Below, piece after piece: positions 1 to 64,000 of a DNA stretch of 64,000 bases. The notes under the pieces were generated by a model. That model was given only the letters and a program-made list of their open reading frames with translations, was not told where the DNA came from and made no database searches. This stretch comes from Paracoccus saliphilus (GTDB taxonomy: Bacteria > Pseudomonadota > Alphaproteobacteria > Rhodobacterales > Rhodobacteraceae): NCBI RefSeq assembly GCF_028553805.1, contig NZ_CP067140.1, positions 372,001-436,000 of the forward strand, in the 5' to 3' direction. Within the stretch, counting starts at the first letter, position 1. Every line of letters begins with the position of its first letter. The position numbers and the translations under genes were made by a program.

Positions 1-592
1 GATGGCGAACGGTCTGGATAGACAGGAAAACGCCATAAAGTGCCAGCGTTACCACCGAAAAGAACAGCGCCTGCCCGGTGCTGAAACTGTCATCGGGACT
101 GGATATGGTATAGGCGGGCAGCGCCAGCCCGAACACTGCCAGGGGCACAAGCACGGTCAGGAAGGCCGATGCACCCGCGAAATTATAGCTTTGCTCGCCA
201 TGGCGCAGAGCACCCAACAGAAGCGATAGCCCGACCAGCCCATTCAGGACGATCATCAGCACGGCGAACATCGTATCGCGCGCCAATGTTGGGCCCCCGT
301 TACCGGACAGCATGACCGAGCCGATCAGCGCGACCTCGATCACCACGACCGACAGGGTCAGGATCAGGGTGCCATAGGGTTCGCCCAAACGATCGGCCAG
401 CGCTTCGGCATGGCGCACAACGGCAGAGGCGCCCCAGATCATCACCGCGAAAAGCCAGATGAAGGGCAGCAATGCCCAGACCGCCGTCGCAGGGTGCAGG
501 AATGCCCCCGGCGCGATATTGAAGATCGCGAGCGTGACGATGACCGCCAGGATCGGCCGTTCCTGAGACAGGTTTCGCAGAATGCGTTTCAT
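1..592 (-). CDS. chaA: Calcium/cation:proton antiporter ChaA, C-terminus beyond window
   Basis: An inner-membrane antiporter that exchanges Ca2+ (Na+/K+ in some members) for protons. The 197 visible codons were translated by hand from the minus strand. They contain the family hallmark GEPYGTLILTLSVVVIEVAL (residues about 67-86), an acidic ion-binding helix very close to E. coli ChaA, followed by the ARDTMF segment and several hydrophobic helices. The start at 592 is fixed by an in-frame TAA 12 bases upstream. The gene is truncated by the window edge, so the second helix repeat is not visible. It lies downstream of rplT in the same direction but behind a strong terminator, so it is probably transcribed separately. 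Confidence 0.85.
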   Translation of the reverse strand, partial: MKRILRNLSQERPILAVIVTLAIFNIAPGAFLHPATAVWALLPFIWLFAVMIWGASAVVRHAEALADRLGEPYGTLILTLSVVVIEVALIGSVMLSGNGGPTLARDTMFAVLMIVLNGLVGLSLLLGALRHGEQSYNFAGASAFLTVLVPLAVFGLALPAYTISSPDDSFSTGQALFFSVVTLALYGVFLSIQTVRH

Positions 593-677
593 GGAGGCAG
601 GTTAATCATCAACATGCCCAGCCACAATCGTCACATCATACGCAAACGGGTGATCGGTCCGTGATGGGAACATGAAA

Positions 678-701
678 AAAGCCCGTCCATGGACGGGCTT
701 T
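678..701 (-). terminator. Rho-independent terminator of rpmI-rplT
   Basis: The 18-base perfect palindrome GCCCGTCCATGGACGGGC, extended by A/T pairs, is followed on the minus strand by six T residues. It begins about 25 bases after the rplT stop codon. Confidence 0.9.
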
Positions 702-726
702 CCGATTTTTCACGCTTCGGTACGAA

Positions 727-1086
727 TCAGGCTGCGGCTTTCGCCTTTTCGACGATCGCACCGAAGGCTTCGGGCTCGTTCACGGCCAGATCGGCCAGGA
801 CCTTGCGGTCAACTTCGATCCCGGCTTTCGACAGCAGGTTGATGAAGCGGGAATAGTTCAGATCGGCATCGACCAGACGCACAGCGGCGTTGATCCGCTG
901 GATCCACAGGGCGCGGAAATTGCGCTTGCGGTTCTTGCGGTCGCGCGTGGCGTATTGGTTCGCCTTGTCCACAGCCTGCGTAGCGGTGCGGAAATTACGC
1001 GAACGGTTGCCGTAATAGCCTTTCGCCGCCTTCAGAACCTTCTTGTGGCGGGCGTGGGTGACCTTGCCGGATTTCACTCGTGCCAT
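727..1086 (-). CDS. rplT: 50S ribosomal protein L20
   Basis: A 119-residue, highly basic protein that binds 23S rRNA and is needed early in 50S assembly. It begins [19 protein letters not shown] and keeps the conserved [18 protein letters not shown] stretch. The length is that expected for L20. It sits 17 bases after rpmI and is closed by the terminator at 678-701. In many bacteria L20 represses its own operon by binding the mRNA; no such structure was examined here. infC is not adjacent in this window. Confidence 0.97.
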
Positions 1087-1103
1087 TGGTTACGTTCCTT
1101 CGA

Positions 1104-1304
1104 TCAGCGGTTGTAGGGCATGTATTTCTTGACGATCTTGGCATCCGCGTCCGACAGGACTGTGGTGCCGCGCGCATCGCGAATGAATTTCGTGGTGCGC
1201 TTGATCATGCCGTGCCGCTTACCGGCCTGGGCGGATTTCACCTTGCCCGTGGCCGTCATCGAGAACCGCTTCTTGGCGGCCGCTTTGGTCTTCATCTTCG
1301 GCAT
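1104..1304 (-). CDS. rpmI: 50S ribosomal protein L35
   Basis: A 66-residue basic protein starting [14 protein letters not shown], the usual L35 N-terminus. An upstream in-frame ATG four codons earlier is possible, but the ribosome binding site GGAG lies 8 bases before the ATG at 1304, which also gives the normal family length. It is followed after 17 bases by rplT, the standard pair. The genes upstream on the same strand (98-residue membrane protein, pyk) may contribute read-through transcription. Confidence 0.95.
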
Positions 1305-1425
1305 TTTCGTCTCCATTCGTCAGAGTGAACGCGCGACTCGGCAATGCCATTCAGGCCGGCCACGCGGATAGAAGCGCGCCGTATAGACGCGCCGGGGTGA
1401 TTTGGCAAGAGCTTGCCGGTGTTTC

Positions 1426-1722
1426 TCAGTTGGCGGGGGCTTCTGCCTCGCCTGCGGTTTCGGGCTCGTCCGCCGAGCCATCCTCGCCTTGGCTCACGGG
1501 CTCGCCCCCGGTCACGCGTGCCCATGCCGACAGGATATCCTGAGGTTGGAACGGCTTCGGTGCGGTATAGGCGCCAGCGAAGATCAGGACGATCCCGAGC
1601 AGCAGCGTGATTACCGCGCCGCGCGGCGGCTCGGTCTGCAAAAGCTGCACAATCGCGACGATCACCGAGATCACGCAAAGCGCGATACCGGCCAGCAGCA
1701 GATAATCGGACAGGTTGGACAT
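1426..1722 (-). CDS. Small conserved membrane protein downstream of pyk
   Basis: A 98-residue protein of unknown function. Two hydrophobic helices are visible (about residues 6-28 and 36-53), followed by an acidic, Glu/Pro/Ala-rich tail of about 25 residues that probably extends into the cytoplasm or periplasm. The start codon is preceded by a GGGGG-containing binding site. It begins 32 bases after pyk and is probably co-transcribed with it. I recognise it only as a hypothetical protein of the kind seen beside pyk in Rhodobacteraceae. No catalytic motif is visible. Confidence 0.75.
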   Translation of the reverse strand: MSNLSDYLLLAGIALCVISVIVAIVQLLQTEPPRGAVITLLLGIVLIFAGAYTAPKPFQPQDILSAWARVTGGEPVSQGEDGSADEPETAGEAEAPAN

Positions 1723-1754
1723 GGGAACCCCCGCTTGTCTTCGGTTTCCGACGC

Positions 1755-3200
1755 TTATTCCGGATCGGTGGCGTAAATCAACCGCTCGTCGCAGGGGGCG
1801 ATGCGCAAGATGTTGGTGGTGCCAGGAACATTGAAGGGAACCCCGGCCATGACCACCACCTGCCGCGTCTCGTCTGCGAAGCCGTAGTCGCGGGCAGCAC
1901 GAGTCGCATTCACCACGGCTTCCTTGAAGCGGCTCAGGCGCGGCGTGATGACGCAATGGGTGCCCCATGTCAGGCACATGCGACGGACAACCGACTGAAT
2001 CGGGCTCAGCGCCAGAATCGGCACGCGGGGGCGTTCGCGGGCGACAAGGCTGACCGTCGCGCCGGATTGGCTGAAGGCGCAAATCGCGGCGACTTCCGTT
2101 GTCTCGGCTATCTCGCGGGCGGCGGTCACGATGGCGTCGGCGACGCTGTGCAGCTTGGCGCTGCGGGAGGCCTCGATGATATTGCGGTAGTTCGGATCCG
2201 CCTCGACCGAGCGGGCGACACTGTCCATCGTCGTGACCGCCTCGATCGGGTAATCCCCCGCGGCGCTTTCCGCCGACAGCATGACCGCGTCGGTGCCTTC
2301 ATAGATGGCGTTGGCAACGTCACTGACCTCGGCCCGCGTGGGGATCGGGCTTTCGATCATCGATTCCAGCATCTGCGTCGCGACGATCACCGGCTTGGCG
2401 GCAGCACGGCAGCGGCGCACCAGCCGTTTCTGGATCGGCGGCACCGAATGGATCGGCAGTTCGACCCCCAGGTCACCCCGCGCGACCATGATTCCGTCCG
2501 AAGCTTTCAGGATTTCTTCAAAGGCCTTGATGGCGGCGGGTTTCTCGATCTTGGACATCACCGCGGCGCGGCCCTTTATTAGTGCCTTGGCCTCTTCCAC
2601 ATCGGCGGCGCGCTGCACGAAGGACAGGGCCAACCAGTCCACTCCCAGTTCGCAGGCGAATTCCAGATCCTCGCGATCCTTGTCGGACAGGGCGGCCAGG
2701 GGCAGGACCACGTCAGGGACGTTCACGCCCTTGCGGTCCGAGATCGTGCCGCCGACCGTGACCGTGCATTCCGCGAAATCCTTTCCGCAGCTATCGACCC
2801 GCAGCGCGATCTTGCCGTCATTGACCAGCAGTTCTGCCCCCGGTTCGAGGGCCGCGAAAATCTCGGGATGTGGCAGTTGCACACGTTTTGCGTCCCCCGG
2901 GGCATCATCCAGATCGAAGCGGAACTTGTCGCCTTCTTCCAAATCATGCTCTTCTGCGGCGAATGGCCCGACCCGCAGCTTTGGCCCCTGAAGATCGGCC
3001 AGAATAGCGATGGGGCGTCCGGTTTCCGCCTCGATCTCGCGAATCGTGGCGTGGCGTGCGCGATGATCGTCTTGATCGCCATGGCTCATATTGAGACGAA
3101 AGACATCCGCCCCGGCGTCGAACAAGGCGCGGATCATTTCCTTGCTGCTGGAGGCCGGTCCCAGGGTGGCCACGATTTTCACGTTGCGATGTCGTCTCAT
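1755..3200 (-). CDS. pyk: Pyruvate kinase
   Basis: Catalyses phosphoenolpyruvate + ADP to pyruvate + ATP, the last step of lower glycolysis, in the cytoplasm. The 481-residue sequence shows the N-terminal KIVATLGPASSS strand, the catalytic-lysine signature MSKIEKPAAIKAFEEI, the metal-binding MVARGDLGVELP and the nucleotide-site VIVATQMLESMI. A C-terminal allosteric domain of normal length follows. The start MRRHRNVKIV matches family N-termini. It is divergent from the N-formylglutamate amidohydrolase-like gene at 3297 and upstream of the small membrane protein. Confidence 0.97.
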   Translation of the reverse strand: MRRHRNVKIVATLGPASSSKEMIRALFDAGADVFRLNMSHGDQDDHRARHATIREIEAETGRPIAILADLQGPKLRVGPFAAEEHDLEEGDKFRFDLDDAPGDAKRVQLPHPEIFAALEPGAELLVNDGKIALRVDSCGKDFAECTVTVGGTISDRKGVNVPDVVLPLAALSDKDREDLEFACELGVDWLALSFVQRAADVEEAKALIKGRAAVMSKIEKPAAIKAFEEILKASDGIMVARGDLGVELPIHSVPPIQKRLVRRCRAAAKPVIVATQMLESMIESPIPTRAEVSDVANAIYEGTDAVMLSAESAAGDYPIEAVTTMDSVARSVEADPNYRNIIEASRSAKLHSVADAIVTAAREIAETTEVAAICAFSQSGATVSLVARERPRVPILALSPIQSVVRRMCLTWGTHCVITPRLSRFKEAVVNATRAARDYGFADETRQVVVMAGVPFNVPGTTNILRIAPCDERLIYATDPE

Positions 3201-3296
3201 GCTGAATCCCTATGCCGGTTTAGCGCTATCTATGGCGCAAATGCCGCTTGGCGGCAACTGGCGTCTAAACCGAGTCTGCCTTAAACAGCGTCTGAT

Positions 3297-4055
3297 ATGA
3301 ACAGTGACAATGACATGACAGAACGCGCTTATTGGACATCGGGCGAGGACAGGCCCTCGCGATGGCTGATCACTTGCGATCACGCGACGAACCGGGTGCC
3401 CGGATGGCTGAACGGGGGGAGCCTGGGAATAGCGGCGACGGATATGGCGCGCCACATCGCCTATGATATCGGGGCGGCGGGGCTGGCGGAGAAACTTGCC
3501 GCGTTGCTGGATGCACCGGCGATCTTTTCCGATTTCTCACGCCTCGTGGTCGATCCGAACCGGGGCGAGGACGACCCGACCGTGCTCATGCGCCTTTACG
3601 ATGGCACGGTGATTCCCGCGAACAAGCATGCCGACCGGGGCGAGCGCGAGCATCGCCTTGACCGTCTGCACCGCCCCTATCACGGGGCGCTGGAGCGTCT
3701 TGCCAGCCGGCATCCGTCCCGCTGCATCTGCGCCATCCACAGCTTCACCCCGCAACTGCGCGGGCGTCCCCCGCGCCCGTGGCAGGTGGGCATCCTCTAT
3801 TCGCACCGCGACGCCCGGCTTGGCCCATCCATGGTCCAGGCATGCCGGGACGAAGGCTGGGTGACCGGCGAGAATCAGCCCTATAGCGGAGATCTCGAAG
3901 GTGATTCGCTTGATCGTCACGCGCTGCGCCATGGCCGCCCCAACATGCTGATCGAACTTCGCAACGACCTGATCGCAACCGAGGCGGGGCAGAAAGAATG
4001 GGCCGAGCGCCTTGCCCGCGTGATCCCTCGGGTGCTTGTCGCCGCCGAAGCGTGA
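3297..4055 (+). CDS. N-formylglutamate amidohydrolase family protein
   Basis: A 252-residue protein of the FGase (HutG-like) family of metal-dependent amidohydrolases, which release formate from N-formyl amino acids. Support comes from LITCDHATNRVPGWL near the N-terminus, FSDFSRLVVDPNR, ICAIHSFTP and ILYSHRDARLG, all typical of the family and carrying likely metal ligands (His, Asp, Glu). No other hut genes are nearby, so a role in histidine breakdown is not supported. A general N-formyl amino acid deformylase is an alternative. An alternative start MTERAYW lies six codons downstream. Confidence 0.8.
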   Translation: MNSDNDMTERAYWTSGEDRPSRWLITCDHATNRVPGWLNGGSLGIAATDMARHIAYDIGAAGLAEKLAALLDAPAIFSDFSRLVVDPNRGEDDPTVLMRLYDGTVIPANKHADRGEREHRLDRLHRPYHGALERLASRHPSRCICAIHSFTPQLRGRPPRPWQVGILYSHRDARLGPSMVQACRDEGWVTGENQPYSGDLEGDSLDRHALRHGRPNMLIELRNDLIATEAGQKEWAERLARVIPRVLVAAEA

Positions 4056-4160
4056 ATTACGGTGCGGCTATTCCAGGTGATCTTTGCGTCCCGCGATGGC
4101 TGGGGGATTATGCATCCCGTCGCCGGGTGGTTCTCGAACCAATGGCGCACCACCCGACGA

Positions 4161-4193
4161 CCCCCTGCAGGATATTTTCCTGAAGAAGAAGGG
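4161..4193 (+). repeat. Dispersed GGATATTT...GAAGAAGAAG element, copy A (no hairpin)
   Basis: Contains CCCCCTGCAGGATATTTTCC followed by TGAAGAAGAAG, the same core as at 48672-48727 and 63704-63751. The GC-rich hairpin that precedes the core in the other copies is missing. It lies in the 248-base gap between the amidohydrolase gene and pheT. No coding potential was seen. Confidence 0.6.
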
Positions 4194-4303
4194 CCGGAGG
4201 AGATTTGGCTCGATATACAGGTCCGGCTCTACCAATCCCCGTGTGCTTGCGCTAGGAACCGGGCAAATCATAGCGGGCGCGGGCCCGAACGGACGGTTGC
4301 GAC

Positions 4304-6691
4304 ATGAAATTCACTCTTTCCTGGCTTAAAGAGCATCTCGATACCACGGCGACACTCGACCAGATCGCCGAGGCACTGACCGATCTTGGCCTCGAGGTCG
4401 AAGAGGTCTCGGACCCCGCGGCCCGGTTGAGTGCCTTTACGCTGGCTCGTGTGGTTCATGCCGAGCAGCATCCCGATGCCGACCGGCTGAAGCTGTGCCG
4501 GGTGCTGACCGATGAAGGTGAGAAGCAGATCGTCTGCGGCGCCCCCAATGCGCGCGAGGGCATTACCGTCGTATTGGCAAAACCCGGCGACTATGTTCCC
4601 GGCATCGATGTGACCTTGAGTGTCGGCAAGATTCGCGGGGTTGAGAGCCACGGGATGATGGCCTCGGAACGTGAACTGGAATTGTCAGACGAGCATGACG
4701 GCATCATCGAACTGCCCTCGGGGGAGGTCGGCCAGAAATTCGTGGATTGGCTGGCAGAGAATGCGCCGGAAAAGATCGATCCGACGATCGATATCGCGAT
4801 TACTCCCAACCGCCCCGACGCGCTTGGTGTTCGCGGCATCGCCCGCGATCTGGCGGCCCGGGGCCTGGGTACGCTGAAGCCGTTGCGAGAAGCGAACATC
4901 TCGCCCGGTTTTCCCTGTCCGATCGGAGTCACCATCGAAGCGGGGGTTGCCGCCAAGGCGCCGTTCTTCTCGGGGCGGATGGTGCGAGGGGTCAAGAACG
5001 GACCGAGCCCGACATGGTTGCAAAAGCGTCTGACCGCCATCGGCCTGCGGCCGATCAACCTGCTGGTCGATATCACCAATTTCTTCACCTATGACCTGAA
5101 CCGTCCGCTGCACGTTTTTGATGCGGCCAAGGTCACGGGCGACCTGACCCTGCGCGCCGCACGCGAGGGAGAAGAGATCCTTGCGCTGGACGACAAGACC
5201 TATCGCATGCCCGAAGGCGCCGTGGTCATCTGCGACGAGAACGGTCCCGAAAGCATTGCCGGGGTGATGGGGGGCGCGGCCTCGGGTTCGCAAGAGGACA
5301 CGGCGGATGTCTTCATCGAAGCTGCCTGTTTCGATCCGATCAGCACCGCCGCGACGGGACGGATGCTGAAGATCAACTCGGATGCGCGTTACCGGTTCGA
5401 GCGGGGCATCGACCCGGAATTCACCTTGCAGGGGCTGGATCTGGCCACGCAGATGGTCATGGAACTATGCGGCGGCGAGCCATCCGAGGTGGTGACTGCC
5501 GGTGCCATTCCCGATACCGCTCGCGCCTATCGCCTCGACCCGTCGCGCACCGCCAGCCTTGTCGGGCTGGACATTCCCGAGGAGACCCAACGCGCAACGC
5601 TCGAAGCGCTCGGCTTCCGGTTGGAGGGTGACATGGCGCATGTCCCCTCGTGGCGGCCGGATGTGCAGGGCGAGGCCGATCTGGTCGAGGAAATCGCCCG
5701 TATCGCGAGCCTCACCGGGCTGGAGGGTAAACCGCTGCCGCGCCTGAAGCCCGGCGTGCCGAAGCCGGTCCTGACGCCTCTGCAAATGCGTGAACGCACG
5801 GCGCGACGCCAGACTGCGGCTTTGGGTTACAACGAATGCGTCACCTACAGTTTCATCGACCAGGCTGCTGCCAGTCTGTTCGGCGGCGGCGCGGATGCGG
5901 TGCGGGTCGAGAACCCGATCAGCAGCGAGATGACCCATCTGCGCCCCGATCTGCTGCCCGGCCTGCTGGCTGCGGCTGCCCGCAACCAGGCGCGCGGTTT
6001 TGCGGATCTGGCACTATTCGAGATGGGACCGGTCTTTGCTGGCGGCGAACCGGGCGAGCAGGCGACACAGCTGACCGGTCTGCTGGTCGGTTCCACCTCT
6101 CCGCGCGATCCCTTCGGCAGCCGTCGCAAGGTGGACCTCTATGACGCCAAGGCGGATGCCGAAGCCGTGCTGACCGTCATCGGCGCGCCGGCCAAGGCGC
6201 AGATCAACCGCAAGCTGGACGGCTGGTGGCATCCGGGCCGCGCGGGCAATATCGCGCTTGGTCCCAATGTGCTGGCGACATTCGGGGAAATCCATCCCCG
6301 GGTGCTGCGCGAGCTGGACGTCAAGGGCCCTGCCGTGGGTTTCACCATCCGCATCGCCAATATCCCCTTCCCGAAGACGAAAACTGCGACGCGGTCGGCG
6401 CTGAATATTGCCGAATTGCAAGCCGTCGAACGGGATTTCGCCTTCGTCGTCGATCCAAAGGTCGAGGCTCTGTCCCTGGTGAATGCCGCGCAGGGCGCTG
6501 ACAAGGCGCTGATCGAACGTGTCACGGTATTCGATCAGTTCACCGGTCTCGAAGGCGGCAGGAAATCCATCGCCATCACCGCCCGTTTGCAGCCGCGCGA
6601 CAAGACCCTGACCGATGCCGAGATCGAGGCCGTCAGCCAGAAGATCATAGACAAGGTCCAGAAAGCCACCGGCGGCGTTCTACGCGGTTAG
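4304..6691 (+). CDS. pheT: Phenylalanyl-tRNA synthetase beta subunit
   Basis: Beta chain of the alpha2-beta2 enzyme that charges tRNA-Phe. The 795 residues follow the bacterial layout: N-terminal MKFTLSWLKEHLDT, tRNA-binding OB fold (about residues 40-150, ending in ESHGMMASERELELSDEHDG), B3/4 editing domain with ITPNRPDALGVRG and INLLVDITNFF, B5 domain, catalytic-like core and a C-terminal FDX-ACB anticodon-binding domain (about 700-795, with FDQFTGLEGGRKSIA). It appears intact. Unusually for a bacterium, pheS is not immediately upstream and was not found in the window. Confidence 0.97.
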   Translation: MKFTLSWLKEHLDTTATLDQIAEALTDLGLEVEEVSDPAARLSAFTLARVVHAEQHPDADRLKLCRVLTDEGEKQIVCGAPNAREGITVVLAKPGDYVPGIDVTLSVGKIRGVESHGMMASERELELSDEHDGIIELPSGEVGQKFVDWLAENAPEKIDPTIDIAITPNRPDALGVRGIARDLAARGLGTLKPLREANISPGFPCPIGVTIEAGVAAKAPFFSGRMVRGVKNGPSPTWLQKRLTAIGLRPINLLVDITNFFTYDLNRPLHVFDAAKVTGDLTLRAAREGEEILALDDKTYRMPEGAVVICDENGPESIAGVMGGAASGSQEDTADVFIEAACFDPISTAATGRMLKINSDARYRFERGIDPEFTLQGLDLATQMVMELCGGEPSEVVTAGAIPDTARAYRLDPSRTASLVGLDIPEETQRATLEALGFRLEGDMAHVPSWRPDVQGEADLVEEIARIASLTGLEGKPLPRLKPGVPKPVLTPLQMRERTARRQTAALGYNECVTYSFIDQAAASLFGGGADAVRVENPISSEMTHLRPDLLPGLLAAAARNQARGFADLALFEMGPVFAGGEPGEQATQLTGLLVGSTSPRDPFGSRRKVDLYDAKADAEAVLTVIGAPAKAQINRKLDGWWHPGRAGNIALGPNVLATFGEIHPRVLRELDVKGPAVGFTIRIANIPFPKTKTATRSALNIAELQAVERDFAFVVDPKVEALSLVNAAQGADKALIERVTVFDQFTGLEGGRKSIAITARLQPRDKTLTDAEIEAVSQKIIDKVQKATGGVLRG

Positions 6692-6857
6692 TGCCTGCCG
6701 GAGAAAACAGCTCTTGTGTTGGCCGGAGCCAAGTATCTCTCGGCACTCTTGTATGGGTGGCCGGACAAGAACCGGTCTTGCACAGGCTTCAGCGCTTGGG
6801 GTGAGGACACAGTCGGACATCCGTCGCGGCTGCTTGAAGGTTAAGAGGCAGATCGCC

Positions 6858-6959
6858 AGCCTGCTCGCCTCGATCGGCTCGAAGATGGTCATACCCGGGA
6901 CAGTAAATCCCATCGGCATCGTTACCGTGATCGTCGGAATTCCCTTCTTTTGTATCTGA
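6858..6959 (+). pseudogene. Relic of a FecCD-type siderophore permease (C-terminal end)
   Basis: The last 33 codons before a stop read SLLASIGSKMVIPGTVNPIG then IVTVIVGIPFFCI. This matches the end of FecCD-family permeases, where the pattern is roughly LLA-x-P-E-x-P-(I/V)-G-(I/V)-V-T-A-(I/L)-(I/V)-G-x-PFF. No transmembrane helices precede it in frame, so only the 3' end of the gene survives. Together with the following entry it looks like a deleted iron-siderophore ABC operon. Confidence 0.55.
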
Positions 6960-6981
6960 TCCTCAACCGAAGGATCGCAAC

Positions 6982-7137
6982 ATGGCAAGTTTGCAGCTTC
7001 ACGATCTTGGCTATGCCTTGCGCTTTACCGATGCAGCCATCGTATTCAACGAGGTGCGCATGATCGCCTGTGGTCCGACGGCGGATGTGGTGACAGCAGA
7101 ACTGGCGCGCCTGTTTTTCCTGCAGCACTCGATGTGA
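6982..7137 (+). pseudogene. Relic of a FecE-type ABC ATPase (C-terminal part)
   Basis: A 51-codon open frame whose sequence LHDLGYALRFTDAAIVF, RMIACGPTADVVTAELARLF matches the H-loop and C-terminal part of siderophore ABC ATPases (typical pattern HDLNLALRFAD...LxxGRxxAxGPxxEVLTxELL). Walker A, signature and Walker B regions are absent. It lies 22 bases after the permease relic, in the same order as in an intact operon. A complete operon of this type exists at 26927-30489. Confidence 0.6.
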
Positions 7138-7183
7138 TCTACGGATATATCAGACAGATTCGCAGAATCGATTAGGATTGGGA

Positions 7184-7318
7184 ATGATCAAAGCCACCTC
7201 TGTTCTGGGCATTTATCTGATGCTTGCTGGATGCTCTGGCATTGATCACGATCTGCCGCCCCCGATTGCGGAATGCCAGGCCGTCGATCCCGTGACCAAA
7301 GTTCAGGTATGTGGGTAG
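7184..7318 (+). CDS. Very small lipoprotein, unknown function
   Basis: A 44-residue peptide, MIKATSVLGIYLMLAGC followed by about 27 polar residues with two further cysteines. LMLAGC is a good lipobox, so the mature product would be a 28-residue lipid-anchored peptide starting at Cys17. A purine-rich site (AGGATTGGGA) precedes the ATG. I do not recognise the family. It is close to another small lipoprotein (7427-7648). Confidence 0.5.
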   Translation: MIKATSVLGIYLMLAGCSGIDHDLPPPIAECQAVDPVTKVQVCG

Positions 7319-7426
7319 GCAGCGCCGATCGAGAGATGACCACGGCAAATAGAGCCGGCATAACAGGGGCACCTGACCGAACGATCAACTGAAGATATGA
7401 ATCGAAGTAATTGGAGAACATTGGTA

Positions 7427-7648
7427 ATGTATCGCGCAATAATGGTTGTGGCACTGATTCCACTGGCAGGATGCAGCCAGAAACCCATGCCTATCGGCAA
7501 GCCGAATCCTGCATCGCTTCATTGTGTCAACCAGGGCGGGGTCGTGGAGCTTCGCAAGGAAAAGCAGGGTACGGTAGGATATTGTCATCTTCCCGATGGC
7601 CGCGTGGTTGAGGAATGGGAGCTGTTTCGATCTGCCCAAGCTGAGTAA
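7427..7648 (+). CDS. DUF333 small lipoprotein
   Basis: A 73-residue lipoprotein with lipobox IPLAGC and a single DUF333 domain: PNPASLHCVNQGG, then ELRKEKQGTVGYCHLPDG, then a WELFR end. DUF333 proteins are small secreted or lipid-anchored proteins of unknown role, sometimes loosely called haemolysin-like. An earlier in-frame ATG at 7397 exists, but GGAG lies 10 bases before the ATG at 7427, and that start gives a clean signal peptide. Confidence 0.75.
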   Translation: MYRAIMVVALIPLAGCSQKPMPIGKPNPASLHCVNQGGVVELRKEKQGTVGYCHLPDGRVVEEWELFRSAQAE

Positions 7649-7836
7649 CTCTCCTGCCATGCAAGCGGCATGGCACCGTGTTACGAAAGCCCGGCTGAGC
7701 CTGGAATTGCGGGACAAGGCGGGCATCCTGCCATCCGCGCAATATCTGCGGGGATTAGAGGCGGCACGATAGGAGATCGCAAGCGCGAGCTGGCCGGCCT
7801 CTGTCCGCTGGCCCGGCTTGGGCTATCGCCCATCGC

Positions 7837-9342
7837 TCAACCCGTAGCGCCGGGCCTGATACGCAGCAGCCAGACAAAGACCAGCGTCAGTATCAGGAAA
7901 CCCGCGCTGCCGGGGCTGGTGACGAAGATCAGCGGGTCGCCCTTGGAAACAATGAGAGAGCGGCGCAGGAATTCTTCCAGGTAAGGGCCAAGGATGACGC
8001 CCATCAGCATCGGCACCACCGGATAGTTGAAACGGCGCAGTGCGAAGGCGAAGATGCCGATCGCCAGGGCCATCCACATCTGGAACCCCGAGAAGGACGA
8101 GGCATAGACTCCGACCATCGAGATCATCGCGATGAAAGCGTAAAGCACCCCGCGATTGATCCGGGCCAGCCGCATGTAAAAGGGTCCGAACAGGATCACC
8201 GAGACCAGCACGAAGATCGACGCAACGAAAAGCGCAACGAAAAGCGCGGCGAACATCGGAGCAATCGTCGCGGCATTGTCGGTCAGCAGTCCGGGGCCGG
8301 GCACCAGCCCGTGAATCAGCAGGACGCCGAAGATGATCGCCGTGACCGCGTCTCCGGGAATGCCCATGGTCAAAAGCGGGATGATCGCGCCGCCGCACAT
8401 GGCGTTATTCGCGGATTCCGAGGCGGCCAGCCCTTCATGCGAGCCCTGGCCGAATTCTTCGGGACGGCGGGAACTGCGCTTGGCCTCGGCATAGGCGATG
8501 AAAGAGGCCATCGAGGCACCGCCGCCCGGCAGCATCCCGATCAGCACGCCGATGATCGAACTCTTGATATAGGTGATCGGCCCGATCTCGCGGATCATGG
8601 CGAGGCTGGGAACGAAGTCGCGATGACGCAGCTTGGGCATCCGGGCCACGGCCTCGCCGCGCATCTCGTGCGCGGGAGTGCTTGCCTGGACCAGAAGCTC
8701 GCAAACCGCGAACAGGCCGATCACGGCGGGCAGAAGTCCGATCCCCTCCACCAGGTGATAGCTGTCGAAATCGAAGCGGCCCACGGGCACCATCGGGTCG
8801 ATCCCGACGGTCGAGATCATCAGCCCGCAGGTCATCGCGATGATGGCCGGCCAGATCGGCCCGCGCGCGACCACCGTCACTGTCACCACGGCCAGGAGCA
8901 CAAGCGAGAACTTGTCGGGCGTTCGGAACAGAAGCGCCAATTCGCTGATCGGTTGGGCCAGAAGCATCAGAACCACGGCCCCGATCATGCCGCCCACCGA
9001 CGAGGCGAAGGCATCGAGACCGAGTGCCTGTGCGCCGTGGCCCTGTTTCATCAGCGCATGCCCGTCGATACTGGTGATCGCGCCAGAGGGCGCGCCGGGA
9101 ATATTTACCGTGATCCCGGTGATCGAGCCCGCATAAATCCCGGCCATGTAGATGCCCATGACCATGATCAGCGCATGCACCACCTCCATCCCGAAGGTGA
9201 AGGGCAGCAACAGGGCGATGGCCAGCGTCGCGGTCAGACCCGGAATGGCCCCGAAAAACAGCCCCAGAAGGAAACCGCCGACCAGGTAGAGGAACGGCCA
9301 AGGCGTGAACAGCGTCGTGAATCCGGTCAGAAGCTCCGACAT
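7837..9342 (-). CDS. tctA: Tripartite tricarboxylate transporter, large membrane subunit TctA
   Basis: The roughly 12-helix channel subunit of a TctABC secondary importer for carboxylates. The 501 residues start MSELLTGF and carry the family signatures FGAIPGLTATLAIALLLPFT, PGAPSGAITSIDGHALMKQG and IGMLPGGGASMASFIAYA. The open frame extends 64 codons upstream, but that part overlaps tctB in another phase. The ATG at 9342, 4 bases after the tctB stop, is the plausible start. It is last in the tctC-tctB-tctA order. The substrate is unknown. Confidence 0.93.
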   Translation of the reverse strand: MSELLTGFTTLFTPWPFLYLVGGFLLGLFFGAIPGLTATLAIALLLPFTFGMEVVHALIMVMGIYMAGIYAGSITGITVNIPGAPSGAITSIDGHALMKQGHGAQALGLDAFASSVGGMIGAVVLMLLAQPISELALLFRTPDKFSLVLLAVVTVTVVARGPIWPAIIAMTCGLMISTVGIDPMVPVGRFDFDSYHLVEGIGLLPAVIGLFAVCELLVQASTPAHEMRGEAVARMPKLRHRDFVPSLAMIREIGPITYIKSSIIGVLIGMLPGGGASMASFIAYAEAKRSSRRPEEFGQGSHEGLAASESANNAMCGGAIIPLLTMGIPGDAVTAIIFGVLLIHGLVPGPGLLTDNAATIAPMFAALFVALFVASIFVLVSVILFGPFYMRLARINRGVLYAFIAMISMVGVYASSFSGFQMWMALAIGIFAFALRRFNYPVVPMLMGVILGPYLEEFLRRSLIVSKGDPLIFVTSPGSAGFLILTLVFVWLLRIRPGATG

Positions 9343-9346
9343 CGGC

Positions 9347-9853
9347 CTACAGGCTCCAGCCCGGCAGCGAGAGGCCGAACAGCTTGTCAAAGAACAGCCA
9401 GCCAAAAACGGTGATCGCGGCGGCGGTAACGGCGGACAGGCCGATGGCGCGCAAGGGCCGCCCGGTTTCCTCGAAGTTGAAATACAGCGCGACGGCAAAG
9501 CAGTAGAGCCCCGCCGAGACGAAATAGCCGACATGCAGCAGGCCGGCGGCGAACAACCCGGTCAGCAGGATCAGCAGAGCTGGCCCGGCAAGACCGATTG
9601 CGGGGACATGCCCGGAATTTGCCGCAGGCCGCGAGCTTGTTGGACGGGCCCCGCGCAATTCGGCCAGGATGATGCGGATCGCGCCAATGAACAGGATGAC
9701 GCTCAGCACGATTGGCAGCAGCGACGGCCCCGGCTCACCCGATCTTGTGAAAGGGATGCCCAGTTGCGGGATCTGGCTGGCATAGACCGTGGTCATCACC
9801 AGCAGGACAAGCGCGAAACTGACCTGCCCGTTGAGCCGGCGAAGACCACTCAT
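9347..9853 (-). CDS. tctB: Tripartite tricarboxylate transporter, small membrane subunit TctB
   Basis: A 168-residue membrane protein with four predicted helices, as expected for the small subunit of TctABC importers. It lies 24 bases after tctC and 4 bases before tctA. TctB sequences are poorly conserved, so the call rests mainly on size, topology and position between clear TctC and TctA genes. Confidence 0.9.
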   Translation of the reverse strand: MSGLRRLNGQVSFALVLLVMTTVYASQIPQLGIPFTRSGEPGPSLLPIVLSVILFIGAIRIILAELRGARPTSSRPAANSGHVPAIGLAGPALLILLTGLFAAGLLHVGYFVSAGLYCFAVALYFNFEETGRPLRAIGLSAVTAAAITVFGWLFFDKLFGLSLPGWSL

Positions 9854-9877
9854 CTGCGGGTTCCTCTCGTTGCCGGG

Positions 9878-10861
9878 TTACTTTTCAAGGATACCCTGCT
9901 CGACCAGGTCGTCGATGAGCGCAAAGGCCTTCTCTTGCGAGGTCTTGACATATTTCGCCGTCTCCTCGCCATTCATCCAGACCGCGCCCATGGCGGTCTC
10001 TTCGGCGCGTTCCTGGAACTCGGGCATTTCAAACACGGCTGCAAAGGCCTTTTCCAACGCCTGCTTCTGATCTTCGTCGATGCCCTTCGGTGCGGCGATC
10101 AGGCGGAAGCTGCCCCAGACCACGTCAAGGCCCAGCTCGGTGAATGTGGGCGTATCGGGCAGGAATTCGCTCCGCTCGGCACCCATCACCGCCAGCACCC
10201 GGGCCTGACCCGATTCCACTGCCGGATAGATGGCCGATGCACTCAGCGAGGCGGCGTCGGTTTCCCCCGACAAGAGCGCTTCGCGCTGTGCGCCCGACCC
10301 GTCGGGATAGGGGATATGGCTGACCTCGATCCCGGCCGCGTCCGCCATGTCCAGCGCGGGCAGGTGCCAGACGCCACCATTGCCGACATTGGAGATCGAC
10401 AGCTCGCCCGGTGCCTCCTTGGCGGCGGCGATGAAATCCTCCAGCGTTTCATATGGGGAATCCGATGCCACGGCGAGCACCGTCGGATGCACGGTGACCG
10501 ATCCCAGATAGGTCAATTGCTCGGTATCGTATCCCGGCACCAGCCCGTAATAGGGTACGGTGATTACACTGTCCCATGTCAGCGATCCGATGGTGTAGCC
10601 GTCGGGCTGCGCCTTCATCAGCCGCAAAGTGCCGATGCCGCTTTGCGCGCCATCGATATTCTGGGTGTTGATGCCGACGCCCAACTGTTCCTCGGCAAAA
10701 TTCATGAAGGTGCGCATCACCGTATCGGTGCCGCCGCCTGCGCCCCATGGCATGATATGGGTGATGTCCTTCTCAGGATAATCCTGTGCGGTGGCGGGGC
10801 CGGCGAAGGGCAGCGCCAGCAGGAATGCTCCGATGGCGGTCCTGGTCCTGTTGAAGATCAT
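9878..10861 (-). CDS. tctC: Tripartite tricarboxylate transporter substrate-binding protein TctC
   Basis: A 327-residue periplasmic binding protein (Bug family) with signal peptide MIFNRTRTAIGAFLLALPF ending in ATA-QDYP. The mature part begins with the typical YPEKDITHIMPWGAGGGTDT. The start at 10861 follows an AGGAAAACCA site; the longer open frame upstream overlaps the next gene. It is encoded between the thiamine-diphosphate enzyme and tctB, so the transported acid is likely the substrate or a precursor for that enzyme (inference). Confidence 0.92.
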   Translation of the reverse strand: MIFNRTRTAIGAFLLALPFAGPATAQDYPEKDITHIMPWGAGGGTDTVMRTFMNFAEEQLGVGINTQNIDGAQSGIGTLRLMKAQPDGYTIGSLTWDSVITVPYYGLVPGYDTEQLTYLGSVTVHPTVLAVASDSPYETLEDFIAAAKEAPGELSISNVGNGGVWHLPALDMADAAGIEVSHIPYPDGSGAQREALLSGETDAASLSASAIYPAVESGQARVLAVMGAERSEFLPDTPTFTELGLDVVWGSFRLIAAPKGIDEDQKQALEKAFAAVFEMPEFQERAEETAMGAVWMNGEETAKYVKTSQEKAFALIDDLVEQGILEK

Positions 10862-10910
10862 TGGTTTTCCTTTCCCTGTTGTTTGCATTGCGCCGCAACG
10901 GCGCGGCCTG

Positions 10911-12602
10911 TCATCCCATCCAGCGGCGGACGGGGGCCCGCGCCTCTTCCAGAGGCTGGCAGATGACATCCACAAGCGTCGGCCCGTCATGGGCAAGCGC
11001 CTCTTTCAGGACGGATTCGAGTTTCGTGGAGTCTTCGACACGCCAGGATTTCACGCCATAGGCCGCAGCCACGGCGGCCTGATCGGTGCGGTTGAAATCC
11101 ACGTTGTAATAGCGCGCATCGCAATCGTCGTGCTGGCTGGCCTTGATCCAGCCGAAATTCGAGTTCGAAAAGACGATATAGGTGATCGGCGCGCGTGAGC
11201 GGGTCACGGTTTCCAGCTCTCCGCAGGTAAAGCCGAAAGACCCGTCGCCCATCAATGCCACGGTCTTGCGCTCGGGCGCGCCGAACCACGCCCCGAGCGC
11301 GGCGGAAAGCGAATAGCCAAGCGCGCCATGGGCCCGGTTGGTGATGAAATGCCGCCCCGGTTTAGGCAATGTGTAATAGGCCGAGAAATAGGGGCAGGAG
11401 GTGCCGGGATCCGAGACGATGGTCGCGTCCTCGGGCAAGGTGCGCTGAAGCGCCGCGATGATCCGTTCCGGGCGGATCGGGAATTCGTCGGAAGCGGCCA
11501 ATGCGTCGAATTTCTCGAACTTGCGGCGGCGGATATCTGCGACGGCACTTGCTCCGCCCATGCTGGCCTCGCCCTGCTTGCGGCGGTCCAGCTCGGCATT
11601 GAGCGCCTCGAGCGTCAGGCGCAGATCGCCGACCACCGCGACTTCGGTGGGCAGGACGGCACCGACGACCATTGGATCGACATCGCAATGTACGATGCGT
11701 GTTCCCTGCTTGGGTGCCTCCCAACGCGAGGTCGTGGTCGAACCAGCCCGGCAGCCCATGAACACCACCAGGTCGGCACCGGTCATCGCCTCCCATGTCT
11801 CGTCGGTGCCACCGTTCGAGCCGACCACGCCAAGGCAGTTGGGATGCGTCTCGGCCAGACTGCCTTGTCCCGAGATCGAGGTGGCGACCGGGATGTCCAG
11901 CCGCGTGGCCAATCGATCAAGCTCATCCATTGCGCCCGAGATGACGACCCCGCCGCCACAGACGATCAGCGGCGATCCGGCCGACAGGATCGCATCCACT
12001 GCCGCCGCGACCGAATCCGGGTCCGGACCGGTGCGATAGGCGGGATAGCTGCCCAGCTTGGGATCCGCCCAGATATCGGCAGCTTCGACGCTGTCATACT
12101 GGATGTCATAGGGCAGGCCCAGATGCGCCGCGCCCGAGCGTCCGGTGGTCATGGCGCGGAATGCCTTGCGGACCATGCGCGGGATGTGATCGGCCCGCCG
12201 GATGACCGTGTTCCACTTGGTCAGGGGCCGCATCAGTGCCTCTTGATCGACCTCGGTCAGCGGATAGCGGCCATAAGAGGCGACCGCGACATCCGTGGTG
12301 ATCCCCAACACGGCGTAGGAGCTTTCGCTGGCCTCGATCAGGCCGGGCAGGATATAGGTCGCCCCGCCGCCCGACGGCCCCTCGCAAACCCCGACCCTGC
12401 CGGTTACCCGGGAATAGGCGTCGGCCATATAGGTCGCGCTGCGCTCGTCCCGCGTCAGCACATGGGTGATCCAGTGATCGAGCTGCAGCATCGCGTCATA
12501 GAATGGCAGCGTCGTATCCCCGCACAGACCGAAGATATGTTTGACGCCATGTGCCTCTAGGCTGCGCACCATGGCCTGCGCGCCATTCAGGGTATTGCTC
12601 AC
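10911..12602 (-). CDS. Thiamine-diphosphate-dependent enzyme, acetolactate synthase-like
   Basis: A 563-residue protein with the three domains of the ThDP decarboxylase/ligase superfamily. The N-terminal domain has GLCGDTTLPFYDAM and the likely catalytic Glu in TRDERSATYMADAYSR. The central domain has SGQGSLAETHPNCLGVVG. The C-terminal ThDP/Mg site is MGDGSFGFTCGELETV followed by FSNSNFGW. A GTG start at 12602 is preceded by AAGGAG; the ATG further upstream falls in the promoter region. The exact reaction is unknown. It is 49 bases upstream of tctC and divergent from a GntR gene, so it is probably the core enzyme of a small catabolic operon. Confidence 0.85.
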   Translation of the reverse strand: MSNTLNGAQAMVRSLEAHGVKHIFGLCGDTTLPFYDAMLQLDHWITHVLTRDERSATYMADAYSRVTGRVGVCEGPSGGGATYILPGLIEASESSYAVLGITTDVAVASYGRYPLTEVDQEALMRPLTKWNTVIRRADHIPRMVRKAFRAMTTGRSGAAHLGLPYDIQYDSVEAADIWADPKLGSYPAYRTGPDPDSVAAAVDAILSAGSPLIVCGGGVVISGAMDELDRLATRLDIPVATSISGQGSLAETHPNCLGVVGSNGGTDETWEAMTGADLVVFMGCRAGSTTTSRWEAPKQGTRIVHCDVDPMVVGAVLPTEVAVVGDLRLTLEALNAELDRRKQGEASMGGASAVADIRRRKFEKFDALAASDEFPIRPERIIAALQRTLPEDATIVSDPGTSCPYFSAYYTLPKPGRHFITNRAHGALGYSLSAALGAWFGAPERKTVALMGDGSFGFTCGELETVTRSRAPITYIVFSNSNFGWIKASQHDDCDARYYNVDFNRTDQAAVAAAYGVKSWRVEDSTKLESVLKEALAHDGPTLVDVICQPLEEARAPVRRWMG

Positions 12603-12639
12603 GGTTGCTCCTTCATCCTGGCGTACCGGAATACTTTTC

Positions 12640-12672
12640 TGCATACAGTCATGTATTCTTTGATTGTATGCA
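12640..12672. promoter_or_regulatory. Candidate GntR operator in the divergent promoter region
   Basis: Inverted repeat TGCATACA (12640-12647) and TGTATGCA (12665-12672). Nested in it is a second dyad ATACA-GTCA-TGTAT (12643-12656). GntR/FCD regulators typically bind ATAC/GTAT dyads of this kind. It lies just upstream of the thiamine-diphosphate enzyme start and about 110 bases before the GntR gene. Confidence 0.5.
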
Positions 12673-12784
12673 GGACAATATTCAGAACTGAACACAAATC
12701 AATTGCTTTTTCCTCCGGCGCGGGTAATTTCTCGGCAACCCGGCGGATCATGCTGCCGAACCAGAGCCAAGGTGTTGACGAGTA

Positions 12785-13468
12785 ATGGAAACCAAGCAAG
12801 GGGCCGTTGAACGCGCCTATCGCGCGCTCAAGGAAATGGCGGCCAGCTACAAGTTCAAGCCTGATGAGCGTCTGAATGAATCAACGCTTTCGGTACAGCT
12901 CAATATCAGTCGGACTCCGCTGCGAGAGGCGCTTAATCGGCTGATAGCAGAGGGGTTTTTTACATTCCGCAGCGGACAGGGGTTCTATTGCCGCTCGCTC
13001 AATCCATCCGAGATCATGGATCTTTACGAGGCTCGCGCCGCGATCGAAAGCGAGGCCGCGAGGCTGGCCGCACGACGTTTCGATCCTGCGGAACTGGCCG
13101 GGCTCCAGAGGTTCCTGAAGGAATCGGAGGCTGTTTACAGCCCCGGCGTCTCTCCGGTCGAACTTGTCCGGCTGGACGAGGAATTTCACCTGCGGCTGGC
13201 AAAACTGTCCGGCAATGCCGAACTTGTCCGGCTGTTGGAGAACGTGGCAGAGCGTATCCATTACATCCGGATCATCGACCTGCAATCCCTGAGCGAGCGC
13301 GAAGGGGTACCTGCCATCACGATCCGGCCCCATGTCCGTATCCTTGCCGCGGTCAAGGCCGGGAATGAAGAGGGCGCAGCGCGCGAGATGAACGCACATA
13401 TCTCGCGCCGCCTCGAAGAGGTGACACAGAACGTCCGTATGGCCTTTTCACGCATTTACGCGCCCTGA
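12785..13468 (+). CDS. GntR-family transcriptional regulator, FCD (FadR) type
   Basis: A 227-residue DNA-binding regulator. The winged helix-turn-helix is at about residues 10-75 (LNESTLSVQLNISRTPLREA, then SGQGFYCRSL). The C-terminal FCD ligand-binding domain has the metal/ligand pattern Asp-x3-His (DEEFHLRLAKL) and later histidines (HYIRIID, RPHVRILAAV, NAHISRR). It is divergent from the thiamine-diphosphate/tctCBA operon, with a candidate operator between them, so it probably represses that operon until an acid ligand binds (inference). Confidence 0.9.
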   Translation: METKQGAVERAYRALKEMAASYKFKPDERLNESTLSVQLNISRTPLREALNRLIAEGFFTFRSGQGFYCRSLNPSEIMDLYEARAAIESEAARLAARRFDPAELAGLQRFLKESEAVYSPGVSPVELVRLDEEFHLRLAKLSGNAELVRLLENVAERIHYIRIIDLQSLSEREGVPAITIRPHVRILAAVKAGNEEGAAREMNAHISRRLEEVTQNVRMAFSRIYAP

Positions 13469-13482
13469 GGGCGATTATCGCG

Positions 13483-14259
13483 TCAGGCGGTCCGGCATTG
13501 CAGCCGCAGGTCCAGCGATGGCACGAGGATTGCACCTTTTCCGGTTCGTCCCTCCTGCCACTCGACGCCATTCGTGCTCGATGCTCGCCGGGATATATCC
13601 GAAAGATCGTCGAACAACAGGGTTGCAGACGCGAAACCGGGCGTTTCATGCTGGCTTAGCCGGATCGTGAAACCGCCATCCCGGATCAGCCAATCATTCC
13701 CGGATGGTTCTGCCGCGCTTTCGGCGAGCATGGCATAGGTGCGCGCCTCCCGTTCCGGGTCGAGGCTATGGATGGCGATCTCCGCCAGCCCGGCAAAGCC
13801 GTTGGGATGGGTCAGCCATTCAACGCGCCAGACAAGATCGGGTGTCAGATGCTGGCAGAAATAGACCCGACCGGCCGGAAACTCCTCCATCCTCATCCGG
13901 ACATTGTGGAACCGTGCCTGCCGCGTCTCGCCCTCGATCTCGACCGGGCGTTCCAGAATGATCGGCTCTTGCGGATCGAACCCGGCCGCGATCAGCCGTG
14001 CATGGGTCGCAGGGGCATCGTCGCTGCGAAACACAAGGCCGTTCAGGCCTGGAGGACTGTCCAGGACTTCTTGCCGTTGCCGTCCGCTCTGGGGCACGCC
14101 GACAAGTTCCAGATAGGCGCTCGGTTCCAGCATGAGGTGATTGATGGAACCGAGCGAATGATGGCCGCGGGGCGTCAGGCAAAAGCCCAGATCCTCGAAG
14201 ATCGCGGCCGCGTCATCCATGTTTCGCAGGGTATTGATGACGATATGGTCCAGACTCAT
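13483..14259 (-). CDS. VOC-superfamily protein (glyoxalase-like domain)
   Basis: A 258-residue protein starting MSLDHIVINT after an AAGGGA site. The repeated beta-alpha-beta-beta pattern of vicinal-oxygen-chelate proteins is suggested by LDHIVINTLRNMDDAAAIFE, then YLELVGV and GLAEIAIHSLD. It resembles the glyoxalase-like (Glyoxalase_3) group of uncharacterised VOC proteins more than a true glyoxalase I. It converges with the GntR gene and sits beside an aldo/keto reductase, so it may belong to the same catabolic island. The substrate is unknown. Confidence 0.75.
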   Translation of the reverse strand: MSLDHIVINTLRNMDDAAAIFEDLGFCLTPRGHHSLGSINHLMLEPSAYLELVGVPQSGRQRQEVLDSPPGLNGLVFRSDDAPATHARLIAAGFDPQEPIILERPVEIEGETRQARFHNVRMRMEEFPAGRVYFCQHLTPDLVWRVEWLTHPNGFAGLAEIAIHSLDPEREARTYAMLAESAAEPSGNDWLIRDGGFTIRLSQHETPGFASATLLFDDLSDISRRASSTNGVEWQEGRTGKGAILVPSLDLRLQCRTA

Positions 14260-14454
14260 GTCGCGTTCCCTTGCAAATAGAGACCATCCGATGGGATGGC
14301 CGCTTCCATTTCGTTCGACGTCGTCGCCGCCGACCATGAAGCACAGTAAGTGCAAGCGCGAAAGTCGTCGAATCCACATGCCAGGCTTTCGGGCCATCGG
14401 CTTGACAACATCTATGATGCCCCAATGATGGGCGCGGATTTCGAGGGAGATGTG

Positions 14455-15486
14455 ATGACCTATATTCCGGCCGAGAACCGCTATGACCGCATGGTCTATC
14501 GCCATTGTGGCTGTTCGGGGCTGAAATTGCCCGCCGTGTCGCTGGGCCTTTGGCACAATTTTGGCCATGACACACCGCACAAGACGAAACGCGCGATTTG
14601 CCGCACGGCATTCGATCATGGCATTACTCATTTCGATCTGGCCAATAATTACGGCCCACCGCCAGGAAGCGCGGAAGAGGCGTTTGGAGAGATCCTGAAG
14701 ACCGATTTCCGGGGATATCGGGACGAGTTGGTTATCAGTTCCAAGGCCGGATACGACATGTGGCCGGGGCCTTACGGCGAATGGGGCAGCCGGAAATACC
14801 TGATCGCCTCTTGCGACCAGTCGCTGAAGCGCTTGGGCGTGGATTACGTGGACATTTTCTATTCCCATCGCTTCGATCCGGAAACACCGTTGGAAGAGAC
14901 CATGGGTGCGCTCGATCACATCGTGCGATCGGGCAGGGCGCTCTATGTCGGCATTTCCAGCTATAACAGTCAGCGTACGCGCGAGGCAGCGGCGATCCTG
15001 AAGGAACTGGGCACGCCATGCCTGATCCACCAGCCCAGTTACAACATGCTGAACCGTTGGGTGGAGCGCGATGGGCTGAAGGATACACTGGCCGAGCTGG
15101 GGATCGGATCGATCGCATTCACACCGTTGGCGCAGGGCATTCTGACGAAGAAATACCTGGGCGGTATTCCCGATGGCAGCCGTGCCGCACAAGGCAAGTC
15201 GCTGGACCCCGGAACGATCACCGAAAGCGCATTGGAAAGCGTGCGCAGGCTGAATGCGTTGGCCGAGAAGCGCGGTCAGACCTTGGCCCAGATGGCAATC
15301 GCGTGGGTGTTGCGTCGCGATGGTATCACCACGGCGCTAATAGGCGCATCGCGTCCCTCGCAGGTCGAGGATTGCGCGGGGGCGGTCGGCAATCTGGAAT
15401 TCACCGAGGCTGAACTGGCCGAGATCGACCGGATTTCCTCGGAGGAGGACATCAATCTCTGGGCGCGGTCGTCCGAAGGGGTTTGA
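14455..15486 (+). CDS. Aldo/keto reductase, YghZ/MgrA-like
   Basis: A 343-residue (beta/alpha)8 NADPH-dependent oxidoreductase resembling E. coli YghZ (L-glyceraldehyde 3-phosphate reductase). Landmarks are the catalytic Asp/Tyr in FDLANNYGPPPGSAEEAFG, the lysine in VISSKAGYDMWPGPYG, and C-terminal NADP-binding TTALIGASRPSQVEDC. The open frame starts at 14350, but ATG 14455 has a GGAG 8 bases upstream and gives the standard N-terminus. It probably reduces or detoxifies aldehydes produced in the neighbouring pathway (inference). Confidence 0.88.
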   Translation: MTYIPAENRYDRMVYRHCGCSGLKLPAVSLGLWHNFGHDTPHKTKRAICRTAFDHGITHFDLANNYGPPPGSAEEAFGEILKTDFRGYRDELVISSKAGYDMWPGPYGEWGSRKYLIASCDQSLKRLGVDYVDIFYSHRFDPETPLEETMGALDHIVRSGRALYVGISSYNSQRTREAAAILKELGTPCLIHQPSYNMLNRWVERDGLKDTLAELGIGSIAFTPLAQGILTKKYLGGIPDGSRAAQGKSLDPGTITESALESVRRLNALAEKRGQTLAQMAIAWVLRRDGITTALIGASRPSQVEDCAGAVGNLEFTEAELAEIDRISSEEDINLWARSSEGV

Positions 15487-15544
15487 AACCCGTCGCGATG
15501 ACATATGTCGATTGCATTGCCATTGGCGTTTGAGGGCCAGCCGC

Positions 15545-17110
15545 CTATGGCAGGTTGTCGAATGTCCCGCGTTGCAGAAGCAGTGTTGCGCCGGACCGGG
15601 AAATCCAGTCGGCGATTTTCTGGCGCGCCGCGTTTTCCAGGCTGCCGATACGGCTATCCATCAGGATCAGTCCGGGGCGAAGTTGCATGGCGCGCACCAG
15701 ACTGACCAGCATGCGTTCCGAGAATGACAGGTTTCGCCCCCCCTCGGACAGCTTGCCATCGAGGCCGCCCAACCGGGAAAGAGCGTCGGCAAGCCCGGCT
15801 TCTTTCGCGAGCGTTTCAATATGCGCATCGTCTTTGCGACGCGATATTCCAAGGGTCAACGCTCTGCGCAGCGATCCCCGGAGGATAAGCGGTTCGGGAC
15901 TGATCGCGACAATTCCCCGCCGCAGGCTGCCCCGGCTTACCTGCCCGAGGCAGAGACCGGAAAAGCCGATACGTCCTTCCGGTATTTTTTCGAGCCCCCG
16001 CAGGGCATCGAACAGATAGGCGGTGTCGTGCTCGTTCAAATCCAGCAGAGCATTGCCTCCGGCGTCCAGATCAAGTTCGAACCGGCTGCCCGATGGCATT
16101 TCGAGACTCGAAATGGCAATGGCAATCGGTCCTTTGGGCAAAGCGCGTGTTTTGACATAAGACCCGCGCTGCCGCCTGGAAAGTGCTGCATCCGCCTTGA
16201 TTGCCGCCGAACGCCAGGCCGAATACAGGTTCCAGACGGTCGCGAGATCGCGCAGGGGCGAGATCATCAATCCGAACGCTGCCAGCCCGCCCGCGATCTC
16301 GCCGGGCGTTGCGCCGCTGCGAAAGCCGCTCAGGATGATTACCATTGCTGCCAGCCCGGCCAGAATATCGGGGATCGCCTTCAATGCTTCGGCCATGCGG
16401 ATGCGCGCAATCGCCGCCTGGACCATGCGGTCGATCTTGCGATCAAGGCGGTCCGTCTCGATCCCACGGCGGCCCAGATGGTCCAGTTCCGGCGCCATGG
16501 GCATTCGTTCGGCCATATCGACGGCGATGCGGGCGCGCCGGGCGCGAAGGCGCCGATGCAGAGGTCTGAGATGGAACCCGCCGAATCCGATCGTGCCGAG
16601 CGTGACGATGACGAGCGGAAGTGTTGCCAGGGCGAAGATCGGGGCGAGCAACCACAGCACGGCAAGCGCCATGGGGATCAGGATTATGCCCGCGACAAGA
16701 CGGGGAAGGCCAAGCCCGACCCAGTTGCGAAACGCGGTCATGTCGCCCACGAAGCGCAGGCTCATATAGCCATTGCGCCGCGCGGCAACATCGCTTGCCG
16801 ACATTCCGGCGGCATGTTCGAACAGGGCAAGCCGGATGTCGCGCGCATAGGATTGCCCGAGCCGTTCGCCCGTCACCCGTGCCGCAACCCGGGCCATTGC
16901 GATCACCACCCCGGAAGCCGCCAATGTGACGAGCAATGTCACCGGAAGCACTGCCGGGCCATGCAGGGCCTCGAACAGCCCACGAGTGGCGAATGCCGCA
17001 GCACCTGCCCCAACCCCTTGCGCAAGTGTCAGCGCGCTGACCGCCAGCAATCCCCTCTGGCGGCCATGTCCCAACAATCCGGGCAGAGCCATCAGGCGGC
17101 GCTCTGCCAC
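15545..17110 (-). CDS. ABC exporter-like protein with a degenerate ATPase domain
   Basis: A 521-residue half-exporter: about six transmembrane segments (residues 20-300) fused to a nucleotide-binding-like domain (about 325-521). That domain has lost its catalytic signatures. Where Walker A should be (about 350-365) the sequence is AGGNALLDLNEHDTAYLF, with no GxxGxGK(S/T). The signature region is LSEGGRNLSFSERM (454-467). Walker B is LILMDSRIG (481-489) with the catalytic Glu replaced by Ser, and no switch His is seen before the C-terminus. ATP hydrolysis is therefore unlikely. It may work with another subunit or have a non-transport role. It overlaps the P-loop gene by 19 bases; an alternative start is 17092. 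Confidence 0.8.
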   Translation of the reverse strand: MAERRLMALPGLLGHGRQRGLLAVSALTLAQGVGAGAAAFATRGLFEALHGPAVLPVTLLVTLAASGVVIAMARVAARVTGERLGQSYARDIRLALFEHAAGMSASDVAARRNGYMSLRFVGDMTAFRNWVGLGLPRLVAGIILIPMALAVLWLLAPIFALATLPLVIVTLGTIGFGGFHLRPLHRRLRARRARIAVDMAERMPMAPELDHLGRRGIETDRLDRKIDRMVQAAIARIRMAEALKAIPDILAGLAAMVIILSGFRSGATPGEIAGGLAAFGLMISPLRDLATVWNLYSAWRSAAIKADAALSRRQRGSYVKTRALPKGPIAIAISSLEMPSGSRFELDLDAGGNALLDLNEHDTAYLFDALRGLEKIPEGRIGFSGLCLGQVSRGSLRRGIVAISPEPLILRGSLRRALTLGISRRKDDAHIETLAKEAGLADALSRLGGLDGKLSEGGRNLSFSERMLVSLVRAMQLRPGLILMDSRIGSLENAARQKIADWISRSGATLLLQRGTFDNLP

Positions 17111-18144
17111 TTGGCCCCTGCTCGCAGGGCGAATGCGTTGGCTTCTGCGGGATCGGACAGATCGCTCTTTCCAAGCACCCGGATGCCGGTTGCGGTTCGG
17201 GCTTCGGCGGATGCCATGGGTGAGCAGCTCAGCATGCCTGTCAATGCGTCCGGCTCGACACCGTGCCGTCGAAGCTCGGCAACACCGCCCGCGGCCGCGA
17301 CCGCATCGCCACAGGCGAAGACGAAGCCAGAGATGCGCTTTCGGAATTCAGGATCGGCAAGAAGCTGTGCCGTCTCGCGCTGAAACAACCCATCGGCTAT
17401 TTCCAGAACGGCGATCTCGCAGCCAGAGTCTTCGGCATGGGCGAGCAGCCGTTCGATCCCGGCACGGACACGTCCGACCGGTTCGCGATAGGTCGAAACC
17501 ATCCCGGCATCGGTGAAATCGGCTACCACATGCGCGCCGGTGTCCTGGTATTCGTTGAAATCACCAAACGCGCCCGTGCCAGTGCCCTTGAGCGCGGCGA
17601 CGCACCAGCCTGCGCGGCGCAATCCCAATGCAAGCTGTGCGGTGGCGACTGTCTTGCCGGAATTCATTGCCGTTCCGAATATTGCGACCACAGGAATCCG
17701 GTCACCACGCGCCGATGGCTTCAGCGCGTAGTCCTCGAGGTTCAGGGATGTGCCATCTGCCCGGATCAGCCGTCCGGCAGGAATGAGGCGTGTCGCCTGC
17801 CTGATCCGTTCATTCTTCGCCACCATCCGTCCGATGCAGCCGCCACCGGCAAGCATATCCGCACCTTCACGCCTGATCTCGGCAAGGCCTTCGAATTGAT
17901 CGGGTGCATAGCGCGCTCCGCAGGCCAGCACGATCGCATCGCCCGGATAGATATCCGAATGCCGTCCCGAGGAAAGCTGCACGCGCCGGTGCTGTCCGAT
18001 CTCGGCTACATGCGCCAGGATCAGATCGCCGGGGCGGGCCTTTGAGAATTCGGTATCCATGCCGGCGATCGCATCATGTGGAACCCGGCGCGTGGAGAAT
18101 GTCCATTTGGCGGCGGCAATTTGCGTTTGAAGAGGGGGCGTCAT
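17092..18144 (-). CDS. P-loop NTPase-like protein (DUF1611-like), unknown function
   Basis: A 350-residue predicted cytoplasmic protein. The N-terminal half (about 1-140) contains conserved-looking LILAHVAEIGQHRRVQLSSG and YPGDAIVLACGARYAPDQFE segments. The C-terminal half starts with a P-loop, IFGTAMNSGKTVATAQLALG (GTAMNSGKT at 157-165), then ALKGTGTGAFGD (about 184-195) and FTDAGMVSTY. The layout recalls DUF1611 or dethiobiotin-synthetase-like folds, but I cannot name a reaction. It is the middle gene of a three-gene operon (hydrolase, this, degenerate ABC protein). It may supply the nucleotide chemistry that the ABC partner lacks (speculation). Confidence 0.7.
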   Translation of the reverse strand: MTPPLQTQIAAAKWTFSTRRVPHDAIAGMDTEFSKARPGDLILAHVAEIGQHRRVQLSSGRHSDIYPGDAIVLACGARYAPDQFEGLAEIRREGADMLAGGGCIGRMVAKNERIRQATRLIPAGRLIRADGTSLNLEDYALKPSARGDRIPVVAIFGTAMNSGKTVATAQLALGLRRAGWCVAALKGTGTGAFGDFNEYQDTGAHVVADFTDAGMVSTYREPVGRVRAGIERLLAHAEDSGCEIAVLEIADGLFQRETAQLLADPEFRKRISGFVFACGDAVAAAGGVAELRRHGVEPDALTGMLSCSPMASAEARTATGIRVLGKSDLSDPAEANAFALRAGAKWQSAA

Positions 18145-18183
18145 GTCGTGTTTCCTGTAATTCTGTGAATGATCGAGCCGGCG

Positions 18184-19026
18184 TCAGCCGGCGGCGGCGA
18201 GTGATATGGAGGTATCGGGAATATCGGCCACCATCCGGGCCAGGCCGGCAGTGATGATCGCCTGCTCGACATCATGGCTACAGTCCGGCAACTCGATCAG
18301 GGAAATCCTGGCCGTGTAACCATTGGAGCGCGCCGCCTTGCGCACGGCCTCGACATAGGATCGGGCGCGGTCATGCCTTGTCCGGCCTTGTCCGGCATCC
18401 AATGCTGGAGTGACTCGCAGGGCGCAATCACGCTCCGTGTCCCGGGTGCCGATGAATACGCGAATTTCAAGCCCGAGATAGGCGGCAAGCCCTGCCTGTT
18501 TGCGTCGGGTCCACAGCTCTGCGCCCCGCGCATCGCTTTTGCCAAGGCCGTAGGGAAAAGGCATCGACATATTGGGCAGGCAATACCAACCGGCAGCAGC
18601 GAGGTTAAGCCGGGCGATACGTTGCGGATAGAGCATGGCGGTGCGATGGGCGAGCTGCGCCCCGCCGGAATGACCGAATAGATCCACCGGACCCGCGCAA
18701 GCGGGAAATTGCAGTGCGAGCCTGTTCAACAGCTCGACAAGGGCTTGGTCGGCGCGCGCCGCAGGCCCCGGACGCTGAAAATGCGGCCAGTCCTTTTCCG
18801 TGAAATGCGGTACGATAATCAATCGGCCATTGCGTTCGGCCTCGTCTCGAAAATATCGCACCAAAGTCTGGGCGTTTCGCGAAATACCGTGCAGGACCAC
18901 GAGCGGCTTCGCATGCGTGATACGGCGTGGATGTATGACATATGCCTCAAGCGGGCCAGCCGGCGTCGCGACCCTGATGTGATCGGTGGTGCTTGCGGTG
19001 GCAAGGTTTTCGAATTTGCGGTCCAT
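18184..19026 (-). CDS. Alpha/beta hydrolase
   Basis: A 280-residue alpha/beta-fold hydrolase without a signal peptide. Visible are the oxyanion-hole segment VVLHGISRNAQT (residues 43-54), the nucleophile elbow LFGHSGGAQLAH (Ser120) and a C-terminal ELPDCSHDVEQAI with the likely catalytic His. The HGxSRN and GHSGG patterns recall poly(hydroxyalkanoate) depolymerase/esterase-like enzymes. The start at 19026 has AAGGAG upstream; the longer frame would start within or upstream of the promoter at 19060-19084. It is the first gene of the hydrolase/P-loop/ABC operon. Confidence 0.85.
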   Translation of the reverse strand: MDRKFENLATASTTDHIRVATPAGPLEAYVIHPRRITHAKPLVVLHGISRNAQTLVRYFRDEAERNGRLIIVPHFTEKDWPHFQRPGPAARADQALVELLNRLALQFPACAGPVDLFGHSGGAQLAHRTAMLYPQRIARLNLAAAGWYCLPNMSMPFPYGLGKSDARGAELWTRRKQAGLAAYLGLEIRVFIGTRDTERDCALRVTPALDAGQGRTRHDRARSYVEAVRKAARSNGYTARISLIELPDCSHDVEQAIITAGLARMVADIPDTSISLAAAG

Positions 19027-19059
19027 GACGGTTCTCCTTGAGCCGTGTTCCGCATCGAT

Positions 19060-19084
19060 TACGCGGAAGCATGGGAAGTATTCC
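19060..19084 (-). promoter_or_regulatory. ECF-type promoter of the hydrolase operon
   Basis: On the minus strand AGGAATA (-35) is separated by 16 bases, counted from GGAAT, from CGTAAT (-10). The -10 element ends 33 bases before the start codon of the hydrolase gene. It shares GGAATA and CGTA with five other promoters between 19 and 24 kb. Confidence 0.65.
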
Positions 19085-19213
19085 TGACCGGTTAAATTTT
19101 TCTTGCGAAATTGAGCGCGTCGTGGGGACAGGATAAACTTTTTCAAGACTGACAGCGGGTCGGGACGGTTCGCGAAATCCCGATGGCGTGGAAATTATCG
19201 GATTCGCTGTCAT

Positions 19214-20620
19214 TCACATGTTCTGCCCAATGATCACTTCCTGCCGCTTTCGGTTGTCGGCAATACCCCATGCCTGCTTTTCGAGCGGCAAAACCCAGGG
19301 CTCGGTTGACAAGAGATTCCATTCGACCCGAGTCAGATCGGCATCGGGGTCGATGAAGATCTGGCAGGGCCGACCGTTCAACGATTTGCAGATCTCGGCG
19401 TGGACCGAAACGTCGCGCCCTTCCTGCTGCCATAGATCGGCCAGGTGATTGGCGAATTGATGGATCATGTCGGCGCGGACCAGCATCTTGTCCGTCTGAC
19501 GGAAGGTCAGATAGTCGTCGGGATCGACCCGCCAGCTATCGCCGCTCTCCCGGTCGGTCACGACGAACATGCCTACCGCCTCGCGATCGAAGAGCCGCAT
19601 CCGCCACGAGAAACGGTGGCCGTCGCCGCTCCAGCGGATCTCGGATTCAAAGGCGCCGCCGCGGATCGGGATCACCAGTTGCCCGGCAAGCCAGACCGCG
19701 GACACCAGCAAGACGAAGCGGGGCAGAGCCTTGGCCGGAGTGGTGGTTTGCGGCATCCGCGATACTGTGCCTTTTTTGCGCAGGCAGCTGATCATCCGGA
19801 CGGGCCAGTCGGGCGCGAAGAAGATCGTGGTGGCGGCAATGGTCAGCCAGGGGAATATGCCGATATTGAAGAAGAAGGCATTGGCAAAATGGAACAAGCC
19901 GTAGATCAGGAAAACCGGAAGCCGGGTCTTTCGTTTCAACAGCAGCGGTGCTCCCAACACATGCAACGCGATCACGCTCCAACAGGCCAGGACGATCAGC
20001 CAATCCTGCTGGAAGACTGGCTCGATCCATAGCCCATCGGTTCGCTCACGCAGCCATAGCCCAAGCGGCTCTCCCCGCAGCCAGTCAGGTGTCAGCTTCA
20101 CCAACCCGGCATAAATCAGCACGATCTCGGTCTGCGCGCGCAGCATGAACACCGCCGCATAGGGCACCGAGGTTTCGCGCCGCGGCCGGATCAGGGCGTC
20201 CAGCGACCAGACACGCGCCGCAGGCAGGCAACACAGCAGTAAGGCGTAAAGCAGCACCAGGTAGAAATGATTCAGATACTCTGCTGAATCGAGTAGAAAG
20301 AAATAGCCGAAAAGCAGGGTCAGTGCGATGATGGCGAAACGGTATAACAGTCCCAGCATGACCAGAAGCGCCGCCACGCCGAGACCAAGCCAGGCAATCT
20401 GGATCCAGGGCTCTGGCAAGGGTTCGACCCATGAGAAACCCGGGTAGGAGAAATGGAAGTCGGGCGCGACCCAATAGCGCCAGATCCGGTCATATTTGAT
20501 GAAGCGCCAGCAATCCCAGAGCAAAAGCGCCCCGAAAATGATACGGAACAGGGCAAGGGACTGGGCGGGAACGGCCAGGGACAAGTGGTTGAGGATTCTG
20601 CTTGGCAAGGCGACCGACAT
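19214..20620 (-). CDS. HTTM-domain membrane protein (gamma-carboxylase-like)
   Basis: A 468-residue polytopic membrane protein of the HTTM family, related to vitamin K-dependent gamma-glutamyl carboxylase. The N-terminus LALFRIIFGALLLWDCWRF, then YLNHFYLVLLYALLL, MLRAQTEIVLIYAGLVKLTPDWL and LFHFANAFFFNIGIFPWL are typical of the family. A soluble C-terminal domain (about 310-468) follows, with IRWSGDGHRFSWRMRLF and DPDDYLT. Bacterial members are largely uncharacterised. It is divergent from a DCC protein, a frequent partner of HTTM genes, and shares an overlapping ECF-type promoter region with it. Confidence 0.85.
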   Translation of the reverse strand: MSVALPSRILNHLSLAVPAQSLALFRIIFGALLLWDCWRFIKYDRIWRYWVAPDFHFSYPGFSWVEPLPEPWIQIAWLGLGVAALLVMLGLLYRFAIIALTLLFGYFFLLDSAEYLNHFYLVLLYALLLCCLPAARVWSLDALIRPRRETSVPYAAVFMLRAQTEIVLIYAGLVKLTPDWLRGEPLGLWLRERTDGLWIEPVFQQDWLIVLACWSVIALHVLGAPLLLKRKTRLPVFLIYGLFHFANAFFFNIGIFPWLTIAATTIFFAPDWPVRMISCLRKKGTVSRMPQTTTPAKALPRFVLLVSAVWLAGQLVIPIRGGAFESEIRWSGDGHRFSWRMRLFDREAVGMFVVTDRESGDSWRVDPDDYLTFRQTDKMLVRADMIHQFANHLADLWQQEGRDVSVHAEICKSLNGRPCQIFIDPDADLTRVEWNLLSTEPWVLPLEKQAWGIADNRKRQEVIIGQNM

Positions 20621-20652
20621 TGGCTTTTCTCTTCCATCATACGGTGTTCGAT

Positions 20653-20684
20653 GGAATTACGCAGCATGCTGACACGTTATTCCC
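20653..20684. promoter_or_regulatory. Overlapping divergent ECF-type promoters for the HTTM and DCC genes
   Basis: Minus strand: GGGAATA with CGTAAT (17 bases between GGGAAT and CGTA), serving the HTTM gene 38 bases downstream. Plus strand, on the same DNA: TGGAATT and CGTTAT with the same 17-base gap, serving the DCC gene 34 bases downstream. The region is an imperfect palindrome centred on GCATGC, so each strand's -35 lies next to or overlaps the other strand's -10. Confidence 0.6.
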
Positions 20685-20711
20685 GCGACGATGGCGGAAA
20701 GTGGGGAGAGC

Positions 20712-21074
20712 ATGAGCGCAGGACTTGAAATTTATTATGACGGGGAATGCCCATTCTGCCGTGCCTATATGCGAATGCTGAACCTTCGCCGCGCCGTGGG
20801 CGAGGTCGAACTCATCGACGCGCGCTCGGACGATCCGCGGGTTGCCGTGCTGACCGAGGCCGGTTTCGATCTTGATGAAGGCATGGCGGTGCGGCACGGC
20901 GCGCAGATCTTTCACGGCGCCGAGGCCATCCGGCTTCTGGCCGTTCTGTCAGAGGAGCGGGGGGTGCTTCGAATGGTCCTGCGTTCGCCGCGCCGGGCTG
21001 CGATCATCTACCCGATATTGCGGGCCGGGCGCAGGCTGACATTGAGATTACTCAATCGCCAGGGACTGCACTGA
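20712..21074 (+). CDS. DCC-family thiol-disulfide oxidoreductase-like protein (DUF393)
   Basis: A 120-residue protein with the DxxCPxC motif in IYYDGECPFCRAYMRML near the N-terminus and a conserved histidine-containing GAQIFHGAEAIRLL. DCC proteins are thought to be thioredoxin-like redox proteins; few have been studied. The ATG at 20712 is preceded by GGGGAG; an earlier start at 20691 would put the binding site inside the gene. It is paired divergently with the HTTM gene. The sequence suggests no signal peptide, so it is probably cytoplasmic. Confidence 0.85.
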   Translation: MSAGLEIYYDGECPFCRAYMRMLNLRRAVGEVELIDARSDDPRVAVLTEAGFDLDEGMAVRHGAQIFHGAEAIRLLAVLSEERGVLRMVLRSPRRAAIIYPILRAGRRLTLRLLNRQGLH

Positions 21075-21101
21075 GGACGAGAACGGTATTATCCGAAAAA
21101 G

Positions 21102-21128
21102 GAAGTGCCGGCGGATCGCCGGCACTTC
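21102..21128 (-). terminator. Strong terminator between the DCC and Asp-rich genes
   Basis: A perfect 12-bp stem GAAGTGCCGGCG with a 3-base loop. On the minus strand it is followed by CCTTTTTC, so it is a Rho-independent terminator for the Asp-rich gene. It may also stop the convergent DCC transcript. Confidence 0.85.
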
Positions 21129-21162
21129 AGTTGCTGTGCGGAAGGGGGATGTCCGCAGTGCA

Positions 21163-21516
21163 TCAATCGTCATCGTCGTTGCCGCCCCGACCTCCGCGGC
21201 CTCCGCGAGTCCCGCCATTGTCGTCATCGTCGTCCCTCGATGCCCGCCCGCGACCGTCATCGTCGTCGTCGTCGCGTGAAAAACTGGTGCCGCGGCGGCC
21301 ATCATCGTCGTCGTCATCGCGCGAAAAGCTGGTGCCACGCCGGCCGTCATCATCATCGTCATCGCGTGTGGATCGATTTCCTGCGTGGCTGTGGCCCAAG
21401 CCACCAAAAATACTGTTCAGAAAGCGGGCCACCGGATCAGGATCGGCGAAACTGGCGCTCGGCAGGGTCACGCCTCCCATCAGGGCGGCGATGGTCAGGA
21501 TTTTCAGGGTCTTCAT
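21163..21516 (-). CDS. Small secreted Asp-rich repeat protein
   Basis: A 117-residue protein with a clear Sec signal peptide (MKTLKILTIAALMGGVTLPS, cleavage expected after ASFA, residue 24). The mature 93 residues are about 30% Asp. The unit RDDDDDDGRRGTSFS occurs twice exactly (51-65, 66-80) and once shortened (81-93), followed by a five-Asp run, a Gly/Arg-rich stretch and a four-Asp C-terminus. Such tracts could bind Ca2+ or other cations, or serve as modification or protease substrates. The start has AGGAG and a matching ECF-type promoter upstream. No homologous family is recognised. The protease at 23580 carries the same six-Asp tracts. Confidence 0.8.
   Translation of the reverse strand: MKTLKILTIAALMGGVTLPSASFADPDPVARFLNSIFGGLGHSHAGNRSTRDDDDDDGRRGTSFSRDDDDDDGRRGTSFSRDDDDDDGRGRASRDDDDDNGGTRGGRGGRGGNDDDD
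21238..21366 (-). repeat. 45-bp in-frame tandem repeat in the Asp-rich gene
   Basis: About three units of a 45-base repeat encode RDDDDDDGRRGTSFS. The Asp runs mix GAT and GAC codons differently between units while the protein stays the same, which suggests selection on the protein rather than a recent DNA duplication. Confidence 0.8.
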
Positions 21517-21562
21517 GATCTTCTCCTGTTTTCAAGGCGGCCTTTGGCAGCCGCACCAGGAT

Positions 21563-21588
21563 TACGTGGCATGGCCATATTTATTCCC
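21563..21588 (-). promoter_or_regulatory. ECF-type promoter of the Asp-rich gene
   Basis: GGGAATA and CGTAAT on the minus strand, 16 bases between GGGAAT and CGTA. The -10 ends 46 bases before the start codon. Spacing and both elements match the promoter of the subtilase gene. Confidence 0.65.
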
Positions 21589-21596
21589 GGGTTCTT

Positions 21597-22091
21597 TCAT
21601 GGTTTGATGAAGATTGGAGTTCCCGGTTTCACGAGATCATATATTTCCGTCATTTCATCATCCGATACGGCGACGCAGCCCAGGGTCCAATCCTCGGGTG
21701 GATTTCTCGTGGCGGTTCCCCGTCCGTGAATGAAAATATCGCCGCCGGGGCTCAAGCCTTGGGCGCGTGCATGGGCGCTGTCCCGCGCATTCGGATAGGA
21801 AATTCCAAGAGACAGATGGAACCTGGAGTTCGGATTCTTGTGGCTGATGTAATACAATCCCTCTGGTGTTCTGCCATCACCTTGAAAACGCTTGTGTCCC
21901 TCTGGACTCGGGCCCAGGTCGACCTTGTAGGAACTGACCGACTTCCTGCCGTTGAGCAGGTGCAGGGTTCGTTCGGATTTATCTAACAGAAGTTGGGTGA
22001 TTTCCGTGGTGCTGCGATCAATATTTGCCATCGAAACGCCGGGGAAAAGGGCCATGATCAGAAGACAGGCTTGCAAGGACGATTGTTGCAT
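21597..22091 (-). CDS. Secreted L,D-transpeptidase (YkuD domain)
   Basis: A 164-residue exported protein with a signal peptide (MQQSSLQACLLIMALFPGVS, cleavage near MANI). The YkuD domain is most of the mature part: DGRTPEGLYYI, IFIHGRGT (His122) and DWTLGCVAVSD with the catalytic Cys139. Members form 3-3 peptidoglycan cross-links or attach proteins to peptidoglycan (YafK/ErfK-like). An earlier ATG at 22103 exists; GGAG-ATCATT before 22091 favours the shorter form. It carries its own ECF-type promoter in the regulon at 19-25 kb, suggesting wall remodelling as part of that response. Confidence 0.88.
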   Translation of the reverse strand: MQQSSLQACLLIMALFPGVSMANIDRSTTEITQLLLDKSERTLHLLNGRKSVSSYKVDLGPSPEGHKRFQGDGRTPEGLYYISHKNPNSRFHLSLGISYPNARDSAHARAQGLSPGGDIFIHGRGTATRNPPEDWTLGCVAVSDDEMTEIYDLVKPGTPIFIKP

Positions 22092-22142
22092 AATGATCTC
22101 CATTTTTCCTGAAGAAGCGATCTCGTTGCTTCATATGGAAAA

Positions 22143-22168
22143 TACGGAGGTCACGATTTTTTATTCCG
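22143..22168 (-). promoter_or_regulatory. ECF-type promoter of the L,D-transpeptidase gene
   Basis: CGGAATA and CGTATT on the minus strand with 16 bases between CGGAAT and CGTA. An A-rich run follows the -35 as in the Asp-rich and anti-sigma promoters. The -10 ends 51 bases before the chosen start. Confidence 0.6.
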
Positions 22169-22240
22169 GATGTGAGGAATTTATTTGGGTCCACAATTCA
22201 TTTATCAGGGCCAGATAATCGCGCAGTTTTATCGCCACGC

Positions 22241-22939
22241 TCACTCTGCCAGTGCCGTCGTTTCCTCAGCCGGAGTGAGTGGGGCGCCAGCCTCCGTTTC
22301 GGCCAGGAACTTGTCCAGCGCCTCGAGGTCACCCGAGGCGGGAACATAGCCCTCGGCGGCCTCTATGTCGGTGGCAAAGCGTTGTGACCAGCCTTCCCCC
22401 TCGCGGCAGGCGACGACAACCGTCATCTCGGTGCCGGAATGGGTCTCGAACTCCCGGCACAGTTCACCCGCACCGGTTCGGTAAGAGGCGATCATGGTCA
22501 GGTCTTGTCCGTCCGGCAACTCGCTGGATTCGCCTGACATCAGGCTGTCCAGCGCGGTGAGATGAGCTTTGGGCAAGCTGCTTTCCGGGCCGCCGTAGCC
22601 CCACCACCAGCCAAGGCCGATCACCGCCGCTGCCATCGCTGCCGCCAGTGCCGCCAGCGGGCGGCGGTTAAGATTGGCCGGCGCCGACCCGCGCTGTTCT
22701 TCGGGTGGGGCGGGCTTGGTCTGCGTGGCGGCGGTGATCCGTGCGATCAGTGCGGCATCCCTGGGTGACGGCTGTGGCCGAGCCGCTTCCTCGCGTAGCA
22801 GGCGCCGGGTTTCGGTAAAGCGGCGCAGCCGTGCCTGCAATTCGGAATCCGCTTCGACCGCAGCCATGACACGTTCGGCAACGTCGGAAGACAGCTCGCC
22901 ATCGGCCAGCGCCATCAGGGTTTCGTCTGTGATCTGCAT
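22241..22939 (-). CDS. Membrane anti-sigma factor of the ECF system
   Basis: A 232-residue single-pass membrane protein. The N-terminal cytoplasmic part begins with ITDETLMALADGELSSDVAE, the usual anti-sigma opening, without a zinc-binding His-x3-Cys-x2-Cys motif. One transmembrane helix lies at about residues 94-114 (ending WWWGY), followed by an extracytoplasmic domain of about 118 residues with two cysteines (GELCREFE, VVVACREGEG). It directly follows the sigma gene. ATG 22939 has AAGGAA upstream. A TTG at 22957 has a better AAGGAG, but that site would lie only 2 bases from the predicted transcription start. Confidence 0.85.
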   Translation of the reverse strand: MQITDETLMALADGELSSDVAERVMAAVEADSELQARLRRFTETRRLLREEAARPQPSPRDAALIARITAATQTKPAPPEEQRGSAPANLNRRPLAALAAAMAAAVIGLGWWWGYGGPESSLPKAHLTALDSLMSGESSELPDGQDLTMIASYRTGAGELCREFETHSGTEMTVVVACREGEGWSQRFATDIEAAEGYVPASGDLEALDKFLAETEAGAPLTPAEETTALAE

Positions 22940-22977
22940 CTGCGGTTCCTTGGCCAAGACGGGCTCCTTACATCGCT

Positions 22978-23003
22978 TACGCGCCGCCGGTCATTTTATT
23001 CCC
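22978..23003 (-). promoter_or_regulatory. ECF-type promoter of the anti-sigma gene, overlapping the sigma gene end
   Basis: GGGAATA, 16 bases from GGGAAT, then CGTAAG, on the minus strand. The -35 lies inside the last codons of the sigma gene (Gly-Ile-Lys-stop) and the -10 ends 38 bases before the anti-sigma start. This would raise anti-sigma without raising sigma. Confidence 0.6.
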
Positions 23004-23482
23004 AGCTTCTCGGCCAAGGCCAGCCGTGCGCGGGACAAGCGGCTCATGACCGTGCCTTTCGGGACATTCAAAACCTCGGCCGCTTCGGCGTAACTGAGCT
23101 CATGAATGCAGACCAGATCGAGAATTTCGCGCTGTTCGGGCGAGAGTTCGGCCATCGCAGCTTCGGTCGAGCGCAACATCAGCCGCGCTTCGATCTGTCC
23201 CTGGGAATCGACCGGCAACGCCTCGGGCATCTCGAATACATCGACTTCGGCGCCACGGGTCCTGTGGCGACGCGTCATGTCGATAAAGGCGTTGCGCATG
23301 ATTCGGAACAGCCAGGGCTCAAGCCGCAAGGCCGGGTCATAGCTGTCGGCAGCGATAATCGCCCGCTCTACGGTGATCTGGACCAGATCGTCGGCGACAT
23401 CGCCGCGTCGCGAAAGAGACAGGGCATAGCGCCGCAAGGCTGGCAGACGCTCTATCAGAGCCTCGCCAAACGCTGCATTCAT
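22991..23482 (-). CDS. ECF-family RNA polymerase sigma factor
   Basis: A 163-residue group IV sigma factor with region 2 (about 15-75: RRGDVADDLVQITVERAIIA, then LEPWLFRIMRNAFIDMTRR) and region 4 (about 105-160: LSPEQREILDLVCIHELSYA, then VPKGTVMSRLSRARLALAEK). There is no C-terminal extension. ATG 23482 has GGAG 7 bases upstream; the long frame upstream is a shadow of the protease gene. It is divergent from the protease and upstream of its anti-sigma factor. No copy of the GGAATA/CGTA motif was found in front of the sigma gene itself. Confidence 0.93.
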   Translation of the reverse strand: MNAAFGEALIERLPALRRYALSLSRRGDVADDLVQITVERAIIAADSYDPALRLEPWLFRIMRNAFIDMTRRHRTRGAEVDVFEMPEALPVDSQGQIEARLMLRSTEAAMAELSPEQREILDLVCIHELSYAEAAEVLNVPKGTVMSRLSRARLALAEKLGIK

Positions 23483-23521
23483 GGCATTCTCCGACCCGGA
23501 AAGACAAAATGCATCAACGAA

Positions 23522-23547
23522 GGGAATATATCCTGCGCAGCAGCGTA
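23522..23547 (+). promoter_or_regulatory. ECF-type promoter of the subtilase gene
   Basis: GGGAATA, 16 bases from GGGAAT, then CGTAGT on the plus strand. The predicted transcription start (about 23554) is downstream of the ATG at 23553, so translation should begin at 23580. Confidence 0.65.
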
Positions 23548-23579
23548 GTAATATGAAACCGGAAGTAAAGGGGCCGAAC

Positions 23580-24857
23580 ATGCCGAAATTCGTGATCATC
23601 CTGATCGTCGCTATCATGACGTTGCCGATGCAGCCGCATATCGGTTCCGAAGGCCCGTCGTTGTTCCTGGCTGCCCTTGCGGATGACGACGATGACGATG
23701 GCGGTCGCCGCGAGATAGGTGACGACGATGATGACGACGGCCCCACCCGGCGTCGGGTCCGGGCTCCGCGAGCGACGCCGCCAACGCCACTTCCGCAAAG
23801 GGCCGCGAATGAAATCCTGGCGCGCGGCCTGTCGGAAGACGATCTGGCCGGATTACTGCAACAGGATTTCAGCACGCTCGAAAGCAACAGGCTGTCAAAT
23901 GGCCAGTTATTGGTGCGCTTGCGCAAGCCCGCCGCGCTGAGCATGAACGAGGCTCTTGCCATCGTGCGCGAACTGACTTCGGACGACGGCTCGGATTTCA
24001 ACCATTTTTACCGTTCCGAGCAAGGCAGTGCCTGCAATGGCATCGATTGCCCCGCACGGCAGATGATCGACTGGCCCGTCTCGACCGCCGCTTGCGGAAG
24101 CCTGCCGCGAATCGGCATGGTGGATACCGGGTTGAACGCGCAACACAAGGCCTTGGAGGGCGCGAAGATTCAGCTGCATCGCTTCGACGATGGCCGGAAA
24201 GCGTCGGACCTCTTGCATGGCACCGCAGTCGCCGCGCTGCTGGTCGGAGAGGCCGATAGCCGCAGTCCGGGCCTGATCCCCGAAGCCGAGCTTTTGGCGG
24301 TGGATGCTTTCCACCGCGCCGGTCAGGATCAGCGCACCGACGCGTTTTCATTGATCCGGGCGCTGGATTACCTGGCCGACAGGCAGGTCAGGATCGTCAA
24401 TCTTTCGCTGGCCGGTCCAGCCAACGAGGCTCTGGAGGCGCAGGTCTCGAAAATGGACAAGACCGGAATATTATTGATAGCCGCTGCGGGAAATACGGGG
24501 CCGGCAGCTCCTCCTGCGCATCCGGCCGCCTATCCGCAGGTCATCGCCGTTACAGCCGTCGATCGCCGCGGAACCATCTATCGCCGCGCCAATCGTGGGC
24601 CCCATATCGATCTGGCGGCTCCCGGTGTCGATGTCTGGACGGCGGCATCGATTCGCGGCGCGCGCACCAAGACCGGCACCTCTTATGCCGCGCCGTTCGT
24701 CAGCGCAGCCGCAGCGCTGCTGCTGCAAAGCGAGCCGGGCCTGACCAATGAGCAGATCCGTTCACGCCTGCTTGCCGATGCCCGCGATCTGGGACCGCAG
24801 GGGCGCGACAATATTTTCGGGGAAGGTCTGGTCACGGCGCAAACGGCCTGCAGGTAG
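23580..24857 (+). CDS. Secreted subtilisin-like serine protease (S8) with Asp tracts
   Basis: A 425-residue exported protease. A hydrophobic N-terminus (MPKFVIILIVAIMTLPM and following, cleavage perhaps after LAALA, residue 34) leads straight into two six-Asp tracts (35-40 and 48-53) separated by GGRREIG and followed by a Pro/Arg-rich linker. A pro-region of about 100 residues follows. The catalytic triad is Asp182 (IGMVDTGLN), His213 (LLHGTAVAALLVG) and Ser368 (KTGTSYAAPFVSAAAAL), with oxyanion Asn305 (AAAGNTGP). The Asp tracts match those of the secreted protein at 21163-21516. It is divergent from the ECF sigma gene and is probably its target. Confidence 0.92.
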   Translation: MPKFVIILIVAIMTLPMQPHIGSEGPSLFLAALADDDDDDGGRREIGDDDDDDGPTRRRVRAPRATPPTPLPQRAANEILARGLSEDDLAGLLQQDFSTLESNRLSNGQLLVRLRKPAALSMNEALAIVRELTSDDGSDFNHFYRSEQGSACNGIDCPARQMIDWPVSTAACGSLPRIGMVDTGLNAQHKALEGAKIQLHRFDDGRKASDLLHGTAVAALLVGEADSRSPGLIPEAELLAVDAFHRAGQDQRTDAFSLIRALDYLADRQVRIVNLSLAGPANEALEAQVSKMDKTGILLIAAAGNTGPAAPPAHPAAYPQVIAVTAVDRRGTIYRRANRGPHIDLAAPGVDVWTAASIRGARTKTGTSYAAPFVSAAAALLLQSEPGLTNEQIRSRLLADARDLGPQGRDNIFGEGLVTAQTACR

Positions 24858-24998
24858 AAACCGTCCTTGCATCGCCATCTCAGGGGCCGCCATCTGCCTC
24901 ACCTCGAATGGAACCGATGCTCGGGGGAAACGCGACCGGGAGACCGGAGTCTGGCCTGATATGCGGAAAAGGCCGAGATCGCAGATATTTCTGCCCCT

Positions 24999-25016
24999 GT
25001 AGTACCGCTATACTAC
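24999..25016. promoter_or_regulatory. Inverted repeat upstream of the glyoxalase gene
   Basis: GTAGTA-CCGCTA-TACTAC, 61 bases before the start at 25077. It could be an operator or a small hairpin. No T-run follows. The rest of the 219-base gap after the protease gene shows nothing I can name. Confidence 0.3.
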
Positions 25017-25076
25017 CCGCGGCCTTCGATGGTGCCGTAATTTTTTCCTGCAATGAACAGGCAATAGAGGCTCGCA

Positions 25077-25472
25077 ATGGCGAAATACATCCATTCGATG
25101 ATCCGGGTTCTGGACGAGGCGGCTTCGGTCCAGTTCTATGACCGCTGCTTCGGCCTGAAGGTTGCCGAGCGGTTGGATTTCGAGAATTTCACACTGGTCT
25201 ACCTGGCCAACGAAGAAAGCGGGACCGAGCTTGAACTGACCGTCAACAAGGGCCGGACCGAGCCCTATGATCTGGGCGATGGCTATGGTCATGTCGCCTT
25301 TTCCGTCGATGATGTGGACGCGCTGCACGCGAGGCTGGAAGCCGAGGGCTATGCACCTCGCAAACTGGTCGATTTTGCCCCCGGGGGAGAGGTTATCGCA
25401 CGCTTCTTTTTCATTGCCGATCCGGATGGCTACCAGATCGAGGTGCTGCAGCGGGGCGGCCGCTACAAGTAG
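25077..25472 (+). CDS. gloA: Lactoylglutathione lyase (glyoxalase I)
   Basis: A 131-residue single-domain VOC enzyme that converts the methylglyoxal-glutathione hemithioacetal to S-lactoylglutathione. The four metal ligands of the E. coli type are in place: His in YIHSMIRVLD, Glu in GTELELTVN, His in GYGHVAFSVDD and Glu in YQIEVLQ. Substrate-contact segments FYDRCFGLK and FIADPDGYQIE are also present. The length is normal. Confidence 0.92.
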   Translation: MAKYIHSMIRVLDEAASVQFYDRCFGLKVAERLDFENFTLVYLANEESGTELELTVNKGRTEPYDLGDGYGHVAFSVDDVDALHARLEAEGYAPRKLVDFAPGGEVIARFFFIADPDGYQIEVLQRGGRYK

Positions 25473-25529
25473 TGCGGTCATATGCCGGGGGAGGGCGCTT
25501 GACCGTTCGGCATGTGAGGAGGGGGAGCC

Positions 25530-25595
25530 ATGTCCCATCTGAGAACACGGGGGCCGACCCGGGCTTTGTGGTCCCGGACGCGGCCTGAGCAGTAG
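25530..25595 (+). other. Possible 21-residue ORF with a strong ribosome binding site
   Basis: An ATG (MSHLRTRGPTRALW...) follows the near-ideal site GAGGAGGGGGAGCC in the 270-base gap between gloA and the aldo/keto reductase gene. The remaining gap shows open but unrecognisable codons. It may be a degraded gene start rather than a functional peptide. Confidence 0.25.
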
Positions 25596-25742
25596 AGGTC
25601 ACGGCGATCAGCGAGCATGAGATGGCGACGCTGCTGCAAATGGTGGCGGCCAATCTGCGATCGTTCACGAGCCGCCCTCTGCTGGCTGATGGTAGGTGCT
25701 TCGGCGGCATTCCCCTGCCGGCATGTGCCGCTTCAATCTCCG

Positions 25743-26726
25743 TTAGCAATAGGCCTCTGGCCCTTTCGACATGGCCTCGCCGTAACGCGGTCCGTGTGCC
25801 CAGCCCGTGGGGAGAATCCGCTCGATTTCCTCCAATTGATCCGGGGTCAGGGTGATCGCTCCGCCACGGGCATTTTCCTGCATATGCGCAATGCTGCGCG
25901 AGCCGGGCAATGCGATTACGTGCTGGCCACGCGACAGCACCCACGCGATGGCCAGCGCGGCGGGGCTGTGGCCATTGTCATGCGCATATTCGCGGAAAGT
26001 GCGGAGGCGGGCCAGGTTGCGCGGCCAGTTCTCGGCGCTGAAACGGGGCATGTTGCGCCGCATGTCGCCTTCGCCGAATTCTGACGGTTCAGGTGGCGCG
26101 TCGGACAATACCCCGCGTCCAACCGGCGAAAATGAGACCAGGGCCGCATCGTGGTGCGCGCAGCCTTGCAGGATGCCCAGTTCGGGTTGGCGGGACCAGA
26201 GCGAATATTCCGATTGTACCGCGGCCACCGGCCCCACTGCCGCGGCACGCTCCAACGTGGATGGGGCGATCTCGGACAACCCGATGGCCCCGATCTTGCC
26301 CTCGTCGCGGAACTTCATCAGCGTTTCCATGATTTCTTCGATGGGCCGCTCAGGCTCATGCCTATGCAAGTAATAAAGTTCGATATGTTCCACCCCGAGC
26401 CGTTCAAGGGAACCCTCGAGCTCCTGCCGCATATGTTCGGGCGAATTGTCGAAAGGATGATCGGGATTGCGGGTAATTCCGCATTTGCTGGCCAGCACGA
26501 CGCGATCACGATGATCCTTCAGGAACCGCGACAGCAATTCCTCGGCCCGGCCCATGCCATAGACATTCGAAGTATCGAAATGATCGACCCCCATCTCGAG
26601 GCAGGCTGCCATGCAGCGCAGGCTTTCATCGGGATCGGCGGGCCCATATGTTCCGACGAAGTTCATCGTTCCAAGCGCAACCGCGCCAATCATCGGACCA
26701 TGCTGCCCTAATGGCCGTCTCTGCAT
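25743..26726 (-). CDS. Aldo/keto reductase
   Basis: A 327-residue NADPH-dependent oxidoreductase of the IolS/YajO-like group. Landmarks are GTMNFVGTYGPADPDESLRC, the catalytic FDTSNVYGMGRAEELL (Asp and Tyr), VLASKCGI (Lys), YYLHRHEP (His) and a C-terminal cofactor-binding VIALPGSRSIAHMQEN. The start at 26726 follows CAGGAGACACAAG; the longer frame adds 13 codons without support. The physiological substrate is unknown. It is divergent from the iron ABC operon. Confidence 0.88.
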   Translation of the reverse strand: MQRRPLGQHGPMIGAVALGTMNFVGTYGPADPDESLRCMAACLEMGVDHFDTSNVYGMGRAEELLSRFLKDHRDRVVLASKCGITRNPDHPFDNSPEHMRQELEGSLERLGVEHIELYYLHRHEPERPIEEIMETLMKFRDEGKIGAIGLSEIAPSTLERAAAVGPVAAVQSEYSLWSRQPELGILQGCAHHDAALVSFSPVGRGVLSDAPPEPSEFGEGDMRRNMPRFSAENWPRNLARLRTFREYAHDNGHSPAALAIAWVLSRGQHVIALPGSRSIAHMQENARGGAITLTPDQLEEIERILPTGWAHGPRYGEAMSKGPEAYC

Positions 26727-26926
26727 CTTGTGTCTCCTGCTTGCCCGGCACGATCCTGCATCCATGCGTGTCGGATGAAAAGCCGGATTGACGATCTTGC
26801 AATGCAGCCTTAATTCCCGATTAAATTACCATGATATTATTTACACGCCCCGAGGATAAAGCTAGTCAATCGCATTGAATCGGGTCGAGTATCCGGTCGA
26901 CAATCAATATCGAGGGACGACATCCA

Positions 26927-27829
26927 ATGCGTCACATTGCACTATCCGGATTATTCACGCTGTCTTTATGTGCTGCTGCGTCAGCTGCCGATGTGAGCAT
27001 CGCGACAGCGCAGGGCGAGGTCACATTGACCGGTCAGCCGGAAAAGGTGGCCGTTCTGGATGTGGCGGCACTCGATACCTTGCATGCCTTGGGCGTCATG
27101 CCTGCCGGTCGACCGGACGATATGCTGATCGATTACCTGGGTGATATCGAAGCGGCTGCTCAGCCTGTCGGCACCCTGTTCGAACCGGATCTGGAGGCAT
27201 TGGCGGCGCTGAACCCTGATCTGATCGTGGTCGGCGGGCGTTCCGCCGCACAGCTTGACGCGGTATCGCAGGTCGCTCCGGCCATCGACATGACGATCGG
27301 TCCCGATCTGGTATCGGACGCCAAGGCCCATATCGCGGCCTTTGGTGACTTGTTCGGCAGGCAGGACAATGCCGCAGAGCTGATCGCGAGGCTTGATCGG
27401 AAACTGGCCGACGCTCATGCCGCGGGCGAGGGAAAGGGCACGGCGCTGATGGTTCTGACCAACGGGCCGAAGATGTCGGCCTATGGCATCGGATCACGCT
27501 TTGGTTGGGTTTTTGGCGCGACCGGCCTGCAAGAGGCAGCGGCAGGCTTGCAAGCCGATACTCATGGGAATGCGATCAGTCACGAATTCATTGCCGAGCA
27601 TAACCCCGACTGGCTGATCGTGCTGGATCGCGGTGCCGCCATCGGGCAGGAAGGCGAGTCGGCGGAGGCAACGCTGAAGAACCCGTTGGTCGAGGGCACG
27701 AAAGCCTGGAAGAACGGGAATGTCGTGTATCTGAATCCTGCCAGCACCTATATCTCGGGCGGCGGTTACACGGCGCTCACCGGCAATCTGGACAAGCTGA
27801 CGGAAGCACTGAAGGCCACGGGTAGCTGA
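26927..27829 (+). CDS. Siderophore/iron ABC transporter, periplasmic binding protein
   Basis: A 300-residue binding protein of the FatB/CeuE/VctP-like group, which takes up ferric catecholates and related complexes. It has a signal peptide (MRHIALSGLFTLSLCAAASA) and the class III fold: VAVLDVAALDTLHALGV, LAALNPDLIVVGGRSA, FGWVFGATGLQEA and EHNPDWLIVLDRG. There is no lipobox, so it is free in the periplasm. GAGGGA precedes the ATG. Its stop overlaps the first permease start (ATG shared with TGA). An upstream iron-responsive operator is expected, but I could not identify one with confidence. Confidence 0.9.
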   Translation: MRHIALSGLFTLSLCAAASAADVSIATAQGEVTLTGQPEKVAVLDVAALDTLHALGVMPAGRPDDMLIDYLGDIEAAAQPVGTLFEPDLEALAALNPDLIVVGGRSAAQLDAVSQVAPAIDMTIGPDLVSDAKAHIAAFGDLFGRQDNAAELIARLDRKLADAHAAGEGKGTALMVLTNGPKMSAYGIGSRFGWVFGATGLQEAAAGLQADTHGNAISHEFIAEHNPDWLIVLDRGAAIGQEGESAEATLKNPLVEGTKAWKNGNVVYLNPASTYISGGGYTALTGNLDKLTEALKATGS

Positions 27830-28785
27830 TGCGTCTTCTGCTGGCCGCGGCAGGGGGAGCCTTGTTGCTCCTGATGGTGGCCAGTCTGCTGACCGGTGTC
27901 GCGCGGGTCGACCTGCTGTCGGCCTGGCGGGACCCATACGCGATGCTGGTGCTGATGGAGTCGCGGTTGCCGCGCACCTTGGCCGTGCTGCTGACCGGGG
28001 CGGCGCTGTCTGTGGCGGGCGTGGTCATCCAGAGCCTGGTGCGCAATCGTTTTGTCGGCCCGGATACATCCGGCACGGCGGAAGGCGCGGCATTGGGGTT
28101 GCTGGCGATCACCATCCTGATGCCAGATAGTCCCATCTGGTTGCGCATGATCGCGGCAAGCGTCTCGGCCATGACCACGACCGCGCTGTTCCTGGCGATG
28201 ATCCGTCGGTTGCCCGTGCGTGAGGTCATGCTGGTACCCATCGCGGGCCTGGTCCTGTCGGGGGTTCTGGGATCGGTCGTCATCTTCGTCGGCTGGCAGA
28301 CGGACCTGATGCAATATGTCGGCACCTGGCTGATGACGGGCGAGTTTTCCGGTGTCATTGCCGGACGCTACGAATTGCTGTGGATCGCAGGGGGGGCCGC
28401 GATCCTGGCCTGGTTCGCCGCCGACCGGTTGGCGATCCTCGGCCTGGGAGACCAGGTTGCGACCGGGCTCGGATTGTCCACGGCAACGGTGATGCGATTG
28501 GGATTGACCGTTGTTGCCGTGGTGACCGCAATGGTCGTCACCACGGTCGGGATGATCCCCTTTGTCGGGCTGGTCGTGCCCAACCTGGTGGCCCGCGTGA
28601 TGGGCGACAACTTGAGGGCCTCGCTCCCGGTGGTTGCATTCTCGGGGGCGCTGCTGCTGTTGGCCTGTGACCTGATCGCACGCCTTGCGGTCTATCCGTT
28701 CGAGCTGCCTGTCGGATTGATCCTGGGTATGCTGGGCGGAGGCATTTTCCTGTGGCTGCTCCATCACCGACCGGCCCATGGATAG
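27829..28785 (+). CDS. Siderophore/iron ABC transporter permease 1 (FecCD family)
   Basis: A 318-residue permease with about eight or nine transmembrane helices. Family features are SRLPRTLAVLLTGAALSVAG (first conserved loop), IQSLVRNRFVGPDTSGTAEG, and MIPFVGLVVPNLVARVMGDN (the coupling helix that contacts the ATPase). The end ELPVGLILGMLGGGIFLWLL matches the segment preserved in the relic at 6858-6959. It overlaps the second permease by 8 bases. Confidence 0.92.
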   Translation: MRLLLAAAGGALLLLMVASLLTGVARVDLLSAWRDPYAMLVLMESRLPRTLAVLLTGAALSVAGVVIQSLVRNRFVGPDTSGTAEGAALGLLAITILMPDSPIWLRMIAASVSAMTTTALFLAMIRRLPVREVMLVPIAGLVLSGVLGSVVIFVGWQTDLMQYVGTWLMTGEFSGVIAGRYELLWIAGGAAILAWFAADRLAILGLGDQVATGLGLSTATVMRLGLTVVAVVTAMVVTTVGMIPFVGLVVPNLVARVMGDNLRASLPVVAFSGALLLLACDLIARLAVYPFELPVGLILGMLGGGIFLWLLHHRPAHG

Positions 28786-29734
28786 ACGCAAGATCATATT
28801 GCTCTGCGGATTGGCGCTTTTGCTTCTGGCGGCCTCGCTGCTCTGGATGTTTCAGGGTGTCGGAGGGGGCAATCGCGAATTCATCCTACGCCTTCGGGCT
28901 GGCAAGCTTGCGGCATTGGTCACGGTTGCCGCCTCGATCGGTGTGGCCACGGTGCTGTTCCAGACAGTGGCTGCAAACCGCGTCCTGACGCCTTCGATCA
29001 TGGGATTTGACGCGCTTTATGTTCTGCTGCAAACGGCGATGGTCGCGTCGATGGGAACGGCAGGCATGGCGGGGTTTTCCAGTATTCTGAAATTCCTCAC
29101 CGAAGTCGGTGTGATGAGTATTCTTGCCGCGCTGTTGTTCGGCACGCTGCTCGGGCGTCGCGGGCGCGATATTCCGAGGACAATTCTGACCGGTGTGATC
29201 CTTGGCGTGATGTTTCGCTCGATGTCGGGTTTCCTGACCAGGATCATGGATCCGAACGAATTTGCCGTGGTTCAGTCGGCAAGCTTTGCCAGCTTCAACC
29301 ATGTCGACGCGACCCTGCTGCCGATCGGGGCATTGTTGACTATTGCGGCGATGGTGATCGCGATATGGCTGGCGCCCCGGTTGGATGTGATGGCATTGGG
29401 GCGCGAACCCGCCGTTTCCCTGGGATTGCGCTTTGACGCGATGGTGGTCGGTACGCTGATGCTGGTTGCGATCCTGGTCTCTGTATCTACTGCACTGGTC
29501 GGGCCGGTGACGTTCTTTGGCCTTATCGTTGCGGGGCTTGCCCATGGTCTTGCCCAAAGCACGCGTCATGCTGCGCTGTTGCCTGCTGCCGCGTTGATCG
29601 CCTCGGTCTTGCTTGTCGGAGGGCAATGGGTCTTTGAACGCGCCCTGGGACAGGCTGCGACCCTGTCGGTGGTGATCGAGTTCGCGGGCGGCATCTTCTT
29701 TCTGTACCTTCTTCTGAAAGGACGTATCCGATGA
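28778..29734 (+). CDS. Siderophore/iron ABC transporter permease 2 (FecCD family)
   Basis: A 318-residue polytopic permease that should pair with permease 1 as a heterodimer. It shows RLRAGKLAALVTVAASIGVA, NRVLTPSIMGFDALYVLLQT and the coupling-helix region LVGPVTFFGLIVAGLAHGLA. The lower conservation of the second permease is usual for Vct/Fat-type systems. It overlaps the ATPase gene by 4 bases (ATGA). Confidence 0.9.
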   Translation: MDRRKIILLCGLALLLLAASLLWMFQGVGGGNREFILRLRAGKLAALVTVAASIGVATVLFQTVAANRVLTPSIMGFDALYVLLQTAMVASMGTAGMAGFSSILKFLTEVGVMSILAALLFGTLLGRRGRDIPRTILTGVILGVMFRSMSGFLTRIMDPNEFAVVQSASFASFNHVDATLLPIGALLTIAAMVIAIWLAPRLDVMALGREPAVSLGLRFDAMVVGTLMLVAILVSVSTALVGPVTFFGLIVAGLAHGLAQSTRHAALLPAAALIASVLLVGGQWVFERALGQAATLSVVIEFAGGIFFLYLLLKGRIR

Positions 29735-30489
29735 TCACCATCGAGGGTGTCAATCATCAAATCGGCGCCGTGCGGATATTGCACGGCATCCGGACGAAAC
29801 TGCCCGAGGGGAGGCTGACGGCGCTGATCGGGCCGAACGGGGCGGGAAAATCCACCCTGATGCGGCTGATCGGACGGCTGGAGGCGCTGCAATCGGGGCA
29901 GATCACTGTCGCCGGGCATGATCTTGCCACGACGCCGACCGGTGAGCTGGCAAAGGTGATGGCCATTCTCGGCCAGAATACCGCCATTGCCAGCAGGTTG
30001 CGCGTGACCGAGCTGGTCGGGTTCGGCCGCTGGCCCCATCATCACGGCCGCCCCGGTCCAGAGGACCGCGACAAGATTGCGCAAGCCCTGGAGGCATTCG
30101 CGCTGACCCCGTTGGCCAATCGCTTTCTGGACGAGATCTCCGGAGGCCAGGCGCAGCGTGCGCATATCGCGATGAGCCTTGCGCAAGACACCCCGTGGTT
30201 GCTGCTGGACGAGCCGTTGAACAATCTGGACATGGCCCATGCGCGCGGCCTCATGACCCAGCTTTCCGATCTGGTCCACGCGCGGGGCCGCAGCGTCGCG
30301 ATGGTCGTGCATGAGATCAATTACGCCGCCGCATGGGCCGATCATGTCATCGCGATGAAAGATGGCCAGATCATGGCTGAAGGTGGCCCCGAAACTGTCT
30401 TGACCGAGTCCGTGCTATCGGAACTTTACGACACGCATGTCAGGGTCGGACGTCACCGGGACCGTCCGCTGGTTCTGCATCACGCGTAG
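29731..30489 (+). CDS. Siderophore/iron ABC transporter ATPase
   Basis: A 252-residue cytoplasmic ATPase that powers the preceding permeases. Motifs are Walker A GPNGAGKST, Q-loop ILGQN, signature ISGGQAQRAHIA, Walker B LLLDEPLNNLD and switch His in MVVHEINYAA. The length and C-terminus (GGPETVLTESVLSELYDTHV) are typical of FepC/FecE proteins. It is the last gene of a tightly overlapping four-gene operon. Confidence 0.94.
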   Translation: MITIEGVNHQIGAVRILHGIRTKLPEGRLTALIGPNGAGKSTLMRLIGRLEALQSGQITVAGHDLATTPTGELAKVMAILGQNTAIASRLRVTELVGFGRWPHHHGRPGPEDRDKIAQALEAFALTPLANRFLDEISGGQAQRAHIAMSLAQDTPWLLLDEPLNNLDMAHARGLMTQLSDLVHARGRSVAMVVHEINYAAAWADHVIAMKDGQIMAEGGPETVLTESVLSELYDTHVRVGRHRDRPLVLHHA

Positions 30490-30524
30490 CGACTTGTAGT
30501 CGTATGCAGGCTGCGCGAGATATT

Positions 30525-30544
30525 TTCCCGGGATCATCCGGGAA
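30525..30544. terminator. Hairpin between convergent iron ABC and opgC genes
   Basis: TTCCCGG (30525-30531) pairs with CCGGGAA (30538-30544) across a 6-base loop in the 67-base gap between two convergent operons. There is no clear T-run on either strand, so a bidirectional terminator is only probable. Confidence 0.4.
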
Positions 30545-30556
30545 TACCTGTCAAGC

Positions 30557-31798
30557 TCAATGATTGACCATTTTCGGCCGATCCGGGAAAGCCTGCTGAT
30601 CCCGTTTCTGGCCCAAACGAGGTTTCATGCTCGCAGCATTGCTCGGTTGGTAATCATGCGGGGGCGTGCTTGCCGCGGCTTGCACTTTGGGGCTAGGGGC
30701 TTTTTTCCGTGGTGCTCCATAGGTCAGCCAGAGAACCGAGAGCCACCATAGCGCCAAAACGACCAGGATATCGACACTCAGCTTACGCAAGAAGAACTGA
30801 TCGGGCGGGTTCTGTTGAAGCGCGTCGCCAATCACGGAGAGGAGAACGCAAGCGACAAACGACCATAGCCCACCGCGCCCGATCTGTTGCAGCCCGACGC
30901 CAAAGCGGGTTGCAGCCAGCCGTTCCATCGGACTGCTTAGCGGTACGGCGATCAGCCAACTGGCCGCGAGAATCGCAAGATAGCGGGTGCCATCCAGATG
31001 CCATTTGACGATGACGCCATAGACCTGTTTCAGCGCTTCCCGAACGGGAAGGGCGGATTCGCCGAACTCGACTGCAATGACGATTGCGGCGCCAAAAGTG
31101 AACATACCTATGGAGAGCGCGGTCAACAGGTGCTTGTAGCGCAGCAAGACCGGCATGAAACGATGCCTGAACAGGGCCATCGCGGTGCCCGTATAGAAAA
31201 GCATCTGCCAGCCGAACGGGTTGAATAACAGGCCGTTGTCGCGATGGTTCGGGATCATCTTGTTGAGGTCGGGCGCAAACCACCAGGTGATCAGTGATGC
31301 TACGGCGAAAAACAGTGGCCATCGGAGCAGGACTGGGACAAGGAGCGGCGCGGATGCAATGAGAACCACATAGACGGCCAGAACGTCCATGAGGTTCGGC
31401 TGCAGCCACATCGTCGCCAGGGTTCCCAGATATCCGAGCGGGTTATCGATCACCCAGATCGCATATTGATTCCAGATCGCGGTATGCTTCATGTCCAGGG
31501 CCAGCAATCCGGCCGATAGTAACGCCATGAGCATCCCGCCGATCACCAGGGCACGCCAGACCTCGAAGGCGCGGCGGGCAAAACGCCACTGCGCGGCGGG
31601 GCGGCCCTGTTTTGTTTCGACTGTTTGCCAGACCAGCCCGACGAGAAACCCGGATAACAGCACGAAGAGTTCGGCGGCATCGAAAACCGAGAAGTTTCCC
31701 AATGTCGTCTCGCGCAATACCGAGCGTGGCATGTGGTCGACCATTATGCAGACCAGCGCATAGCCGCGCAGCATGTCCAGTGCTATTATTCGTTTCAT
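30557..31798 (-). CDS. opgC: OpgC-family acyltransferase for periplasmic glucans
   Basis: A 413-residue membrane protein with about ten helices, of the OpgC/acyltransferase-3-like family that adds succinyl groups to osmoregulated periplasmic glucans. The N-terminus MKRIIALDMLRGYALVCIMV-DHMP and the FVLLSGFLVGLVW segment with the conserved Asp/His are typical. The start at 31798 gives a 4-base ATGA overlap with opgH; a start at 31816 is less likely. It is the last gene of opgG-opgH-opgC. Confidence 0.87.
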   Translation of the reverse strand: MKRIIALDMLRGYALVCIMVDHMPRSVLRETTLGNFSVFDAAELFVLLSGFLVGLVWQTVETKQGRPAAQWRFARRAFEVWRALVIGGMLMALLSAGLLALDMKHTAIWNQYAIWVIDNPLGYLGTLATMWLQPNLMDVLAVYVVLIASAPLLVPVLLRWPLFFAVASLITWWFAPDLNKMIPNHRDNGLLFNPFGWQMLFYTGTAMALFRHRFMPVLLRYKHLLTALSIGMFTFGAAIVIAVEFGESALPVREALKQVYGVIVKWHLDGTRYLAILAASWLIAVPLSSPMERLAATRFGVGLQQIGRGGLWSFVACVLLSVIGDALQQNPPDQFFLRKLSVDILVVLALWWLSVLWLTYGAPRKKAPSPKVQAAASTPPHDYQPSNAASMKPRLGQKRDQQAFPDRPKMVNH

Positions 31799-33888
31799 GC
31801 GGGAAGGCGGCTCCAACGTGTCAGCAGGTCCTTGTTGGACACCAACGCATCCGCTTCGGTTTGGTTCAGAAAATCCAATGCCTGCGATTGGGATGCCGCA
31901 TTGGCGATCTTGGCATCGGCGGTAATGCTGGCCAATTTCTCGGAAGCGGGGCGATCGATCGGGGCAGGCAGCATGGCGATATGCCGGGCCATGAGCTCGG
32001 GATTTAGCCCTAGGCGCAAGATCGATTCGAGCCCATCGACAGGGCGGGGCAGACGGCGGGTCATTGCCTGTGCATCTGCTATGATCGGCGGAGTTTCACG
32101 TTCTTCCGGCGTAACCAGAAGGCCACGCATACGAGCCCATCGGCCAAATACCGGGCTAGCCGACAGGCGCGATGTCAGCGGGGAAAGGATCAGCCCGGCA
32201 AGGATCGGCGACAGCCAGATCAACTGTTCAGGCGAAAACTCTGCCAGCACGATCAAGGTGCCCAGACCCAAGGCGACATGGGCCCAGTGACGACTCAACA
32301 CGACATGCCAGGGGGGCATCGATCCCGCACGGGTCTGCGCCTTCCACCCACTGTCGCGACCGCACAGGATCTCGTAGATCTGCCGCGTTTGGGTCAGCAT
32401 CTGCACGGGGGCGATCAGTGCGGAGAGTATGATCTCGAAGAGCGCGCTGGCGAAGATATGCACCGGGCCCCCTGAATTCTTTGCCAGGGGGCGGGACCAT
32501 GCGCGAAAGATGCCGAAGAGTTTTGGCAGCAACAGCAGGCCCATGGCAATCATGAACAGCCAGAGCATCCGGCGGGAATCGAAAACCGGCCAATCGGGGA
32601 AAAGCTGGTAGGCGTTCGGAAAATATTCCGGCGTGGATAAAAGAACCGTGGCTGACAGGACGAGACCGACAAGGATCAGTGCAAGCCAGATCGGGCTCAT
32701 CATGAAACCCAATATGCCGATAGCGAAATGCGCCCCGCTGATGGCGCGGGTGCCGCGCATGCCAAGCAGGCTGAGATGCTGGAGATTCCCCTGCGCCCAA
32801 CGCCGCTCACGCGCCGCCATGTCCAGAAGTGTCGGCGGGCAGCCTTCGTAACTGCCACGCAGATCGTAATCCAACCGGACCTTCCAGCCCGCGCGGCACA
32901 ATGCGGCGGCTTCGACGAAGTCATGGCTCAGGATCGAACCGCCAAAGGGGGCTTTGCCCGGCAGCCGGGGTAAACCGCAGCATTGCGCGAAGGCATTGAT
33001 GCGAATGATCGCGTTATGCCCCCAGTAATTGCCGGTATTCCCGGACCAGGCCGAAACTCCACGAGCGATCATCGGGCCATAGACCCGGCCCGCGAATTGG
33101 GTCAGGCGGGCAAAGATGGTCTCACCGCCGATCAGTACCGGCATCGTCTGGATCAGCCCCAGATCGGGCGCGGCTTCCATTCGCGCCGACAAGGCCTTGA
33201 CGGCAGCCCCGCTCAATACGCTGTCGGCATCCAGAACCACCATTTGATCGTAGCGTCCGCCCCATCTGCGGAGGAACTCGGCGATATTGCCCGATTTCCG
33301 GTCAGCATTGGTTTCCCGCCGCCGATACCAGAAGGGCAGGGGAGAAATCTCGCGCGCAGCTGCGACCGCGAGCGTTTCATTCACTGCAACCGATGGATCG
33401 CGCGTATCTGACAGCACGAAAATTTCCGCCCGATCGGCCATTCCCTCTTGCTCAAGCTCGCGGGCCAGTGCCGTCAGCAGCCCGATACTGGCCGAGGCAT
33501 CCTCATGATAGATCGGCATGACCACCGCGACATTCGCCTTGCCGGGATCGGTCGGGGTCTTGGGGCGGGGCGCAAGGAAACCGGCAAGCGTGGCGCAGAA
33601 GCTGAACCCTATCCAGGCGAAGGTCGGTACGAAAAGCGCAAGCAGCATCAACTGCATCGGCGTCGGCTTGTCGCCGAATGCCGTAAGCATCTGGAAAAAG
33701 CCGATCACGGCCAAGGCGACCGTGCCGCCGAAAGCCACCAACCTGGCCGCCCAGATCCGCAATCCGTCGCGGCTGCGGCGTGGGCCGGCGGGAGGAGCTG
33801 CGCGGAAATTCTGCTCCGGCATGTCCAGCGGCATCTCGGGCGGCATTGGAGGTTCCACGAGATTGTCCTTCGCCGCGCGCGTGGTCAT
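31795..33888 (-). CDS. opgH: Glucans biosynthesis glucosyltransferase OpgH
   Basis: A 697-residue inner-membrane GT2-type enzyme that polymerises UDP-glucose into the beta-1,2 backbone of periplasmic glucans. Visible are AVVMPIYHEDASASIGLLTA, the nucleotide-sugar region MVVLDADSVLSG (DxD-like), the acceptor-site ILSHDFVEAAALCRAGWKV and RRWAQGNLQHL (the QxxRW-equivalent area), plus flanking transmembrane helices. The ATG at 33888 overlaps the opgG stop as ATGA; a TTG at 33897 is an alternative. Confidence 0.93.
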   Translation of the reverse strand: MTTRAAKDNLVEPPMPPEMPLDMPEQNFRAAPPAGPRRSRDGLRIWAARLVAFGGTVALAVIGFFQMLTAFGDKPTPMQLMLLALFVPTFAWIGFSFCATLAGFLAPRPKTPTDPGKANVAVVMPIYHEDASASIGLLTALARELEQEGMADRAEIFVLSDTRDPSVAVNETLAVAAAREISPLPFWYRRRETNADRKSGNIAEFLRRWGGRYDQMVVLDADSVLSGAAVKALSARMEAAPDLGLIQTMPVLIGGETIFARLTQFAGRVYGPMIARGVSAWSGNTGNYWGHNAIIRINAFAQCCGLPRLPGKAPFGGSILSHDFVEAAALCRAGWKVRLDYDLRGSYEGCPPTLLDMAARERRWAQGNLQHLSLLGMRGTRAISGAHFAIGILGFMMSPIWLALILVGLVLSATVLLSTPEYFPNAYQLFPDWPVFDSRRMLWLFMIAMGLLLLPKLFGIFRAWSRPLAKNSGGPVHIFASALFEIILSALIAPVQMLTQTRQIYEILCGRDSGWKAQTRAGSMPPWHVVLSRHWAHVALGLGTLIVLAEFSPEQLIWLSPILAGLILSPLTSRLSASPVFGRWARMRGLLVTPEERETPPIIADAQAMTRRLPRPVDGLESILRLGLNPELMARHIAMLPAPIDRPASEKLASITADAKIANAASQSQALDFLNQTEADALVSNKDLLTRWSRLPA

Positions 33889-35429
33889 GCCGTCCAACGT
33901 GCCATCCAGGTCTCGCTTAACGCGACACCTTCCTTGTTGGTCAGTACGGCCTGAAGGTCGGCCAAATCCGCGTTGCCCGGCTCGTATTCGAAAGCCAGTC
34001 GCAGTACCTGCTGCTCAGGCAACGGTTTCAGATAGGCGTGGATGATTTCGCCAGCCGAGGTTGTCACCTTGGATTCGGGCATGTCTTCTGAAAATAGCGA
34101 CAGATCGAAATCCACGATGTAACTGCGCATGGTTTCGGAGTTGATCGAACGGCCCGACCGCACCTGCCGGATTTTCGCAAGTGGCAGATCGTTGGGAGGC
34201 AGCGCGGCAAAGCTGAGGCGATAGTGAAATTCATGTCGCTTGTCTTTCGCCATGGGTTCTTTCGGGACCCAGTAGCTGACGACATTGTCGTTGAATTCGT
34301 TCTCGACCGGAATTTCGACCAGACGGATTTCACCCTCTCCCCAAGCTTCCTCTGGCTCGATCCAGGCCGAAGGGCGCAGGTGATACATGGCTTCCGCGTC
34401 CTGATAATCCTCGAAATCACGCTTGCGTTGTATCAGGCCGAATCCCCTGGGATTGCGATCCACGAATGATGCGATCTGCAATTTTGAGGGCGATGACAGG
34501 CTGCGCCACAATGCCTGGCCAGCACCGGTATGCATTTGTAGCCCGTCGCTGTCATGGACGGCGGGACGATAATCATCCACTCCACGTCGACCGGCCGGAC
34601 CGAACCAGAACATCGATGTCAGGGGCGCAAGGCCGGTTTCGCGCAGATCGATGCGAGGGAACAACGCGACCCGGGTTTTCATCATGGTGACCGCGCCGGG
34701 ATTGACATCGAACTGATAGGCTCCGGTCACGGATTTGCTGTCGAGCATCGCGTGAATGCGGATCGTGCCGCTGTTATCGGTCGGCTCATGTATCCAGAAA
34801 TCGGTGAATAGCGGGAATTCCTCGCCATCGGGGCTGCCGGTCTTGATGGCAAGTCCGCGCCCCGAAAGCCCGTAAAGCGTGCCCCGCGCCACGGCGCGGA
34901 AATATGTGGCGCCCTGGAAGACCAGGAATTCATCCATCACGCCCGGCTTGTTCAGCATCGTACGCAGGCGGAACCCCGACCATCCCATGTCGCCCGTGGT
35001 TTCCAGGTCGGCACCATCGGGAAACTGCGAAGAGTCGAATTCCAGCATATGCGGATCGAAGCCCAGCTTTTGTGGAACCCCGTTGCGAACGATGCTGATA
35101 TTCACCGGCTCGTAAAAGATCGCCCCCGGTGGCAGAAGATCCAGTCCAAAGCCTCCGCGCCCGTTCAGCGGATCCATCTCGGGACGGAATCGGATGGCCC
35201 GGTATTGATCGTAATCCAGATCGGCAAAGCTGCCGACCTGTTCCGCGACCGGTTGCTTATAGATACGCGTGGCGCGGTCCGCCGCAAGCGCGGCGACCTC
35301 TTCGAACCCGAAAACATCAGGCTCCGGAGACGGTCCTTCGACCGTACCCTGAGCTTGCGCCTTGGTGGCCACCATTTGGCCTCCGACAGCCAGCGCACTG
35401 GCGGCATTGAGAAATTGTCTGCGCTTCAT
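33885..35429 (-). CDS. opgG: Periplasmic glucan biosynthesis protein OpgG/OpgD
   Basis: A 514-residue periplasmic protein needed to make and branch osmoregulated glucans. The N-terminus MKRRQFLNAASALAVGGQMV looks like a Tat signal (RRxFL), as in OpgD rather than E. coli OpgG. Conserved stretches are YDQYRAIRFRPEMD, FRLRTMLNKPGVMDEFLVFQ, SMFWFGPAGRRGVDDYRPAV and HDSDGLQMHTGAGQALWR. It is the first gene of the opgGHC operon. Expression is usually high at low osmolarity; no specific signal was identified. Confidence 0.92.
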   Translation of the reverse strand: MKRRQFLNAASALAVGGQMVATKAQAQGTVEGPSPEPDVFGFEEVAALAADRATRIYKQPVAEQVGSFADLDYDQYRAIRFRPEMDPLNGRGGFGLDLLPPGAIFYEPVNISIVRNGVPQKLGFDPHMLEFDSSQFPDGADLETTGDMGWSGFRLRTMLNKPGVMDEFLVFQGATYFRAVARGTLYGLSGRGLAIKTGSPDGEEFPLFTDFWIHEPTDNSGTIRIHAMLDSKSVTGAYQFDVNPGAVTMMKTRVALFPRIDLRETGLAPLTSMFWFGPAGRRGVDDYRPAVHDSDGLQMHTGAGQALWRSLSSPSKLQIASFVDRNPRGFGLIQRKRDFEDYQDAEAMYHLRPSAWIEPEEAWGEGEIRLVEIPVENEFNDNVVSYWVPKEPMAKDKRHEFHYRLSFAALPPNDLPLAKIRQVRSGRSINSETMRSYIVDFDLSLFSEDMPESKVTTSAGEIIHAYLKPLPEQQVLRLAFEYEPGNADLADLQAVLTNKEGVALSETWMARWTA

Positions 35430-35590
35430 GAGTGGAGTTCGATGCCAAAAACCTGATTATCATACGGCTACTGCCGCATTGCAGCAAGCTGTATAGGCGG
35501 TAACGCGCTGGTCCGCCAGCGAGTTTCCCTGCCATGGGCGTAGAAGTGCATAACTCCGCGTCACCTTCTGTGAAATCGGAATATATGCAC

Positions 35591-37834
35591 TTATTGGCGT
35601 GCAAGCCATTCGGTGATCGGACGACGCAGATTCGTCAGCCCCGATTCCTGTGCATCGTCGATGACTTTGCGCAGTTCACTGATCGAAACGCGACGGATCA
35701 GATGCTTGACCGGCCCGATCGAGGCCGGCCGCATGGAAAGCCGTCTTATGCCCAAGGCGGCGAATGTCAGCGCCTCGATCGGACGGCCCGCGTCCTCGCC
35801 GCAGAACGAAAGCGGCACGCGCGCCTCTTCGCAGCGCGCGACGATCTGCTGAAGCAGCATCAGGAACGAGGTGCTGAGCGTATCGTAACGACGGCGCACG
35901 CGCTCATTCTCTCGGTCGGCGGCGAAGAAGAACTGTTTCAGATCGTTGCCGCCGATCGAGATGAAGTCGCACATCTCGAAAAATCGCTTGGGCGCGAAGG
36001 CCAGCGAAGGGGTTTCCAGCATGGCCCCAACCCGGATATCGCTAGGCATGTCGTGCCCCAACCGTTGCTCGCGGGCCAGCTCATGCATCAGGATGCGATA
36101 GGCGGCCTCGTATTCTGTGATATCCGAAATGAAAGGGAACATCACATGCAGAGGGCACCCGCCCGATGCGCGGATGAGTGATTGCAATTGCATACGCAAG
36201 ACACCGCGCTTGTCCAGGCCCACGCGGATGGCACGCCAGCCCATTGCCGGATTCGGTTCGTCCTGCGGTTTCATGTAGGGTAGCACCTTGTCCGAGCCGA
36301 TATCCAGCGTGCGGAACATCACCGGCTTGCCCTTGGCACTGTCGATGACATGGCGATAAAGCTTTGCCAACTCCGCCCGGCGGGGGACATGGTTTCGGAC
36401 CAGGAACTGCAATTCGGTCCGAAACAGCCCTACGCCCTCGGCACCCGATCCTTCCAGCGAAGGCAGATCGGCCATAAGACCGGCATTCATGTAAAGCTGA
36501 ATCGACGTGCCGCAGGTGCCGATCGCGGGCAAATTGCGCAGGCTGGCATACCGGTCTTGCGCTTCGGCCTGCATGGCAAGATTGTCGCGGAAGGCGGCGG
36601 CGACACTTTCCTCGGGGCGCAGATGCACGATGCCCTGATCCCCATCGACTAGGATCGGATCGCCATTCAGCGCCTCGGCGGTGATGCGGCTGGTATGGAT
36701 GACCAGGGGAATGGCGAGCGCGCGCGCGACGATGGCGGCATGGCTGCCGACCGAGCCCTCTTCCAGCACCACGCCCTTCAGTTTGCGGCCATATTCCAGC
36801 AGTTCCGCCGGGCCGATATTGCGGGCGACCAAGATCGGATCGTCCGGCATTTCGGCTCCGGTATCGTTGCCCTGACCGGTCAGGATGCGTAGCAGTCGAT
36901 TCGACAGGTCGTCCAGATCGTGCAGCCGGTCGCGCAGATAGGGATCGGCTGCCATCTCCAGCCGGGCGCGCGCGGCGGATTGCTCTTTCTCGATCGCGGC
37001 CTCTGCCGAGAGACCCAGCTTGATGTCCTCTTCCATCCGGCGCAGCCAGCTGCGTGAATGGGCGAACATGCGATAGGTTTCCAGAACGGCGGTATGCTCG
37101 CCACCGCCCATATCGGCCGCGGCAACCATCGTGTTGACTGTCTCGCGCAAACGATTCACGCCGTCATGCAGGCGCTGGAGCTCTGCCTCGGGGTCATCGC
37201 CCACTGGATTGGCGATCACCACCCGGGGATCGTGCAGCCAGACATGACCCTCTGCGGCGCCTTCCTGGCCGGTGCCGCCGCGAAACATCAGCGGGAAGCG
37301 ATGCGCCAGAGGCATGCTGTCGGACTGACTTCCCTGAAAGGCGCCGAGCTCGGTCATCTCGGCCAGCACCATGGCGACAACTTCGAGCCCGTAAACCTCG
37401 TCGTCACTGAACAATCGCTTGTCCAGCGACTGGACGACCAGCACTCCGAGCCGTTCGCCAACGCGCTGGATCGGGACGCCGAGAAAGCTCGGGAACACTT
37501 CCTCACCGGTTTCGGGCATGAAGCGGAAACCGGGAGCCGAGGGAGCATCGGCGGTGTTCACGTAACGTCCGGTGCGGGCGACGCGTCCGACCAGACCTTC
37601 ACCCAAGCGCAGCCTCGTCTGGTGCACCGCCTCGCTGCGCAACCCTTCGGTGGCGCACAGCTCCAGCGTCTCGGCATCGCGGAACAGGTAGATCGAACAA
37701 ACCTGCGTGCCCATCGAATCGGCGATGTGATGTGTGATCTGGTCCAGCCGATCCTGCCCGCCTCCGGGGGCGGCAAGAATTTCCTTGAGCCGCCTCAGCA
37801 GCTTGCGTGAATCGCTATCTTTACGGTCCGGCAT
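35591..37834 (-). CDS. ptsP: Phosphoenolpyruvate-protein phosphotransferase PtsP (EI-Ntr)
   Basis: A 747-residue first enzyme of the nitrogen PTS: it autophosphorylates from PEP and passes phosphate to NPr. An N-terminal GAF domain (about 20-165; ICSIYLFRDAETLELCATEG-like region) is followed by the EI domains. The phosphorylated His is in EEGSVGSHAAIVARALAIP and the PEP-binding barrel has GVGLFRTELQFL and FISIGGNDLKQFFFAADREN. ATG 37834 gives the standard N-terminus and has AGGGG upstream; the frame extends 32 codons further. It lies 67 bases after lysC. Confidence 0.95.
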   Translation of the reverse strand: MPDRKDSDSRKLLRRLKEILAAPGGGQDRLDQITHHIADSMGTQVCSIYLFRDAETLELCATEGLRSEAVHQTRLRLGEGLVGRVARTGRYVNTADAPSAPGFRFMPETGEEVFPSFLGVPIQRVGERLGVLVVQSLDKRLFSDDEVYGLEVVAMVLAEMTELGAFQGSQSDSMPLAHRFPLMFRGGTGQEGAAEGHVWLHDPRVVIANPVGDDPEAELQRLHDGVNRLRETVNTMVAAADMGGGEHTAVLETYRMFAHSRSWLRRMEEDIKLGLSAEAAIEKEQSAARARLEMAADPYLRDRLHDLDDLSNRLLRILTGQGNDTGAEMPDDPILVARNIGPAELLEYGRKLKGVVLEEGSVGSHAAIVARALAIPLVIHTSRITAEALNGDPILVDGDQGIVHLRPEESVAAAFRDNLAMQAEAQDRYASLRNLPAIGTCGTSIQLYMNAGLMADLPSLEGSGAEGVGLFRTELQFLVRNHVPRRAELAKLYRHVIDSAKGKPVMFRTLDIGSDKVLPYMKPQDEPNPAMGWRAIRVGLDKRGVLRMQLQSLIRASGGCPLHVMFPFISDITEYEAAYRILMHELAREQRLGHDMPSDIRVGAMLETPSLAFAPKRFFEMCDFISIGGNDLKQFFFAADRENERVRRRYDTLSTSFLMLLQQIVARCEEARVPLSFCGEDAGRPIEALTFAALGIRRLSMRPASIGPVKHLIRRVSISELRKVIDDAQESGLTNLRRPITEWLARQ

Positions 37835-37901
37835 CGCGCCCCTGTCTGTTCTGCCGCGATGGCCCTGCGGGCCGTTCTCCGGATCTTGCGTCCGGTTTGA
37901 T

Positions 37902-39158
37902 TCAGGCCGCCTCGAGCCCGAAGGCATCATGCAGTGCCTGCACCGCGAGTTCCATATATTTGCGGTCGATCAGCACCGAAATCTTGATCTCGCTGGTGGC
38001 GATGACCTTGATATTGATATTTTCATCGGCCAGCGCCTTGAACATGCGGGCTGCAACGCCCGTATGGCTGCGCATGCCGATGCCTACGACGCTGACCTTG
38101 GCGGTTTCGGTGTCCACAATCAACTCATCATAAGAGATATGTCCCGATGCGCGGGCTTCCTCCATGGCGCGTTTGGCACGTTCGACCTGGTTGACCGGAA
38201 CCGAGAAGGTCATGTCGGTGACCGATCCCGGACGATCGCCGACATCCTTTTCGGATATGTTCTGCACGATCATGTCGACATTCACGCCCGCATCGGCCAG
38301 CGGAGCGAAAATCGCCGCAGAAATTCCCGGCCGATCCTCGACGGTGACGAGGGTGATCTTGGCCTCTTCCCGCGAATAGGCGACCCCGTTTACGACTTTC
38401 GATTCCATGATTTCATCCTCATCGCAGACCAGCGTGCCTGAATTTTCATCGGTATCCTCGAAAGAGGATAGCACGCGCAGCCGGACCTTGTAGCGCATCG
38501 CCAGCTCGACCGAGCGGGTTTGCAGCACTTTCGCCCCCAGGCTGGCCAGTTCAAGCATTTCCTCGAAGGCGATCTTTTCCAGCTTGCGCGCTTTCGAGGT
38601 GATGCGCGGATCGGTGGTATAGATACCATCCACATCGGTGTAGATATCGCAGCGCTCGGCCCCGAATGCGGCCGCGAAGGCAACGGCGGTGGTGTCCGAG
38701 CCGCCACGTCCAAGCGTGGTGATCCGCCCGTCCGGGCCGATGCCCTGGAAGCCCGCCACCACGGCAACCTTGAAGCCTTCCTGGAACTTGCGGTCGATAT
38801 TATCGCGCGGGATTTCCACGAAACGCGCCGCCGAATGGGCGTCGGTGGTGTTGATCGGCACTTGCCAACCCTGCCAGCTACGCGCGGGCACGCCCATTTC
38901 CTGCAGGGTCAAGGCCATCAGTCCGGCAGTCACGTTCTCGCCCGAGCTGACCACGGCGTCATATTCGCGCGCATCGAACAGGGGCGAGGTCTGCTCGACC
39001 CAGCCAACCAGTTCGTTGGTTCTGCCCGACATGGCGCTGACGATAACGATGATATCAAAGCCGCGCTCCACCTCGCGCTGCACCTTCTGGGCGGCGTTCC
39101 TGATGCGCTCCAGATCGGCCACGGAAGTACCGCCGAATTTCATTACCAGAAGCGGCAT
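37902..39158 (-). CDS. lysC: Aspartate kinase
   Basis: Phosphorylates aspartate, the first step towards lysine, threonine, methionine and diaminopimelate. The 418 residues begin MPLLVMKFGGTSVADLERI and contain VSSGENVTAGLMA and TLGRGGSDTTAVAFAAAFGA (catalytic domain). Two C-terminal ACT domains (about 265-418; VTVEDRPGISAAIFAPLADA) confer feedback inhibition. The length matches the monofunctional class of B. subtilis LysC. It is followed by ptsP on the same strand. Confidence 0.96.
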   Translation of the reverse strand: MPLLVMKFGGTSVADLERIRNAAQKVQREVERGFDIIVIVSAMSGRTNELVGWVEQTSPLFDAREYDAVVSSGENVTAGLMALTLQEMGVPARSWQGWQVPINTTDAHSAARFVEIPRDNIDRKFQEGFKVAVVAGFQGIGPDGRITTLGRGGSDTTAVAFAAAFGAERCDIYTDVDGIYTTDPRITSKARKLEKIAFEEMLELASLGAKVLQTRSVELAMRYKVRLRVLSSFEDTDENSGTLVCDEDEIMESKVVNGVAYSREEAKITLVTVEDRPGISAAIFAPLADAGVNVDMIVQNISEKDVGDRPGSVTDMTFSVPVNQVERAKRAMEEARASGHISYDELIVDTETAKVSVVGIGMRSHTGVAARMFKALADENINIKVIATSEIKISVLIDRKYMELAVQALHDAFGLEAA

Positions 39159-39270
39159 TGCGGGCCTCCAGCCTCAGACTTGTCCATCGGCGCGGCTTTT
39201 ATGGGCGGGAAGGAGAAACCGCAAGAGGAGATGCAACCGGCATGTCGTGTCGCCGCTGCCGCATGCGGCG

Positions 39271-39684
39271 TCAATTAGCCTTCTGACGCGGGATAAACGG
39301 CAACGGGGCGACCGGCACGCCATCTTCGATCAGTTTTCGGGCATCCTCCGGTTTCGCCTCGCCATGAATCGCGCGGCCCGGGCGCTCACCCTCATGCATG
39401 GCCCGTGCCTCGTCGGCAAAGCGCAGGCCCACGTAATCGGAATTCTTCTCGACATGTTCGCGCAGCTTTTCCAGCGCGGCCTCTGATGGATTGCGCGGTG
39501 CATCCAGCGGCGCCTTCTGTTCCGCGGGCACCGAGGGGGCCATCAACGCCTTTTCCACGCTGGTCGATCCACATTGCGCGCAAGCGACCTGGCCGGCATC
39601 CCTCATTGTCTCGAAACCCTCGGACGAGCGGAACCAGCCATCGAAATCGTGACCTTTATCGCAGCGCAACGCATAACGGATCAT
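39271..39684 (-). CDS. DUF1178 family protein
   Basis: A 137-residue conserved protein of unknown function. The N-terminus MIRYALRCDKGHDFDGWFRS and the CAQCGSTSVEKALMAPSV segment place three cysteines and a histidine in a zinc-ribbon-like arrangement. The middle EKNSDYVGLRFADEARAMH is a strong family signature. It lies 34 bases upstream of... the 5' end follows waaA on the same strand, suggesting co-transcription. Confidence 0.88.
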   Translation of the reverse strand: MIRYALRCDKGHDFDGWFRSSEGFETMRDAGQVACAQCGSTSVEKALMAPSVPAEQKAPLDAPRNPSEAALEKLREHVEKNSDYVGLRFADEARAMHEGERPGRAIHGEAKPEDARKLIEDGVPVAPLPFIPRQKAN

Positions 39685-39718
39685 GCGAAATCCCCATTCA
39701 TGTCCACCCTATATCGTG

Positions 39719-40912
39719 TCACAATCCGGATTTGGCAAGCTCTCTCAGCCGGGCGAGCAATGCCGTGGGATCACCCGCGCGCCTGTTCAGCACATCGCGT
39801 GCGGCATGGCCCATCGTTCGAGCAGCGGCAAGATCGCCTGTCAGCCGGATCAACTCGAGGGGCAAGGTTTCACTGTCTATCGCGACGGCTCCGCCTGCCG
39901 AGGCAAGGGCGGCATAGCTTTCTGCATGATTGCTGACATGCGGGCCGCAAAGGATCGCGCAGCGATATGCCGCAGGTTCCCAAGGCGTATGCCCGCCATT
40001 ATCCGTCAGCGATCCTCCGACGAGGCAAATTCCAGCCTTTGCATACCAGCGCGGCATCTCTCCCAATGTGTCTGCCAGCAAGAGCGGCGCATCCTCGGCA
40101 CCCTCGGACCGTCGCCGGACATCCAGCCCACGCGCAGCGATCAGCCCGGCAATGTCATCGCTGCGCTGCGGATGGCGTGGGGCGAGAATCAACCGAAGCT
40201 CGGGGTGGACGGCGCGTGCCGCCAGCCAGCTGTCCAGAATCACCGCATCCTCGCCCTCGTGGGTCGAGGCGGCCAGAGCGACAAGGCCGCGTGCCGAATC
40301 GTCGGCGGGCGGGACGACCTGCGCTGGTGACAGCAGCTTCAGGTCCAGTTGCGGCAGTATCGCTGCATCCGGCAGGCCAAGACAGCGCAAACGGGCCTCG
40401 CTTCCCGCATCCTGGGCCGATAGGGCGGCAATCCGCCCCAGCATCGGCGAGATCACACCGCGCAGCCGCCTCCATTTCGCCGCCGAACGCTCGGACATCC
40501 GCGCGCCGATCATCGCTTGCGCGATACCTCGTTCTGCGAGCACGCGGGAACGCAACGGCCAGAACTCGCCTTCGATAGTCAGCGCAAGGCGCGGTTGAGC
40601 GGCATCCAGAAAGCGGTTCAGCGATCCCGGCATATCCAGCGGAGCCAATCTTGCGGGCAGACCCCACCCGGCGACCATATCGCGTCCGGTCACGCTGTTC
40701 GTCGTGACCTGTATGCTGAATTCACTGGCCAATGCCTCGATCATCGGGCGGCCTGAAGTCAGTTCGCCCACGGAAGCGCCGTGCACCCAGATATCTGCGG
40801 TGGCGGGCGCCTGGTCCAGAACGAGCCTGTTCCGCAGGTTCTCCGATCTGCCAATATTTGCGCGTAATCGCAGAAAGGCTTCGGCCAATCGGGTGGTTGC
40901 GGTGTAGATCAT
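39719..40912 (-). CDS. waaA: 3-deoxy-D-manno-octulosonic acid transferase
   Basis: A 397-residue GT30-type enzyme that transfers Kdo from CMP-Kdo to lipid A precursor at the inner membrane. It has the N-terminal WVHGASVGELTSGRP and LTIEGEFWPL, and C-terminal LAASTHEGEDAV, LAPRHPQRSDD and LVGGSLTDNGGHTPWEPAA, which bind the sugar nucleotide. The N-terminal membrane anchor seems short compared with E. coli WaaA. DUF1178 follows after 34 bases, and tRNA-Cys is just upstream. Confidence 0.93.
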   Translation of the reverse strand: MIYTATTRLAEAFLRLRANIGRSENLRNRLVLDQAPATADIWVHGASVGELTSGRPMIEALASEFSIQVTTNSVTGRDMVAGWGLPARLAPLDMPGSLNRFLDAAQPRLALTIEGEFWPLRSRVLAERGIAQAMIGARMSERSAAKWRRLRGVISPMLGRIAALSAQDAGSEARLRCLGLPDAAILPQLDLKLLSPAQVVPPADDSARGLVALAASTHEGEDAVILDSWLAARAVHPELRLILAPRHPQRSDDIAGLIAARGLDVRRRSEGAEDAPLLLADTLGEMPRWYAKAGICLVGGSLTDNGGHTPWEPAAYRCAILCGPHVSNHAESYAALASAGGAVAIDSETLPLELIRLTGDLAAARTMGHAARDVLNRRAGDPTALLARLRELAKSGL

Positions 40913-40933
40913 CGGAAACCCTCGGGCTGATGA

Positions 40934-41007
40934 TGGAGGTGGGTACCGGAATCGAACCGGTCTTCACGGATTTGCAATCCGGTGCGTAACCACTCCGCCA
41001 ACCCACC
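40934..41007 (-). tRNA. tRNA-Cys (anticodon GCA)
   Basis: On the minus strand the acceptor stem GGTGGGT pairs with ACCCACC. The anticodon arm reads CGGATTGCAAATCCG with anticodon GCA, and the T arm has GGTTCGATTCC. The discriminator is U, as usual for tRNA-Cys, and CCA is encoded. 74 bases including CCA. Confidence 0.95.
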
Positions 41008-41133
41008 GCCGTCGAGAGTGCGTTTGGGATAAAGGATCGATGCGCGGCGTGCAAGACTGGAATGACCGCCGTTGCTCACCTACATGAAACGTGGCAATAA
41101 GCCCCCGAAGCAGGTCGAGCAGAGGTTCCGACA

Positions 41134-41787
41134 ATGACCGATTTTGCCGCGCGCCGCACCGTGATGGTGGATACCCAGGTTCGCCCTAATGATGTGACCA
41201 AGTTCCCGGTGATCGAAGCCATGCTGGCGATTCCCCGTGAAGAGTTTGTTCCGGCACCTCTGCGTGCCGTCGCCTATTCAGGCGAGAATCTCACCATAGG
41301 TGAGGGGCGCGTCCTGCTCGAGCCGCGGACATTGGCCAAGCTGGTGGACGGGCTGGATGTCCAACCCGGTGATCTGGTTCTGGATCTGGCCTGCGGCTAT
41401 GGGTATTCCGCCGCGGTCGTCGCACGGCTTGCCGAGGCCGTGGTCGCCATCGAGGACGATGAAACCATGGCGGCCGAAGCCGAGAAACGGCTTGCCGAGG
41501 CGGATGTCTTCAATGTCGCGACGCTTCACGGCAACCTGACCGAGGGGAACCCCAAGCAAGGTCCCTATGACGTCATCCTGATCGAAGGTGCGGTCGAGGA
41601 AGTGCCCTCGGCAATCCTGGATCAGTTGAAGGAGGGAGGGCGGATCGGCGCCCTCTTCATGGAAGGTTCGCTTGGCGTTGCCCGAATCGGATATCGCCTG
41701 AATGGTCGGGTAAACTGGCGCTATGCGTTCAACGCGCATGCGCCGGTGCTAAAGGCCTTCACGAAGGAACGGGGATTCAACCTGTGA
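41134..41787 (+). CDS. Protein-L-isoaspartate O-methyltransferase-like protein
   Basis: A 217-residue SAM-dependent methyltransferase of the PCMT family. The SAM motif I is [19 protein letters not shown], with post-[19 protein letters not shown] and motif [19 protein letters not shown]. The N-terminal [20 protein letters not shown] is characteristic of the alphaproteobacterial version that sits next to tolC. A second, more canonical pcm is at 45173-45832. Its stop overlaps the tolC start, so the two are translated together. Confidence 0.88.
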
Positions 41788-43181
41788 AACAGCTGACGAG
41801 TCTCAAACGCATGGCAACCGCTGCGGCGTTGTCTGTTGCCGCCGCATTGCCTGCGGGCGCGGAATCGCTGGCGGATGCCATGGTCTCCGCCTATCGACAT
41901 TCGTCGCTGATGGAACAGAACCGCGCCGTTCTGCGGGCCGCCGACGAGGATGTCGCTGGTGCCGTGGCCGAACTTCGCCCGATCCTGCAATGGGTCGCCA
42001 GTCACCAGGTTCAACGGACAGAAGGGGCGTCCACTGCACGTTCCAGTTCGTTGGCCGTGCGTGCCGAAATTCCGCTCTATGATTGGGGGCGTTCGCAATT
42101 GGCGATCGATTCGGCCAAGGAGCAGGTGCTGGCAACCCGGCAGGCGCTGGTCGGAGTCGAACAGGACGTTCTTCTTGGGGCGACCCAGGCTTTCTTCGAT
42201 GTCCGCCGGTCGACCGAACAGGTTTCCCTGCAAGAGAATTCGGTTCGGGTAATCGGGCAGGAACGCCAGGCCGCGCAGGATCGCTTCGATGTGGGCGAGA
42301 TCACGGTGACGGACGTCGCGTTGGCAGAAGCGCGGCTTGCAGCGACGCGGGCGTCCCTGGCTGCTGCCGAGGGCGATCTTGAAGTGGCGCAGGAACAATA
42401 TCTGGCCGCGACCGGCAATAGGCCCGGCCAATTATCCGCTCCTCCACCTTTGCCCAAACTTCCCGCCAATCTGGAAGCGGCCCGGTCCATTGCGCAAAAG
42501 AATCACCCGGCGATCAAGCAGGCACAGCGTTCCGCCGCGGCTGCCGAGTTGGGCGTGGCCGCGCGAGCGGCGGACCGCAACCCGACCCTGTCCGGTACGG
42601 CTCAGGTCGGAGTGGGGCGCGATGTGGCCAATCAGGTGACCGGCGATTACGACACCCGCCTGAACGGATCGGTCGGGCTGGAGCTGAGCCAGACCATTTA
42701 TTCCGGCGGACGCCTGCCAGCCGAACATCGCAAGGCGATGGCCTCGCGCGACGAGGCGCGGGCCGCGCTTTTGGGTGTCGCACGGGATGTCAATCAGCAG
42801 GTCGGGACAGCCTGGGCGAATATCGACGTGGCGCGTGCGCAGATCGGGGCGATCGACGAACAGATTTCAGCTGCGCAGCAAGCTTATGACGGAGTGCGCG
42901 AAGAGGCTCAGCTTGGCGCGCGCACGACGCTGGATGTGCTGGACGCGGAACAGTCCCTGCTCCAGGCGCGTGCTGACAAGATTACGGCGGAAGCCAATCT
43001 GCAATTAGCACATTATCAACTTTTGGCCGCTATGGGTCTGCTTACGGTAGAAAACCTTAAGCTTGGGGTTCCAACATATGACCCGTCCCAATATTACAAC
43101 GCGGTGCGCGATGCGCCGTTTACCAGCAAACAGGGCGAAAGCCTGGACCGCGTTCTGCGCGCCATCGGTCGCGACAACTGA
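41784..43181 (+). CDS. tolC: TolC-family outer membrane efflux protein
   Basis: A 465-residue outer-membrane channel for type I secretion and multidrug efflux. A GTG start overlaps the methyltransferase stop (GTGA). A signal peptide ([20 protein letters not shown], cleavage near AGA-ESLA) precedes two repeats of the OEP fold: [50 protein letters not shown] and [20 protein letters not shown]. It is typical of the type I secretion TolC in this order. No cognate ABC/HlyD genes are adjacent. Confidence 0.92.
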
Positions 43182-43189
43182 CAACATTT

Positions 43190-43214
43190 CAGCCATGGGG
43201 GTAACCCATGGCTG
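43190..43214 (+). terminator. Hairpin after tolC
   Basis: A perfect inverted repeat CAGCCATGGG-GGTAA-CCCATGGCTG directly after the tolC stop. No T-run follows, so it may be a Rho-dependent stop, an attenuating hairpin or an mRNA-stabilising end rather than a classic terminator. Confidence 0.5.
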
Positions 43215-43257
43215 ATGCACGGTTCTGTACAGGTTTACCTGCAGAACGGGGCCGGCT

Positions 43258-43944
43258 GTGAAATCGGCAAGGCAGCAGAAACGCTCCGCTTCCCGATCCT
43301 CCAGCGGCAATGGCCCTGCCGATGCGGCGATAGACCTGCCGCTTGATGCCTCGACTGACAATACGGACAGGAGCGGCAGCCTTGGCTGGCGCGGATGGCT
43401 GGGTGCCAGGGCGCCGGTTCGGAACGCGATTGCCGTGACCTCTGAACAGCCAGCCGAAGCCGATGATGATAAGCGATGCAATATCATCGGCAGTCCCGTC
43501 ACGCTGCAAGAGCAGCCGGGTTCTTCCAGAAACACCGAAGAAACAATTTCATCGCAAAGCGATGAGAGCGAGAACGCTCGCCCGCCGGATGCGGGTGTCG
43601 TGAATAACGTCACTGACATGGAAAAGGAAAAGCAGATGCAGACGGCAAAACAACTCAAACCGCTCTCAGATAGCGGGATCGCGCAAAAGGTCGATCTTCG
43701 TGACGAGGGTCCGGCCAAGCTGGAAGCCGTGAATAATAAACCGCAACCGCTCGCCACCAATGGGCTTGGATCGCTCTTCGGTCCGGTGATCGAAGATGAT
43801 ATCAAAGGCGTTCGCAGCCAGATCCGCGAAATGATCCAGGGTGAATTGCAGGGAGAGCTTGGTCAGCGATTCTCGCGCAATCTGCGCATCGTGATCCGGC
43901 GCGAGATCGCGGCGGCTATCGACGATCAGTTCGACCGCGTTTGA
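43258..43944 (+). CDS. DUF2497/PopZ-like protein downstream of tolC
   Basis: A 228-residue mostly disordered protein: polar and acidic residues to about 170, then a short helical C-terminus (GVRSQIREMIQGELQGELGQ followed by RFSRNLRIVIRREIAAAI). Both the architecture and the position after pcm-like/tolC match the alphaproteobacterial DUF2497 gene, of which PopZ, a polar scaffold in Caulobacter, is the known member. The valS neighbour often found with it is absent. The GTG start has only a weak binding site. Starts at about 43618 or 43636 (AAGGA upstream) would remove half the disordered region. Confidence 0.6.
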   Translation: MKSARQQKRSASRSSSGNGPADAAIDLPLDASTDNTDRSGSLGWRGWLGARAPVRNAIAVTSEQPAEADDDKRCNIIGSPVTLQEQPGSSRNTEETISSQSDESENARPPDAGVVNNVTDMEKEKQMQTAKQLKPLSDSGIAQKVDLRDEGPAKLEAVNNKPQPLATNGLGSLFGPVIEDDIKGVRSQIREMIQGELQGELGQRFSRNLRIVIRREIAAAIDDQFDRV

Positions 43945-44006
43945 GGCGGGAAAACCAACTGACCGGCCATATGCGCATAAGCCATCTGGCCGGTCATGAT
44001 TGGAAA

Positions 44007-45134
44007 TCAGCGCAGGTAATCCTCGGGATCGACACTGTCAAAGCCGCGGCGGACCTCGAAATGGACGACGCCGGAATCTCCGGCAGTTCCCATCGCTTGC
44101 CCGCTGCTGACGCTGTCTCCCTTGGAAACGTTCAGCCCGTCCAGTCCTGTATAGACAGTCATCAACCCGTCATCGTGACGGACGACGACAATCGGCACGC
44201 CTTTCGTATCGCGGGTAATCGCGGCAACCGAGCCGGATCCTGCCGCCTTGACCTGTGTTCCGCTCGGCGCGGAAATGTCGATGCCGTCATTCTTGCCCTT
44301 CTCATAGACGCGAACAATCGAACCTGAGACAGGCATGTTGAAGCGCCCGCTGCCCGAGGCCGCCGTCCGCGTCGCACCAAGATCCGGGGCATCGGCTTCG
44401 GGCCCGGGCTCCGAGGCAGGAGAGGTATCCTCGTCCGGAAGGGGCTCGGCGGCGGATGGCGGACGCGGAGTCGGGGTGCCGGAACCTGGCGCTGTCGTGG
44501 CTGCCGCGGTGTTGGGCGCGGCCTGGCCCGCGACCGGGATCATCAGCCTCTGACCGACCCGAAGCCCCATATCGGATGGCAGCCCGTTCCACGATGCCAG
44601 GTCTTGAACGTTGACGCCGTATTTCCGCGCAATTGACCACGCTGTCTCACCCGCGGTAACCTGATGCTGCTTGGGTTGCTGCCCTTTGGGCGCGGTGGTC
44701 TGGCCTTGGGCGCTGTCCTTGTCCTGACCGGCGAAAGGATCGGTGACCTGTCCGGTGTTGCTGACGATGCCGCCCTGGACCTGCGTTCCACCCTCGACGC
44801 GGCGGGGTAGTACGAGGACCGCACCTCTCTGCAGGGTCGCGTCGGCGGGCAATGCGTTGTGCCGCGCCAGCTCATCGGCCCCCAATCCAATCCGTGATGC
44901 AATGCTGGCCGGGGTGTCGCCCGACTTGGCTATCGCGACCTGGTAATCGCGGAAAGAAATCAATCCGCGACTGTCGGGATTCGGGCGTGGCACGGCCTTG
45001 GCCGCCGCATCGGCGGTGTTGAGCGCGCCGGGAACCCATCCACGCAGGTCCGGGTCAAAGCCATTGGGGCCGCAGGATGCAAGCAGCGCGATTGTCCCTG
45101 CCGCACTGGCGAGAAGCCTGAAATTTCCGCTCAT
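44007..45134 (-). CDS. nlpD: NlpD-like lipoprotein with LysM and degenerate M23 domain
   Basis: A 375-residue lipoprotein (lipobox LLASC, Cys21). It has two LysM peptidoglycan-binding domains (about 64-110, YQVAIAKSGDTPASIASRIG; and about 155-200, HQVTAGETAWSIARKYGV), a Pro/Ala/Glu-rich linker and a C-terminal M23 domain. The M23 zinc site is incomplete: where active enzymes have His-x3-Asp it reads KGKNDGIDI. It is therefore probably an amidase activator like NlpD/EnvC rather than an endopeptidase. ATG 45134 has AAGGA upstream. It is the last gene of surE-pcm-nlpD. Confidence 0.88.
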   Translation of the reverse strand: MSGNFRLLASAAGTIALLASCGPNGFDPDLRGWVPGALNTADAAAKAVPRPNPDSRGLISFRDYQVAIAKSGDTPASIASRIGLGADELARHNALPADATLQRGAVLVLPRRVEGGTQVQGGIVSNTGQVTDPFAGQDKDSAQGQTTAPKGQQPKQHQVTAGETAWSIARKYGVNVQDLASWNGLPSDMGLRVGQRLMIPVAGQAAPNTAAATTAPGSGTPTPRPPSAAEPLPDEDTSPASEPGPEADAPDLGATRTAASGSGRFNMPVSGSIVRVYEKGKNDGIDISAPSGTQVKAAGSGSVAAITRDTKGVPIVVVRHDDGLMTVYTGLDGLNVSKGDSVSSGQAMGTAGDSGVVHFEVRRGFDSVDPEDYLR

Positions 45135-45172
45135 TCCGTTATCCTTAACCTGTAACTCTGCCCGGCCGGGGG

Positions 45173-45832
45173 TCATGACTGGCCCAACCCCTCGACCAGC
45201 GGCACGAACCGCACCTGCCGCAGCTCGTCGTAATCGAACCCGGTCTCGGACCGGGTCACGCGGATCAATGTCTGCACCGCGTCTGACTGCCCGACAGGCA
45301 CCACCATGATACCGCCGATCTTGAGCTGTGCCAATAACGGACCTGGGGGGTCCTCGGCCGCGGCCGTCACCAGAATGCGATCGAAGGGTGCCTGATCGGG
45401 CAGTCCACGAGAGCCATCGGCCACCTGCGCGGTGATATTCGGCAACCCGAGATCGTGGAAGATCGCCTCGGCCTCCTGCACCAGCCGGCGGTGGCGGTCG
45501 ACGGTATAGACCCGGCGGCACAGCCCGGCCAGCACCGCCGCCTGGTATCCCGAGCCGGTGCCCACCTCCAGAACCGTGTCGCGCGGCCCCGGATTCAGCG
45601 CCTGCGTCATCAGGCCCACCACCGAGGGCTGACTGATCGTCTGGCCGCAGGGAATGGGCAGGGGCGTGTCGTCATATGCGCGATCCGCGAACTGCCCGCG
45701 AACGAAGATGCCGCGGTCGATCCGTTCCATCGCCGCCAGAACGCGCGGATCGGTCACCCCGCGCGAGCGCAGCTGGAAAAGAAAGCGCATCTTGCGTTCC
45801 GCCGGGCTGTCCTGATGATCCTCGTCGCTCAT
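45173..45832 (-). CDS. pcm: Protein-L-isoaspartate(D-aspartate) O-methyltransferase
   Basis: A 219-residue enzyme that methylates isoaspartyl residues in damaged proteins, starting their repair. It has the family's [14 protein letters not shown] active-site region, SAM motif [32 protein letters not shown] and the C-terminal LVPVG-like segment IMVVPVGQ. It overlaps surE by 4 bases (ATGA) and precedes nlpD, the conserved stationary-phase survival operon order. Confidence 0.95.
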
Positions 45833-46653
45833 CTGGTCGGATCGGCCTCCTGCTGCTCGCGGTCACGGTCCAGAGCCTCGGAAAGCCGATCAAGCGAGGC
45901 ATGACAGGTCAGGTCGGCCCGCATCGGCGTGACCGACACGAAACCCTCCATGTTGACCGCCACATCGCTTCCCTCGTTGGCCGGAGCCTGCTGCGATCCG
46001 CCCTGCGCCCACATGAAACGCCTGCCATTCGGCGCCGTGTAGGGCATCACGCTGAAGCGCGAATCCTTCCGGCGCCCCTGCGGAGCGACACGGATGCCGC
46101 GCACGTCCGAGGCTGGCTTCGCGGGGAAATTGACGTTGTAGAACAGCCGGAAATCGTCACTGGAATTCCAGTCGCCAAGCTCCAGAAGCCGGCGAACAAC
46201 GGCCGCACCATGACGCCGCGACGCCTCGAACGGATCGTCCAGGCCAGCCGTCTCGGGCCCCAGGTATTGCGACAGGGCGATGGCAGGCAGACCCTGCAAC
46301 GCCGCCTCCATCGCGCCGCCGATCGTGCCTGAATACATCGCGTTCTCGCCCGCGTTATTGCCACGGTTCACACCGGACAGGACCAGATCGGGAAGGGCAT
46401 CGGCCATCACGTCCGAAATCGCGGCAAGCACGCAATCGGCGGGGCTGCCCTCGGCGGCGTATCGGCGCTCTTCCAGCCGGGCGACCATGGTCGGATGCGA
46501 ATAGCTGATGCAATGCGCCACCCCGGACTGCTCGAAAGCAGGGGCGACCGTCCAGACCTCGCCCGAGGGCCCGGCGATCTCGGCGGCGATTTCGGCCAGC
46601 ACCTCCAACCCCGGAGCGTTGATGCCGTCGTCATTGGTGATGAGAATGCGCAT
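45829..46653 (-). CDS. surE: 5'/3'-nucleotidase SurE
   Basis: A 274-residue metal-dependent nucleotidase/exopolyphosphatase of stationary-phase survival. It has [20 protein letters not shown] (metal-binding Asp-Asp), [20 protein letters not shown] and YNVNFPA. An upstream start at 46683 exists, but the ATG at 46653 begins exactly at the conserved N-terminus and follows GGAACCGCA. It is the first gene of surE-pcm-nlpD and divergent from the TSUP permease gene. Confidence 0.96.
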
Positions 46654-46799
46654 TGCGGTTCCGTTCAAGCGCTGTTGTTTCATTTCTCTGCTTATCCCTG
46701 TGCCGGATAGGCTTCAACCCATTGGAGGCTGACGGAAAGTGGTTTGACGTGACCAGCCCGGCATTGCATCCTGAGACAACTTGCCCGATAGCGCGTGAC

Positions 46800-47714
46800 A
46801 TGCAGATTTTTCTTCCCATTGCCGAGGTTTCGGTCAACGCTTTCACTTTGGTCGGGCTTGGCGGCCTCGTCGGCCTGATGAGCGGGCTTTTCGGGGTGGG
46901 CGGCGGCTTCCTGATCACACCGCTGCTGTTCTTCATCGGCATTCCCCCGGCCATCGCCGTGGCCACGGGCGCCAATCAGGTGGTTGCCTCGTCGGTCTCT
47001 GGTGTGCTGGCACATGTCAAGCGCAAGACCGTCGATTTCCGTATGGGGGGTGTGCTGCTGGCTGGCGGCCTGGTCGGATCGGGCCTGGGCGTGTGGGTAT
47101 TTACCATCCTGCAGGAAGTCGGCCAGGTCGATCTGGTCGTGCAGCTTTGCTACGTCGTGTTCCTGGGCCTGATCGGCGCGATGATGCTGCAGGAAAGTGT
47201 CCGCGCGCTGCGCCGCTCCAAGAACCCCACCTATCGCAAGCGTTCGCACCAGCACATGTGGGTCCATCGCTGGCCCGGCAAGATGAAATTCCGCGCCTCG
47301 GGCCTGTATATCAGCGTCATTCCCCCGCTGCTGGTCGGGGTGGCCGTCGGTGTGTTGGCCGCGATCATGGGGGTGGGCGGCGGGTTCATCATGGTTCCCG
47401 CGATGATCTACCTGCTCGGCGTGCCGACCAAGGTCGTCGTCGGCACCTCGCTGTTCCAGATCACCTTCGTCACGGCCTTCACGACGGTGATGCATGCGGT
47501 CAGCTACAACACCGTGGATATCATGCTGGCCGTGCTGCTGATCGTGGGCGGGGTGGTCGGTGCGCAGATTGGCACCACCCTGGGTGCGCGTCTCAGGGCC
47601 GAGCAACTGCGCATCCTTCTGGCTCTGCTGGTGCTGCTGGTCTGCGGCAAGCTGGCGCTGGACCTGTTCCTGCGCCCGGACGATCTTTACTCGATCACCA
47701 CGGAGGCGCGGTGA
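46800..47714 (+). CDS. TSUP-family permease (TauE/SafE-like)
   Basis: A 304-residue permease with two related halves, each with a glycine-rich loop: LMSGLFGVGGGFLITPLLFF and LAAIMGVGGGFIMVPAMIYL. TSUP members export sulfite or other sulfur/carboxylate anions, and their substrates cannot be read from sequence. ATG 46800 is chosen because the upstream 49 codons lack a hydrophobic start and lie across the divergent promoter region. It overlaps the TIGR02186 gene by one base, a linkage found in many alphaproteobacteria. Confidence 0.9.
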   Translation: MQIFLPIAEVSVNAFTLVGLGGLVGLMSGLFGVGGGFLITPLLFFIGIPPAIAVATGANQVVASSVSGVLAHVKRKTVDFRMGGVLLAGGLVGSGLGVWVFTILQEVGQVDLVVQLCYVVFLGLIGAMMLQESVRALRRSKNPTYRKRSHQHMWVHRWPGKMKFRASGLYISVIPPLLVGVAVGVLAAIMGVGGGFIMVPAMIYLLGVPTKVVVGTSLFQITFVTAFTTVMHAVSYNTVDIMLAVLLIVGGVVGAQIGTTLGARLRAEQLRILLALLVLLVCGKLALDLFLRPDDLYSITTEAR

Positions 47715-48598
47715 TGCGGACGGCCCTGACAGCCCTTCTGGCGCTGTGGCTGGCCGGAGCGGCCACGGCACAAGAGGCCGATGCACCGGCCGGCATGATC
47801 GAGTATGGCGAACCGGTCCCGACTTTTCCCGACCCGTCGCAGCGCCAGCGCGTGATCGCCGCAATCGCCAAGAGCAAGGACCGCCCTGTCGAGCAGGTCG
47901 TGGCCGGGCTGTCCAGGGATTCGGTGGCGATCACGGCGAGCTTCGACGGGTCCGAGATCCTGATCTATGGCGCGATCAAGCGCGAGACACCGATCCCCGA
48001 CGGTCCGCCGCTACAGATCATCGTGACTGTCGAGGCACCGTCGCGCCCGCTGACGATCTGGCGCAAGGAACGCAAGGCGGGTATCTGGATCAACACCGAA
48101 AAGGTCGAGATCGGAGCCGCGCCGGGATTCTACGCCGTCGCGACCTCGGGGCCGATGAGTGACATCCTGCAAGAGGATTGGGATCGCCGCTACCGGATCT
48201 CCTTGCCGCTGGCGCTGCGGGCCTATGCCGGAAAACTGGCCGTCGACGACGCGGTGCCTTTTACTGAGGCCCTGATCCGCCTGCGCGAAAGCAATGGGCT
48301 GTATCGGCTCGATGAGGGAAGCGTGAAACTGGTGGACCAGACGCTGTTCCGCGCGGATGTGCGCTTGCCTGCCAATCTGATCGAGGGCGATTACAAGACC
48401 CGGATCTTCCTGCTGCGCGATGGGCAGGTCATGGATGTCTATCGCGCGCCAATCGATGTTCGGAAGGTCGGGCTGGAACGCTGGCTCTACCGTTTGGCCT
48501 TCGATCAGCCGCTGCTTTACGGGCTGATGTCGCTCGCCGTTGCCGTGATTGCCGGTTGGGGCGCCTCTGCCGCTTTCCGCAAGCTGCGCCGCGCCTGA
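47714..48598 (+). CDS. TIGR02186 family membrane-anchored protein
   Basis: A 294-residue protein of unknown function that accompanies TSUP permeases in alphaproteobacteria. A signal peptide (MRTALTALLALWLAGAATA) is followed by a large periplasmic domain (SRDSVAITASFDGSEILIYG, APGFYAVATSGPMSDIL, YKTRIFLLRDGQVMDVYRAP). A single C-terminal transmembrane helix (about 265-285) is followed by a short basic tail. It is translationally coupled to the permease (TGATG), which suggests a shared complex. Confidence 0.85.
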   Translation: MRTALTALLALWLAGAATAQEADAPAGMIEYGEPVPTFPDPSQRQRVIAAIAKSKDRPVEQVVAGLSRDSVAITASFDGSEILIYGAIKRETPIPDGPPLQIIVTVEAPSRPLTIWRKERKAGIWINTEKVEIGAAPGFYAVATSGPMSDILQEDWDRRYRISLPLALRAYAGKLAVDDAVPFTEALIRLRESNGLYRLDEGSVKLVDQTLFRADVRLPANLIEGDYKTRIFLLRDGQVMDVYRAPIDVRKVGLERWLYRLAFDQPLLYGLMSLAVAVIAGWGASAAFRKLRRA

Positions 48599-48671
48599 TT
48601 TCGCAGCTTGGGATGGCTCCTGCCGGAGTCGTGGCAGGAAAGAAAAGGGAACAAATTGCGTTCCGCGATGG

Positions 48672-48727
48672 CCGGGGGGCTGCCTGCCCCCCGGTGCCCC
48701 CCAGGGATATTTGCGTGAAGAAGAAGG
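48672..48727 (+). repeat. Hairpin plus GGGATATTT...GAAGAAGAAG element, copy B
   Basis: A 9-bp stem CCGGGGGGC/GCCCCCCGG with loop TGCCT is followed by CCCCCCAGGGATATTTGCG and TGAAGAAGAAGG. It follows the TIGR02186 gene by about 75 bases. The hairpin could terminate transcription; the conserved tail is not T-rich, so it is not a classic terminator. Confidence 0.65.
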
Positions 48728-48838
48728 GGCGCATCGAGTTTCGTGGTAAGGTGGCGGTCCCTATCCGCTGCCTCAGTATGTTTTTCGTACTAAATTCTGT
48801 GCGATAGTTTCCGGCTACAGCTTGGCATACTACGTGAC

Positions 48839-49014
48839 TCGAACGAATGATCGGAATTCATCACGCAACGCGCGCTGCCTGTGTACAGGCTGTGTACGCC
48901 CTGTGTACGCGCGGTGTACGGGCTGTGCCGTCGAAACCCCAGCATTTGCTGGCTGAATCGGTTGTGTGTTGCGTTGGCGTGCCAATGCAACGCACGCTGC
49001 CTGTTGCAACTCCT
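48839..49014 (+). repeat. GTGTAC-repeat element, copy 1 (about 175 bp)
   Basis: The core from 48863 begins ACGCAACGCGCGCTGCC. It carries GTGTAC-type hexamers spaced about 11, 11 and 12 bp apart, then the hairpin CAGCATTTGCTG, then GTTGCGTTGG-CGTG-CCAATGCAAC (10-bp stem), and ends near GCAACGCACGCTG. It aligns along its whole length with the minus strand at 60039-60211. It lies in the 556-base gap between the convergent TIGR02186 and mcl1 genes. The remaining part of the gap (49015-49154) shows no gene. Confidence 0.75.
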
Positions 49015-49154
49015 TCCGGCCGGTTTCGCGGATCCCATTCCGGGGGGTTCCGGTCAACCGGAACGCAGCGGGCCCCGTGTTTCCACGGGGCCCGCGCCCT
49101 CCCAAATCGCAGGCTGGCTCCCTCCACTGAACCGGGCCTGCTCGGGTATGGCGA

Positions 49155-50111
49155 TTACGTCCGGATCAGCTCGGCCTGACGCACGATGACCTCGGCCTGC
49201 TTGATCGAGGCGATATCGACCAGTCTTCCCTTGTAAACCGTGGCGCCCGCGCCCGAACGCTTGGCCTCTTCCATCGCGGCGAGAATTTCGCGTGCTTCGG
49301 TCACGGCGGTGTCGGATGGCGAAAAGACCTCGTTGGCCAGTGCGATCTGGCTGGGATGGATGGCCCATTTGCCAACCATTCCAAGGGTTGCCGAGCGCCG
49401 GGCCTGGGCCATGAAGCCTTCCTTGTCGCTGAAATCGCCGAATGGACCGTCGACCGGAAGAACCCCATGGCTGCGGCAGGCCGCGACGATTTTCGCTTGC
49501 GCCCAATGCCACGGATCGGACCAGTAGTTCTGACCCTCGCGATGCATGTAATAGTTTTCCTGCGTCCCGCCGATCCCGGTCGTGGCCATGCCCATCGACG
49601 CGGCGAAATCGGCCGCCCCGAGACTGACCGCCTGCATGCGGGGGGAGGCCGCGGCGATTTCTTCGACATGGCAGATACCGGCCGCGCTTTCGATGATGAC
49701 CTCGAAGCCGAGCCGCTTTTCGCGAGCCTTCGCGCTTTCGATCGCGGTCACCAGGGCGTCGACGGCGTAGATATCCGAGGCGTTGCCGACCTTGGGGATC
49801 ATGATCAGGTCCAGGCGTTCGCTTGCCTGTTCCATCAGGTTCACCACGTCGCGATACCAGTAGGGGGTGTCCAGCCCGTTGATCCGCACCGACAAGGTCT
49901 TGTCGCCCCAATCGATATCCCCGATCGCCTGGATGGTCTGCTTGCGCGCGTTGTCCTTGTCATCGGGGGCGACCGAATCCTCGAGATCGATATTGATCAC
50001 ATCTGCATCGGACTTTGCCATCTTCTCGAACAGAGCCACCCGCGAACCCGGACCGAACAATTGGCAGCGGTTGAGGCGGGCGGGTGGCTGAGGTTGAAGG
50101 CGAAAGCTCAT
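49155..50111 (-). CDS. mcl1: L-malyl-CoA/beta-methylmalyl-CoA lyase
   Basis: A 318-residue CitE-like (beta/alpha)8 lyase that cleaves malyl-CoA to acetyl-CoA and glyoxylate, and beta-methylmalyl-CoA to propionyl-CoA and glyoxylate. It serves glyoxylate or ethylmalonyl-CoA pathway metabolism. Visible are LFGPGSRVALFEKMAKSDAD, VINIDLEDSVAPDDKDNAR, VIIESAAGICHVEEIAAASP and LGAADFAASMG. The near-identical look to Rhodobacteraceae Mcl1 proteins supports this over citrate lyase. The start at 50111 follows AAGGATTCGCA. It is not in an operon here. Confidence 0.9.
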   Translation of the reverse strand: MSFRLQPQPPARLNRCQLFGPGSRVALFEKMAKSDADVINIDLEDSVAPDDKDNARKQTIQAIGDIDWGDKTLSVRINGLDTPYWYRDVVNLMEQASERLDLIMIPKVGNASDIYAVDALVTAIESAKAREKRLGFEVIIESAAGICHVEEIAAASPRMQAVSLGAADFAASMGMATTGIGGTQENYYMHREGQNYWSDPWHWAQAKIVAACRSHGVLPVDGPFGDFSDKEGFMAQARRSATLGMVGKWAIHPSQIALANEVFSPSDTAVTEAREILAAMEEAKRSGAGATVYKGRLVDIASIKQAEVIVRQAELIRT

Positions 50112-50286
50112 TGCGAATCCTTGGCGTTCGGTGAAACGATGTTGCGCCACCGTTTAACGCAGCCCTTTGCGAGCATCAAGCCGGGTTTTTGCACCGCAGC
50201 ATGGCGGGCCCGTCGGATTGTCGTGCTTGACGCTGTGCCGCTTTCGGCGCAGGACCAAGGAAATCGGCCGGAACGGAGGATAAGGC

Positions 50287-51147
50287 ATGGCGCGGACCGT
50301 ATATGTGAATGGCGAATTTCTGCCCGAGGACGAGGCCACGGTTTCGATCTTTGATCGGGGCTTCCTGATGGCGGATGCCGTCTACGAGGTGGTCAGCGTC
50401 CTGGACGGCAAACTGCTGGATTTCGCCGGTCACATGGCGCGGCTGGCCCGTTCCCTTGAGGCGCTTGAGATGGACAACCCGTTGTCCGAGGATGAATATC
50501 TCGACGCGCATCGGCAATTGGTCCAGCGTAACGGGATCACCGACGGGTTGATCTATCTGCAGGTCTCTCGTGGCAATCCCGGTGATCGTGATTTTGCTTA
50601 TCCGCCGAAGGGAACGGTTCCGACCACGGTCATGTTCACGCAGGCGAAGCCCGGTTTGGCGGATGCTCCGGCTGCCCGAACCGGATGGAAGATCGTCAGT
50701 GTCGAGGATCTGCGTTGGGGACGGCGCGACATCAAGACCGTTCAACTTCTGTATCCGTCCATGGCCAAGATGGAGGCGAAGGCACGCGGGGCCGACGATG
50801 CCTGGCTGATCGAGGAGGGCAAGGTGACCGAAGGCACCTCGAACAATGCCTATATCGTCAAGGACGGCAAGATTATCACGCGCGAGCTGAGCCACGATAT
50901 CCTGCACGGGATCACGCGCGCCGCCGTGCTGCGCTTTGCCCGCGAGGCGCAGATGCAGGTCGAGGAGCGCAGCTTTACCCTGGCCGAGGCACAGGCGGCG
51001 GACGAGGCTTTCGTGACCTCGGCCTCGGCCTTCGTGATGCCCGTGATAGAGATCGACGGCACATCGGTGGGCGGCGGCAAGGTCGGTCCCGTGGCAACGC
51101 GTTTGCGCGAAATCTACCTGGAGGAAAGCCGCAAGACGGCGATCTGA
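50287..51147 (+). CDS. dat: D-amino acid transaminase
   Basis: A 286-residue class IV (fold IV) PLP enzyme that makes D-alanine and D-glutamate by transamination. It starts ARTVYVNGEFLPEDEATVSI and has FDRGFLMADAVYEVVSV, the catalytic lysine in WGRRDIKTVQLLYPSMAKM and EEGKVTEGTSNNAYIV (PLP phosphate loop). It could instead act on branched-chain or other amino acids, since the family is hard to split by eye. No cell-wall genes are adjacent. Confidence 0.85.
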   Translation: MARTVYVNGEFLPEDEATVSIFDRGFLMADAVYEVVSVLDGKLLDFAGHMARLARSLEALEMDNPLSEDEYLDAHRQLVQRNGITDGLIYLQVSRGNPGDRDFAYPPKGTVPTTVMFTQAKPGLADAPAARTGWKIVSVEDLRWGRRDIKTVQLLYPSMAKMEAKARGADDAWLIEEGKVTEGTSNNAYIVKDGKIITRELSHDILHGITRAAVLRFAREAQMQVEERSFTLAEAQAADEAFVTSASAFVMPVIEIDGTSVGGGKVGPVATRLREIYLEESRKTAI

Positions 51148-51259
51148 TCTGCCTGGATTTTCCTTGGTTTTATAGATGGTTAGGTCTCGCCACTTGCCTA
51201 TCCGCTGCGGGATATTACCTCTTACATGAAGGTAATGGTGGATCAGAGGATCGGTAGCG

Positions 51260-51580
51260 ATGAATGTAGAACAGCAATTGCTGATCGAGCAGCGGGTGGC
51301 GAATGAAGGGAAGTCCCAGATTGTCGCCTATTTGCTGTTGCTTCTCCTGTGGGGCTGCGGCGTCCACCGGATGTATCTGGGCCGCTATGTCAGCGGGTTC
51401 CTGATGCTGCTGATCTGGGGGCTGGGCTGGTTGACCGCCCCCATCCTGATCGGCTGGTTGCCGATCGGCTTCGTTTGCCTGTGGGTGATCATCGACATGT
51501 TCCTGATCCCCGGTATGATCCGCGAGGACAATGCGATCATCCGGCAAAGGCTGCTCGCCGAGACCGGGTGGGAGCGTTAA
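51260..51580 (+). CDS. TM2 domain-containing membrane protein
   Basis: A 106-residue protein with two transmembrane helices in a TM2 arrangement: YLLLLLLWGCGVHRMYLGRY (first helix and the conserved HR-x-YLG-x turn), then MLLIWGLGWLTAPILIGW and a third hydrophobic stretch. The function of bacterial TM2 proteins is unknown. It is short and convergent with the SDR gene, 30 bases apart. Confidence 0.85.
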   Translation: MNVEQQLLIEQRVANEGKSQIVAYLLLLLLWGCGVHRMYLGRYVSGFLMLLIWGLGWLTAPILIGWLPIGFVCLWVIIDMFLIPGMIREDNAIIRQRLLAETGWER

Positions 51581-51610
51581 GCGACCCGGTCCCGACGAAG
51601 GATAACGACG

Positions 51611-52390
51611 TCAGACCGTCACGTTCAGCGCACCGCCATCAAGCAGGATATTCTGGCCGACAATAAAGCGCGCCTGCTGGCTGCACAGGAAGGCGCAGGT
51701 GGCACCGAAATCCTCGGGCTGACCATAGGCGCCGGTGGGGATACCCGATTGACGTTTCTTGCGGGCCTCGTCGATGCTGATTCCCCCCTTCTCGGCGACA
51801 CCCTTGTCCAGGCTGTCGGCGCGGGCGGTGGCATGGATGCCGGGCAGGATATTGTTGACGCAAACTCCGCTTCCTGCCACCTGCCGAGACATGCCTGCGA
51901 CAAAGCCGGTCAACCCGGCGCGGGCGGTATTCGACAGGCCCAGCACCGCGATGGGAGAGCGCACCGATTGCGAGGTGATGTTGACGACCCGGCCCCAGTC
52001 ACGCTCCATCATACCGGGAACCAGCGCCTGCATCAGCGCGATCGCCGACAGCATGTTCGCATCTATGGCCTTGATGAAATCCTTGCGGCTCCAATCCGTC
52101 CAGGTGCCCGGAGGAGGGCCGCCCGCATTGGTCACCAGGATATCGGCCTCGCCGGTGGCGGCCAACACGCGTTCGCGGCCCTCATCGGTGGTGATATCGG
52201 CGGCGACAGGAGTGACTTCGACACCGTATTTGTCGGCGATCTCCTTGGCGGTCCGGGTGATGTCGGCCTCGGTCCGGCTATTGATGACCAGGTTGACGCC
52301 AGCCTCGGCCAGCGCCTCGGCGCAGCCGCGCCCCAACCCCTTGGAAGCCGCGCAAACCAGCCCTCGTTTTCCCTTGATCCCCAGATCCAT
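51611..52390 (-). CDS. SDR-family oxidoreductase lacking the catalytic Tyr motif
   Basis: A 259-residue Rossmann-fold protein with a nucleotide-binding loop in CAASKGLGRGCAEALAEAG, NNAG-type LVTNAGGPPPG, and a C-terminal GQNILLDGGALNV. The usual Tyr-x3-Lys is not seen; its place is taken by VLGLSNTARAGLTGFVAGMS. This divergent SDR subgroup is widespread and often called 3-oxoacyl-ACP reductase-like; its reactions are mostly unknown. The gene ends close to the convergent TM2 gene and starts 51 bases after rpe. Confidence 0.85.
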   Translation of the reverse strand: MDLGIKGKRGLVCAASKGLGRGCAEALAEAGVNLVINSRTEADITRTAKEIADKYGVEVTPVAADITTDEGRERVLAATGEADILVTNAGGPPPGTWTDWSRKDFIKAIDANMLSAIALMQALVPGMMERDWGRVVNITSQSVRSPIAVLGLSNTARAGLTGFVAGMSRQVAGSGVCVNNILPGIHATARADSLDKGVAEKGGISIDEARKKRQSGIPTGAYGQPEDFGATCAFLCSQQARFIVGQNILLDGGALNVTV

Positions 52391-52441
52391 AACGTCCTCC
52401 TGTTTCTTCGCGGCAGAGCAAACGCTTGTGCGGCGGGATTG

Positions 52442-53128
52442 TCAAACCGCTTGCGCGGCCTCGCGGATGGCACGGATATTGTTGCCATAGATGCTAGGTT
52501 GATCGACCGAGCCGCCCTTGAAAACCGCCGAGCCCGCGACCAGCACATCGGCCCCCGCCGTCGCGACGAGGGGGGCGGTTTTCGCATCGATGCCGCCATC
52601 GACCTGGATATGGACCGGCCGGTCGCCGATCATGCCGCGTAGCCGGGCGATCTTGTCGATCTGGCTATGGATGAATTTCTGCCCACCGAAACCGGGATTC
52701 ACGGTCATCACCAGCACCATGTCGCAGAGATCCAGCAGGTATTCGACCGCCTCGACCGGGGTACCGGGGTTGAGTGCGATCCCGGCCTTCTTTCCCGCCG
52801 CCCGGATCGCCTGAAGGGTCCGGTGCGGATGCGGCCCGGCCTCGACATGGGCGGTGATCATGTCGGCGCCGGCCTCGGCATAGGCGTCGATATAGGCATC
52901 GACCGGGGCGATCATCAGGTGCACATCCATGAAGCCCCGGACATGCGGACGGAAGGCTTTCACCGCCGGAGGGCCAAAGGTCAGGTTGGGCACGAAATGG
53001 CCGTCCATGACATCGACATGCACCCAATCGGCGCCTTCGGCCTCGATGGCCCGGATCTCGCGCCCGAAATCGGCGAAATCGGCAGAGAGGATCGACGGGG
53101 CGATCTTGATGCGGCGGTCGAAATTCAT
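52442..53128 (-). CDS. rpe: Ribulose-phosphate 3-epimerase
   Basis: A 228-residue TIM-barrel enzyme interconverting ribulose 5-phosphate and xylulose 5-phosphate in the pentose phosphate and Calvin cycles. It has [55 protein letters not shown] and [11 protein letters not shown] with the catalytic Asp pair and metal-binding His. The start at 53128 follows AAGGATCAGCC. It is 51 bases from the SDR gene downstream. Confidence 0.95.
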
Positions 53129-53265
53129 GGCTGATCCTTCCTGCAGTCGTCGCGATATCCGGCCCGGCACGATGACATGACGGAAAAGCCGTTGGTATCG
53201 GTTATGGTCGAAAACGACTTCCCGTCAACCGCAAGCGGACAGGATCTCCCTTCAGGTCGCGCCTG

Positions 53266-53610
53266 TCAGAAGCAGAGGATCTCGGCTTCGGCCTCGGCGC
53301 GCCGCAGGCGGGCGATGATATCGGTCATCTCGGCCATGCCCTTGAACATCGAGGCGCGCTCGCCGGTGACTTGACGCATCCGCAACACGGTCTCGGCGTT
53401 GACATAGTCCTCATAGGGCAGCACCGAGGCGATCTGGTCGATAGCGCAAGAGCAACGGTCCAGAATGTCACGGCTTTGGCCGTTCGAGGCCATGCAGGTG
53501 AAAACATACTCGGCGCGGACATTCGTTGGATAGTCATTCACGGCCTGCGCCCATACCGCGGACGCGGTTAGCGTTACGCCAAGAGCAATCGCGATGACGG
53601 TCGGCTTCAT
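53266..53610 (-). CDS. Small secreted cysteine-containing protein
   Basis: A 114-residue protein with a signal peptide (MKPTVIAIALGVTLTASAVW, cleavage after AQA or nearby) and four cysteines: YVFTCMASNGQS, LDRCSCAIDQIA and a C-terminal ILCF. The pattern may form two disulfides. I recall similar small proteins near PQQ alcohol dehydrogenase genes in methylotrophs, but this is from memory. It overlaps the previous gene by 4 bases (ATGA), so they form a unit downstream of flhS. Confidence 0.7.
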   Translation of the reverse strand: MKPTVIAIALGVTLTASAVWAQAVNDYPTNVRAEYVFTCMASNGQSRDILDRCSCAIDQIASVLPYEDYVNAETVLRMRQVTGERASMFKGMAEMTDIIARLRRAEAEAEILCF

Positions 53611-54227
53611 TGCAGCACCATTCGTTTGATATAGCCCGGCTCGTCACCCTCCGTCCGGGCCTGCAATTCGCGGATCGGGGCTTCGGGGTCTTCATCCAGC
53701 GCAAAGGTCAGGGTCAGCGTTTCGAAACCCTTCATCTGCCCGGCATTCGGATCATCTTCGAAAGGATGAAAAGTGGCCGTGCTGCCGTCCTGAGAGATCT
53801 CGCCGCTTCTGAACAGCGCATCCTTGATGCGGTTGCGTATGTAATACGGACTGCCGCCGGTCAGCTTGGCGATATCCCGGGTCGTCTGCTCCAGGAAGAA
53901 GGTCAGCACCGGATCGCCGCCCGAGATCGGAAACGGTCCGATCTCGCGGGTCCGGCTGTCGGTTTCCTGGGTCAGCTGCAGGGCCGGCTGGTTGTCCGAA
54001 GGATCGGTGATCTCGTTCAATGTGACCGAGCCATCCTCGACATGCAGGAAACCGGCCGCGTCCGGCCCGTCCACATGCACCGACCAGCTAAGCCCATCGG
54101 GCTCGATCGACCATGGTCCCCGGTCAGCGAAGACCATGTCCCCGGCCTCGCCCGCGACCAGCGGAGATGCCGCGACAAGGCTCGCGGACAGCCCCAGCCA
54201 CAGCGCGGTGGCGATGCTGCGTTTCAT
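53607..54227 (-). CDS. Secreted protein of unknown function near flhS
   Basis: A 206-residue exported protein. A signal peptide (MKRSIATALWLGLSASLVAA) ends near VAG-EAGD. The remainder is mainly beta-strand-like with no cysteine or motif I recognise; DDPNAGQMKGFETLTLTFAL is the most regular segment. The start at 54227 follows GGGAGGAACGGCA; ATG 54242 is possible. It is coupled to the small cysteine-containing gene (4-base overlap) and may be in the flh regulatory operon, suggesting a periplasmic C1-related role (inference). Confidence 0.6.
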   Translation of the reverse strand: MKRSIATALWLGLSASLVAASPLVAGEAGDMVFADRGPWSIEPDGLSWSVHVDGPDAAGFLHVEDGSVTLNEITDPSDNQPALQLTQETDSRTREIGPFPISGGDPVLTFFLEQTTRDIAKLTGGSPYYIRNRIKDALFRSGEISQDGSTATFHPFEDDPNAGQMKGFETLTLTFALDEDPEAPIRELQARTEGDEPGYIKRMVLQ

Positions 54228-54319
54228 TGCCGTTCCTCCCATAATACCGGACCAGACTTGCGCCCTGCGTTCCGAAGAACAAGCCCCGCATGGCCCTCTC
54301 TCAGCCCTAGGTCGCAGCC

Positions 54320-55642
54320 TTAACTCAGAAGCCTGACCAGAATCTCGCTCAACTCGGCCGGACGCACGGGTTTTTCCAGAAGCGGCACCCCCATCGCGGC
54401 GCAGCGCCGGGCGATCTCGGGATCCCGGTGAGCGGTCACCACCACGGCGGGAACATTCCTGCCCGCCGCGTCCCGCAGCGCCAGAATCGACGCGAGGCCC
54501 GTATCGTCGCCTTCCAGGTTATAGTCGGCAAGGATGATATCGGGCGGCTCTTCGCCCATCGTGGCAAGTGCCTCTGCCGTGCCGCCGGTCACGCGGGCGA
54601 CCATGCCGAGACGTTCTGCCAGGATCATCTCGTAGCCACGGCGCATACCATGGTCGTTCTCGATGACCAGCGCGACACGCCCGCGCAGCACGTGGCTCGA
54701 CGCATCGCTTGCTTTCGGGTGGTGCTCGTGACTGCCATCGATCAGTGGCAGCCCAACGCGGAACAAGGTGCCGCGCATCGCCTCGGAACTCAGGCTGATC
54801 GGGTGTCCCAGCTTGTTGCAAGCGCGCCGCACGATCGACAGGCCCAAACCCATGCCTGGGGTGCCGTTATCGTTCCCGAGCCGCTGGAACTCGTCGAAGA
54901 TCCGGTTGCGGTCTACCGCCGGGATGCCGACACCGCTGTCATACACGCTGAGCCATCCGGTCGCGCCACGTCGCCGGACCCCGACGACGACGCCGCCGCG
55001 GTTGGTATACTTGATCGCGTTCGACACCAGGTTCTGCGCGATACGGCGCAGGAAGACCGGGTCGCTTTCCACCACCGCATCGGTCGGGGCAAAGCTGAGC
55101 CGCAGGCCTTTTGCCTCGGCCAAGGGCGCGAATTCGGCGGCGAGGCGGCGAAACAATTCCCCCAACGGGACGGGCTGGCGATGAAACTCGATGCGCTGGC
55201 TGTCGAGGCGTGAGATGTCGAGGACGGCATGCATCAATTGCTCGACCGATTCGAAAGCGCCCGACAGGCGTTCGGTCAGTTCCTTCTGTTGTTCGTCCAT
55301 GGGGGTGTCGGTCAGTGCCGACAGGAACAGCCGGGCGGCGGACAAGGGCTGCACCAGGTCATGGCTGGCGGCGCGCAGGAATCGGGTTTTCGAGCGGTTC
55401 GCCTCTTCGGCGGCGGCGCGGGCGACGGCCAGTTCGCGGTTGCGTTGCGACAGGTCGGCCATCGCCTGTTCAAGCTGCCTTGTGCGGGCCAGAACCTCTT
55501 GTTCCAGCGCGACGGCGGCCTGGAACATCGACCATGCCGAACCCCGTGTCTCCTCGAGCCGGTCGATACGGTCGATCAGAACGTCGGTGATGCGCCTCAG
55601 TTTCTCGACCTGCCGATGCGGCGGATCACTGTCACGCAGCAT
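54320..55642 (-). CDS. flhS: Hybrid histidine kinase, FlhS-like
   Basis: A 440-residue cytoplasmic sensor kinase without transmembrane helices. A coiled-coil region (about 35-85) leads to the dimerisation/phosphoacceptor helix FLRAASHDLVQPLSAARLFL (His about 95). The ATPase domain has QNLVSNAIKYT, DSGVGIP and MGLGLSIVRRAC. The C-terminal receiver domain has phospho-Asp in IILADYNLEG and Lys in LLEKPVRP. In Paracoccus denitrificans FlhS and FlhR control methanol, methylamine and formaldehyde oxidation genes. The call rests on domain layout and the FIST-LuxR context. GGAAGGAG precedes the ATG. Confidence 0.75.
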   Translation of the reverse strand: MLRDSDPPHRQVEKLRRITDVLIDRIDRLEETRGSAWSMFQAAVALEQEVLARTRQLEQAMADLSQRNRELAVARAAAEEANRSKTRFLRAASHDLVQPLSAARLFLSALTDTPMDEQQKELTERLSGAFESVEQLMHAVLDISRLDSQRIEFHRQPVPLGELFRRLAAEFAPLAEAKGLRLSFAPTDAVVESDPVFLRRIAQNLVSNAIKYTNRGGVVVGVRRRGATGWLSVYDSGVGIPAVDRNRIFDEFQRLGNDNGTPGMGLGLSIVRRACNKLGHPISLSSEAMRGTLFRVGLPLIDGSHEHHPKASDASSHVLRGRVALVIENDHGMRRGYEMILAERLGMVARVTGGTAEALATMGEEPPDIILADYNLEGDDTGLASILALRDAAGRNVPAVVVTAHRDPEIARRCAAMGVPLLEKPVRPAELSEILVRLLS

Positions 55643-56801
55643 TATGCGCCTCTCCTTCCGGTATGGGCGGCATGAAGGCCACGCCCACGAAGGTCTGGTT
55701 CACATGCATACCGCTATGCTGTTCGCCATAGGTGTTGAAGCCCGCGACGCGGTAACGGGTGAACATCTCGGACATCGTATCCATCAGCCCGGCGCGCTCC
55801 AGCGCCAGTCGCCGCAGGATGCAGTCGAAGCCCAGCACCATCAGCGGCGGGCGCGGCAATGCCTCCAACGCTTCCGCGAAACCCTGGGTCATGTCGTCGC
55901 TGCGCCCGAGAGTCAGAACGGTGCCCGTGTCGATGGAGGACATCAGCGACAGCCCGCCATCCTCGGTCAATTCGCTTATGGCGCGGACGTGATGGCGCCT
56001 GCCCATCCGCAACAACAGCGGGTGGCGGGCGAATTCGGTCGGCGTCAGGTCCTGCATGGCAAGCCCGGTAATGCGGGCATATTCCTCGGCCGCGGGTTCG
56101 GCATTCAGCTCGACGATGCGGCGCTTGTCCGGGATCGCGGCGGTCACCACGGCGCGGGTTTCGGTCGGGCTGAAATGGGCGAAGGTCACCTCGCTGACGG
56201 CCAGATCGGTCTCGACCAGCAGGAAAACGGCGGCATTGCTGATGACCTCGCCATCGACCAGCAGGGTCGTTTGCCGGAAATCCAGCGCATCGCCTGCCGA
56301 GCCGCCCAGGACAGGCACGGCGGGCAAGGCGGCCTCGATCGTCGAAACCAGCGCGTCTTCTTGCCCGGCAACGCCATCGACCAACAGCAGCCCGAATTGC
56401 GAGCGCGCGGCATCGGGGCTGAAATTGCTGTGCATGCGGCGCAGAATGGCCATCCAGTCCGAAACGGGAAGGGTCGCCAGGTTGCGTAGCGTGATCGCTT
56501 CCGCACGGAAACTGCTGCGGGGAAAGCCGATCGCGACCACGCTGCCCGAGCTGTAGCCGCCCGGGCCGATCTCTCCCGCCGACGAGCAGCCGCATATCAC
56601 GCATCCCGATGGCAGGGACGCATGCAGATCGGAGCCCAGCTTGGCGAGTCCCTCGCCCGCGGCTCCGAATACCAAAACGAGTCCGGGATCGGCGGCGCGC
56701 AGGCCGGCCAGAAGGCGATCCGCCAGATCGGCGGCATCGCGGTCGGCCTGCACGGCCACCGGCCCGGCGACGTCCTCCTTCGCGACCGGGCCGGTATCCA
56801 T
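55632..56801 (-). CDS. FIST-domain putative sensor protein
   Basis: A 389-residue soluble protein with FIST N and C domains, proposed to bind small ligands such as amino acids. It has LVLVFGAAGEGLAKLGSDLH, CVICGCSSAGEIGPGGYSSG (FIST N), LPAVPVLGGSAGDALDFRQT and the C-terminal SGMHVNQTFVGVAFMPP. It starts at 56801 in a TGATG overlap with flhR and overlaps flhS by 11 bases. Placed between regulator and kinase, it probably supplies the ligand-sensing function the kinase lacks (inference). Confidence 0.85.
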   Translation of the reverse strand: MDTGPVAKEDVAGPVAVQADRDAADLADRLLAGLRAADPGLVLVFGAAGEGLAKLGSDLHASLPSGCVICGCSSAGEIGPGGYSSGSVVAIGFPRSSFRAEAITLRNLATLPVSDWMAILRRMHSNFSPDAARSQFGLLLVDGVAGQEDALVSTIEAALPAVPVLGGSAGDALDFRQTTLLVDGEVISNAAVFLLVETDLAVSEVTFAHFSPTETRAVVTAAIPDKRRIVELNAEPAAEEYARITGLAMQDLTPTEFARHPLLLRMGRRHHVRAISELTEDGGLSLMSSIDTGTVLTLGRSDDMTQGFAEALEALPRPPLMVLGFDCILRRLALERAGLMDTMSEMFTRYRVAGFNTYGEQHSGMHVNQTFVGVAFMPPIPEGEAHNAA

Positions 56802-57508
56802 CAGCAGGCCTCGAACAGCCTGATCGAGTTGGCGAGCAGCACCGCCTGCGTCCGGCGGCGGGCATTGATCTTGGACATGATCGCGGTGATATGGGTCTTC
56901 ACCGTGGCTTCGGCGATGGACAGCTCGTAGCTGATTTCCTTGTTCGCCTTGCCCTGGCAAATCAGTCGCAGGATACGCATCTGCTGCGGGGTCAGCGTCG
57001 CAAAGCGGCGGGCCAGTTCGGCGCGTGCTTCGTCCTTGGCATCAGCCTGATCGGGTTCGTAACCCTCGGGCGTGACGAATTCGCCGTCCCACATCCGGCG
57101 CAGGCTGTCGACCAGCGCCTCGCGGCTCAGTGACTTGCTGATATAGCCCTGTGCCCCTGCTGCCATCGCGGCCGATATCATCGCGCCTTCCAGGTCCGCC
57201 GAGATCATGGTGATCGGGACGTCGGGCAATTGTCGGCGCAGGGTCACGATCCCCTCGGCCCCACGGGCATCCGGCAGGTTCAGGTCCAAGATCACCGCAT
57301 CGGGTGCACCTTGGGCCTTGATCTGCTCGATCGCGGCCCCCAGGCTGCGCGCGGTGCGCACATTCTTGAGACCAAAGCTGATCTTGAGCGTCAGCGCGAG
57401 GGCGTCGCACATCAGCGGGTGGTCGTCCACGATCAGGATCTCTCGAACCTGATCGGCATTCGGTCGTGGCGTCTGCGGCGGTTTCGCCTGCATGGCTGCG
57501 GCGGTCAT
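56801..57508 (-). CDS. flhR: LuxR-family response regulator, FlhR-like
   Basis: A 235-residue response regulator. The receiver domain (about 22-145) has ILIVDDHPLMCDALALTL, phospho-Asp in VILDLNLPDARGAEG and the lysine in GYISKSLSREALVDSL. The C-terminal LuxR helix-turn-helix reads LTPQQMRILRLICQGKANKE and ATVKTHITAIMSKI. ATG 57508 has GGGAGGAG upstream. It is the first gene of the flhR-FIST-flhS operon and divergent from the ABC importer at 57685, a likely target. Confidence 0.8.
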   Translation of the reverse strand: MTAAAMQAKPPQTPRPNADQVREILIVDDHPLMCDALALTLKISFGLKNVRTARSLGAAIEQIKAQGAPDAVILDLNLPDARGAEGIVTLRRQLPDVPITMISADLEGAMISAAMAAGAQGYISKSLSREALVDSLRRMWDGEFVTPEGYEPDQADAKDEARAELARRFATLTPQQMRILRLICQGKANKEISYELSIAEATVKTHITAIMSKINARRRTQAVLLANSIRLFEAC

Positions 57509-57608
57509 CGTATCTCCTCCCAAGGCAATGGCGTCTTCGCGGCACCGCCCCCCAACAGTATCCGCACCTCCATAACCGATTGTAGGGCGGCTTGTAGACA
57601 ACGCAAGC

Positions 57609-57626
57609 CCGAAGCTAAGACTTCGG
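57609..57626. promoter_or_regulatory. Inverted repeat between flhR and the ABC operon
   Basis: CCGAAG-CTAAGA-CTTCGG in the 176-base divergent promoter region. It could be a regulator-binding site or a small hairpin in the leader of the ABC operon. Confidence 0.35.
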
Positions 57627-57684
57627 TGCTATTGTGACCGATTGCCGGCCATGTCACGCTGACATCGCATCCAGGAGGACCTTC

Positions 57685-58665
57685 ATGAGCACGATCCGCA
57701 GAGGGATTGCGGCCTTATGCGCGACCTTGGCCCTTATTGCGGCCGTTTTTCCCGCCCTTGCGGAGCCCCCGGTGATCAGCATCGGCACATTGGAGAACGG
57801 CACGGTCAACTGGGAATTGCAGACGATTCTCGAACAGAGGCTTGATCGCGAGAACGGGTTCAAGCTGGAAGTGGTGTCCCTGGCGGGAAACCCGGCCACC
57901 CAGATCGCGATGCAGGGCGGCGAGGTCGATTCGATCGTTTCGGACTGGCTTTGGGTGGCGCGGCAGCGTGCTTCGGGTGCGGATTTCACCTTCCTTCCCT
58001 ATTCGACCGCCGTGGGCGGGCTGGTTGTGCCAAAGGATAGCGATGTTCAGGATCTCGCCGATCTCGAGGGGCAAAAGATCGGCATCGCGGGCGGGCCTGT
58101 CGACAAGAGTTGGCTGATCCTGCGGGCCTGGAACCGGCAGCAGAACGGAGAGGATCTTACCGATGTGACCGGGCAGGTCTTTGGCGCGCCGCCGGTGATC
58201 CGGAATGCCGCCGAGACAGGGGAAATCGCCGGAGCGGTGAATTTCTGGCATTACCTGGCCAAGATGAAAGCCGGGGGAATGCGCGAGGTAATCAGCGTCT
58301 CAAAGGCCGCGGCCGATCTGGGACTGGACCCGACGACACCGCTTTTGGGTTACGTGCTGCGCGATTCCTGGATCGAGGAGCATCCGGAACTGGCGCAGGG
58401 GTTGGCAACCGCGTCGCGGCAGGCCAAGGAATTGCTGGCCGGTGATGACGCTGTCTGGGAAGACATCAGGCCGATCATGAATGCCGCCGATGATGCCGAG
58501 TTCGAAGCGCTTCGCGAGGGTTGGCACGCAGGCATCCCGCCACAGGGGGATGTGGACCGGGGGAATGCGCAGAGGATGTTCTCGATCATGGCGGATCTGG
58601 GCGGCGAAGAGCTGACCGGCGGTTTGACCGAACTGCCCGAAGGGCTGTTCTGGTCGGGTGAGTAG
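57685..58665 (+). CDS. ABC transporter substrate-binding protein, nitrate/taurine type
   Basis: A 326-residue periplasmic binding protein (NMT1/SsuA-like fold). It has a signal peptide (STIRRGIAALCATLALIAAV, cleavage near ALA-EPPV), ISIGTLENGTVNWELQTI, EVVSLAGNPATQIAMQGGEV and LEGQKIGIAGGPVDKSWLIL. The ligand is unknown. ATG 57685 follows AGGAGGACCTTC. It is the first gene of an operon divergent from flhR. An association with C1 metabolism is inferred from the neighbours only. Confidence 0.88.
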   Translation: MSTIRRGIAALCATLALIAAVFPALAEPPVISIGTLENGTVNWELQTILEQRLDRENGFKLEVVSLAGNPATQIAMQGGEVDSIVSDWLWVARQRASGADFTFLPYSTAVGGLVVPKDSDVQDLADLEGQKIGIAGGPVDKSWLILRAWNRQQNGEDLTDVTGQVFGAPPVIRNAAETGEIAGAVNFWHYLAKMKAGGMREVISVSKAAADLGLDPTTPLLGYVLRDSWIEEHPELAQGLATASRQAKELLAGDDAVWEDIRPIMNAADDAEFEALREGWHAGIPPQGDVDRGNAQRMFSIMADLGGEELTGGLTELPEGLFWSGE

Positions 58666-59440
58666 GGCGCGACGATATCCATGGCAAAGCCCCGGCACGG
58701 TGCCGGGGCTTTTGTCGCTTGTGGCGATGCTGTTGCTGTGGACACTCGTGGCGATCTGGTCGGACAGTCCCCGGACCATGCCCGCACCATGGAGCGTCGC
58801 CGCCCGGATCGGGCAGATCGCTGCCTCGGGCGATCTCTGGTTTCATGCCGGTATGACGCTGTTTCGGGTGCTGGCGAGCTTTGTTCTGGCGATGGCGGTT
58901 GGCTTGATCCTGGGGCTGTGGATGGGCAGGTCGCGCGGTGCGGATCACTGGTTGAACCCGGGGCTGGTGATCGCGCTGAACATGCCTGCGCTGGTCATTA
59001 TCGTGCTCGCCTATATCTGGATCGGGCTTAACGAGGTGGCGGCGGTGGCGGCTGTCGCACTGAACAAGATCCCGCTGGTGATCGTGATGATCCGCGAGGG
59101 AACGCGTGCATTGCGCCCCGATCTGGACGACATGGCGCGGGCCTTTCACATGTCGTCGCTCGACCGCTTTCGCCACGTGGTGCTGCCGCAGCTCGCGCCG
59201 CATGTTGCCTCTGCGGCGCGGGCGGGTATCTCTTTGATATGGAAGATTGTTCTGGTGGTGGAGTTCCTTGGCCGCTCGAATGGTGTCGGCTTCAAGATCC
59301 ATCTGCTGTTCTCGAATTTCGACGTGACCGGCGTGCTGGCCTGGGCACTGGCATTCGTCGCGGTGATGCTGGCGATCGACATGTTCGTGCTGCGGCCATG
59401 GGAGGCTCGCGCCAATCGCTGGAGACGCGATGAGGATTGA
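58658..59440 (+). CDS. ABC transporter permease, nitrate/taurine type
   Basis: A 260-residue inner-membrane permease (SsuC/TauC family) with about six helices. The coupling loop is FHMSSLDRFRHVVLPQLAPH preceded by EGTRALRPDLDDMARA. A GTG start overlaps the end of the binding-protein gene by 8 bases, and its end overlaps the ATPase gene by 11 bases. Confidence 0.92.
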   Translation: MSRARRYPWQSPGTVPGLLSLVAMLLLWTLVAIWSDSPRTMPAPWSVAARIGQIAASGDLWFHAGMTLFRVLASFVLAMAVGLILGLWMGRSRGADHWLNPGLVIALNMPALVIIVLAYIWIGLNEVAAVAAVALNKIPLVIVMIREGTRALRPDLDDMARAFHMSSLDRFRHVVLPQLAPHVASAARAGISLIWKIVLVVEFLGRSNGVGFKIHLLFSNFDVTGVLAWALAFVAVMLAIDMFVLRPWEARANRWRRDED

Positions 59441-60017
59441 TCTGAAAGGGAAATCCTTCGCCGGACGCGAGGTCCTGGGCCCCCTGACGCTGGAGATCGG
59501 GCGGGGCCAGCGTATCGCGGTCCTCGGGCCGTCGGGGATCGGTAAATCGACGCTTCTGCGGATCGTCGCGGGGCTGGACGATGAATTCAGCGGGAGCCTG
59601 TCAGGGGATGACCGGCTGGCGGTTGTGTTCCAGGAGCCGACCTTGCTGCCTTGGCGCAGAGCATTGGAAAACATCACGATTCCAGCCGGCTGCGATGGCG
59701 AGGCGGCGCGTGAACTGATGGCTCTGGTCGGGTTGTCGGGGCGCGAGGAACAGTTCCCGCGCCAGATGTCGCTGGGGCAGCAACGCCGCCTCGCACTGGC
59801 CCGCGCCTTTGCCGCGCAGCCCGATATTCTGCTTATGGATGAACCATTTGCGAGTCTGGACGCCGATACGGCTTCGCGGATGATCGGGTTGACCATGGAC
59901 CTGTTGGAGCGCAGCGGGGCCGGGTTGCTGCTTGTCACCCATGATACCGGCGAACCGGCGAAGCTTGGGGCGAGGCCGGTACAATTGGGCGGTAGTCCGG
60001 CGGTGCTGCAAGACTAG
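59430..60017 (+). CDS. ABC transporter ATPase, nitrate/taurine type, short
   Basis: A 195-residue ATPase with Walker A GPSGIGKST, Q-loop VVFQEPTLLPW, Walker B LLMDEPFASLD and switch His LVTHDTGE. The signature is MSLGQQRRLALARA, so the usual LSGGQ reads MSLGQ. At 195 residues it is shorter than SsuB/TauB relatives (about 240-260); the C-terminal part after the H-loop is reduced. It appears functional. The gene ends before the convergent GTGTAC element. Confidence 0.9.
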   Translation: MRIDLKGKSFAGREVLGPLTLEIGRGQRIAVLGPSGIGKSTLLRIVAGLDDEFSGSLSGDDRLAVVFQEPTLLPWRRALENITIPAGCDGEAARELMALVGLSGREEQFPRQMSLGQQRRLALARAFAAQPDILLMDEPFASLDADTASRMIGLTMDLLERSGAGLLLVTHDTGEPAKLGARPVQLGGSPAVLQD

Positions 60018-60038
60018 AGGGCGGGCGAGGGATCGTCG

Positions 60039-60211
60039 CGCAACACCACCGTGCGTTGCGCCCTTGTGCCGGACGCAACATCCACGCGGCTTGACACAGC
60101 AAATGCTGGGATTTCGGCTGCACAACCCGTACACCACGCGTGCACAGAACGTACACAGAGCGTACACAGCCAGCGTGCGTTGCGTGGAAAACTGCGATGG
60201 ATTGTCGCGGA
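60039..60211 (-). repeat. GTGTAC-repeat element, copy 2 (about 170 bp)
   Basis: Read on the minus strand from 60187: ACGCAACGCACGCTGGC, then GTGTAC-type hexamers about every 11 bp (one is GTGCAC), the hairpin CAGCATTTGCTG, then GTTGCGTCC-GGCACAA-GGGCGCAAC and GCAACGCACGGTG. Sequence and spacing match copy 1 at 48839-49014. It lies between the convergent ABC ATPase genes ending at 60017 and 60259. Confidence 0.75.
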
Positions 60212-60258
60212 TGGCGACAGCTTGCGGGCCTTCCTTTCGGAAACCGGTGATCCGCCGG

Positions 60259-60999
60259 TCAGCCTACGCGGCGCAGGAAGGCGCGGGTGCGTTCATCCTG
60301 TGCATTGCCGAATATCTGCGCGGGCGGCCCCTGCTCGACGATCCGGCCTCCCTCCATGAACACGATCCGGTCGGCGATCTCGCGGGCGAACTGCATCTCA
60401 TGCGTGACGATCAGCATGGTCTGGCGGCCATCCGCGATGCGGCGGATCAGATCCAGGACCTCGCCCACCCATTCGGGGTCCAGCGCGCTTGTCGGTTCGT
60501 CGAACAGCATCAGCTCGGCATCCAGCGCCATCGCACGGCCGATCCCCACGCGCTGCTGCTGCCCGCCCGACAGCGCCGAGGGATAGCTGTCGCCGCGATC
60601 CCCAAGGCCGATCTGCTGCAGGATCTCGCGGGCGCGCTCTTCGGCCCTGGGTTTGGGCCAGTTCCGGACCGTGGTCAGCCCCTCCATGATATTGTCGCGG
60701 GCGGTCTTGTTGGCGAAAAGCGCATAGTTCTGAAAGACAAAGCCGGTCCGCCGCCGTAGCGCCAGCATGTCGGCCTTGCTGACCCTTGCCGCATCGACCG
60801 ACAGGTCGCCGATCGTGATCCGCCCCTCGTCGGGAGGATCGAGGAAATTCAGGCAGCGCAGAAGCGTCGATTTGCCGGTCCCCGATGGGCCGATGATCGC
60901 CACGCGCTCGCCCGGTTTCAGGCACAGGTCGATGCCGTTCAGCACCGTGTTGCCGCCAAAACGCTTGACCAGCCCGGCGATATCGATCTCGCAGCTCAT
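60259..60999 (-). CDS. Amino acid (cystine-type) ABC transporter ATPase
   Basis: A 246-residue ATPase of the polar amino acid uptake family. It shows Walker A GPSGTGKST, LNFLDPPDEG, Q-loop FVFQNYALFANKTARDNI, signature LSGGQQQRVGIGRAMALD, Walker B LMLFDEPTSALDPE and switch His VTHEM. The C-terminus GPPAQIFGNAQDERTRAFL is typical of GlnQ/TcyN. It overlaps the permease by 4 bases (ATGA). Regulation is not visible. Confidence 0.93.
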   Translation of the reverse strand: MSCEIDIAGLVKRFGGNTVLNGIDLCLKPGERVAIIGPSGTGKSTLLRCLNFLDPPDEGRITIGDLSVDAARVSKADMLALRRRTGFVFQNYALFANKTARDNIMEGLTTVRNWPKPRAEERAREILQQIGLGDRGDSYPSALSGGQQQRVGIGRAMALDAELMLFDEPTSALDPEWVGEVLDLIRRIADGRQTMLIVTHEMQFAREIADRIVFMEGGRIVEQGPPAQIFGNAQDERTRAFLRRVG

Positions 61000-61670
61000 C
61001 GCGCCACCGCCTTTCCAAGATGCCGTTCCATGCGGCGCTGGCCGACCGAGAGAGTCTCGACAATGGCCCAGTAGAACAGCGCCACGACAAGGAATGCCTC
61101 CAGGTACAGGAAGCTGCCCGCCGCCTCTTTCTGGGCGGCGCCCATCATCTCGGTCACGCCGAGGGTGAAGGCCAGCGAGGTGCCTTTGATCATGTCGATG
61201 AAATAGTTCATCAGGGTCGGCGCGGCGGTGCGTGCCGCCTGCGGCAGGACGATCCGCCGCAAGAGCTGACTCTGGGTCATGCCGATGGACTGTGCGGCCT
61301 CCCATTGGCTGCGGTCGACGCCAAGGATCGCGCCGCGGATGCTTTCGGCCATATAGGCCGAGAAATGCATGGTCAGCCCGAAGATCGCCGCCGTCACCCC
61401 GTCGATGGTGGTCAGGAAGGTCAGCATCTGGGGCAGCCCGTAATAGAACAGGAACAGCTGCACCAGCAGCGGCGTGCCCCGGAAAAAGCTGATGAACACC
61501 GCCACGACCCGGTCCAGCACGGGTATCTTCAGCACCCGCACGATGGCCAGCAGCGCCGCCAGAACCAGAGCCGCCACCATCGAGACCAGCGCCATGAACA
61601 GGGTCAGCGGGACATAGCCGGCGATCACCGGCACGAGGTCCCACATATAGGCGATGTCCAGGGGCCGCAT
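60996..61670 (-). CDS. Amino acid (cystine-type) ABC transporter permease
   Basis: A 224-residue HisM-type permease with about five helices. Family segments are FFRGTPLLVQLFLFYYGLPQ, FSAYMAESIRGAILGVDRSQ and WEAAQSIGMTQSQLLRRIVL (EAA coupling loop), PTLMNYFIDMIKGTSLAF. Only one permease is encoded, so it would act as a homodimer. Its stop and the binding-protein stop/start positions meet at 61670. Confidence 0.92.
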   Translation of the reverse strand: MRPLDIAYMWDLVPVIAGYVPLTLFMALVSMVAALVLAALLAIVRVLKIPVLDRVVAVFISFFRGTPLLVQLFLFYYGLPQMLTFLTTIDGVTAAIFGLTMHFSAYMAESIRGAILGVDRSQWEAAQSIGMTQSQLLRRIVLPQAARTAAPTLMNYFIDMIKGTSLAFTLGVTEMMGAAQKEAAGSFLYLEAFLVVALFYWAIVETLSVGQRRMERHLGKAVAR

Positions 61671-62434
61671 CAGTCGGCTTCAGCCAGCGGCTTGGTCACG
61701 TCCGCATCCAGCCATTTCTCGGAAATTTCGGCCAGCGTCCCGTTCTCCTTCAGCGTGGTGATCGCGGCATCGACGCGGTCGCGCAGGGCGTTTCCAGCTT
61801 CGTCGTCGCGGAAGGGCAGCGCGTTGCGGATCTCGTCGAAGGGCTGTCCGGCCAGCGCCAGCGGCAACGGGCTTTCCTTGATGACCTGCGCCGAGGACAC
61901 GCGGTCCATCACGAAGGCATCGACGCGGCCAAGCGCCGTGTCCTGTTCGATATTCGATTCATAGGTGCGGATGTCGATCTCGTCCGCATAGGGCAGGTTG
62001 CGCAGCAATTCCTCGAAATTCGAGCCCAGGTTTACCGCGACCGAGCGTCCCTTGAGGCTTTCGGGGCCGGTGATCTCGTCCTCGTTGCCTGCCTTCACCA
62101 CGACCTGTGCGCCGTCATAGACATAGGGCTGGGTAAAGACGAATTTAGCCTCGCGATCCGGGGTGATGGTGATCTGGTTCGCGACCGTGTCGATCCGGCC
62201 TGAATCCAGCGCGCCGATCAGGCCCGAGAAGGACATGGTGACGAACTCGACCTCGTCGCCGGTTTCCTCGGCGATGGCGCGCATGAGATCGACCTCGAAA
62301 CCTTGCAACTCGTCGGCGCGGGTGAAGGTGAAGGGGAAATAGCCGCCGGACATGCCGACGCGGATCGTCTCGGACAGGGCGGGGGCGGTGAATGCCCCAA
62401 GGGCAAGGATCGCCGAAAGAATGGTCTTGCGCAT
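61670..62434 (-). CDS. Amino acid (cystine-type) ABC transporter substrate-binding protein
   Basis: A 254-residue periplasmic binding protein (family 3). It has a signal peptide (RKTILSAILALGAFTAPALS), then IRVGMSGGYFPFTFTRADEL, GFEVDLMRAIAEETGDEVEF, the RIDTVANQITITPDREAKF segment and VAVNLGSNFEELLR. The pattern recalls cystine-binding TcyJ/FliY, but the ligand is not certain. ATG 62434 follows AAGGAGTCCATC; the longer frame upstream lies in the divergent promoter region. It is the first gene of the operon. Confidence 0.9.
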   Translation of the reverse strand: MRKTILSAILALGAFTAPALSETIRVGMSGGYFPFTFTRADELQGFEVDLMRAIAEETGDEVEFVTMSFSGLIGALDSGRIDTVANQITITPDREAKFVFTQPYVYDGAQVVVKAGNEDEITGPESLKGRSVAVNLGSNFEELLRNLPYADEIDIRTYESNIEQDTALGRVDAFVMDRVSSAQVIKESPLPLALAGQPFDEIRNALPFRDDEAGNALRDRVDAAITTLKENGTLAEISEKWLDADVTKPLAEAD

Positions 62435-62724
62435 GATGGACTCCTTCATGGTTCGGCTGACTAGATCGGGCCTTTCGGTGACGACCACAATATCAACGGG
62501 ACCGGTCGCCGGAAATAAGGATCGCATTGACGGCAGGCGGGGGGAAGCAGAAAAATTTCCGTATACTGGCTGGGTGAGGGTGATATCGTTCTGTCGTGTG
62601 GCGGCAAAGCTGTTGCAGGAAGAACGCGGTCCCGGTCGCGGCCCGATCCGATCTTTCCTCAACAGGTGATTGCGCTCGCGCGTCAGGTCGCGCAAACTCC
62701 GCGCCAAAGAGGGAGGACCATCAC

Positions 62725-63690
62725 ATGAAACAACTCTATTCTGCCGCATTCCTGGCCGCCATCGCCGCACCCGTCGCCGCCGAAGAAATCAAGATCGGCT
62801 ATGCGCTCGCTGAAGACAGTCATTATGGCGTCGCGGCCAAGGCATTCGAGGAATCGCTGACCGCTGCCCTGGGCGATCAGTTCAGCTTCCGGCATTTCCC
62901 GTCCTCGGGCCTCGGCGGCGAGCGCGAGGTGGTCGAGGGGGTGCAGCTCGGTACGGTCGAGATGACCATCGTGTCGACCGGCACCCTGTCGAATTTCGTG
63001 CCGGAATCCGGCGTGTTCGACGTGCCTTTCCTGTTCAGCAGCCTCGATCATGCCCGAGGTGTCCTGGATGGAGAGATCGGGCAGGAAATGCTGGCCAAGT
63101 TCGACGATGCCGGGCTGCATGCGCTGGCATGGGGCGAACAGGGCTTCCGGCATATCACCAATAATCGCGGCCCGATCGCGGCTCCTGCAGATACCGATGG
63201 GCTGAAGATCCGCACCATGGAGAACCCGGTACATATCGAGGCCTTCGAAGCGCTCGGCGCCGCGCCCACTCCGATGGCCTGGCCCGAGGTGATCGGTGCC
63301 CTACAGCAAGGCGCGATCGACGGGCAGGAGAATCCGCTTTCGGTGATCGTCTCGGCCAAGCTGAGCGAGGTGCAGACCTATCTGACGCTGGACGGGCATG
63401 TCTATTCGCCCGCCGTCATCCTGATCTCGCCGCAGTTGTGGGGTGAATTGGACGACGATCAGAAAGCCGCTTTCGAGGCAGCCGCTACCGATGCGGTCAC
63501 CGCGATGCGCGGCTATGTGGACGAGGTCGAGGAATCGGGCGTTGCCACGCTGAAAGAGCAGGGCATGGAGGTGAACGAGCTCTCCGCGGAACAGAAAGCC
63601 GCCTTCCGCGACGCGCTGGCCGAACCCTACAAGACCTATGAGGAGCAGTTCGGCAAGGACCTGATGGACCGCATCCAGGCGGCCGAATGA
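62725..63690 (+). CDS. TRAP transporter substrate-binding protein DctP
   Basis: A 321-residue periplasmic binding protein for a TRAP carboxylate importer. It has a signal peptide (MKQLYSAAFLAAIAAPVAA), then IKIGYALAEDSHYGVAAKAF, FPSSGLGGEREVVEGVQLGT, and the carboxylate-binding region LKIRTMENPVHIEAFEALGA then PMAWPEVIGALQQGAIDGQE. The Arg in KIRTMENP is the usual ligand carboxylate contact. GGGAGG precedes the ATG. It is followed by dctQ after a repeat element. Confidence 0.93.
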   Translation: MKQLYSAAFLAAIAAPVAAEEIKIGYALAEDSHYGVAAKAFEESLTAALGDQFSFRHFPSSGLGGEREVVEGVQLGTVEMTIVSTGTLSNFVPESGVFDVPFLFSSLDHARGVLDGEIGQEMLAKFDDAGLHALAWGEQGFRHITNNRGPIAAPADTDGLKIRTMENPVHIEAFEALGAAPTPMAWPEVIGALQQGAIDGQENPLSVIVSAKLSEVQTYLTLDGHVYSPAVILISPQLWGELDDDQKAAFEAAATDAVTAMRGYVDEVEESGVATLKEQGMEVNELSAEQKAAFRDALAEPYKTYEEQFGKDLMDRIQAAE

Positions 63691-63703
63691 GCAGCGATAT
63701 GCG

Positions 63704-63751
63704 CTTCTTCTTCATGGAAATATCCCGGGGGTCCGGGGGCGGCGCCCCCGG
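63704..63751 (-). repeat. Hairpin plus GGGATATTT...GAAGAAGAAG element, copy C
   Basis: On the minus strand CCGGGGGC-GCC-GCCCCCGG is followed by ACCCCCGGGATATTTCC and ATGAAGAAGAAGCG. It sits in the 92-base gap between the dctP and dctQ genes, in opposite orientation to the operon. The hairpin might lower dctQ expression relative to dctP. Confidence 0.65.
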
Positions 63752-63782
63752 CCGTCGCGGGACGCGATCCGTCGCCTGACCG

Positions 63783-64000
63783 ATGCGCCGGATCGAACGC
63801 GCCTTCATCCTGCTGAACGGCACCGCCGTCATCGCCGGTCTGGCGCTAATGGCGGTGGTCGTCGGCTGGAATGTCTCGGCCCGCTATCTCTGGGCGAATT
63901 CCCTGCCCTGGGCCGACGAGGTGGCGCGCTACACGATGATCTGGCTGACCTTTCTCGGCAGCGGACTGGCGCTGCGCGAGGGTGCGCATGTCGCCATCAG
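63783..64000 (+). CDS. TRAP transporter small permease DctQ, C-terminus beyond window
   Basis: The first 72 codons of a small four-helix TRAP permease subunit. Family features are VVVGWNVSARYLWANSLPWA and DEVARYTMIWLTFLGSGLAL followed by REGAHVAI. The gene is cut by the window end. The ATG at 63783 is used because the REGAHVAI motif then falls at the normal distance; no strong ribosome binding site is visible. Confidence 0.88.
   Translation, partial: MRRIERAFILLNGTAVIAGLALMAVVVGWNVSARYLWANSLPWADEVARYTMIWLTFLGSGLALREGAHVAI

Follow-up and report, generated by a model that had tools for sequence, protein, structure and literature searches.

The recurrence of one promoter-like motif before a series of envelope-related genes raises the question of which sigma factor reads it, and of what the genes so marked might do together. 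In the 64-kb stretch of DNA analysed here (the window), the exact pattern GGAATA-N15/16-CGTA is present six times against an expectation of 0.04, and 100 shuffles gave at most one copy. All six copies listed in a preliminary description are there, its coordinates being at most one base off, and its variant for the DCC gene, GGAATT-N16-CGTT, is confirmed at 20653-20678 on the + strand. The spacer is 15 at five of the exact sites and 16 at the HTTM site only, and at 7/7 window sites the -35 begins GGAAT. Counted from the sequence, the distance from the -10 to the proposed start codon is 32-46 nt at the exact sites, and 12 or 33 nt at the DCC variant, depending on the choice of ATG.

The explanation favored for the whole, and held with good confidence, is that the sites are RpoE6-like ECF26 promoters with feedback through the anti-sigma factor, that the HTTM and DCC genes share a two-way promoter and that HTTM is a carboxylase-type enzyme. 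The motif, its conservation and co-occurrence, and the fold and catalytic residues of HTTM are established from sequence; sigma dependence, the signal, the direction of promoter use, and the activity and substrate of the enzyme are inferred. The features concerned are collected in Table 1.

Table 1. Genes and promoter sites of the cluster, in window coordinates
Feature	Position	Strand	Evidence or remark
ABC-exporter-like protein, degenerate ATP-binding loop	15545..17110	-	PF00664 over, PF00005 below cut-off
P-loop protein	17092..18144	-	weak DUF1611 match below cut-off
alpha/beta-hydrolase-like gene, first of operon	18184..19026	-	weak abhydrolase matches below cut-off
Hydrolase-operon promoter	19060-19084	-	exact motif
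HTTM protein with vitamin K gamma-carboxylase lumenal domain	19214..20620	-	PF05090, PF22777
Interlocked candidate two-way promoter, 31 bp	20653..20683	both	DCC site 20653-20678 (+), HTTM site 20658-20683 (-)
DCC thiol-disulfide oxidoreductase-like gene, CPFC	20691..21074	+	PF04134; start may be 20712
Small secreted Asp-rich protein, 117 aa, DDDDDDGRR repeats	21163..21516	-	ORF; poly-Asp neighbors of HTTM in relatives
Asp-rich gene promoter	21563-21587	-	exact motif
YkuD L,D-transpeptidase-like protein, 168 aa	21597..22103	-	PF03734
YkuD promoter	22143-22167	-	exact motif; YkuD homologue motif-led in L064, L245, L246
Anti-sigma gene, 232 aa, RseA_N-like	22241..22939	-	PF03872 above cut-off
Anti-sigma promoter	22978-23002	-	exact motif; spans last codons and stop of sigma gene
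ECF sigma factor gene, 163 aa, RpoE6-like, ECF26-type	22991..23482	-	Sigma70_r2/r4
Subtilase promoter	23523-23547	+	exact motif
Secreted subtilase, poly-Asp N-terminal stretch, divergent from sigma	23580..24857	+	PF00082 (Peptidase_S8)

Distribution of the motif and of the sigma factor

A scan of the whole 4.6-Mb genome, as had been proposed at the outset, finds the motif concentrated in the cluster, with six of the eight exact sites inside its 4.5 kb; the reversed-pattern control also has 8 sites in this genome. As sources of further regulon members the exact-motif scan offered only the two outside sites, both implausible as promoters, one being intragenic and the other having its -10 overlapping a start codon, and weaker members beyond exact matches may exist. 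The two outside sites are also what could be said for the six-site cluster having arisen by chance, against which stand the low expectation for the window and the conservation of the motif in relatives; chance is excluded by that conservation, and its probability is negligible.

For comparison, the sigma protein was searched for in 121 same-genus genomes, with an E value of 1e-36 or lower (our own cut) taken to mark an orthologue, which gave 59 genomes with and 62 without one. Exact motifs average 5.6 per genome in the former versus 1.8 in the latter (p 1.5e-12), whereas for the control, the pattern reversed, the means are 3.9 and 3.8 (p 0.62); since the motif count differs by presence of the sigma factor and the control does not, the excess follows this sigma factor. 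Reading of the sites by another sigma, be it another paralogue of ECF26 type or ECF15, the general stress sigma, is improbable. With a limit of E 1e-20, 119/121 genomes have some ECF match, mostly to paralogues ~42% identical, which could share the sites, and the overlap of RpoE6 and RpoE2 targets in S. meliloti, described in the available text of PMC6180224, is in keeping with that. However, the motif excess tracks this orthologue rather than the widespread paralogue, and the -35 here is GGAATA where ECF15 promoters in the same text show GGAAC. The ECF15 (EcfG) promoter type, which needs a -35 GGAAC, was accordingly rejected, all window sites having GGAAT.

Comparison of loci extended to 40 same-genus regions and 100 further loci, where copies of the motif again precede the anti-sigma gene, the divergent subtilase gene and further genes that vary. 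The same genes are motif-led in relatives, often even where they are unlinked to the sigma gene. Co-occurrence of motif and sigma factor, together with conserved sites, unlinked ones included, strongly supports the earlier proposal of control by one ECF sigma factor, and from such comparison of sequences a sigma regulon is very likely.

At rest, the sigma factor would be kept bound by the membrane anti-sigma factor, to be freed by an envelope signal. Free sigma factor would then promote transcription of the divergent gene for the secreted subtilase, of its own anti-sigma gene from the promoter that lies within the 3' end of the sigma gene, and of a lineage-specific set of genes for secreted or membrane proteins. 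The comparative regulon gives a testable output for the sigma factor, namely a secreted protease and small acidic or Ser/Asn-repeat secreted proteins, with a gamma-carboxylase-type enzyme added in a subset.

The sigma, anti-sigma and subtilase core and its counterpart in S. meliloti

The anti-sigma protein has one hydrophobic (transmembrane) segment, as judged by eye. How the core is wired was assessed at 99 distinct loci having both sigma and subtilase genes, allowing GGAATW as the first half of the motif and CGT plus A, T or C as the second. Of these loci, 83 have an anti-sigma motif, 89 a subtilase-directed motif and 11 a sigma-directed motif. The anti-sigma and sigma motifs almost exclude each other, with 81 loci having the anti-sigma motif only, 9 the sigma motif only, 2 both and 7 neither, the last being loci where the expected motif is absent (p 3e-7 for exclusivity, related sequences being counted separately). 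With the anti-sigma motif alone at 81 loci, the layout at most loci, the window included, therefore suggests negative feedback, and that at a minority suggests self-activation of the sigma factor; on the tree, several switches between the two states are required. Negative feedback via the anti-sigma promoter is likely, judging from the placement of the motifs, and would operate without motif-driven self-activation of sigma. Among the 82 anti-sigma site offsets listed, 76 place GGAATA in frame within the sigma gene, where it encodes Gly-Ile, and 44 have the site taking in the sigma stop codon.

A known counterpart is S. meliloti RpoE6. In the available text of PMC6180224 it belongs to group ECF26 and has a divergent serine protease gene, SMa0142, the anti-sigma gene ecfR6 may be transcribed from a separate promoter within rpoE6, and the consensus (section 7) is -35 GGAATA / -10 GT. 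No RpoE6-type motif is named for rpoE6 itself in that text; overexpression of RpoE6 induces the protease gene, ecfR6 and neighbors, and the role of RpoE6-type ECF26 sigma factors is left undefined there. The available part of PMC10880074 has RpoE6 activating an ECF26 promoter. Identity between the window sigma and its S. meliloti orthologue at locus L146 is 50%, and both fall within one tree of 98 sigma rows. At L146 the protease promoter is the published SMa0142 promoter and those of ecfR6 and SMa0148 are each one base different; the L146 sigma sequence is on plasmids in 63 Sinorhizobium records, which fits pSymA. The ECF26 features found in the window are orthology, GGAATA/GT promoters, an adjacent membrane anti-sigma factor (RseA_N) and a divergent serine protease (Peptidase_S8). 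Like the window, the RpoE6-EcfR6 system combines a divergent serine protease and a membrane anti-sigma factor whose promoter is inside the sigma gene with a -35 of GGAATA, a -10 of CGT and no motif at the sigma gene.

There are also differences. The -10 is mostly CGTA in the window system but CGTT in S. meliloti; correspondingly, CGTA is present at 67/80 sites in loci with a sigma of 66% or higher identity to that of the window and at 23/103 sites, the others mostly CGTT, in loci below 66%. The small secreted protein is of a Ser/Asn-repeat type in S. meliloti and poly-Asp in the window, and tblastn reported no homologues of HTTM, DCC or the hydrolase operon across the 20 kb of the S. meliloti locus. 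The preliminary description had considered the system undescribed. For the sigma factor, anti-sigma factor, protease, motif and embedded promoter this needs revision, as they match RpoE6, and so the core and its motif are of a known kind; for the other targets the claim agrees with the literature searched, in which HTTM/DCC, the Asp-rich protein, the L,D-transpeptidase and the hydrolase/P-loop/ABC operon were not found as targets. What is new here is these further targets, the interlocked two-way promoter of HTTM/DCC and a carboxylase-like HTTM beside a poly-Asp protein.

A separate observation is that a glyoxalase-family ORF (25077-25472) follows the subtilase gene with no motif before it; in S. 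meliloti, the targets of RpoE6 include a gene of the glyoxylase family in the available text of PMC6180224.

Further probable targets and the interlocked HTTM/DCC element

Conservation of the site before the hydrolase operon can be followed through DUF1611 (P-loop) relatives: the motif is upstream in 10/15 rows for close relatives and 0/12 for distant ones (39-42%), one of the five close rows without it having no upstream sequence in its locus. The ABC-exporter-like protein of that operon also has a CydD-like match, below cut-off. In many Paracoccus loci, genes for a glycerate kinase and an SLC13-like permease, each motif-led, adjoin the anti-sigma gene (L043, L052, L053, L055, L057, L060-L065, L070, L071). 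In rhizobial relatives motif-led small secreted proteins are largely Ser/Asn repeats, (SSSN)n, and DUF6065 genes are motif-led too (L129-L137, L141, L144-L146, L151, L153, L154, L157, L160). A gene for an OmpR-type response regulator is motif-led in L086, L088-L092 and L126, and one for a DUF4956 membrane protein in L125, L142 and L147.

A different type of arrangement is that between the HTTM and DCC genes, where the shared element GGAATWACG...CGTWATTCC has each -35 overlapping the -10 of the opposite strand. At 28 distinct HTTM places the motif is present at 25 and on both strands at 19; the HTTM of L192 has no motif. A strict search of ~2.5 Mb of fetched sequence yielded 18 distinct two-way elements, all at HTTM/DCC, and 20 block shuffles yielded none. 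The clear dyad would also suit an operator for a dimeric transcription factor, though the probability of this is slight, smaller than that of another sigma reading the sites. The outer length is 29, 30 or 31 while each strand keeps a spacer of 15 or 16, the two strands differing in 3/18, and the same -35 and -10 halves serve as one-way sites at other genes. Such variation agrees better with a pair of promoters than with an operator of fixed form, and the operator dyad was disfavored on the ground that spacers vary per strand.

With a two-way promoter preferred, sigma-bearing RNA polymerase would use the one inverted repeat for both HTTM and DCC, probably one direction at a time, as simultaneous use of both directions looks impossible from the overlap. 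There is a parallel in the bidirectional sigma-70 promoters of E. coli, for which the available text of PMC12825309 describes pseudo-symmetrical DNA able to engage RNA polymerase in two orientations, binding in one preventing the other. Those share a -10, whereas at HTTM/DCC each -35 overlaps the opposite -10 and the motif is of ECF type; the term ECF has 0 occurrences in the main text of that paper as available. If used both ways, the HTTM/DCC element would offer studies of polymerase choice a useful natural ECF promoter, a single inverted repeat being read in both directions.

A carboxylase-like HTTM protein and its poly-Asp neighbors

HTTM is present in 27 of the 121 same-genus genomes, 24 of which have the sigma orthologue (p 1.7e-6). 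The three lacking a close orthologue comprise two (G053, G070) with a diverged sigma (44-45%) adjoining a motif-led subtilase gene, and one (G068) with an HTTM fragment only. In an order-wide sample, HTTM is in 8/292 genomes, 7 of the 8 being among the 23 with the sigma factor, and the lumenal-domain family PF22777 is in 2/398 phylum-wide genomes, the present one and G132, both with the sigma factor.

The HTTM protein matches human GGCX in sequence (E 2e-33) and in fold, the human chain being matched only to about residue 525. With residue roles in this vitamin K-dependent gamma-carboxylase taken from the available text of PMC12589487, the catalytic base K218 and H160 of GGCX are, by mapping from the alignment, kept as K175 and H118 in 26/26 rows. 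The Glu-binding N158 is L in 26/26, and Y395 is H in all rows but one, which has Q (25 and 1); thus at N158, K217, Y395 and M402 of GGCX, HTTM has L, V/A, H/Q and R. HTTM would be a gamma-carboxylase-type membrane enzyme acting, probably with DCC, on envelope or secreted proteins of the same response. Paracoccus relies on ubiquinone and is not known to use vitamin K, and beta-carboxyaspartate is a Gla-like calcium ligand. Kept catalytic and quinone-pocket residues, a changed glutamate pocket and linkage to secreted poly-Asp proteins, in four regions with an EF-hand as well, would be in keeping with an enzyme that has preserved its chemistry but changed its substrate. The more specific proposal, that HTTM-DCC is a relative of the vitamin K carboxylation system which, driven by a non-vitamin-K quinol and expressed from an ECF26 two-way promoter, carboxylates the secreted poly-Asp protein to beta-carboxyaspartate, is tentative and rather doubtful. 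The literature searched had nothing on beta-carboxyaspartate, nor on HTTM paired with DCC or as a bacterial carboxylase. Were HTTM to modify poly-Asp, protein carboxylation as a means of binding calcium would occur in free-living alphaproteobacteria, and a single cluster would combine the substrate with its regulation.

Whether the poly-Asp protein is a substrate or a bystander is a matter on which the evidence divides. There is an even chance that HTTM, DCC and the poly-Asp protein are merely co-regulated neighbors, poly-Asp itself binding metal or wall polymer. This would accommodate the changed glutamate-binding residues of HTTM, the poly-Asp proteins of two HTTM-less loci (L087, L118), the subtilases that carry poly-Asp without an HTTM neighbor (L095) and the 14/34 HTTM rows having no poly-Asp neighbor under a strict ORF finder, one which missed known poly-Asp genes (L041, L121). 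It sits less easily with the distribution of poly-Asp. A poly-Asp protein is within 4.5 kb of HTTM in 20/34 HTTM rows versus 6/92 HTTM-less sigma loci, three of those six being RTX proteins, and the p of 1.6e-9 is too small because some genomes are counted twice (e.g. L041/L105, L100/L117). Of 12 HTTM regions from outside the main sigma locus, 8 have a small secreted poly-Asp protein led by the motif, and DDDDGRR codons are in 13/27 HTTM genomes versus 4/94 others (p 2.9e-7). Among motif-led small secreted proteins, poly-Asp ones are with HTTM in 20/22 cases and Ser/Asn-repeat ones in 0/20 (p 4.5e-10), a split classed by eye and confounded with phylogeny, Rhodobacterales alone giving p 0.02 with two Ser/Asn loci.

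A DPxxRFL recognition core in the small secreted proteins was considered as a signal for HTTM and rejected, the loose pattern being in 16/42, at least 9 of them in HTTM-less loci. Four HTTM regions (L084, L120, L194, L249) have an EF-hand-like poly-Asp protein, the one scanned being near but below the Pfam cut-off. RTX calcium-binding repeat proteins are downstream of the motif, often ~110 nt away, in several Paracoccus loci (L040, L044-L049, L054, L059, L066, L069, L074, L076). In the window, a 12-pair terminator-like stem (21102-21128) is between the convergent DCC and Asp-rich genes.
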